Part shown: piece after piece, positions 1 to 23,594 of the stretch
How the letters are laid out: the number at the start of each line of letters is the position of its first letter
Position numbering within the stretch: position 1 is the stretch's first letter
IMG/VR virus record: IMGVR_UViG_3300034101_001715
Coordinates: 1 to 23,594 of that record
Length of the DNA stretch: 23,594 nucleotides
Direction: 5' to 3' (one strand)
Origin: a virus
Made by a program: the position numbers and the translations under genes
The notes under the pieces: generated by a model
Told to the model about the DNA's origin: nothing
The model's database searches: none
The model's input: only the letters and a program-made list of their open reading frames with translations

Positions 1-784
1 TTGTATCGGAAGCAGCTTGAAGACCCTCTTTGGCCTTTTCTGCCCACTTCGCTATCGTCCCATCTTCTGTCATCTCGACAATTTTGTCTTTAACCTTCGC
101 TATACCAGACGCAAGACCGCCTTTACCAAAAATAGCTTCTCCTGCCGCCTGCATCGCATCACCAATAGCATTTTTTAAAGACGTAAAAGCACCAGAAATT
201 GTAGTTGTCTCTTCTTGCGCTATACGGAAACCCGTTGCCATCGCCTGATTAACAATTGCCATCTTTTGAGCATCTGTAGTAGCTGTTCTTATGGCTGGAA
301 TATATCTTCCAAGCATCTCAAATTGACCTTCTCCTGCGAGAGCAACCATCTTCATAGAAGATTGAAGGTCTAAACCAAACGCTTTAGAAAGACCAATCGC
401 TCCTTTAATAGAATCTTCAATCCTATCGTTGGATATACCCATCGTTTTTGCAAGTGAAACAAGACCAAGCGTTATCTCGTCATCTACAGTTGTTATCTTT
501 TGAAGGCTTGTTGCAAATGCTCCCCATCTGGTAATGGCATATGAGCCGCTTTCACCAAGGGCATCAAAAGTTGCCTTTAGTTTATTCTGTGCGCTTTCCT
601 GCTCTGCGTATGCTTTAGCTAATGCCGTAAGACCGCCGACAATCGCAGTTGTAGCTCCAACACCGGAAATAGCAATCTTCTTAAATGCTGAAATAGTATT
701 AGAAATTCCATTCCTTATTCCTTGCAGACCAGAGCTAACCCCGTCCTTCAGAGATATGATTAAATTGACTTTTTTATCTGCCAT
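1..784 (-). CDS. Tail tape measure protein, N-terminal part (runs off left edge)
   Basis: The frame is open from the ATG at 784 to the window edge (about 261 codons), so the C-terminus is missing. The product sets tail length and is threaded through the tail tube. After the start MADKKVNLII there is a region of repeated small, polar and helical residues, and a stretch around residues 70-200 with alternating helices (for example SLAKTMGISNDRIEDSI and GAFTSLKNAIGDAMQAAGEA) that is typical of tape measure N-terminal halves. It overlaps the upstream gene by 11 bp, and it lies in the expected place after the major tail protein and the chaperone position. Assignment is from sequence character and gene order. 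Confidence 0.88.
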   Translation of the reverse strand, partial: MADKKVNLIISLKDGVSSGLQGIRNGISNTISAFKKIAISGVGATTAIVGGLTALAKAYAEQESAQNKLKATFDALGESGSYAITRWGAFATSLQKITTVDDEITLGLVSLAKTMGISNDRIEDSIKGAIGLSKAFGLDLQSSMKMVALAGEGQFEMLGRYIPAIRTATTDAQKMAIVNQAMATGFRIAQEETTTISGAFTSLKNAIGDAMQAAGEAIFGKGGLASGIAKVKDKIVEMTEDGTIAKWAEKAKEGLQAASDT

Positions 785-1484
785 TCCAAAGCTCCTTAAT
801 CTCGTTTGCTTTGATACGAAATGATTTTAGAGCAACAAGTTTTGCAGTTTGAGCAGGGGCTACAGCTTTTCCTTTATGAGCCAATGCGCTTCTGCTTGCA
901 TCACATTCAGAATTTACTTTTGAAATATATTGCTCAACTAGGCATCCAATTTTTTCAATCGGAGTTTCATAAAGCCATAAATCAGGAGTTCCACCATACT
1001 CTCTAAGCATGATAGAAACTAAAGCCCCATAGTTTGCGTCTCCTCCTGAAGATTGATTCACGCCATTCGATCCTGTACATTTAAGAAAGATTTCAGTCAT
1101 GTCATCTATTGTGCAATGAAGTTTCCTAGAAAGACTCTTTATTGCTTTGTCAGCCTTATTTCTTTCAGAGTATTCATCCAGTACATCGCTTGTTAGAGGC
1201 AGGGTTAGAATCCAGAATAAAAAGCAGTTCTGAAAAGTTCCATCAACGTCCCATTCTTCGCACTTCTCAGCATACCACATGCTTTTTGCAATCGTAAGAG
1301 GATAAAACTTTATCCCGAAATATTCATAAGGCTGATTTAGTATGCGCTTATCTTCTGGAGTATGCTTAACAACCTTCTCAGCCAGCTTGTCAAGTTGCTC
1401 TATTAGCTCAAAGTCCTCTACACGAAGAACATGAGATGTGTCTTTCAGGAGCTTTGCTACTGTCTTTTTTGTCAACTCTTGCAT
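774..1484 (-). CDS. Putative tail-assembly chaperone (main frame)
   Basis: This is a 236-residue product from ATG 1484; a TTG two codons earlier is also possible. I do not recognise the family by sequence. It sits between the major tail protein and the tape measure, where siphophages carry the tail-assembly chaperone (lambda gpG/gpT position), and it overlaps the tape measure start. It looks soluble, mostly helical, with Trp/Tyr-rich segments around 60-95 and 160-175 and a Lys/Ala-rich C-terminus. A second frame starts at 1569, directly coupled to the major tail gene, and overlaps the first part of this one. The full protein may therefore start there and reach this frame by a +1 shift. Function is inferred from position only. 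Confidence 0.6.
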   Translation of the reverse strand: MQELTKKTVAKLLKDTSHVLRVEDFELIEQLDKLAEKVVKHTPEDKRILNQPYEYFGIKFYPLTIAKSMWYAEKCEEWDVDGTFQNCFLFWILTLPLTSDVLDEYSERNKADKAIKSLSRKLHCTIDDMTEIFLKCTGSNGVNQSSGGDANYGALVSIMLREYGGTPDLWLYETPIEKIGCLVEQYISKVNSECDASRSALAHKGKAVAPAQTAKLVALKSFRIKANEIKELWNGR

Positions 1485-1569
1485 TTTCAAGTTCCATTTT
1501 ATTCTTCAACGATTCTGCTAAAGGTCTAAAGGCTGAAACAACCTCCCCGTTCTGTAGCCGTATGTTCAT
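1408..1569 (-). CDS. Short overlapping frame at the tail chaperone position (53 aa, possible frameshift donor)
   Basis: The ATG at 1569 shares its A with the TAA stop of the major tail protein gene (TAATG), a typical coupled start. The frame codes 53 residues and ends at 1408. The first 35 or so residues (from MNIRLQNGEVVSAF on) look like normal protein. The last part (KAPERHISCSSCRGL) reads like an out-of-frame copy of the next gene. It fills the otherwise empty 85 bp between the tail protein and the 236-residue frame and overlaps that frame by 77 bp. In the overlap lies GAC-AAA-AAA-GAC (1473-1462). A +1 slip there would join the two frames. It could also be a stand-alone leader peptide. Confidence 0.5.
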   Translation of the reverse strand: MNIRLQNGEVVSAFRPLAESLKNKMELENARVDKKDSSKAPERHISCSSCRGL

Positions 1570-2321
1570 TACGCAGTGGCAAGGTCGGTGTTTGCGTGAG
1601 CCGTGAAGCTGAATGTATCAAATGCGCTGTTGCTGTCGCTCGAATCAACCGAATCCACCAGCGGAACAAGCATATCATTTGTATTAACTCCAAAATCGGC
1701 CTCAAGCAAAGCCGCCGTGTTACTTGTCGGTATTCCCTCAAAGTCCATCTTCAGCTCACAGCGAGGCGTAATGTTCTTTCCAACTAGGTGGTCTCCGTTT
1801 TCGTCGTTCGTGTCAACGTGATTCATCGTGAAGCTAACAGACCAGCTTGAAGGGCTGGAGTTAGCACCAACCGTAACGCCGAAGTCAGGGCAACCAAATC
1901 CATCCCAAGCCTCAAAAGCCTCACCAGTTTCGTGAGGGAAGAAATCACTTACATCAGCATAACCAACAGCCAGACCTGCGGCATGAGCATTCTCTGCATG
2001 CTGGTGACCTGTAACATCAATTGTAACATAGTTACCTTCAGAAGCATTGACTGTCAATCCGGTTATGATTTTGCTGTTTTTAACATTTCCGAACTGCGTC
2101 AGGAAGGTGGCAAGATCACCAACAAAGTCGCTGCCGCAATAGTTGGCTGACTGTGTGTAATCAGTCTGCTCGCCAACATTACGCTGGCAGGCAACATTGC
2201 CAAGTTCATCCATCGCTTGTGCGTTTGTCGTCTTGAGGCTTGAGCTTGATGCCGTAGTATTAAAACCTGCCGGAAGGCTGAAAAGGTTTGTAGCTGTTAA
2301 ATCAATCGTTGCGTCTGCCAT
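1569..2321 (-). CDS. Major tail (tube) protein, probable
   Basis: 250 residues, starting MADATIDLTATNLFSL after a strong ribosome binding site (AGGAGG). The protein is rich in Thr, Ser, Asn, Asp and short beta-strand patterns with no membrane segment, as expected for the tail tube subunit that polymerises around the tape measure. Its place, after the tail terminator-like gene and before the chaperone position and tape measure, is the usual one. No diagnostic motif is visible, so the name rests on composition, size and gene order. Confidence 0.65.
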   Translation of the reverse strand: MADATIDLTATNLFSLPAGFNTTASSSSLKTTNAQAMDELGNVACQRNVGEQTDYTQSANYCGSDFVGDLATFLTQFGNVKNSKIITGLTVNASEGNYVTIDVTGHQHAENAHAAGLAVGYADVSDFFPHETGEAFEAWDGFGCPDFGVTVGANSSPSSWSVSFTMNHVDTNDENGDHLVGKNITPRCELKMDFEGIPTSNTAALLEADFGVNTNDMLVPLVDSVDSSDSNSAFDTFSFTAHANTDLATA

Positions 2322-2377
2322 AGTAGTTTCCTCCTGTTATCTATACGAAATCTAAATAAAGTCTAGTTAATGTCAAA

Positions 2378-3652
2378 TCAGTCCCCGTAAACCGCTTCTG
2401 TCAGAAACAGGATTTCAAGCGGTATGCGGATGCGCCAATACCGATGCCTACCGATGATTAGTTCCTCTGGCGGCTCTGGAAGGGCGGATAAGTGACACCA
2501 GTTCACATTGCCTGTCTGATTAAGGTTGTTTGTTGCCTTTAACCACGCCTGAATAGCCCCACTAAAGTTCATAGCAGTTGTTCTATTCTCAAAAACACCA
2601 ACTATCTCGGCTGGAATAAGTTCGGAACACCAGTTTCCAGATATTCCGTAGGTTCTCTCAATGTCGAAATCTCCGCTTGTTCCTCCGCTGTTAATCATCC
2701 ACACGTTTGCCTGCTTTAGAGTTCCTTCGTCATTAATTGGAAGATAACCACGGAAGCAGTCAACACCATCAGTATTTCCTAAAAAATCAGAAAGCGATTC
2801 ATAAGCTATGGATTCAGCAAGGTTCCAAGATTCTCCAATTGTATTTTCATTATAAGTTATATCAGGAGAATTATTGTCTGCTCCAATCCATGCACCATCA
2901 AGTGAATCTGAAACATAAATTTGACCTTGTGCATTCACATCCGCTGTATAATCTTCTAAATCAGGATAACTTATCGAAGGAACTGGCAATGCTCCTCCAA
3001 TAGAAAAAACTGTAGCTGTCTTACTAGGAGCCATGCCATCAATTGCTACTCGATACTTTGGAATAGCTGAACTTCTTATCCAAAAGTCTGATCCAGAACC
3101 ATAACCTATATAGTCTGCAGAAGTACCGCCATCTTTTATCCATTTTGGAAGCTTTTGAGTTCCAACAATAGCACTAAATGTATAAGTTCCATTACATGCC
3201 GCCGTTCCTGCGCCAGATATTATAATCTGATATGGATATGTCTGTTGATAACGTCCAAAAGGAACGGAAGTTGTATTAACTGTATTCGCCAGAACCAATC
3301 CTCCACCAAATAAAGACCAAGAATCATTTGTTTTAGTTATGTAATATGTTGAATCACCTGACTTATACCACTTATCGTCCAGTCCACTACGATTATACTC
3401 TCCATCAAATTGAATAAGACTAGAGCTTGAAACTGTTATATTTAGTGCGGCGTTATTTTTGTTAGCTTCTGAATACTCTCCAATAAACCACCACTCCCCA
3501 TAATCTGGACGAGTTTCGATTGAATTTTTCCAAACATATAAAGACCCATTACATAACTTGTAAACATCATCTTCGCCTGTTTCATAGTAGTATCCGCTTA
3601 CAGATGGTGTCTGTGTTCCTGATAATTTAAAAGGTATTTTGTAGCTTACCAT
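2378..3652 (-). CDS. Tail-terminator-like protein with beta-repeat N-terminal extension
   Basis: 424 residues; ATG 3652 follows GGAG. The C-terminal 150 residues or so (from about 275, WNLAESIAYESLSDFL, to the end, RYWRIRIPLEILFLTE) have the length and pattern of a tail terminator or completion protein, and the gene sits between the gp10-like protein and the major tail protein, where that gene is expected. The N-terminal 250 residues are about three degenerate modules (near 14-62, 79-125 and 147-195), each a Gly/Tyr/Trp-rich beta unit with a G-x-Y start and a W or Y-rich end. Such modules suggest surface display or glycan contact. The terminator call is inference; the modular build is seen directly. 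Confidence 0.5.
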   Translation of the reverse strand: MVSYKIPFKLSGTQTPSVSGYYYETGEDDVYKLCNGSLYVWKNSIETRPDYGEWWFIGEYSEANKNNAALNITVSSSSLIQFDGEYNRSGLDDKWYKSGDSTYYITKTNDSWSLFGGGLVLANTVNTTSVPFGRYQQTYPYQIIISGAGTAACNGTYTFSAIVGTQKLPKWIKDGGTSADYIGYGSGSDFWIRSSAIPKYRVAIDGMAPSKTATVFSIGGALPVPSISYPDLEDYTADVNAQGQIYVSDSLDGAWIGADNNSPDITYNENTIGESWNLAESIAYESLSDFLGNTDGVDCFRGYLPINDEGTLKQANVWMINSGGTSGDFDIERTYGISGNWCSELIPAEIVGVFENRTTAMNFSGAIQAWLKATNNLNQTGNVNWCHLSALPEPPEELIIGRHRYWRIRIPLEILFLTEAVYGD

Positions 3653-3662
3653 ATTTATTCTC

Positions 3663-4136
3663 CTAAATTGCTTTGATTATCTTATCAACAAGCCCATCAA
3701 CAGCTTTCATGTACTGGTCTTTTGTCTTTTCCTCTGCCTTGAAAATATACTTGTCGGTTGCTAGCCCGTCATTCTGCCAGCCTAGTTTCTTCCAACTCTT
3801 ACCCTTCTCATCGTGTATCTTCTCTGCGTATCTACCAGCCTTGCTGTTTGACGGAACACCAATCTCAACAGAGTCTTTTTTAACTTCTGTTGTAATTGAG
3901 CTTTTCAGGCTTCCGCTGGTGAAACTGGATGTTGACCGCTTTGTCTTGCCTCCTTTTAGCATTGAAACATACTCGGCTTTAGTCATTGAGCGTGGAGCCA
4001 TTGCAATAGCCATCTTGCCAACGATTGAACCGATTGTTGATAGCATCTTGCGCTTGTTAGCATTGGTAGCTTTACCAGCCAATGCAAGCCGTCTCTCAAG
4101 TGCTACAAGCTCTCTTGTATCAACGATGATTTCCAT
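3663..4136 (-). CDS. HK97 gp10-like head-tail/tail-completion protein
   Basis: 157 residues from ATG 4136 (MEIIVDTRELVALERR), chosen because GGGAG precedes it and because the 24 codons upstream lie over the zinc-ribbon gene in another frame. The pattern fits gp10-like tail-completion proteins: an N-terminal helix with alternating charges, a central Ser/Thr/Lys-rich loop with KAEY and GSLKSSI, then V-x-I-G-V and a segment RYAEKIHDEKGKSW close to the family's Y-x-x-x-x-E-x-G motif. These proteins close the head-tail joint. It overlaps the upstream gene by 17 bp. Confidence 0.7.
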   Translation of the reverse strand: MEIIVDTRELVALERRLALAGKATNANKRKMLSTIGSIVGKMAIAMAPRSMTKAEYVSMLKGGKTKRSTSSFTSGSLKSSITTEVKKDSVEIGVPSNSKAGRYAEKIHDEKGKSWKKLGWQNDGLATDKYIFKAEEKTKDQYMKAVDGLVDKIIKAI

Positions 4137-4269
4137 AACGCTCCCACATATAAAGTCCTGTCTTTCCGCAATACACGCACTCACAGAGTCCATCACCACG
4201 AAGGGCAAATGATACGCTTCCGCAGGTGCAGATTATCGCTCTCTGATCGTCTGGAATAAGTTCGCTCAT
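4120..4269 (-). CDS. Mini zinc-ribbon protein (49 aa)
   Basis: The ATG at 4269 overlaps the stop of the minor head gene (ATGA), and the frame ends at 4120 inside the start of the gp10-like gene. The product begins MSELIPDDQRAIICTCGSV and carries two cysteine pairs, CTC near residues 14-16 and CVYC near 36-39, that can hold one zinc ion. It is a head-module accessory of unknown role. Tight coupling on both sides and the spaced cysteines argue that it is real. Confidence 0.65.
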   Translation of the reverse strand: MSELIPDDQRAIICTCGSVSFALRGDGLCECVYCGKTGLYMWERYGNHR

Positions 4270-5105
4270 TTCTTTCCTTCAGGTGTGTAAACAATCGTGG
4301 TGTGAATACAATTTGGATGAAAAAGACCGTTCCCCGTAGCTTCTGCAACCGTTGTGTGCCCCTTTGTTGCTCCTGTAAGGCTTAGAATCTCTCCCTCATA
4401 CTGAATACATGGGCTGTCTGGATAATTGCTCTTTCCAACTACCTGCACTAAATCAAGACCAGCATCAGCCATCATATCATTGTATGTTTCACGTGCAACC
4501 GTTGTGTGAAGTGTGCGATTCAGCATACCAAAGTACGAATCAGATGACCATTTCTTGCCAGCCTTGTCTGTGAATGTAGCACCGGCCTTAATCTGATTAG
4601 CTCGCTTCTGCATCTCTGCCGATAGCTCTGGATTTGTCATTCCTGTTAAAGCTCCTTTGCGGATTGTATCGCTTACTGCAATCCGTATTGCCCGCAAGTC
4701 TTCATTCATCATTCCGCTGACCTGTGCATTAATTCCAACACGCTTATCAATCGTCGAGGGGTTTATCCTTCCAATCAAATCATCTAAATACTTTTTTGAG
4801 AATTGTCCGAATGTAGCACCCTCAACTCCTTTTGGTAGGTCATCAATAGCTAGCGTGTGCCATGCCTTGCTTACGGTATATCCACGCTCTTTAGTCCAGT
4901 CATCAACACCACGGTTCAAACTGACATACTCATCAACAATGCCCTTGTAAAGCCCATCTCTAAGCGTTGCCGCCTTAACGAAGTTCTTTTGACTTGTCGC
5001 TTCAATAATTAAAGACTCGACATTACGCCGAGCCTCTTTCACCAATGCGAAAAGCTCCTTCTGCCCTTCTGCTATCTGGGCTTTGATGAGCTTGTTCCTG
5101 TCCAT
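4266..5105 (-). CDS. Phage minor head protein (SPP1 gp7 / Mu F-like)
   Basis: 279 residues. The N-terminal half is helical and charged. The C-terminal half has the family hallmark: TLHTTVARETYNDMM, then SPCIQYEGEILSLTG and NGLFHPNCIHTTIVYTP. The H-P-N-C-x-H-T motif near the C-terminus is typical of minor head proteins bound at the portal vertex, whose C-terminal fold is related to ADP-ribosyltransferases. The start at 5105 shares one base with the stop of the preceding connector gene. Confidence 0.85.
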   Translation of the reverse strand: MDRNKLIKAQIAEGQKELFALVKEARRNVESLIIEATSQKNFVKAATLRDGLYKGIVDEYVSLNRGVDDWTKERGYTVSKAWHTLAIDDLPKGVEGATFGQFSKKYLDDLIGRINPSTIDKRVGINAQVSGMMNEDLRAIRIAVSDTIRKGALTGMTNPELSAEMQKRANQIKAGATFTDKAGKKWSSDSYFGMLNRTLHTTVARETYNDMMADAGLDLVQVVGKSNYPDSPCIQYEGEILSLTGATKGHTTVAEATGNGLFHPNCIHTTIVYTPEGKK

Positions 5106-5485
5106 TACGACCCTCTGCTAATGCGAATCCGTTGCTGTAGGAGGTACTTCTGTGCGATTGGGCAAATGGTAATTCCGTAGAACTTGTCTCTCTGCTCTGT
5201 GTCTGCCGTTTCAATGATCTGTGCGCTGTTCTGAGAATTTGTTGTTCGTACAGTTTCCTCAAGAAGATACAAAGCCTGCTCAAAGTGTGCGTAGTCATCA
5301 CGGTAACGGTCTGTGCTTGCAGGATTGTATAGGTCACGACAAAGGAACAGCTCAAGCTCTCTCTTTGCCTGAACAAGTGCCGCAGTCTTTTCATTGTCTG
5401 TGTAATTAGCCCAATCAAGAGCCTTTACATGGGCATCAACATCAAAGTATGCATCGGCATCTTCTATGTCTTTATCGTAAGCCAT
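5105..5485 (-). CDS. Head-tail connector protein (gp6/gp15-like), probable
   Basis: 126 residues; ATG 5485 follows AAGGAGGG. It is helical and acidic at the start, with WANYTDNEKTAALVQAKREL as a first helix pair. This resembles head-tail connector proteins that dock under the portal and often begin with a residue-filled helix bundle. Its place between capsid and minor head genes is suitable. There is no unique motif, so confidence is moderate. Confidence 0.55.
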   Translation of the reverse strand: MAYDKDIEDADAYFDVDAHVKALDWANYTDNEKTAALVQAKRELELFLCRDLYNPASTDRYRDDYAHFEQALYLLEETVRTTNSQNSAQIIETADTEQRDKFYGITICPIAQKYLLQQRIRISRGS

Positions 5486-5488
5486 TTA

Positions 5489-5638
5489 TTATCCCTCCTT
5501 GGGCTTCCTGACACGCTTCTTTTGTGCTTCATCAATAGCAGGAACATCTTCAACATGAACTGGCTGTGAAGCCAATTCTGAGGATTTCTTAGCCATATCT
5601 ACCGTGTACTGTGTTTTTGTCTGTCCTTTGTAGTCCAT
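5489..5638 (-). CDS. Small hypothetical protein (49 aa) in head module
   Basis: ATG 5638 follows CTGGAG. The product starts MDYKGQTKTQYTVDM and ends in a very basic tail, KKRVRKPKEG. Its last codons supply the ribosome binding site of the connector gene, 3 bp away. It has no cysteine or membrane segment. I do not recognise the family; the gene is supported by its binding site and tight packing. Confidence 0.55.
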   Translation of the reverse strand: MDYKGQTKTQYTVDMAKKSSELASQPVHVEDVPAIDEAQKKRVRKPKEG

Positions 5639-5650
5639 CTCTATCTCCAG

Positions 5651-5681
5651 AAAAAAGCGGGTAGGTTTGGATTCCCTACCC
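5651..5681 (-). terminator. Rho-independent terminator after the signal-peptide gene
   Basis: On the minus strand GGGTAGG (5681-5675) pairs with CCTACCC (5665-5659), a perfect 7-bp stem with a 9-base loop, followed by GC and six T (5656-5651). It lies 9 bp past the stop of the 104-residue gene. It would reduce transcription from the capsid side into the connector and tail genes. Confidence 0.75.
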
Positions 5682-5689
5682 TGTCGTCA

Positions 5690-6004
5690 TTACGGGGCAA
5701 CCAGCACCCAGTCATTCGTTGTAACGCCTTTGGCAACCCAAACAGCGTTAGTGCCTGTTCCGGCGCCACCAACCAGAATCTGCCCGACGAATTTCGGGGT
5801 ATATCCTGTGGTGGTAGTGGTAACATTGGTGTCAACCTGAGCAGTCGCCGCAACAAAGCCAGTACCAGATGCAACAACAGAACCGCCAGTTCCAACCGTT
5901 ACAACGGCTGAAACAGTCTGTGCGGATTCGCTGGATGCCGGAGTGTAGTCAGCCGCAAAGCCAACGAGAGCTACAAGGCTCATCAGTGCAATCAGTTTCT
6001 TCAT
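5690..6004 (-). CDS. Small beta-rich protein with Sec signal peptide, in the head module
   Basis: 104 residues from ATG 6004, which follows CAGGAG. The N-terminus MKKLIALMSLVALVGFAADY is a clear signal peptide: Lys-Lys, a 13-residue hydrophobic core, and likely cleavage near residue 17 (GFA/AD). The rest is Gly/Thr/Val/Ala-rich with repeated V-x-V-G-T-G-G patterns and ends DWVLVAP, like small virion decoration or fibre domains. It lies just after the major capsid gene, where decoration proteins occur, but export would take it away from cytoplasmic capsid assembly. The role is unknown. Confidence 0.7.
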   Translation of the reverse strand: MKKLIALMSLVALVGFAADYTPASSESAQTVSAVVTVGTGGSVVASGTGFVAATAQVDTNVTTTTTGYTPKFVGQILVGGAGTGTNAVWVAKGVTTNDWVLVAP

Positions 6005-6033
6005 AATCAATCTCCTGTTTTGTTTTTAGAGTG

Positions 6034-6065
6034 AAAGGGCGGTTGGTGTTCCCGCCCCGTTTTTA
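6034..6065. terminator. Hairpin after the major capsid gene (possible attenuator)
   Basis: GGGCGG (6037-6042) pairs with CCGCCC (6052-6057) over a 9-base loop. On the plus strand a T5 tract follows (6060-6065). On the minus strand, the direction of transcription, only TTTC follows. It may act as a weak attenuator or RNA-stabilising end below the highly expressed capsid gene. Confidence 0.4.
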
Positions 6066-6076
6066 TTCCCTATCCC

Positions 6077-6928
6077 TTACGAGGTGGCAATAGTAGTGGT
6101 GTTAATGTTAACATCAACGCTGATTGCCGGACGGTATGTCTTGATTCCGCCGATTGACAGCATACGATAACCAGTAGCCATACGACCTTCGAGGCGGATA
6201 CCTTCGTCAGTGATGACATCATTAGCCAGCGCAATAGCAGAACCTTCAACGCCAGCCAGCGCACGGATGTTCGTGGAAGTCTTGACGTTGTTGGAAACGT
6301 ACATATTCACGCCGAAGAACTTACCTGAGAATCCGTTGCCAATTGCCGCATCAGCAGAAGCATTGATCTTGCCGCCGAAGTAGATATTGACAGCTTCTTC
6401 AACAGTCGGAGGCGCAATCAGGAATATTTTGCCAGCCGGAGCATTGGCTTCTTTCAAGTCTCGAACAATCGAGGCAAAGAACGCCGGAACATTCGCACAG
6501 GTCGTAGCGGTGAACTGCCAAGGAGTCGTGCCAGTTGCATAGTTATTAATGCCAGCGTTGGCGTACTCGCTCATGAACAGGTCATCCCAATAGTCAGCCA
6601 ACTGATACCCAGCATCCGTAAGAAGCTCGCTCAGGTAATTGACATTTGTCTTAGCCTTAACCGCATCTTCATCTTTGAAGGCCACATAGCGGCTCTTGTC
6701 AATCAGAAGGTCGGTCGTTGCATCGGTCGGGTCGCTATAGGTGATGTTGTCATCGGTGTAAGCCGCATCAGCCAGATTTCCGAGGCTCAGAATGTGCAGG
6801 GTATCACCCATGCCCCATACTTCTTCACGGAAGTTCTTGTTAGCAACCATCTGAGCCGGAAGGCTCTTGCGAAGGGAAGCCAGCACAATCTTGCGCCAGA
6901 CTTCAGGAATTACATTGGAAAGTGCCAT
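6077..6928 (-). CDS. Major capsid protein (HK97 fold)
   Basis: 283 residues. The order of segments is that of phage coat proteins of the P22/gp5-like HK97-fold group: an N-terminal VWRKIVLASLRKSL helix, MVANKNFREEVWGMGDTL with the usual G-D-T turn, a run with TTDLLIDKSRYVAFKDED (the E-loop to P-domain region), and a C-terminal section with IFLIAPPTVEEAV and EGRMATGYRMLSIGGIKTYRP. ATG 6928 follows GGAG. It follows the scaffold gene, as expected. It is the shell subunit of the head. Confidence 0.88.
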   Translation of the reverse strand: MALSNVIPEVWRKIVLASLRKSLPAQMVANKNFREEVWGMGDTLHILSLGNLADAAYTDDNITYSDPTDATTDLLIDKSRYVAFKDEDAVKAKTNVNYLSELLTDAGYQLADYWDDLFMSEYANAGINNYATGTTPWQFTATTCANVPAFFASIVRDLKEANAPAGKIFLIAPPTVEEAVNIYFGGKINASADAAIGNGFSGKFFGVNMYVSNNVKTSTNIRALAGVEGSAIALANDVITDEGIRLEGRMATGYRMLSIGGIKTYRPAISVDVNINTTTIATS

Positions 6929-6947
6929 AATTATTCTCCTGTTTTAG

Positions 6948-7601
6948 TTATTGATTCGCCGCCATTGCCAAAGCCGCCGCAGGGTTTGCGAGAATATCCG
7001 CATCACTCATTGCGAGAACTTTATCAATGCCGCCTTTGTTGTTTTGTGGGCTTGCGCCGCCCGCTTTTGAACCAGCTCCACTTAGAGCATCAGCCGCCAG
7101 CAGTCCGGCATATTTTTGAGACACGGTTTTCAGGCGTTCATCCACAAGGACGGTGTTACCCAAATCCTCAAGGTCTTTGAACTCGTTTGAAACAAGCAAT
7201 GAACGTGCATCCTCTGGAACCTTATCCATGAACTTCAGCTTCTGTGCCAGTTTTGAAAGCTCTGCATTTCGCCGCTCTGTCTTGTACTGATTCTCAAGGT
7301 CAGCTCTAGCCTTTGCCTCAGCTTCGTACTTTGACTTCAAACGCTCCAGCTCAAGCTTGTTCTTCTGGCTTTCACTCAGGTCTTTTCCCTCAAGCTCGTC
7401 AATCTTGGCTTGCAGTTCATCAACCTTCTGCTGATATTTCTTCTTATCTCCTAGGATGCCGGAAGCCTTGCCTTCTGCCTCTGCGATCTTAGCCTTCAAT
7501 GCCGCAATCTCTTCAGAGTTGTCAGCACCAAGAATCGCATCAATCGCATCATCAGCCAGCCCTGCTTCTTTCAGTTTTGCTGTTTTCTCAGCCTTAGTCA
7601 T
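6948..7601 (-). CDS. Capsid scaffold protein
   Basis: 217 residues. Residues 28-120 or so form a long Glu/Lys/Ala/Leu coiled coil (EEIAALKAKIAEAEGK through KYEAEAKARADLENQ), the C-terminal third is Gly/Ala/Ser-rich (SGAGSKAGGASPQNN), and the last stretch is short and helical. Phage scaffolds have this build, and the gene lies between portal and major capsid. The start is fixed by AAGGAG 7 bases before ATG 7601. Confidence 0.82.
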   Translation of the reverse strand: MTKAEKTAKLKEAGLADDAIDAILGADNSEEIAALKAKIAEAEGKASGILGDKKKYQQKVDELQAKIDELEGKDLSESQKNKLELERLKSKYEAEAKARADLENQYKTERRNAELSKLAQKLKFMDKVPEDARSLLVSNEFKDLEDLGNTVLVDERLKTVSQKYAGLLAADALSGAGSKAGGASPQNNKGGIDKVLAMSDADILANPAAALAMAANQ

Positions 7602-7682
7602 GTCTATCTCCTTCGGTCTTCATGGTAGCCGACACCAACCACACTTCAACGGCTGTGTGCGCCGAATCGCCCTAATTACGGC

Positions 7683-9242
7683 CTAGGGTGTTGCCGAAAA
7701 TTGGTCTAAACTTGTCACGCTCATCGCATTGGGTGAGAACTCATTGATTGAATCTTCAATAGCCTGTCTCTGCTCTGGTGAAATCGGTGAGCCTACACGG
7801 TCAATGCGGTTCAAAATCTTCTGCAGAATCAGTCGGTACATCTCAGCAGGCATTGAGGTATTCACAGCCATAATCAGGGTGTTCATTTCCTGCTGGAAGT
7901 CTCCAATGTCAAACTGACGGTTATAGGAAGCAACCCATAATGGAACACTCGAATCCCATTCATTTACAATCTCTGCAACCTTGTTCTCGGCTTCTTCTAG
8001 GGTTGTGGCACGTGCTTTCATCACTTGGGCAACATCCAGGAAGTCCCAAGCCTTAGACTCTGCTGACGCAACCTGCCGTGATTCGCTTTGCAACATAAGA
8101 CCGACCGCCTCAAACATATTCCGTTTGAGCGATTCAAGCTCTGAGCGCAATGCTCCCATGTCAGAGGCGGACGGTGAAAGGTATTGAGGTGTCGGGTCAT
8201 CCTTGGAAACAAGAATCGGATAGTTCATCCCTACGATTAGCTCTGCTCCTGTTGCTCCCTGCGTTCCGTAGGCATCGCTGACATTCTGAATACAGGATAC
8301 CGGAAGAACAAGCTGAGGATAGCACCGTTTAAAAAAGTTAGCCCGATTAACGCTTTCCAAGTCCATAATGGAGCGGTTCACAGATTCAATGTCATCAAAC
8401 GGATGCCCATCCTCCGAAATCTCACCAACCAGAACAAAAGGAACTCCATTATAGTCAATAGCAACAGTTTCGTCAGAAGCGATGTACTTCTCACCGTTCT
8501 CTTTCTCGCCAATCTTTACGGTTCGAACCTGTCCGGCAGTCCAGATGCGGCGAAAATGATATTCTTCGCATGGCTGGTCTGGTGTGGTGCTTTCGTAAAC
8601 CTCACCTTCGGTAATCAGCCATTCAAGGCCACCAATGGAATTGAACTTCCAGTCAGGAACCTCAAGAGGGCTGTAAACCTGAACATAAGGGCGCACCTTC
8701 TTCTCACGCTTTTCCTCAACAGAAATCTGCTCAAGAACCATAGGCGCATCCACGCCAAGCCAGCACCATCCGCACGTTGTGATGTAGTCATTAGCCTTAC
8801 GCATCAGTACATTAAGAGATTGCCCATCAGCGGAAGCATCATTGGCAAACTCTGCGTCAATTCCTTCACGCTTTGGAAGCTCACTGAAGACATGCTGGTT
8901 AATTTTTGAAGCAATGCGGTAAGGATACGGGAAGCAGTGGCTTTGCTGTTTACGGCCATCAACCCTACCCCCGTCTGCCCTTGTTCCGCCTTCCCAATCA
9001 ATATTTGATTCGCCAGAAAAACGAGAAAGCCTTCGATCTACATATTCACGCCCGCCTTTGACGGATAGAATGTTAATTTCCATCTGGCATTTTCGTTCTT
9101 CGTAAGCATCGTTTTCACGGGTCAGTTCAATCGGAAGGTCTTTGGAAGCATCATGGTAAACCGCTTCCGGCTTGCGTCCACGAATACGAAGGAAGGAAGA
9201 AAACCGCCCTTCTTTTGAGCTAATCCCCTGATAGTCTGCCAT
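7683..9242 (-). CDS. Portal protein
   Basis: 519 residues, the usual size for portals that form the 12-subunit DNA channel at one head vertex. Recognisable parts are an N-terminal domain with repeated Arg/Lys, WCWLGVDAP and VQVYSPLEVPDWKF in the wing, IPF-like VPFVLVGEISED, the stem helix with DIESVNRSIMDLESVNRANFFK, and SESRQVASAESKAWDFLDVAQ followed by long helices. The pattern is closest to portals of the DUF4055 type. The ATG at 9242 has AAGG 8 bases upstream. It lies before scaffold and capsid genes. Confidence 0.85.
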   Translation of the reverse strand: MADYQGISSKEGRFSSFLRIRGRKPEAVYHDASKDLPIELTRENDAYEERKCQMEINILSVKGGREYVDRRLSRFSGESNIDWEGGTRADGGRVDGRKQQSHCFPYPYRIASKINQHVFSELPKREGIDAEFANDASADGQSLNVLMRKANDYITTCGWCWLGVDAPMVLEQISVEEKREKKVRPYVQVYSPLEVPDWKFNSIGGLEWLITEGEVYESTTPDQPCEEYHFRRIWTAGQVRTVKIGEKENGEKYIASDETVAIDYNGVPFVLVGEISEDGHPFDDIESVNRSIMDLESVNRANFFKRCYPQLVLPVSCIQNVSDAYGTQGATGAELIVGMNYPILVSKDDPTPQYLSPSASDMGALRSELESLKRNMFEAVGLMLQSESRQVASAESKAWDFLDVAQVMKARATTLEEAENKVAEIVNEWDSSVPLWVASYNRQFDIGDFQQEMNTLIMAVNTSMPAEMYRLILQKILNRIDRVGSPISPEQRQAIEDSINEFSPNAMSVTSLDQFSATP

Positions 9243-9273
9243 AAATTGTGCCTTTGTTCATTTTGACAAAGTA

Positions 9274-9302
9274 TAAATAACAGAATACAAGGAAGTTGTC
9301 AA
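9274..9302 (-). promoter_or_regulatory. Candidate promoter before the portal gene
   Basis: On the minus strand a perfect TTGACA (9302-9297) is followed after 17 bases by TATTTA (9279-9274), 3 of 6 to the -10 consensus. It lies in the 65-bp gap before the portal start. The TTGACAA half is repeated in inverted form at about 9262-9270, so the gap may also hold a protein site. Confidence 0.4.
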
Positions 9303-9307
9303 ATTTG

Positions 9308-9448
9308 CTACGGATGCTTAGACCGCTTCGGTTCTTTGTATCCGCTCGCATAGATAGCCTTTTCCTGCTTCTCTGCCTGCTTCTTGGTTGGATAAACCTT
9401 GCCTGATTCACCCCACTTAAAACCGCCTTTTGTTTTATGTACTGGCAT
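9308..9448 (-). CDS. Small phage protein with KGGxKWGxxGKxY motif (46 aa)
   Basis: ATG 9448 follows AGGAGG. The product has KGGFKWGESGKVYPTKKQA and then AIYASGYKE. I recognise this combination as a recurrent small phage protein in which K-G-G-x-K-W-G-x-x-G-K-x-Y is followed by AI-x-ASGY, of unknown function. It is basic and soluble and lies in the small-gene group between the large terminase and portal. Confidence 0.72.
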   Translation of the reverse strand: MPVHKTKGGFKWGESGKVYPTKKQAEKQEKAIYASGYKEPKRSKHP

Positions 9449-9457
9449 ATTGACCTC

Positions 9458-9664
9458 CTAGTATTTGCTTCTCTCGGTTAGCCCATTGACACGGCTTCCG
9501 GCCTTCTCTGACCATGCGATGAACTGCGATCCATCATTGACCTGCTTTGCAACACGCTCGGCTTCTCTCCGGCTGTACCTGCTTCCATTGCCCTGCAAGC
9601 TCCATCCTGCGTTCCATTCATAGACAACCCCATCAGGTGACTGTCCCTTGATTACATATCTCAT
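9458..9664 (-). CDS. Small hypothetical protein (68 aa)
   Basis: 68 residues starting MRYVIKGQSPDGVVYEW. The start overlaps the stop of the preceding gene (ATGA). An N-terminal beta hairpin pattern is followed by an Arg/Glu helix (SRREAERVAKQVND), which suggests a small beta-beta-alpha fold. Family not recognised. Confidence 0.6.
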   Translation of the reverse strand: MRYVIKGQSPDGVVYEWNAGWSLQGNGSRYSRREAERVAKQVNDGSQFIAWSEKAGSRVNGLTERSKY

Positions 9665-9981
9665 GTTTTCTCCAGTTTCATACAGTCATTAAATCCAAGT
9701 GTAAACAGGCGAATCGTCTCAGCTTTCATATCAGCCTTCATCCAGCGGATAGGCTTCCACTTGCTTAAAAGATTGCGGTCTTGTCTCCATTTCCAGCCAT
9801 CTGCATACGGGTCAAATATTAGAGTTTTCTCATACTCATCATACTCTCCTGAGTGGCTTTCTAGGTACGCATACGGGTCGCTTGAACCGCTCTTATCCAC
9901 AAACCTACGCTCATAAGCCATCATATTCTTCGGACGCTTTTTTGGAGTTACCACTATCCCTAACTGCCTCTTGCATAACAT
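9661..9981 (-). CDS. Hypothetical protein (106 aa)
   Basis: ATG 9981 follows AAGGAGG, 11 bp after the large terminase stop. The protein is basic at its N-terminus and rich in Tyr, Trp and Asp in the middle (DPYAYLE, FDPYADGWKWRQD), with no cysteine pattern or membrane segment. A later start at the MMAYERR methionines is possible. Family not recognised. Confidence 0.55.
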   Translation of the reverse strand: MLCKRQLGIVVTPKKRPKNMMAYERRFVDKSGSSDPYAYLESHSGEYDEYEKTLIFDPYADGWKWRQDRNLLSKWKPIRWMKADMKAETIRLFTLGFNDCMKLEKT

Positions 9982-9991
9982 TTCATCCTCC

Positions 9992-11203
9992 TTATGCCAT
10001 CATCAAAAATCCGCTTCTCCCACTGTTCTTAATCATAGGAGCCATGGCGTAGCGCACCGCATCCCACCCGTGATTATACGCATCGACAATCTCAGGAAGG
10101 ATGTCTCCGGTGTTCTTATCAATCTTGTAGCTGTAATGCCTAGCCTCACGAACCATCAGCTCGCAGTCGGGATGTATGACTATCTTCTCAAAGCTCTTTA
10201 GGTAGGCTATCCCATCCTCTACGCTTCCTTGCCACTTCTTGACACCTTCAATCCTTGGAAGTCCATGCCTATGGAGGTAGCTTATTGATTCTGGCCTTGC
10301 TGAGTCTGCCCTGATTGCGTACTTCTCAACTTCTGGAATACATCCCTTCACATAGGCGGCTGTGTGGTCTAGCTCTAACCCAACCTTAGCACAGTCTCTG
10401 CGTATCCACAGCTTGTGGTCTTTTATGTAGCATTGAACCGCCGTTGTCGGGTCGCTCGCAAAGCCAAAGTCCATCCCATGATATGGACTGCCAAATGTAT
10501 TATCCACATCGAAAGCCTCAATGATGTACTTACCCTTGAATACCTGTGCGTCAGTAATCTCTAGACAATCTCCTTCCCATATATGCCCGTAAGTCTCTGG
10601 ACGGTACTTCAGGTCATGTAACCGTTCAGCTTCCAACTCGGCAGGAAACCACGGATTGTCTGTGTAGTTTATCTTTACAATGCAACAGCTCTCTGGAGGA
10701 TTCTGGATAAACCTGCGGCTGGTTGCACTATCGCTGTCCTCAGGATTCCATGTACACCAGATTTCAGAGCCTTCCTTGCGGATAGTTGGGATTAGAACGC
10801 TCCAAGAGGCTTCTGATACGCTTTCTGCTTCCTCAACCCAACAGATGTCTATTCCGTCAAGAGATTTTATCTCACGTGCATTGTGGCGAAGACCCTTAAA
10901 AATGAACTCAGTTCCGTTCTTCCCTCGGATGTACGACTCACCCCATTCATAGTTTGCCGCAAGCCACGGCTCGCTTTCTATGGCAGAAACTAGCCCAGAG
11001 TGTACCGAATCACGGATGCTGTTCTGTAGCTCACGGGCGCACAGGATTCTGATTGGCTTCTGATATCCACGCACAGCAAGCATCTTTGCAAAGGAAAAGC
11101 TCTTTCCAGAACCACGCCCTCCGTATGCACCACGGTAGCGGTACTTGCCTGAAAAGACAGGAATTAGCTTCGGTGGAAGTTTAATCTGGACGGTGTTAGA
11201 CAT
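9992..11203 (-). CDS. terL: Terminase large subunit
   Basis: 403 residues from ATG 11203; a TTG six codons earlier lacks a good binding site. It is the ATP-driven DNA packaging motor and nuclease. Walker A is GGRGSGKS (28-35), Walker B ICWVEEAE (120-127), and the coupling motif TWNPE lies near 151. The RNase H-like nuclease domain has GMDFGF (Asp near 245), IRADSARPESI (Asp near 300) and DAYNHGWDAVRYA (374-386), so all three acidic sites are present. This fits the PBSX-type terminases. The ATG has no strong ribosome binding site, and its start overlaps a 23-residue peptide gene, which suggests translational coupling. Confidence 0.95.
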   Translation of the reverse strand: MSNTVQIKLPPKLIPVFSGKYRYRGAYGGRGSGKSFSFAKMLAVRGYQKPIRILCARELQNSIRDSVHSGLVSAIESEPWLAANYEWGESYIRGKNGTEFIFKGLRHNAREIKSLDGIDICWVEEAESVSEASWSVLIPTIRKEGSEIWCTWNPEDSDSATSRRFIQNPPESCCIVKINYTDNPWFPAELEAERLHDLKYRPETYGHIWEGDCLEITDAQVFKGKYIIEAFDVDNTFGSPYHGMDFGFASDPTTAVQCYIKDHKLWIRRDCAKVGLELDHTAAYVKGCIPEVEKYAIRADSARPESISYLHRHGLPRIEGVKKWQGSVEDGIAYLKSFEKIVIHPDCELMVREARHYSYKIDKNTGDILPEIVDAYNHGWDAVRYAMAPMIKNSGRSGFLMMA

Positions 11204-11267
11204 ACAAAATCCAGAATACAATCAGGTCAATGACAAGAACCGTAATCACAAAGCATTGAATGCTCAT
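11196..11267 (-). CDS. Tiny membrane peptide overlapping terL start (23 aa)
   Basis: ATG 11267 lies 4 bp after the small terminase stop and has GGAG 8 bases upstream. The 23-residue product begins MSIQCFVITVLVIDLIVFW and is one continuous hydrophobic stretch. Its TAA (11198-11196) overlaps the terL start by 8 bp, so ribosomes ending here could restart on terL, which lacks its own good site. It may serve mainly as a coupling leader or be a real membrane peptide. Confidence 0.45.
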   Translation of the reverse strand: MSIQCFVITVLVIDLIVFWILYV

Positions 11268-11270
11268 TTA

Positions 11271-11687
11271 TTACTCCGGTGCAACAATCTCGATGCGGGT
11301 CGGTGACATGGATCCGTCGGCAGAGCGGTGGTCAATCTCCTGTTTGTCAGACCATCCGAAGTTCTTCAGAGCGAAGATTGCACCCGTTGGATTGCCAAAG
11401 CGAAGCATTTCCTCATATTCTCTTTCGATAAACGACCTAGCTCTTTTTATTGTGTAAGAAAAATCTGGTCTTTTTTCATAGTCATAAAAACTTACTCTGT
11501 CGCAGAATCCTAGATAAATCACTAAATCAGAGATAGTTATGCATGGAATTTCTACTTCTGTTCCATCTTTCAAGTGGATTGTTTTTGTCTTGTATCCATC
11601 TTTGAAATACTGGTCTATTTTTTCCTGTAGCTCATCAGGTGTTTTGTATAAAGGAGGTCTGCCTAATTTGTTGCCTGATTTTTCCAT
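11271..11687 (-). CDS. terS: Terminase small subunit
   Basis: 138 residues from ATG 11687 (MEKSGNKLGRPPLYKTPDEL), preceded by GGAG. The pattern is that of gp3-like small terminases: a G-R-P-P-x-Y N-terminus, a central helix-turn-helix region with ITISDLVIYLGFCDRVSFYDYEK, RARSFIEREYEEMLRFGN, and the typical end ALKNFGWSDKQEID. It binds phage DNA at the packaging site and hands it to terL. It is the first gene of the packaging operon. Confidence 0.88.
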   Translation of the reverse strand: MEKSGNKLGRPPLYKTPDELQEKIDQYFKDGYKTKTIHLKDGTEVEIPCITISDLVIYLGFCDRVSFYDYEKRPDFSYTIKRARSFIEREYEEMLRFGNPTGAIFALKNFGWSDKQEIDHRSADGSMSPTRIEIVAPE

Positions 11688-11716
11688 ACCGAAAGTCTCC
11701 AATCTGTTAGAGCTTT

Positions 11717-11765
11717 ACGGTATTTGAAATGCGTAGAAGTGTCAAGCGTTTAAATTAGATTTAAA
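11717..11765 (-). promoter_or_regulatory. Candidate late promoter with upstream palindrome
   Basis: On the minus strand TTGACA (11745-11740), a 17-base spacer and TACCGT (11722-11717) precede the small terminase. The -35 is perfect and the -10 weak (3 of 6). Just upstream of the -35 lies TTTAAAT-tag-ATTTAAA (11749-11765), a perfect 7-bp inverted repeat. A good -35, poor -10 and an adjacent palindrome fit a promoter that needs an activator, as expected for late genes. Confidence 0.5.
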
Positions 11766-11974
11766 AACAATAAGGTGTGTTTAACTATTTTGCACTTTAT
11801 CTTTGTGTCGGTTATCATCTGCACCCTTGAAGATTGTTTTTCGATACAGCGAGCCCTATAGCACGAGAAGTGCGCTGTGGCTCTCAACCTATTTAATCAG
11901 TAGCTCGACTTTTTGCAGGTGGCGGATTCTTCCGTGTACCCTTGTGAGGCATGGATATAGCCAAGGATTCGATG
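11766..11974. other. Gene-poor interval with a conserved-looking hairpin
   Basis: No convincing coding frame is seen on either strand. A hairpin at 11851-11883 has GAGCC/GGCTC outer and GCAC/GTGC inner pairs, separated by a 5x5 internal loop, with a GAGAA apical loop. It is not followed by T residues. The interval lies in the leader between the 101-residue frame and the late promoter, so it may be a regulatory RNA or a protein-binding site. Confidence 0.35.
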
Positions 11975-12280
11975 CTATCTTGTATTTTTAATCAAACTGC
12001 CATTTTGGATTTCTGCACCCCCGTTAGTTGCCCAACGTTTACAGATGGTACTCGGACTCAAACGGCTCGGTTCATGTGAGAATACAACCTTGCCCTTTCC
12101 CATAAGCCCCCTGTCTTTCGATGACAGCACATATTGCACGGCACCAGCCCGTGTTACCGATTGCTCTGGAGACCGGCTATCCCCTCCAGATACTAAAAAA
12201 GGAAGCTCACATTCAGGATTTTGAAAGTGGTTTTGGCGAGAGGCACCGCCGTCCTGAACATGAGCTTTAAATTGTTTCAT
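11975..12280 (-). CDS. Hypothetical protein (101 aa) upstream of the terminase genes
   Basis: ATG 12280 has AGAGGTG just upstream and a promoter-like sequence 45 bp before. The product begins MKQFKAHVQDGGASRQNHF, is polar and basic, and holds a possible helix-turn-helix near the C-terminus (SPSTICKRWATNGG). It is the only sizeable frame in the divergent region. Its codon use is less convincing than that of its neighbours, and I do not recognise the family. Confidence 0.42.
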   Translation of the reverse strand: MKQFKAHVQDGGASRQNHFQNPECELPFLVSGGDSRSPEQSVTRAGAVQYVLSSKDRGLMGKGKVVFSHEPSRLSPSTICKRWATNGGAEIQNGSLIKNTR

Positions 12281-12324
12281 AAACACCTCTTAATAATTTA
12301 GTCCGAAACCACTCGAACTGATTC

Positions 12325-12353
12325 CTTATCTACTATTCCAGATTCAAAGTCAA
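12325..12353 (-). promoter_or_regulatory. Candidate leftward promoter
   Basis: On the minus strand TTGACT (12353-12348), 17 bases, then GATAAG (12330-12325), matching 5 of 6 and 4 of 6 of the consensus boxes. It points toward the 101-residue frame and the late block. Confidence 0.45.
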
Positions 12354-12365
12354 ACAACTTTTTTC

Positions 12366-12404
12366 AGAAAAATCCCGCCTTGCAGATTTTTGACCACGGG
12401 CGGG
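12366..12404 (-). terminator. GC-rich hairpin with T tract in the divergent region
   Basis: On the minus strand CCCGCC (12404-12399) pairs with GGCGGG (12379-12374) across a long 19-base loop, followed by ATTTTT. No minus-strand gene lies upstream to be terminated. It may end an untracked small RNA or an antisense transcript, or be incidental. Confidence 0.3.
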
Positions 12405-12564
12405 GCGAGGCGAAAGGTCGGGAAATGAAGCCGATAAACCTGCTAACGGAGATAGATGGTGTGATGTTTTTTTGTTTGTGTCAAAGCAAATAAGTTTTAA
12501 AGAGTGCGTTTTTAGGCAATAAACACGGGCTTTTTTAGTGTGAAAAAATATCTGAAAATAATTG
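12405..12564. other. AT-rich gene-free upstream region of the early operon
   Basis: No supported gene is seen. A minus-strand frame through here looks random. A 22-codon plus-strand frame near 12425 is too short to support. The part after 12460 is very AT-rich, with A and T tracts leading into the early promoter. Confidence 0.4.
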
Positions 12565-12606
12565 TTTACATCCTCAACGGTTGCTGTCATAGTGATTGAC
12601 GTTGAG
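12565..12606 (+). promoter_or_regulatory. Candidate early promoter with inverted repeat operator
   Basis: TTTACA (12565-12570), a 17-base spacer and CATAGT (12588-12593) match the -35 and -10 boxes at 5 of 6 and 4 of 6. The arms CTCAACG (12573-12579) and CGTTGAG (12600-12606) are perfect inverted repeats placed symmetrically around the -10 box and likely start site. A bound dimer there would block the promoter, so this is a plausible operator. Confidence 0.6.
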
Positions 12607-12647
12607 AGGGAGAAGCGAACAAACCAAACCAAATGAAAGGGGAAAAA

Positions 12648-12989
12648 ATGAAAAAAACACTAGTTGAAAGAATAAACGAAGGTTTCGTGACCAAACCAAA
12701 CGACAGAATAACAATAGTTGAACACAAAAACATGATTTGCGACACGATTGACATTGTCCTGTGGAATACCGGAACAACTGAAAAGGAACACACCTGCCTT
12801 CCGAACAATATCAGCGCATGGAAGTGGCTTAAAATGTTCAACGAAATAGGCGGTCGTGCGGTTCTTAAAGAAGTTGACGGCGAATTAATACCGTTTGAAC
12901 AGAGCCTTCCGTATCTTTACAGATTTGACCGTGCCGCATACGAAAAGAAGGGATTGTTCCCCCCGCCAGCCCCCGTACTGCAAAAATAA
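12648..12989 (+). CDS. First early gene, hypothetical (113 aa)
   Basis: Start at ATG 12648 because AAAGGGGA sits 6 bases before it; an ATG 15 bases earlier lies over this site. The product starts MKKTLVERINEGFVTKPNDR, is soluble and mixed alpha/beta, and has two isolated cysteines. It is the first gene after the early promoter, a place often used for host-takeover or anti-defence genes, but no motif supports a function. Confidence 0.6.
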   Translation: MKKTLVERINEGFVTKPNDRITIVEHKNMICDTIDIVLWNTGTTEKEHTCLPNNISAWKWLKMFNEIGGRAVLKEVDGELIPFEQSLPYLYRFDRAAYEKKGLFPPPAPVLQK

Positions 12990-13071
12990 CCCCGAAACTG
13001 GGAGCAATCCCAGTCTGCTGTCCGGCGGTTCCGGCGGCACTGATGAGGGAAACCAAAGGAAAGGAAAGAAG

Positions 13072-13248
13072 ATGGAACAGGAAATTAAATACATCCAGAA
13101 GTTTGCAAAGTGCAACGCTTGTGACTGGGAAGGGTATAGACACGAAACGCATCACAGCGAAAAACGGTTGCCATCATGCCCATGTTGCGGAGCGGCAAAT
13201 CATTTAATAGTCTTTGAAAAAGAAGTTGACGCAAGCGATCAGGAATAA
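13072..13248 (+). CDS. Small zinc-ribbon protein (58 aa)
   Basis: ATG 13072 has AAGGAAAG upstream; longer in-frame starts run through the previous gene. The product has CNAC at about 15-18 and CPCC at about 36-39, a standard four-cysteine zinc ribbon, and an acidic end (EKEVDASDQE). Possible nucleic acid or protein adaptor. It belongs to a set of small zinc proteins in this operon. Confidence 0.65.
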   Translation: MEQEIKYIQKFAKCNACDWEGYRHETHHSEKRLPSCPCCGAANHLIVFEKEVDASDQE

Positions 13249-13271
13249 CCAAACCAAAGGAAAGGGAAAAT

Positions 13272-13493
13272 ATGAAAGAATCTGATATTAAATGGGAAAA
13301 CGAGGCAAGAGGGCTTTGGATCGGGAAAACGAAATACGGGTTTACTCTGTTCAAATCTGGATCAAATCATGCCACAGGGTTCTTGTCTTTTGATCGTCTA
13401 GATGATGCCATAGATAACGCAGAAGCTTTAAAGGATCGGCCGGATGTTTTGGCTAAGCTTTTGCGAGTATATCCAAAAAAGGCCGTCAAATGA
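13272..13493 (+). CDS. Small hypothetical protein (73 aa)
   Basis: ATG 13272 is preceded by the repeated leader with AAAGGGAA. The protein begins MKESDIKWENEARGLWIGKT, with beta-strand patterns and a helical C-terminus ending KKAVK. Its stop overlaps the start of the hydrolase gene (ATGA). Family not recognised. Confidence 0.6.
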   Translation: MKESDIKWENEARGLWIGKTKYGFTLFKSGSNHATGFLSFDRLDDAIDNAEALKDRPDVLAKLLRVYPKKAVK

Positions 13494-13906
13494 AACGCCT
13501 GATTTTGCTTTTTACGCTTTCACAATGCCAACCTTGCCCAGCTGGAATCACGGCTGACACACTTTTTTCGGAATGCCGTGGAGAAAGCAAGGCGGGTAGA
13601 ATGGCGGTTGCTTCCGTCATATTTAACCGTGCAAAGGGGAATCCGGCAAAACTGGAAACAGTTTGCTTAGCTCCAAAGCAATTCTCATGCTGGAACAAGG
13701 GTTACACCAAGCCAAAGCCTAGAAACGCTCAGGAAAGGGCAATTCTGGCGGAATTTGAAGGCATGGAAAAGGCTATGAAAGCCGGAGCATTTAAGCCAAG
13801 CGGGGCCTGGACGCATTATCACACCTTAAAAGTGCGTCCGGCTTGGTCTAAATGGATGAAAAATAGAACGGTAATCGGGAATCATGTTTTCGGGAATACA
13901 AAATAG
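13490..13906 (+). CDS. SleB-type cell-wall hydrolase (lysis enzyme), with N-terminal signal-like segment
   Basis: 138 residues. The catalytic domain begins at about residue 22 with ADTLFSECRGES. The E-x-R-G-E motif gives the likely catalytic Glu28. Then come GRMAVASVIFNRAKGN, QFSCW and a late THYHT, as in the Hydrolase_2/SleB family of lytic transglycosylase-like enzymes. MKRLILLFTL at the N-terminus is basic then hydrophobic, so the enzyme may be exported by Sec instead of needing a holin. It would open the host peptidoglycan for release. It is in the early operon, coupled by ATGA to the gene before, unlike most lysis genes. Confidence 0.8.
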   Translation: MKRLILLFTLSQCQPCPAGITADTLFSECRGESKAGRMAVASVIFNRAKGNPAKLETVCLAPKQFSCWNKGYTKPKPRNAQERAILAEFEGMEKAMKAGAFKPSGAWTHYHTLKVRPAWSKWMKNRTVIGNHVFGNTK

Positions 13907-13919
13907 AAAGGAAATGGAA

Positions 13920-14417
13920 ATGGAAAAGAAAGACTACTTCACGCAATACGAACGCCGTTTTTATGCGGCGCATTATAACACCTCTTTTTCACCAGAAAAG
14001 AGGGCGGCGGCTGATGTTGCGGCGTATAACGAAGAGCTTAATGAAGACCTTGCGGAGCTTGAAACGCTGGGAAGCGTTGGCAATTATGCGGAAAAGTATA
14101 TCGAAAAGGCTTTAGCTTATGCTGATCGCCGGAGCCGTTGCCTTTCGTGGATGATTACAGGGCCAGCGAATTTTCCAGTGGCAAGAAACGAAAAGGCAAA
14201 CCGATCAGCAGATAACGCTTGGAATGAGTTCAGGGAATGGCGAAAGCGGTACATTAAACGAGCCAGCGCAAAGCCTACCCTTTCGCCTGAAGAAGAGATT
14301 GACGAAGCCGCAAAAGAGTTGAGCGAGGCACAGGAAAACCACACAAAACAGAAGGCTTTCAATAAAATTCTGTTTAAAAAAGGCGTTTTCAATCGAAGAA
14401 AAAGCGGCTCAAATTGA
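13920..14417 (+). CDS. N-terminal part of a frame-split phage protein (DUF3560-like)
   Basis: ATG 13920 is preferred, with AGAAAGGA 8 bases upstream. The frame codes 165 residues. It has the segment RCLSWMITGPANFPVARNEKANRS followed by FREWRKRYIKRA, as in a widespread phage/plasmid protein that I associate with DUF3560-type accessory proteins. Near the end the frame leaves the conserved path: after FNKILFKK the real continuation is one base further on, in the frame of the next entry. The tail GVFNRRKSGSN is probably out of frame. With the next entry it makes one protein of about 295 residues. Confidence 0.6.
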   Translation: MEKKDYFTQYERRFYAAHYNTSFSPEKRAAADVAAYNEELNEDLAELETLGSVGNYAEKYIEKALAYADRRSRCLSWMITGPANFPVARNEKANRSADNAWNEFREWRKRYIKRASAKPTLSPEEEIDEAAKELSEAQENHTKQKAFNKILFKKGVFNRRKSGSN

Positions 14418-14808
14418 AGAAGAAACAGGACTTGAAGCGGAAGAGTTTCTTAAAATCGTTTCGGCTGATGCTCCAGAGGTTTTCAGTCTTTGGGGGGCTT
14501 CCGCTTGGAAGGTTCGGGGATTCGGACTTGTAAACAGTAACGCAAAAATTAAGCGGCTAGAGGATAAAATTAAAATAATGCAAATGAGGATTGAACGCAA
14601 GGCCAGCTTTGAACCGATAAAGTTTGAAGGCGGGGAAATCAATATCGAAGCCGACAGAGTAACCATCCGGCATGAATCAAAGCCAGATCAAGTTATTATT
14701 GACAGCCTGAAAAGCCACGGGTTCCGATGGTCTCGAAACTTTGGAAGCTGGAGCCGCAAGCATACAGGAAACGCAATCTATGCGGCGAAGATGATTTGTG
14801 GGGTTTGA
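14376..14808 (+). CDS. C-terminal part of the frame-split protein
   Basis: This frame is open from before 14376 to 14808 and has no good start until an ATG at 14578. Its upstream coding (AFSIEEKAAQIEEETGLE, then VRGFGLVNSNAKIKRLEDK) is clearly protein-like and joins the previous frame by a +1 step at the A6 run 14376-14381. The C-terminus FEGGEINIEADRVTI and LKSHGFRWSRNFGSWSRK with NAIYAAKMI is, as I recall the family, normally part of the same polypeptide as the N-terminal segment. Start given is the shift site, not a start codon. Confidence 0.55.
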
Positions 14809-14840
14809 TAAACAATAAATTAAATAGAAAGGGTAACAAA

Positions 14841-15098
14841 ATGAACATCAAAACAGTTACAGATTACATTGACAAAAACCCATATTTTAGAGCGGCAATC
14901 GTTTCGCACGTTGCCAAGATGAACCGGAAGAAAGCCAAGCCGGAGAATATGCGGAGAAGCTCAGACCATTACGCAAAAATGTCTCTGAAAGGAGTACAGG
15001 CTCGCCGGTCAAAGGCAGACATCGAGGCCGGAATCATTCGGGCGGAGATTTACCAACAGGCAAAAGAAGCTGGTGTAAAACTGGATGGGTTGCTGTGA
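14841..15098 (+). CDS. Small hypothetical protein (85 aa)
   Basis: ATG 14841 follows AGAAAGGG. The product begins MNIKTVTDYIDKNPYFRAA and is very basic in the middle (MNRKKAKPENMRRSS), then helical. A DNA or RNA contact is possible from charge alone. Family not recognised. Confidence 0.6.
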   Translation: MNIKTVTDYIDKNPYFRAAIVSHVAKMNRKKAKPENMRRSSDHYAKMSLKGVQARRSKADIEAGIIRAEIYQQAKEAGVKLDGLL

Positions 15099-15167
15099 AA
15101 GAGCCTCTCAAAAATGAACTGCCGGGCAAGGCTGGTTTTACTGGTAGAAGATTTTAAAAAAAAGTGT

Positions 15168-15195
15168 TTGGCTTTTTCAAAATAGTGTGAATAAT
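15168..15195 (+). promoter_or_regulatory. Candidate internal early promoter
   Basis: TTGGCT (15168-15173), a 16-base spacer and AATAAT (15190-15195) match 4 of 6 and 5 of 6. It lies in the only gap over 100 bp in this part of the operon. Its TAGTGTGAA and ATAATTGT words also occur just upstream of the early promoter at 12536-12566, so the two may share a control site. Confidence 0.45.
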
Positions 15196-15218
15196 TGTCA
15201 GGAAAGAAGGGGGAGAAA

Positions 15219-15560
15219 ATGAACGGAAACTATCCAGCAGGTGTGACAGGTAACGAGGGGCATTTCAATCCAAGCTATGAGGACAAGTGCTGTCAGTGTG
15301 GAGAGATTATCGCAGACACGGAGCATGACCACCACGGGATCAGCCTTGACGGTGAAAAGCGGGTTTGTTCTGGCTGTCTAATGAGTGATGTTGCGAGACT
15401 TGGTTCGATATCAATAAATGATGGGTACTTCGCAACCGCAATTTACGAAGGCGAGGAAGTGCAAAGCGCAATCCTTTCATCTGAGCAAGAGGCTTTGAAA
15501 CGAGCCGCTGAACTCGCAGAATACGCATGGGCTGTTAAGGCTTTTGTTGAGGTGAACTAA
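15219..15560 (+). CDS. Zinc-ribbon-containing protein (113 aa)
   Basis: ATG 15219 has GGGGGAG just upstream. CCQCG (near 24-28) and CSGC (near 50-53) form a zinc ribbon around an HDHHG loop. The rest is a helix-rich tail (SEQEALKRAAELAEYAW). Its stop overlaps the next start (TAATG). Unknown role. Confidence 0.62.
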   Translation: MNGNYPAGVTGNEGHFNPSYEDKCCQCGEIIADTEHDHHGISLDGEKRVCSGCLMSDVARLGSISINDGYFATAIYEGEEVQSAILSSEQEALKRAAELAEYAWAVKAFVEVN

Positions 15561-15772
15561 TGACACAAGCAGAAGAAAAAGAAGCTCTAGAAATCGGCTC
15601 AGTTGTTTTTGCCACTTGGACTGTTGCAGAATCATACGCCAAGCGGATTCTGGCCGGAGAGGATTGGGAGGATATAGCCAAAGAGCTTCACGATATGGTA
15701 GAGGAAATCATCGCAAAAGAAGAATTGGCTGATACCGCACGGCGGGAAGCCTTGAGAGGAGCAAGTGAATGA
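15560..15772 (+). CDS. Small acidic helical protein (70 aa)
   Basis: The start shares one base with the previous stop and its own stop overlaps the next ATG. The protein is almost all helix (EEKEALEIGSVVFATWTVA, then ELHDMVEEIIAKEELADTARRE) and acidic. It has no cysteines. Possible partner-binding protein. Family not recognised. Confidence 0.6.
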   Translation: MTQAEEKEALEIGSVVFATWTVAESYAKRILAGEDWEDIAKELHDMVEEIIAKEELADTARREALRGASE

Positions 15773-16239
15773 GTCTGGCCGTTAAATTGACCGGAATTGC
15801 CCACCACGAAGCGAAGCAGATTCAAGACTGCATTGTCCCGAAGAACGGTGTTAAAATCGTTCGTGAGGCAAACGCAAAGGCTTCTGACGGATTCGCATAC
15901 CGTGCGGACTGCAAGGGTCTTTTGATTGGTTACATCCCAGAGCTTTCGACTCTGCGTAAATACTACTCGGAAGCGTATTCAGAATCAAAACGGCATGAAG
16001 TTTCAGCTTGGGGTTCTGCGGTTAAGGCTTGCCGTGAGCAGTTCAAAATTGATTACGAAATGAACGGCACGGAGTCTTGGAGCGCAAAGGTTTGTGGACT
16101 GCTTTACTCAAAGACGATTGACGGGATTGAGGCTTGGGTAGAGTTCGAGCAGTACAGCGATTTGTGCCAAGCCGGACAGGGCGAAGGATGGAATCTCAGG
16201 CAGATTTCGGTGTTGGTTGATGGGGTGGAGTGCTTCTAA
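15769..16239 (+). CDS. Hypothetical protein with HIRAN-like N-terminus (156 aa)
   Basis: ATG 15769 is coupled by ATGA. The segment from about 7 to 62 (KLTGIAHHEA, then VKIVREANAKASDG, then GLLIGYIPEL) has the beta pattern and the L/I-V-R-E ... G-x-I-P layout of HIRAN domains, which bind DNA ends. The rest has beta strands and a Trp/Cys-containing region. The HIRAN comparison is from memory and weak. Confidence 0.5.
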   Translation: MSLAVKLTGIAHHEAKQIQDCIVPKNGVKIVREANAKASDGFAYRADCKGLLIGYIPELSTLRKYYSEAYSESKRHEVSAWGSAVKACREQFKIDYEMNGTESWSAKVCGLLYSKTIDGIEAWVEFEQYSDLCQAGQGEGWNLRQISVLVDGVECF

Positions 16240-16255
16240 CTAGAAAGGATGAATC

Positions 16256-16363
16256 ATGGACTACGAAGGAATGCTATCAGACTGTTGCGGAGCGGAAATC
16301 ATCTGGGGTGATATTTGCTCGGCGTGCAAAGAACACTGCGAACCACAGGAGAATGAAGAATGA
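16256..16363 (+). CDS. Mini zinc-ribbon protein (35 aa)
   Basis: ATG 16256 follows AGAAAGGA. The product begins MDYEGMLSDCCGAEIIWGD, then CSAC, giving the CC-G-A-E-I ... C-x-x-C-x-E-H-C-E pattern that recurs in very small phage zinc proteins. Its stop overlaps the start of the repeat gene (ATGA). Confidence 0.62.
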   Translation: MDYEGMLSDCCGAEIIWGDICSACKEHCEPQENEE

Positions 16364-16812
16364 AACTAAAAGAACTGAAAAAAATACTGGAAGAAAAAAA
16401 TAATCTCACAGGATACCAGATTAGCTGGCTAACAGGATACCAGATTAGCTGGCTAACAGAATCACAGATTAGATGTCTAACAGGAGACCAGATTAGATGT
16501 CTAACAGAATCCCAGATTAGCTGGCTAACAGAATCCCAGATTAGCTGTCTAACAGGATACCAGATTAGCTGGCTAACAGGATACCAGATTAGCTGGCTAA
16601 CAGAATCACAGATTAGATGTCTAACAGGAGACCAGATTAGATGTCTAACAGAATCCCAGATTAGCTGGCTAACAGAATCCCAGATTAGCTGTCTAACAGG
16701 ATACCAGATTAGATGTCTAACAGGATACCAGATTAGATGTCTAACAGAATCCCAGATTAGCTGGCTAAAAAATCGAATCGAATTTTTATTACAACAGGAG
16801 GTATCATCATGA
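16360..16812 (+). CDS. Octapeptide-repeat protein (150 aa)
   Basis: Residues 1-15 are MKLKELKKILEEKNN. Residues 16-135 are fifteen units of eight residues with consensus L-T-x-x-Q-I-x-x, the variable pairs being GY, ES or GD and SW, RC or SC. Residues 136-150 (LKNRIEFLLQQEVSS) close the array. The even spacing of Leu, Ile and Trp/Cys suggests a solenoid of short helices. The first 20 bases of the gene are almost the same as those of the next gene, so the array may have grown from a copy of that gene's start. Function unknown; not a CRISPR array, since there are no spacers. Confidence 0.7.
   Translation: MKLKELKKILEEKNNLTGYQISWLTGYQISWLTESQIRCLTGDQIRCLTESQISWLTESQISCLTGYQISWLTGYQISWLTESQIRCLTGDQIRCLTESQISWLTESQISCLTGYQIRCLTGYQIRCLTESQISWLKNRIEFLLQQEVSS
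16405..16764 (+). repeat. 15 tandem copies of a 24-bp repeat (coding)
   Basis: Units read CTAACAGGATACCAGATTAG plus four variable bases. Units 1-6 (16405-16548) and 7-12 (16549-16692) are the same in 143 of 144 bases, so a six-unit block was duplicated recently. Units 13-15 follow. Copy number is likely to vary between related phages. Confidence 0.93.
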
Positions 16813-17057
16813 AACTTAAAGAACTGAATTCGTGGAAATTGGCTCTCACAGACCAGCAGTTTCTGGTTCTCAAGCGGATTTTCTGGAGGTCGCAAGGCTT
16901 CCTATGGACTCGCTACCGGAACCTCTTTGAAATCTGCAACAGCCCGTCGAAGAGGGTGTCTGAAATGGTTGAGGCTGGGGTGAAGTTCAAGTATCGGGAT
17001 GTTCAAATCAAAAATTCGACAGGCCGGAAGGTCGTCGTCAGGGAGTTTCAGGTATGA
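16809..17057 (+). CDS. Small hypothetical protein (82 aa)
   Basis: ATG 16809 is coupled by ATGA to the repeat gene. It starts MKLKELNSWKLALTDQQFLV, sharing MKLKEL with the gene before, and LTDQQFLVL resembles one repeat unit. The middle (SPSKRVSEMVEAGVKFKYRDV) looks like a winged helix, such as a small DNA-binding domain. Its stop overlaps the next ATG. Confidence 0.58.
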   Translation: MKLKELNSWKLALTDQQFLVLKRIFWRSQGFLWTRYRNLFEICNSPSKRVSEMVEAGVKFKYRDVQIKNSTGRKVVVREFQV

Positions 17058-17434
17058 TTTGCCAGTGTGGAAAACCAACAGCCGCCCTGTATCAAGGTGT
17101 ATGCAAGGAGTGCTTCGACAGGAAGGCGCCTAGAAAGCCCCAGAAGAAGCGAGGCCGTCCAGCCAGACGCACACCAGAGGAGAAGGCTAAAAAGGTCTTG
17201 GAGTGGCGTTTGGCGCATCCCAGGACGGAGTATTTCAGGGAGCGTGCTAGAAAGCTGTACGGAACGGAGCTTGGAGAGTTTGTTGTAAGGCTTGGTGAGC
17301 TTTATGCACAACGGAATAACAAGCCGAAGTGGGGGAAGCGTTCGACCGCCAAGGTGTACACCTCAAAAGCGTTTGCTTCTTTGTGTGTAAAAAGGCATGA
17401 AGGTTCGGTAATCGAGGAAGTGAAAGGAGAATAA
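17054..17434 (+). CDS. Zinc-finger and AT-hook-like basic protein (126 aa)
   Basis: MICQCGKPTAAL and CKECFDRK give a four-cysteine knuckle, followed by QKKRGRPARR, where R-G-R-P is an AT-hook core, and then helices. It probably contacts DNA. The start is coupled by ATGA. The family is not otherwise recognised. Confidence 0.62.
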   Translation: MICQCGKPTAALYQGVCKECFDRKAPRKPQKKRGRPARRTPEEKAKKVLEWRLAHPRTEYFRERARKLYGTELGEFVVRLGELYAQRNNKPKWGKRSTAKVYTSKAFASLCVKRHEGSVIEEVKGE

Positions 17435-17435
17435 A

Positions 17436-17660
17436 ATGACAGACAACAACAGACCAGTAGAAACAATTCCAGTCGGATTCGTTTACTTCGATGGAAAAAC
17501 TTCCTACGTTCTTTCTCGTGAGCAGGCTAGAAAACACGAAGAGTTTGTTCCGAAAAACGCAAAGCACACGGCAACCGTTGCGCTTGATGTTGTTCTTGAG
17601 CGCATACTGAATAATGAAGATGGTGTGAAAAGCCAGCTTAAGGAGATGCGCACAATATGA
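17436..17660 (+). CDS. Small hypothetical protein (74 aa)
   Basis: ATG 17436 follows AAAGGAGA. It begins MTDNNRPVETIPVGFVYFDG, with a beta hairpin then a helix (SREQARKHEEF). Its stop overlaps the next ATG (ATGA). Family not recognised. Confidence 0.58.
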   Translation: MTDNNRPVETIPVGFVYFDGKTSYVLSREQARKHEEFVPKNAKHTATVALDVVLERILNNEDGVKSQLKEMRTI

Positions 17661-17818
17661 AGGCCTCTGATTGTTGCTCATGCCGATTCTGTATTTCACT
17701 GGTTGGGACACTTCCGGCAACTTGCATGAAAGGACACAAGCCAAGGTTTTACACTCCACGCTCTCCGATTGACCAAGACTATGGATGGAAAAGGGTTTGC
17801 GATGACTACAGAAAGTAA
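17657..17818 (+). CDS. Cysteine-rich small protein (53 aa)
   Basis: Coupled start at 17657. It begins MKASDCCSCRFCISLVGTLP, then TCMKGH, RFYTPRSP and, near the end, KRVCDDY. I have seen this C-C-x-C-x-x-C ... C-x-x-G-H ... Y-W/G-x-K-R-x-C layout in short phage proteins. It probably binds one or two zinc ions. It overlaps the next start by 17 bp. Confidence 0.6.
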   Translation: MKASDCCSCRFCISLVGTLPATCMKGHKPRFYTPRSPIDQDYGWKRVCDDYRK

Positions 17819-18224
17819 AACATGCTCAAAGTGCGGAGAGACTAAGCCGCTGGATGAGTTTGAGACCGACAAACGGCTGAAGTCTGGAAAGAGAGCGGCT
17901 TGCAGACTTTGCAGAAGAAAGCAGAGAAGTGTCCATTATTACATGAACGCAGAAAGGATGCGGCTTGCAAGCAGAGAATATCGGCTTGAGCATTTGATTG
18001 TTAGAAGAAAATCATGCAAGCAGTGGCGTGATGAAAACAGAGACCACTGCTTATCGTACTATAAAGAAGCAAACAAAAGGAATAATGAAGCTTTGCCAGA
18101 TTGCGTAGTTAAGCATCGACTGATTCAAGGAAGAAAATTTTCACCTGAACAAATCACGCCTGAGCTAATTGCGGCAACTCGTGCGCTGATTAAACTAAAA
18201 AGAGCCGTAAAGGAAATACAATGA
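17802..18224 (+). CDS. Zinc-ribbon nuclease-like protein (140 aa)
   Basis: ATG 17802 follows AAAAGGG. CSKCGETKPLDEF and CRLCRRKQR form the ribbon commonly found at the front of phage HNH endonucleases and related proteins, followed by long basic helices. A clear HNH histidine-asparagine-histidine set is not visible, so nuclease activity is not supported. The stop overlaps the next gene by ATGA. Confidence 0.6.
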   Translation: MTTESKTCSKCGETKPLDEFETDKRLKSGKRAACRLCRRKQRSVHYYMNAERMRLASREYRLEHLIVRRKSCKQWRDENRDHCLSYYKEANKRNNEALPDCVVKHRLIQGRKFSPEQITPELIAATRALIKLKRAVKEIQ

Positions 18225-18412
18225 AGAACATAAGAGACCTAGAAATTGAACTGTGTGACGTGTTTGAACAGCTGAAGAAAGACCCGAAGCGTGTTTGTCA
18301 GGCAAAGGAGCTTGCTAACGTGGCCGGAAAACTGATTGGAGCGCAGAAAGTAAGCCTTGACTACGCAACACTTCACGGCAAGAAGCAAACTCTTCCATTC
18401 TTGGAGCGGTGA
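18221..18412 (+). CDS. Widespread small phage protein (63 aa)
   Basis: Starts MKNIRDLEIELCDVFEQLKK and has AKELANVAGKLIGAQKVSLD, then LPFL at the end. This layout, N-x-A-G-K-I/L-I in the centre, Y-A-x-L near the end and P-F-L last, recurs in small phage proteins near replication genes. Function unknown. Confidence 0.65.
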   Translation: MKNIRDLEIELCDVFEQLKKDPKRVCQAKELANVAGKLIGAQKVSLDYATLHGKKQTLPFLER

Positions 18413-18413
18413 T

Positions 18414-18473
18414 ATGAAATGCAAATGCAAAAACAGTATGGGTTGGACAACCGTCCGATACGGAGGTTATTAG
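18414..18473 (+). CDS. Possible 19-aa peptide between genes
   Basis: ATG 18414 has GGAGCGG upstream; the frame MKCKCKNSMGWTTVRYGGY ends at TAG 18471-18473, directly before the next ATG, and holds that gene's GGAGG. It may only be a coupling leader. Low confidence. Confidence 0.32.
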   Translation: MKCKCKNSMGWTTVRYGGY

Positions 18474-18608
18474 ATGAACTACGACCAAATCACTGAGGAA
18501 ATCAAAGACCTGCTTGCCAAGGGGCGGCAGGACTTGGTCAAGGCGGTTCTCATGGAAGTTTATGCGCAGGGGTTGAAGGATGGGAAGGAAATAAGGGAGT
18601 GGAAATGA
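18474..18608 (+). CDS. Small hypothetical protein (44 aa)
   Basis: ATG 18474 follows CGGAGG. It begins MNYDQITEEIKDLLAKGRQD and is one helix-rich acidic/basic protein ending KEIREWK. Its stop overlaps the next ATG. Its last codons are the first copy of a 24-bp direct repeat. Family not recognised. Confidence 0.55.
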   Translation: MNYDQITEEIKDLLAKGRQDLVKAVLMEVYAQGLKDGKEIREWK

Positions 18609-18730
18609 AAGAATTCATATTAAAAAATGGTTCTATAATAAAAATTGAAGGAGAGGATTCTGAAATAAAATCCGGTAAATATCCTATCGGTTACTCGGCT
18701 GTTAATGGAAATAAGGGAGTGGAAATGAAA
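18587..18730 (+). repeat. 24-bp direct repeat pair, 120 bp apart
   Basis: Copies at 18587-18610 and 18707-18730 are identical, with core ATAAGGGAGTGGAAATGAAA. Each holds an ATG. The distance is 40 codons, so frame is kept. Confidence 0.9.
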
Positions 18731-18982
18731 ACACCGTTGACAGGTTCGCCGGATGGTGATAGCTTTGCGGAAATTAACAACGGACAAGAACTGGACACGA
18801 ATATGGTCAATGAACTTAGGAACTATCACGTTAAGAAACTGCTCAATCATTTGGGCGGTGACGCTGTTGCTCCATACCTTCAGAAGGCTATTAAACGGTC
18901 TTATTCTGAGTTCGCAGAGGACGTAACTAAACAAAAGGACATGACACATGGACACAAATCAGACAACATCGGAAATAGCTAA
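18605..18982 (+). CDS. Hypothetical protein (125 aa) with a possible inserted N-terminus
   Basis: ATG 18605 is coupled by ATGA to the preceding gene. Residues 1-40 lie between two copies of a 24-bp repeat. The second copy holds an in-frame ATG at 18725 with the same upstream bases, so the ancestral protein may have started there (MKTPLTGSPDGDSF). The C-terminus (VNELRNYHVKKLLNHLGGD, then AVAPYLQKAIKRSYSEFAED) is helical. It overlaps the initiator gene by 35 bp. Family not recognised. Confidence 0.5.
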   Translation: MKEFILKNGSIIKIEGEDSEIKSGKYPIGYSAVNGNKGVEMKTPLTGSPDGDSFAEINNGQELDTNMVNELRNYHVKKLLNHLGGDAVAPYLQKAIKRSYSEFAEDVTKQKDMTHGHKSDNIGNS

Positions 18983-19808
18983 GCTTGTTAAAGAGCTTAC
19001 AAAACAGCCAATCGCAGTACAACCAATCTACAAAAAGCTTACCGGATCATGGTCAGCGGCAGTTCTTTTGTCTCAGGTAATGTACTGGTACGGAAAGATG
19101 GATCGTGCAATCTACAAGACCGACGAGGAGTTCATGGAAGAGCTTTGCATGACAGAAAAGGAGTTCCGCATAGCCAAAGAGCATTTAAAAAGCGTTCCTT
19201 TTGTTCGTGTGTTCAGGGCTGGGAATCACGGTCAGATGCACTATGAAATTAACTATGAACTATTCGTATCCACAATGAAGCATTGCATAGAAAAGCTGAC
19301 CTGCCCAAATGGGCGTAACGCCCAAAAGGGCATAACGTCTGCCCAAAAGGGCGAAACAGCCCCCCTTCTGATATGCCCAAAAGGGCGGAACTTATATACA
19401 GAGACTAACATATCAGAGAATACAACAGAGACTACAGCGATTGCTTCTGAAAACCAAACTCCAAAGCCCTCTCCAAATTCTCCTAAGGTTAGCATGCCGC
19501 TAAAATATACCGATGACTTCTCGGCGTTTTGGGCGTTGTATGGCATTGGCTCGAAAGCCTGCGCCTTCTCTGCTTGGAAGAAACAGAACCCTTCGGCAGA
19601 AGAACAGGCGGCAATTTTGGCTTGTGTTCCGGTTTATAAAGCCTATTGCGCTTCTGCTGATAGGTCTTTGAAGGACGGACAGGGCTGGCTAAACGGAAGA
19701 TTCTGGGAGAACACATGGACGCACCAAGCCCAGAATACAAAGCCTTCAACAAATCAGAAGCCATTTGAGGCACAGCCCGTGCAGATCAACAGATGCCCAA
19801 GCTTTTAA
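18948..19808 (+). CDS. Phage replication initiator (lambda O-like in role)
   Basis: 286 residues. The N-terminal 110 or so are a winged-helix replication domain (VQPIYKKLTGSWSAAVLLSQ, then VMYWYGKM, TDEEFMEELCMTEKEFR). A polar linker holds four DNA iterons. The C-terminal part has FWALYGIGSKACAFSAWKKQ and QGWLNGRFWENTW, the usual primosome-recruiting end of phage initiators. It would bind the iterons in its own gene and load the helicase coded 900 bp later. The start overlaps the gene before. Confidence 0.82.
   Translation: MDTNQTTSEIAKLVKELTKQPIAVQPIYKKLTGSWSAAVLLSQVMYWYGKMDRAIYKTDEEFMEELCMTEKEFRIAKEHLKSVPFVRVFRAGNHGQMHYEINYELFVSTMKHCIEKLTCPNGRNAQKGITSAQKGETAPLLICPKGRNLYTETNISENTTETTAIASENQTPKPSPNSPKVSMPLKYTDDFSAFWALYGIGSKACAFSAWKKQNPSAEEQAAILACVPVYKAYCASADRSLKDGQGWLNGRFWENTWTHQAQNTKPSTNQKPFEAQPVQINRCPSF
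19303..19386 (+). repeat. Four palindromic iterons, probable replication origin
   Basis: GCCCAAATGGGC at 19303-19314 and GCCCAAAAGGGC at 19320-19331, 19341-19352 and 19375-19386. The 3' flanks also share RNAAC. Copies 1 and 4 are read as C-P-N/K-G, copies 2 and 3 as A-Q-K-G, so the DNA word is kept in two frames. Position inside the initiator gene fits an origin. Confidence 0.8.
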
Positions 19809-19816
19809 GGAACGCT

Positions 19817-19927
19817 ATGACAGACCAATCATCAAGACGATTGCCACCATACAGCGAAGAGGCAGCCATTCTCAAAACAAGAACAACAAAAGATAAACAC
19901 ATTTACATGTTAATCCAGTGCTTTTAA
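19817..19927 (+). pseudogene. Remnant of the dnaB 5' end (36 aa)
   Basis: The frame starts MTDQSSRRLPPYSEEAAIL. Its LPPYSEEA matches the DnaB start (IPPYSEEA), and 21 of 22 bases at 19844-19865 match 20719-20740. After that it has no likeness to DnaB. It is probably the old helicase start, cut off by insertion of the methyltransferase gene. It still has a binding site (AAGGAA) and stop. Confidence 0.55.
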
Positions 19928-19938
19928 GGAATCTAAAA

Positions 19939-20709
19939 ATGGAGATAAAATATGAGTTGGCATTATTCGCAGGAGCCGGAGGTGGAATCCTTGGCGGTAT
20001 CTTATGCGGTCACACTTGCATCGGAGCTGTTGAGATTGAGGAATACCCAAGGAAAGTTCTTCTGGCTAGGCAGAGGGATGGACTCTTGCCAAAGTTCCCA
20101 ATCTGGGATGATGTCACAACCTTCCGGGCAGACAATCCAGAGTGCAGAGAATACATCGAGTTCCTTCGAAGCATCAAAGACGAGCTTGTTATCACCGGAG
20201 GATTCCCATGCCAAGACATTTCCTGTGCAGGAAAAGGAGCAGGAATCACCGGAGAGCGAAGCGGATTGTGGAAAGAGTTTGCCCGCATCATTCGCGAAAT
20301 ACGACCAGCAAGAGTGCTTGTGGAAAACTCACCAATGCTCACTGTTCGGGGGCTTGGAGTCGTTCTCGGAGACTTGGCCTCGATGGGGTATGATGCACGA
20401 TGGGGAGTGCTGGGAGCTGAACACACCAACCTACCTCATAAAAGAGAAAGAATATGGGTGTATGGTTCCAACTGTAACGAAATCAATTTCAAAAGGAGCG
20501 CCAAGGAAAAGGTATTTAGGTTCCCAGGAATACAGAGGGAATCACATAATGGAGTGGTTAAGAATGAATCAGAACTCAGAGCAATACTATCACCCGGACT
20601 TTGCAGAAAATATAATGGGGTGGATAATCAGGTGGACAGACTTGAAGCCATTGGAAACGGACAAGTTCCGGCTGTGGTTAAACTCGCATGGGATATACTT
20701 GGAGACTGA
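19939..20709 (+). CDS. C5-cytosine DNA methyltransferase
   Basis: 256 residues from ATG 19939 (AAGGA 8 bases upstream). It transfers a methyl group from S-adenosylmethionine to cytosine in DNA. Motif I ALFAGAGGG (8-16), motif IV GGFPCQDIS with catalytic Cys91, motif VI VLVEN (126-130; Ser follows instead of the common Val), motif VIII KRERIW (168-173) and motif X RLEAIGNGQVPAVV (234-247) are all present in order. The target-recognition region is short (about 55 residues), so the enzyme is small for the family. It may protect phage DNA from restriction. A second long frame lies over the whole gene. Confidence 0.93.
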   Translation: MEIKYELALFAGAGGGILGGILCGHTCIGAVEIEEYPRKVLLARQRDGLLPKFPIWDDVTTFRADNPECREYIEFLRSIKDELVITGGFPCQDISCAGKGAGITGERSGLWKEFARIIREIRPARVLVENSPMLTVRGLGVVLGDLASMGYDARWGVLGAEHTNLPHKRERIWVYGSNCNEINFKRSAKEKVFRFPGIQRESHNGVVKNESELRAILSPGLCRKYNGVDNQVDRLEAIGNGQVPAVVKLAWDILGD

Positions 20710-20716
20710 CAAATGA
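19952..20716 (+). CDS. Overlapping alternative-frame protein inside the methyltransferase gene (254 aa)
   Basis: This frame (+1 to the methyltransferase) is open for 254 codons. Its ATG has GGAG exactly 7 bases upstream (19941-19944), and its TGA (20714-20716) overlaps the dnaB ATG as ATGA, the junction used by most genes of this operon. The product includes SHAKTFPVQEKEQES, LFGGLESFSETWPRWGMM and, near the end, IRWTDLKPLETDKF. From memory these segments recur in phage proteins found at methyltransferase loci, and several are the shifted reading of conserved methyltransferase motifs. That can mean true dual coding or a long open shadow. Not a methyltransferase itself; function unknown. Confidence 0.5.
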   Translation: MSWHYSQEPEVESLAVSYAVTLASELLRLRNTQGKFFWLGRGMDSCQSSQSGMMSQPSGQTIQSAENTSSSFEASKTSLLSPEDSHAKTFPVQEKEQESPESEADCGKSLPASFAKYDQQECLWKTHQCSLFGGLESFSETWPRWGMMHDGECWELNTPTYLIKEKEYGCMVPTVTKSISKGAPRKRYLGSQEYRGNHIMEWLRMNQNSEQYYHPDFAENIMGWIIRWTDLKPLETDKFRLWLNSHGIYLETDK

Positions 20717-22056
20717 TACCACCATACAGCGAAGAAGCAGAGCGTGGAGTTCTCGGCTCGGCACTGATTGATTCTGACCGTGTAATGGATATGCTCCAAA
20801 CCATGTCCATCACGGAAGATTCTTTCTACATCCCAGCTCACCGCCTTCTGTTCGAAACTCTCTGCGAAATGCACAACGCATCAAAGCGGATTGACCTGCT
20901 GACCGTTGGAGAGGCTTTAAAGACCTCTGGACGGCTTCCAGCATTGGGCGGATATTCGTTTCTCGAAGGACTTATTGATGGAACTCCTACAGCGGCACAC
21001 GCTGAATACTACGCTGAAATCGTAGTCAAGAAGCACAAACTACGCAGAATCATCACTCAGGCGGCAGAAAGCATAGACAAGTGCCAAGCGGACAAAGACC
21101 CAGACGAAATTATCGCAGAGGCTACAAGCGGGCTTTCAGGAATCGAAGTCCGTGAAACCGTTCAGTCAGACGATGATATCATCCGGCATCACGAAGAGGC
21201 TATGCGGGGGAATCCAAACTGCATACCTACCCCTTTCGAGAGTCTTACCCGCAGAACAGGAGGGGTTCGTAGAGGGATGGTAACGGTAATGACCGGACGC
21301 TCAAAGTCTGGAAAGTCCATGCTAAAATCATTCTGGATTCGACAGCTTGCAGAGCAAGGATACCGAGGGGTTGACTTTTGCTTTGAAGATCGCTGGGAAA
21401 TCAGCAAGAAGCGCATAGCTTCCATCGGAAAGTACAGTATCAGCGAGTTGGACGCTGGCGGTCGGTATGTTCTGGACACTTCTACAGGGAAGTTTCATTG
21501 GTTCCCTGTTTTCCAGAACCAGATTGACGAGGAGCGGGAAGCCTTGGCAGAAGTATCCAAGCTACCGATTTGGTTCTTCGACAAAAAGATAACGGCCAAA
21601 CAGCTCCATTCTGTGATTGCAAAGTACAAGCGGCAACATGATATCCAGTACGCTTTCATTGACGGTGCAAAGGATATGAAGCGTCCTTCAGGAAAGTACA
21701 ACGATTGCGGTTTCGAGGAAGAGGTCAGCCAAGCGATGACTGAGATAGCGGCAGAGTTTGACATCGCACTGATTGCAATTCACCACCTTACAAAGATTGA
21801 AGATAAAGACCTGATTACTCCTAACAGTATCCGAGGTAGCGGAAACATTGTTGCAGACAGCCGGTGCGTGTACGCCGTTCAGGGCGACAGAAACGGAGCA
21901 GGGCTTGATAAGTACGGCGACGGGCAACTCTTGGAGAGGGATGAGGAAGGATACGTTACAACGAGGGTTCTGGAGTGCATCGTGAATAACCACGGGCAGT
22001 CTGGAAAGGTGTGGATGGGGACAGATTTGGGCAAGTGCAATTTTTGGAAGGTATAA
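20713..22056 (+). CDS. dnaB: Replicative DNA helicase, DnaB type
   Basis: 447 residues. The N-terminal domain (PPYSEEAERGVLGSALID, RLLFETLCEMH, YAEIVVKKHKLRRI) binds primase and holds the hexamer. The RecA-like motor has Walker A GRSKSGKS (195-202), Walker B YAFID near 313-317, the IAIHHLTK segment (354-361) and the DNA-contact segment RGSGNIVADSRC. It unwinds DNA at the fork, loaded by the initiator upstream. Its original start appears to be partly copied 870 bp upstream. The present ATG lacks a clear binding site of its own and may depend on coupling to the frames before it. Confidence 0.93.
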   Translation: MIPPYSEEAERGVLGSALIDSDRVMDMLQTMSITEDSFYIPAHRLLFETLCEMHNASKRIDLLTVGEALKTSGRLPALGGYSFLEGLIDGTPTAAHAEYYAEIVVKKHKLRRIITQAAESIDKCQADKDPDEIIAEATSGLSGIEVRETVQSDDDIIRHHEEAMRGNPNCIPTPFESLTRRTGGVRRGMVTVMTGRSKSGKSMLKSFWIRQLAEQGYRGVDFCFEDRWEISKKRIASIGKYSISELDAGGRYVLDTSTGKFHWFPVFQNQIDEEREALAEVSKLPIWFFDKKITAKQLHSVIAKYKRQHDIQYAFIDGAKDMKRPSGKYNDCGFEEEVSQAMTEIAAEFDIALIAIHHLTKIEDKDLITPNSIRGSGNIVADSRCVYAVQGDRNGAGLDKYGDGQLLERDEEGYVTTRVLECIVNNHGQSGKVWMGTDLGKCNFWKV

Positions 22057-22070
22057 AACAGGAGAATGAA

Positions 22071-22331
22071 ATGACAGACCAGCAAATAAGACTTGTGTGC
22101 GGCGAGCTTAACGCCGGAGAGATGCGGCTTGCCCGTGCTCTGTGCGGATACTATGAGAGAAATAACTGGAATAAAAAAGAAAAGTTTATGTTTCTTCACA
22201 AGTATTCTGACTGGCTTGCAAAGCATGGGTTTCTTGATAAAGACTGGTGGACACATCAACCAAATGCTGTAACAAGATTCATTGATGAAGATAGTGATAT
22301 TTTTCAAAAAAAAACAGTTGCTTGTTTTTAA
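22071..22331 (+). CDS. Small hypothetical protein (86 aa)
   Basis: ATG 22071 follows CAGGAGA. It begins MTDQQIRLVCGELNAGEMRL and is helical, with WWTHQPNAVTRF near the end. An A9 run at 22308-22316 lies close to the C-terminus and makes the last residues uncertain. Family not recognised. Confidence 0.58.
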   Translation: MTDQQIRLVCGELNAGEMRLARALCGYYERNNWNKKEKFMFLHKYSDWLAKHGFLDKDWWTHQPNAVTRFIDEDSDIFQKKTVACF

Positions 22332-22375
22332 ATAAGCGTGGTATAAACATTCAGTTAAACAAACAGGAGGGGAGT

Positions 22376-22537
22376 ATGGGAAAGGTAAAATCATTGAAGA
22401 AGGCTCAAGTTATGTGGGGTCTGAAGAATAAGCAAAGCGGAGTGATTAATGCGGCGTTTTACTCCCGTAGCGATGCCAGAGAAATCAAGATCATTACAGA
22501 TTCGGTAGTCAAATTGGAAGTAAAGGAGGTTAAATAA
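22376..22537 (+). CDS. Small hypothetical protein (53 aa)
   Basis: ATG 22376 follows CAGGAGGGG. It begins MGKVKSLKKAQVMWGLKNKQ, basic at the start, with a beta/alpha pattern and a C-terminal KLEVKEVK. Its stop overlaps the next start (TAATG). Family not recognised. Confidence 0.58.
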   Translation: MGKVKSLKKAQVMWGLKNKQSGVINAAFYSRSDAREIKIITDSVVKLEVKEVK

Positions 22538-23241
22538 TGAGTAGGCAAGATCAGTTTGTAACAAAAACAAATCCGGCGACCGTCACCATTGAATGGGCTG
22601 GCTCAGGAAGCGATGGGTTCTTTAAATTCTGGAACAAGGAAACAAGGCAGGACGTTCGTATTAACGAGCTTTCTTTTGCAGTCCTTGCAGAGCGCAGTTG
22701 CGTTCGTGGATGGATGGAAGAAAAGAAATCAAATGCTTACAGCAACGAGGTTTCAAGTCTCAAAAATCAAACGCTGACTGTCAAATACTTTCAGGACGGT
22801 AAACCACGTGAGCTTTGTTCTGGAAAGTATGCAGAGCTTCACGACTCGCTTGTATCACAAGGAATCAAATTCAATAAGGTAATCTATGTGATGGTTATCG
22901 AAAGCGATGCTCTTGAATCCGGAACGATTGCCAAGGTCTTGCTAAAAGGTGCGGCATCTGGAGCGTGGATGAACTTCAAAGACAAGCGTTCAGGTGTAAA
23001 GTCCGATGGTTTTTCTGACGGAAAAAAGGGTGCTGTGAAGTACCGTACTCCGAAGTTTTCTTCATTCATGATGGAAGAAGGAGACAACGAAGAAGCTGAA
23101 ATGGCATACGAACAGGTTAAGGCGTACCTTTCAACCGCTCCGGCAACAACGGTTCATGCAGAGCATGATGACGTTCCTGATTATGTGATTGATGAACAAG
23201 AGGATTTGGTTCCTGCTGATGACGATGCTATTCCGTTTTAA
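22537..23241 (+). CDS. Probable single-strand DNA-binding protein
   Basis: 234 residues. The body is beta-rich with an OB-fold-like pattern (VTIEWAGSGSDGFFKFWNK, TLTVKYFQDGKP, KVIYVMVIES). The C-terminal 50 residues are acidic and end in DDDAIPF, close to the SSB tail D-D-x-I-P-F that binds replication partners. AAAGGAGG precedes the start. Its place after the helicase fits. The family is not identified beyond this. Confidence 0.7.
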   Translation: MSRQDQFVTKTNPATVTIEWAGSGSDGFFKFWNKETRQDVRINELSFAVLAERSCVRGWMEEKKSNAYSNEVSSLKNQTLTVKYFQDGKPRELCSGKYAELHDSLVSQGIKFNKVIYVMVIESDALESGTIAKVLLKGAASGAWMNFKDKRSGVKSDGFSDGKKGAVKYRTPKFSSFMMEEGDNEEAEMAYEQVKAYLSTAPATTVHAEHDDVPDYVIDEQEDLVPADDDAIPF

Positions 23242-23315
23242 TCTGTAGGTGAAAGCCGACTCTTAACTAGGCTTGACTGCTGGAGAGACAGCATAAAAAA
23301 CTGACTGGAAAACAA
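23242..23315 (+). other. Leader with two short hairpins
   Basis: AAGCC...GGCTT (about 23253-23274) and TGCTG...CAGCA (about 23278-23293) are followed by TAAAAAA, not T residues. Probably an RNA leader of the next gene or an mRNA end structure; not a standard terminator on this strand. Confidence 0.3.
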
Positions 23316-23594
23316 ATGAAAAAAGTAATGTATCTCATAGTTCCGGCTATCATAGGAATATCATTGTTCTTTATGAATAGAGCAGGAGAGTTGTTCGAGA
23401 CTGAAATGTGCATCAAAACATTAAATGGATGTGTGAATGAACAAGTAGTACAGCAGTCGGCATCAAAGATCAAAAATGATATTAACACAATAGCAGTTCC
23501 ATGCTTTTGGATATTTGCTTTTGTGTGGTATGCGGCGTTTATTGTTAAATCAAAAAAAGGAAAAAAGATGATTAAGAAAGTGTCAGGAATTGTT
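23316..23594 (+). CDS. Membrane protein, runs off right edge
   Basis: The frame is open from ATG 23316 to the window edge (93 codons). It has a signal or first membrane segment (YLIVPAIIGISLFFM), a polar central part with two cysteines (ETEMCIKTLNGCVNE) and a second segment (CFWIFAFVWYAAFIV), then a basic KSKKGKKMIKK. The two segments would make a hairpin, so it could be a holin-type protein, but the end is missing. Confidence 0.5.
   Translation, partial: MKKVMYLIVPAIIGISLFFMNRAGELFETEMCIKTLNGCVNEQVVQQSASKIKNDINTIAVPCFWIFAFVWYAAFIVKSKKGKKMIKKVSGIV

Follow-up and report, generated by a model that had tools for sequence, protein, structure and literature searches.

A tandem octapeptide gene of an uncultured bacteriophage belongs to the ALTTAQ repeat class and has relatives whose arrays may change by block shuffling

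A small phage protein built on fifteen tandem octapeptide units is shown by its Pfam score to belong to the known class PF20080 and not to a new protein class. We regard it as probable, if only just, that the protein is an ALTTAQ-type solenoid carried as an optional passenger, whose array is shuffled in blocks and forms a modular adhesive surface against a component of the host or of a rival phage. The parts of this reading that concern the structure and evolution of the array have good support; the proposed function, that of a modular binding surface directed most likely against a host component, is put forward tentatively, at less than even odds. The repeat type is already known from bacteria, and little has been written on how unrelated phages use it as a module for reshuffling.

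The window, that is, the whole stretch of DNA analyzed, is the IMG/VR record IMGVR_UViG_3300034101_001715 (23,594 bases) from an uncultured bacteriophage. Besides many small genes, its plus-strand half has an endolysin-like gene and genes for a replication initiator, a DNA methyltransferase and a DnaB-like helicase; the terminase lies on the strand opposite to the array gene. Four copies of a partly palindromic 19-nt repeat within the replication initiator gene (19301-19391) are possible origin iterons. Searches of the viral contigs with the genes 15769-16236 and 20713-22053 and the 82-aa gene starting at 16809 found no close relative of the window phage. The array gene and its surroundings comprise the following features:

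16256..16363, plus strand: upstream Cys-rich ORF of 35 aa, with a 4-nt ATGA overlap with the array gene
16360..16812, plus strand: octapeptide-array gene of 150 aa (ORF, Pfam match, AF2 model), with AGGAG at 16347-16351
16360..16404, plus strand: N-terminal cap helix MKLKELKKILEEKNN, 15 residues (AF2 model; similar caps in L007 and L012)
16405..16764, plus strand: 15 tandem 24-nt units, LT[GE][YSD]QI[SR][WC] (TRF, unit count)
16405..16548, plus strand: six-unit block, copy 1 (block comparison)
16549..16692, plus strand: six-unit block, copy 2, with 1 difference in 144 nt (comparison with copy 1)
16765..16809, plus strand: C-terminal cap helix (AF2 model), whose 3' end holds the AGGAGG (16796-16801) of the next gene
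16809..17057, plus strand: downstream 82-aa gene, with a 4-nt ATGA overlap with the array gene and 19 of its first 20 nt identical to the array gene start

A preliminary description of this DNA had reported an ORF of fifteen L-T-x-x-Q-I-x-x units at 16360-16812 and a doubled six-unit block with one difference in 144 bases. Both observations were confirmed: the coordinates are exact, the pattern LTxxQIxx fits 15 of 15 units without indels (six distinct peptides, seven distinct DNA units), and units 1-6 differ from units 7-12 at one of 144 nt. TRF identified a single 24-bp array (16404-16768, 15.2 copies), for which a 72-bp period gives a higher score, and a degenerate three-unit pattern had 13 matches in the window versus none in 100 shuffles. 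Positions 3-4 of the units are GY, ES or GD and positions 7-8 are SW, RC or SC; at position 8 there are seven Trp, eight Cys and, in all 15 units, no Ala. The downstream 82-aa gene has no confident Pfam match and no PHROG family.

The window protein matches PF20080 (ALTTAQ_rpt) with 54.9 bits against a cut-off of 26.4, in six stretches, and the cut-off was passed by all eight other phage records searched, the eighth of which (L045) is a more degenerate array. Among 299 genomes sampled from the phylum of a Candidatus Fokinia MAG, 25 genomes had a match at E 0.001 and 22 scored above the cut-off. The preliminary description knew of no phage family of this kind, a statement that fails both for the protein class, given the match above the cut-off, and for the kind of gene, since bbp36/VR2 and Tweety gp54 are in print. 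No paper on the ALTTAQ-type repeat was found in the open-access literature searched with PF20080 and the unit peptides, nor one on the name HeliScrew, and the word ALTTAQ is absent from the accessible part of an alpha-solenoid review (PMC11514114). NCBIfam and PADLOC gave weak scattered matches only.

The sole clearly related solved chain is PDB 9zem, "HeliScrew4" (E 2.3e-11 with the single sequence, over 102 ungapped residues in register; E 4.5e-28 with profile A2), leucine-rich repeat chains being weaker; 9zem is absent from the Foldseek and VIA match lists, and its likeness rests on sequence alignment. AF2, run on A2 (an alignment of seven sequences), gave a model with pLDDT 91.3 and pTM 0.81, in which helices of five residues each follow one another at an eight-residue spacing (34-38, 42-46, 50-54 etc.), one per unit and 15 in total, although AF2 may over-regularize repeats. 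The protein is thus predicted to be a solenoid or spiral of 15 short helices, so that the short-helix solenoid suggested earlier is supported by the model and by homology to 9zem. Judging from the DSSP register and sequence conservation, Leu1 and Ile6 would form the core, Thr2 and Gln5 would cap the five-residue helix, and positions 3, 4, 7 and 8 would point outward.

Structural comparisons were less specific. Foldseek gave no PDB match at E 0.001 or better; the best viral prediction was an uncharacterized Caudovirales protein (E 2.7e-4, 33% identity). VIA-align placed 23 of 990 chains at Z of at least 5 and none at 8, and even the top value, Z 7.6, is within the chance range for repeats. This top match is a Clostridium difficile phage receptor-binding protein, which would agree with a virion structural or surface protein, such as a receptor-binding or decoy spike. 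We consider such a role improbable, since its Z falls in the chance range just mentioned, no tail domain was found by Pfam in the window protein, and the gene lies on the replication-side strand with the initiator, methyltransferase and DnaB-like helicase, whereas the terminase is encoded on the opposite one.

Open arrays of the same octad type were found in seven other IMG/VR records, representing six phage kinds and containing 11-34 units: L003/L005, L007, L010, L012, L015, and the sisters G003 (L009/L011) and G007 (L016). These homologs were located via peptide-derived patterns. Five of 13 stretches (L004, L006, L008, L013 and L014) matched the patterns and had no array under the regular expression, as did five of a further 13 (L043, L044, L046, L047 and L048). 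Among 26 genome stretches the script flagged L028, L029, L030, L032 and L042, and of these, L042 being read in part, clear long arrays were seen only in L029 and L032, both from one Fokinia MAG. The latter two contain clustered, diverged, very large ALTTAQ-repeat proteins, with frames up to 1,168 aa. The A1 search of genome contigs yielded no relative and tblastn of the window protein against 50,697 phage records no match, while tblastn against plasmids yielded 47 records, all with less than 60% identity and mostly rhizobial.

Two groups of tblastn matches were rejected as homologs: the bbp36 VR2 gene, the sole match of L007, which has another octapeptide unit, and 20 Vibrio records matched by L015, 12 of which were fetched and had no QI-type array. 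The six of these 12 that were read out contain perfect 24-bp repeats reading LSPAHIRR. In Vibrio Mardecavirus (e.g. L060:3001-3204) such perfect tandem repeats lie upstream of an HNH gene and are mostly unannotated as coding on that strand; several GenBank records start or stop within the array.

To judge whether the window array is coding or a mere DNA repeat, substitution patterns were compared between phages. For the window and L003 arrays, pS is 1.10 and pN 0.20 in the coding frame, versus 0.19-0.61 and 0.32-0.45, respectively, in the five other frames, and pN/pS is below one in 20 of 21 array pairs. As the homologs were found by peptide-derived patterns, pN is biased downward, and more weight belongs to the saturated pS and to the difference between the frames. 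The unit LTGYQISW is common to the window and L003 and differs at six of 24 nt, all synonymous, with one window unit carrying one more synonymous change set aside; more generally, the nucleotide units diverge widely among arrays and the framework residues do not. At the sequence level these data show a real coding array, with an open frame under protein-level constraint across phages. The preliminary description would have taken arrays broken by stops in relatives, and a lack of open homologs, as the mark of a non-selected repeat; open homologs do exist.

A purely DNA-level element, i.e. an iteron or origin in which the ORF is incidental, is highly improbable. It has an apparent precedent in the Vibrio Mardecavirus repeats, which read LSPAHIRR by accident and have no matching annotated gene on that strand in most records, but between the window and L003 it is the peptide of the units that is conserved, not their DNA, as LTGYQISW illustrates, and the likelier iterons of the window are those at 19301-19391.

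In every one of the seven arrays L1, Q5 and I6 vary little or not at all (L007 being the loosest), and most variety falls at positions 3-4 and 7-8, with Trp among the position-8 residues throughout. Such a pattern could be expected of a modular nucleic-acid or peptide reader, each unit of which would touch a single element of a linear polymer, with the two variable pairs as its code, as in TALE or designed armadillo proteins, and the weak fold matches do include designed armadillo peptide binders. Those matches, however, are uninformative at Z 5-6, and the array carries a net negative charge in the window (-3), L003 (-11) and L012 (-11), if a positive one in L007 (+11) and L010 (+5); a reader of this sort is distinctly unlikely. 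Two further signals were rejected. Positive selection within arrays was suggested by pN/pS above one in four of seven, but pS is zero in two and 0.59 in L003, and independent changes are apparently too few. A three-unit periodicity of the outer residues, as of a superhelical turn, appeared at lag 3 in L012 (p 0.013) and L015 (p 0.030), values uncorrected for many tests; the window (p 0.31 and 0.66) and the other arrays have none.

Within the young arrays (window, L010, L012, L015 and L016) pS is 0-0.07, and with almost no synonymous variation recent expansion explains most of the array. The same fact could speak for a neutral or selfish in-frame 24-bp repeat, grown by slippage and merely tolerated, as could the comparable gene bbp36, reported as non-essential in the available part of PMC2884959. 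We give this explanation some weight but consider it unlikely, because the framework residues are the same in seven arrays despite high synonymous divergence between phages, the signal between the window and L003 is restricted to the coding frame, and the window gene has caps at both ends, operon-tight overlaps and a score above the Pfam cut-off.

The preliminary description also raised variable copy number, and this was seen in one pair of related phage records, G007 (14 units) and G003 (34 units). With 13,908 bp of one flank and 1,132 bp of the other 100% identical, they represent the same phage. With the four unit types lettered, the G007 array reads ABCCBCCCBDCACC, whereas one end of G003 has ABCCBCCCBDADAACAADABBADDACC and its other end CCCBDCACC (lacking one base of the first C); the two ends overlap by 50 nt and, joined on paper, give 34 units. 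G007 equals G003 minus one in-frame run of 20 units, whose last five units, CCCBD, are the same as those before the junction. One phage seen twice, with identical flanks and arrays differing by one in-frame 20-unit block, is a new observation. This is the pattern that a single event of recombination or slippage would leave; a collapsed assembly could look the same, both records being metagenome assemblies, which can collapse or break repeats, and the ends of G003 falling inside the array.

The neighborhoods of the relatives suggest how the gene is carried. In L003, the 26-unit array gene is flanked by polA and a 162-aa gene, beyond which come a DNA-binding-like and a recA-like gene (names that rest on sequence reading and on the gene order annotated in LysYB1). 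The order polA, small gene, DNA-binding gene and recA recurs in Lysinibacillus phage LysYB1, where the gap between polA and the small gene holds two other short ORFs and no annotated array gene, so the array gene appears to be optional. In L003 (4882-5796) a 105-bp leader with the start is duplicated (92%) before the array gene and the 162-aa gene, flanking the array gene; a true adjacent leader duplication thus exists in this phage, and an array gene beside polA with its leader duplicated is new. In L010 an exonuclease-like gene adjoins the array gene, and in G003/G007 a pentapeptide gene does.

The proteins of L010, L011/L016 and L015 end in a common domain (TWHTCETTHC-type), which matches phrog_31265, a family of unknown function, and has no confident Pfam family for the parts searched; its fold prediction reached pLDDT 55. 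The same domain follows pentapeptides in the Bordetella plasmid protein WP_306230003.1 (L057:1538-2767), and since it follows both, the two kinds of repeat, which are unrelated, appear able to stand in for each other ahead of it. Also new are array proteins with a C-terminal domain that, on a Bordetella plasmid, is joined to pentapeptide repeats instead.

The near-identical starts of the array gene and the next gene had been taken as a sign of birth by local duplication. The likeness is real: the first 20 nt at 16360 and 16809 match at 19 positions. Of the 325 pairs formed by 26 listed start positions, a few of them inexact start codons, the runner-up has 14 matches, and the mean is 7.3. It is, however, one of five direct repeats (at least 19 nt, at most one mismatch) found in 12300-23594 outside the array, versus none in 20 Markov controls:

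18585/18705, 19844/20719, 17425/22060, 16360/16809 and 12622/13247: direct repeats of 20-26 nt (scan of 12300-23594)

By our reading, each has at least one copy at or just before a gene start, and the genes of one pair are 4.6 kb apart. Since sharing of start regions is general in this phage, the shared start by itself is no proof that the array gene was born from its neighbor, and that origin is weakened; translation start regions have perhaps been exchanged recurrently among early genes. In the pair 19844/20719, a 22-nt copy (19844-19865, one mismatch) of the DnaB-like helicase start (20719-20740) precedes the methyltransferase gene (19918-20709); the arrangement looks like an insertion of the methyltransferase that duplicated the start of the helicase.

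In summary, we propose that the array gene encodes an ALTTAQ-type short-helix solenoid and would be carried as an optional passenger in the early region of phage genomes, on their replication side. The array may grow, shrink and be reordered in frame via recombination or slippage between identical multi-unit blocks, because of which the outer residues would change by the shuffling of ready-made units rather than by point mutation. Most likely it would form a modular adhesive surface whose intracellular partner, bound and probably neutralized by it, is a component of the host or of a rival phage; the length and order of the array would be adjusted to that partner. A more speculative extension, which we consider quite unlikely in full, is that phages use exchangeable octapeptide (ALTTAQ-type) or pentapeptide solenoid cartridges as unit-shuffling recognition modules, block recombination tracking a changing intracellular host target, e.g. 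a defense protein, without point mutation; each unit would then present two outer residue pairs from a small alphabet (GY/ES/GD with SW/RC/SC here, PD/RA with GW/GG in G003). Three things offer a handle for tests: 9zem as a solved relative, natural variants that differ in length between identical flanks, and one C-terminal domain on two repeat types. With these, arrays can be expressed, swapped and tested against phage-defense systems, and should they prove to be modular binders, very small repeat scaffolds could be taken from them ready-made.

Several known systems resemble the array. The TALE repeat is a two-helix repeat of 33-35 residues with two variable residues, while the window unit has eight residues and a single helix; the leucine-rich repeat has a unit LxxLxLxxN of 20-30 residues, while the window period is eight, with helices only in the model. 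Pentapeptide-repeat proteins, with five-residue beta-helical repeats, are likewise encoded by array genes in the same phages (G003/G007), and the one on the Bordetella plasmid has the TWHTCETTHC domain of L010/L011/L016; the window array, in contrast, is eight-residue and helical and its protein lacks this C-terminal domain, PF00805 is absent from its Pfam matches, and it has a period of eight instead of the five-residue A(D/N)LxX. Like 9zem, the window protein has in-register eight-residue repeats, as compared by sequence alignment, but 9zem is Ala-rich.

Tandem-array accessory genes of phages have been noted since VR2, with no function assigned in the accessible part of PMC2884959. According to that part, the VR2 array in bbp36 of Bordetella phages has 24-bp units in 9-20 copies depending on the isolate, is non-essential and has no link to tropism (PMC2884959); in the sequence records its annotated length is 330 bp in BPP-1 and 498 bp in BMP-1. 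It resembles the window array in unit length, and bbp36 lies near cI, but its unit is GTATAGYR/GTATAGES behind another N-terminal domain, making it a separate sequence family. The same portion of the source describes tetra/octapeptide arrays in mycobacteriophages Tweety (gp54), Che8 (gp57) and PMC (gp51), with 48, 26 and 15 tetrapeptides, respectively; variation is limited to two positions, with Gly, Trp or Gln at one, the gene is absent from Llij, and for gp54 the variation at set positions is called "consistent with selection for variation" (PMC2884959). Their unit, however, has an invariant Ala-Ala and is not ALTTAQ.

PF20080 itself shares with the window protein the eight-residue period L-[T/S]-x-x-Q-[I/V]-x-x, present in 15 of 15 units. 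Ala before Leu, a trait read off the family name ALTTAQ, occurs in none of the 15, position 8 being Trp or Cys instead; since the curated criterion of the family is the score, we take the absence of Ala as a subfamily trait. The window protein is also small (150 aa); the bacterial frames that match run to thousands of residues. As judged from its sequence, the window gene is a phage variant of a known repeat family, with Trp or Cys at position 8 and a small single-module product.

Follow-up and report, generated by a model that had tools for sequence, protein, structure and literature searches.

A gene nested in the +1 frame of a viral C5-cytosine methyltransferase gene as a probable target-recognition subunit

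Introduction

Division of a C5-cytosine methyltransferase between two polypeptides is described for M.EcoHK31I (YGGCCR), in which the large chain carries motifs I–VIII and X, the small chain carries motif IX only, and the predicted target-recognition domain is placed in the large chain (PMC3404938). In M.AquI, motifs I–VIII are found in one chain, and the small chain holds the distal variable region together with IX and X (PMC3404938). A concealed gene of another kind is the ShiLan element, an out-of-frame HNH endonuclease hidden in mycobacteriophage methylases (PMC11855218).

Here we analyse a window (the whole stretch of DNA studied, a virus record of 23,594 bases) in which a C5-methyltransferase ORF, termed α, carries a second ORF, termed β, in its +1 frame. 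By description, M.EcoHK31I appears to be the closest characterised enzyme: as described (PMC3404938), it shares the layout of the window, with I–VIII and X in α and IX in β, but the segment under selection in the window lies in the small chain, β, whereas the predicted target-recognition domain of M.EcoHK31I is assigned to the large chain. M.AquI resembles the window in having the catalytic motifs in one chain and the variable region and IX in the other, and differs in that motif X is located in α in the window but in β in M.AquI (PMC3404938); some relatives of the window gene (L231, L247 and L292–L294) do fit the M.AquI-type split, with motif X in the small chain. Furthermore, M.EcoHK31I is described as one restriction-modification enzyme, whereas the α–β pairs considered here form a family across phages. 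The small ORF of M.EcoHK31I, too, is reportedly situated in another frame inside the large ORF; if this is true, the pairs belong to a broad family whose founder has been characterised, and no new principle is involved.

The ShiLan element is similar to β in being a second gene concealed out of frame within a phage methylase gene, but it is an inserted homing endonuclease, whereas β is overprinted on the methylase itself and has no HNH match. In addition, β matches PHROG 1008 (‘DNA methyltransferase’), an entry described without reference to an overlapping-frame subunit, and to which the ‘DNA methyltransferase domain protein’ of Streptomyces phage Samy is related. In Paenibacillus phage Lily, LILY_63 (‘g62 internal gene’) is homologous to β and sits within a cytosine methyltransferase gene at the same relative frame, but is shorter and annotated without a function. 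In the literature collection searched, the overlapping arrangement was not found described as a family. Genes of bacteria and phages that overlap fully over a long stretch are rare, and their reality is disputed; β adds a case with a clear selection test, a proposed function and a spread over many phyla.

Results and Discussion

Organization of the α–β locus

The α ORF runs from an ATG at 19939 to a stop at 20709 on the plus strand (as do β and the motifs and start and stop signals located below), between a replication initiator-like gene (18948–19808) and dnaB (20713–22056), and is preceded by AAGGA (19926–19930), a possible ribosome-binding site. The 256-aa product is a C5-cytosine methyltransferase with motifs I–VIII and X, matching PF00145 (E=3.7e-29; 102.6 bits against a cut-off of 22) and phrog_363 (E=1.3e-52). 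Motifs IV (PCQ), VI (EN), VIII (RxR) and X (GN) are all present; an alignment to M.HhaI covers IV–VIII (PCQ, EN, RERI) and places motif IV (GGFPCQD, which includes the catalytic Cys) at 20197–20217 and motif VIII, HKRERIW, at 20437–20457, while motif X, IGNGQVP, is read directly from the sequence at 20650–20670. A target-recognition domain and motif IX were not found in the α chain, the part between VIII and X being nearly unconstrained and the motif IX-like part lying in β.

The initial annotation had drawn attention to a 254-codon ORF at 19952–20716 in the +1 frame of the methyltransferase, and every coordinate that it gave proved right. This ORF, β, encodes a 254-aa chain and lies inside α save for its final 7 bases. 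GGAG at 19941–19944, within the start of α and 7 bases ahead of the β ATG, is a possible ribosome-binding site, and the ATGA overlap with dnaB that had been noted is likewise present (20713–20716); in it the β TGA (20714–20716) meets the dnaB ATG at 20713; α, as had been stated, ends 3 bases short of dnaB.

Three parts of β can be distinguished. The N-terminal half (19952–20419), over α motifs I–VII, is conserved in distant relatives, with EDSHAKT, WKTHQCSLF and ETWPRWGMM retained, and is a candidate contact region for α. It is followed by a target-recognition-like segment (VPTVTKS...KGAPRKRYLGSQEYRG; 20420–20590), which sits over α motif VIII and the linker and is marked out by the regional selection counts given below and by a module common to distant phages, and then by a motif IX-like segment, HPDFAENIMGWIIRWTDLKP (20591–20650), which has a profile match to fused methyltransferases. 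The β stretch LFGGLESFSETWPRWGMM, previously taken for the shifted reading of the motif VI region, is indeed nearby but overlies the stretch between VI and VIII (TVRGLGVVLGDLASMGYDARWG), just past motif VI.

Three observations concern the surroundings of the locus. A 36-codon ORF upstream of α (window 19817–19927) echoes the start of dnaB (20713–20745; LPPYSEEAA against IPPYSEEAE), as if the 5′ end of dnaB had been duplicated upon arrival of a methyltransferase cassette. The replication initiator-like gene contains GCCCAAAWGGGC four times (window 19303–19386), similar to the origin iterons of lambda-type O genes. At window 18587 and 18707 the same 24 bases, GGAAATAAGGGAGTGGAAATGAAA, are repeated exactly, with a candidate ribosome-binding site and start codon in each copy.

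The +1 frame is kept open in relatives and its start codon is conserved

Chance can produce a long second frame in a single gene, and the open +1 frame might be a by-product of the codon bias or protein conservation of the methyltransferase, a reading to which we now give practically no credence. When synonymous codons of the window gene were shuffled, the +1 frame acquired 7.3 stops on average, and none of 500 shuffles was open. To 80 viral relatives gathered with α alone, in whose selection the second frame thus had no part, were added the earlier phage and viral loci found with β, giving a set of 96 genes. In this set the +1 frame contained 32 stops against 431 expected under the codon-shuffle null and was fully open in 85 of 96 genes (0.9 expected), the genes being mutually related (most have ~45–65% amino-acid identity to the window gene), so that these totals do not count independent trials. 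Most of the 32 stops fall in distant relatives with a shorter β. The +2 control frame of the same 96 genes had 1151 stops (1073 expected). Stops are therefore absent from the +1 frame above chance, as the initial annotation had proposed to check; codon shuffles and control genes rule out chance or codon bias as the source of the open frame, and the +2 control frame also argues against it.

The internal start is conserved as well. The triplet at the β start is ATG (96) or GTG (6) in 102 of 107 distinct genes. The α residue at this position is usually Asn, encoded 91 times by AAT and never by AAC, even though AAC is the commoner codon elsewhere in these genes; where another residue takes its place, Tyr and His are encoded by TAT and CAT and Arg mostly by CGT, so that ATG or GTG results once more. 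In most relatives the α and β starts are 4 bases apart (RTGAATG), and one ribosome-binding site could consequently serve both; the spacing in the window is 13 bases, and β there has the GGAG of its own. In two relatives, L045 and L136, the β frame ends early (after 142 and 124 codons, respectively), which may reflect decay, sequencing error or a β that is no longer needed.

Selection differs between the frames and along the gene

In a dual-frame count, in which each change was scored as silent or not in either frame, dNN/dNS for the +1 frame was 0.69 (0.61–0.78) over 17 pairs of relatives, against 1.00 (0.87–1.13) over 28 gene pairs in flanking, non-overlapped control genes of the same loci, and pSN/pSS was 0.45 in the overlap against 0.86 in the flanking gene pairs. 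The +2 frame behaved alike in the overlap and the flanking control pairs. Comparison with the flanking genes therefore indicates that changes that alter β while silent in α are selected against, in keeping with the synonymous-site constraint that had been predicted. The similarity of +1 translations is not used as the main proof because the +2 frame also scored above its null, as is expected where third positions are constrained.

It had been left undecided which frame the conservation comes from. The ratio of α-only to β-only change (NS/SN; 43 independent pairs, no sequence used twice) apportions it by region: 0.24 up to motif III, 0.17 over motifs IV–VI, 0.50 over VI–VIII, 3.14 between VIII and X, where α changes about three times faster, and 0.89 at motif X. 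Thus α is dominant over motifs I–VI, both frames contribute at VI–VIII and at X, and β dominates between VIII and X; the low ratios over the motifs identify α as the main holder of the catalytic core. Between VIII and X, β is constrained and α is an open, nearly neutral linker, although its quick change there could include adaptive change and not pure loss of constraint. In single-chain C5-methyltransferases this interval is the home of the target-recognition domain.

Since openness of frame 0 is a circular measure in genes defined by their methyltransferase, it was counted in loci found with β alone. No frame-0 stop lies in the linker in ~73 of 80 of these (67 by automatic count plus six whose stops, at the first codon of the match, were judged false alarms), against ~13% expected from shuffling β codons, which suggests that translation of α continues across the linker as far as motif X. 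In a few loci the core itself contains frame-0 stops, possibly through decay or sequencing error.

The C-terminal part of β occurs within single-chain methyltransferases

β matches phrog_1008 (E=2.8e-13), but searches of Pfam and NCBIfam with β gave no match, including no HNH or other nuclease domain, and the β profile found no match among solved structures. AlphaFold2 gave a poor model of β alone (pLDDT 56), and a fold search with it returned no meaningful match. The model of a fused chain has a core that matches M.HhaI and M.HaeIII, and did not resolve a canonical target-recognition fold. When isolated C-terminal pieces were scanned against Pfam, a single weak PF00145 match was obtained, from a β chain that carries motif X (E=0.044).

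By the measure of profile similarity, the C-terminal part of β is nevertheless shown to be homologous to the VIII–X segment of single-chain methyltransferases. Mycobacteriophage chains such as L278 carry the β C-terminal segment (LPTPxASD...EWMMGWPxGW) in the methyltransferase frame, between VIII and X, in the position of target recognition and motif IX; the β C-terminal profile finds these fused chains with E down to 4e-14, the window segment HPDFAENIMGWIIRWTDLKP aligns with EWMMGWPAGW of the fused chains (hhalign probability 95.7, E=1e-8), and PF00145 spans one fused chain in one stretch (profile 1–317 of 324). Another arrangement is seen in L231 and L247 and in the actinobacteriophages Samy, Jamun and DrYang, where α ends past motif VIII and the β frame carries motif X.

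The same segment is also found in different frames in close relatives. L287 and L272 have cores that are 99.5% identical, followed by a segment with an 88% identical stretch that is in the β frame in one and in the α frame in the other, and L285 and L278 form a similar frame-switched pair; the difference between L287 and L272 could in principle be a broken gene. Separately, in the mycobacteriophage relatives L288 and L290 the frame changes within motif VIII or the core, and these may be broken genes or sequencing errors.

Two alternative readings have to be weighed here. First, β could be real and selected but act outside the methyltransferase, for instance as a separate anti-restriction or regulatory protein that overlaps by happenstance; the β N-terminal half indeed has no homologue of known function, and the lack of a solved-structure match suits this reading. 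It is, however, difficult to reconcile with a β that always accompanies a methyltransferase in the loci examined, with a C-terminal half that in other phages is within the methyltransferase chain, and with the several loci that have motif X in β alone, and we regard it as unlikely. Second, a programmed +1 ribosomal frameshift past motif VIII might fuse the α core to the target-recognition segment, leaving the β start unused, as the single fused chains of mycobacteriophages and the near-identical relatives with the segment in different frames might suggest. Conservation of the β start codon, selection on the β N-terminal half and the excess of α frames open through the linker to X all argue against such a shift, as does the window itself, which has no frame-0 stop to mark a shift site, and we consider it less likely still.

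Modules in the +1 frame

Pairs with near-identical cores (up to 98–100% over 120 residues) differ by 30–70 codons in gene length, and between VIII and X β often contains repeated PTPxASD-like units. The window unit KGAPRKRYLGSQEYRG recurs in Bacteroides, Paenibacillus and Stenotrophomonas phages, as well as a human faecal phage record and an Acinetobacter genome, and in all 10 pairs compared the β frame of the unit was more similar than the α frame. This variation in length and units looks like an exchange of target-recognition modules, and the exchanged β modules presumably set specificity.

A proposed two-chain enzyme

Pieces that swap between one and two chains most likely act together, which points to β as the target-recognition region plus motif IX. 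On the evidence of sequence comparison, we consider it very probable that β is a genuine gene, nested in the α gene, for the target-recognition and motif IX subunit of a two-chain C5-methyltransferase. We suggest that two close start codons on one mRNA would give rise to the α and β chains, that α would provide SAM binding, catalysis and motif X, and that the two would assemble and methylate phage DNA, presumably against host restriction. The view of the initial annotation that one DNA segment codes two proteins is supported to the extent that the second gene survived stop, start and synonymous-site tests; that both chains are translated, that α binds β and that β sets the target sequence is what we infer from this.

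With rather less assurance, we also favour the broader proposal of a widespread methyltransferase class with catalytic and target-recognition subunits from two frames, in which exchangeable target-recognition modules arrayed in the +1 frame set specificity and move between frames over evolution. Were this correct, the target could be changed by editing one frame while the other tolerates the change as a neutral linker. Such a class would account for many phage methyltransferases that seemingly have no target-recognition domain, would reveal a large gene class absent from annotation and would offer a natural example of a protein domain shifting between reading frames. Moreover, an α gene cloned or recoded alone may yield an inactive enzyme.

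Distribution and annotation

When bacterial and archaeal genomes were scanned with an alignment of β, 80 loci were kept, from Pseudomonadota, Spirochaetia, Verrucomicrobia, Planctomycetota, Actinobacteria, Bacillota and others. Each of these 80 loci has a C5-methyltransferase match in the same DNA at exactly the −1 frame, and β therefore appears to have no independent existence; no stand-alone β gene was seen among the bacterial-genome loci examined. In phage and plasmid records, the matches to β coincide with proteins that are either annotated as methyltransferases or unnamed. Across nearly 200 relatives, comparison indicates that α is the catalytic chain and β the target-recognition chain of one methyltransferase; the arrangement occurs in many phages and bacterial phyla, and annotation almost always misses β, the records usually giving the methyltransferase alone.

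Finally, Enterobacteriaceae genomes (L298–L321) contain a divergent methyltransferase type (YYNEIDP...) whose long +1 frame likewise bears the β C-terminal signature, and the arrangement may therefore extend further, and be older, than the set analysed here suggests. One locus, L258, has two adjacent α–β pairs, one of each methyltransferase type.
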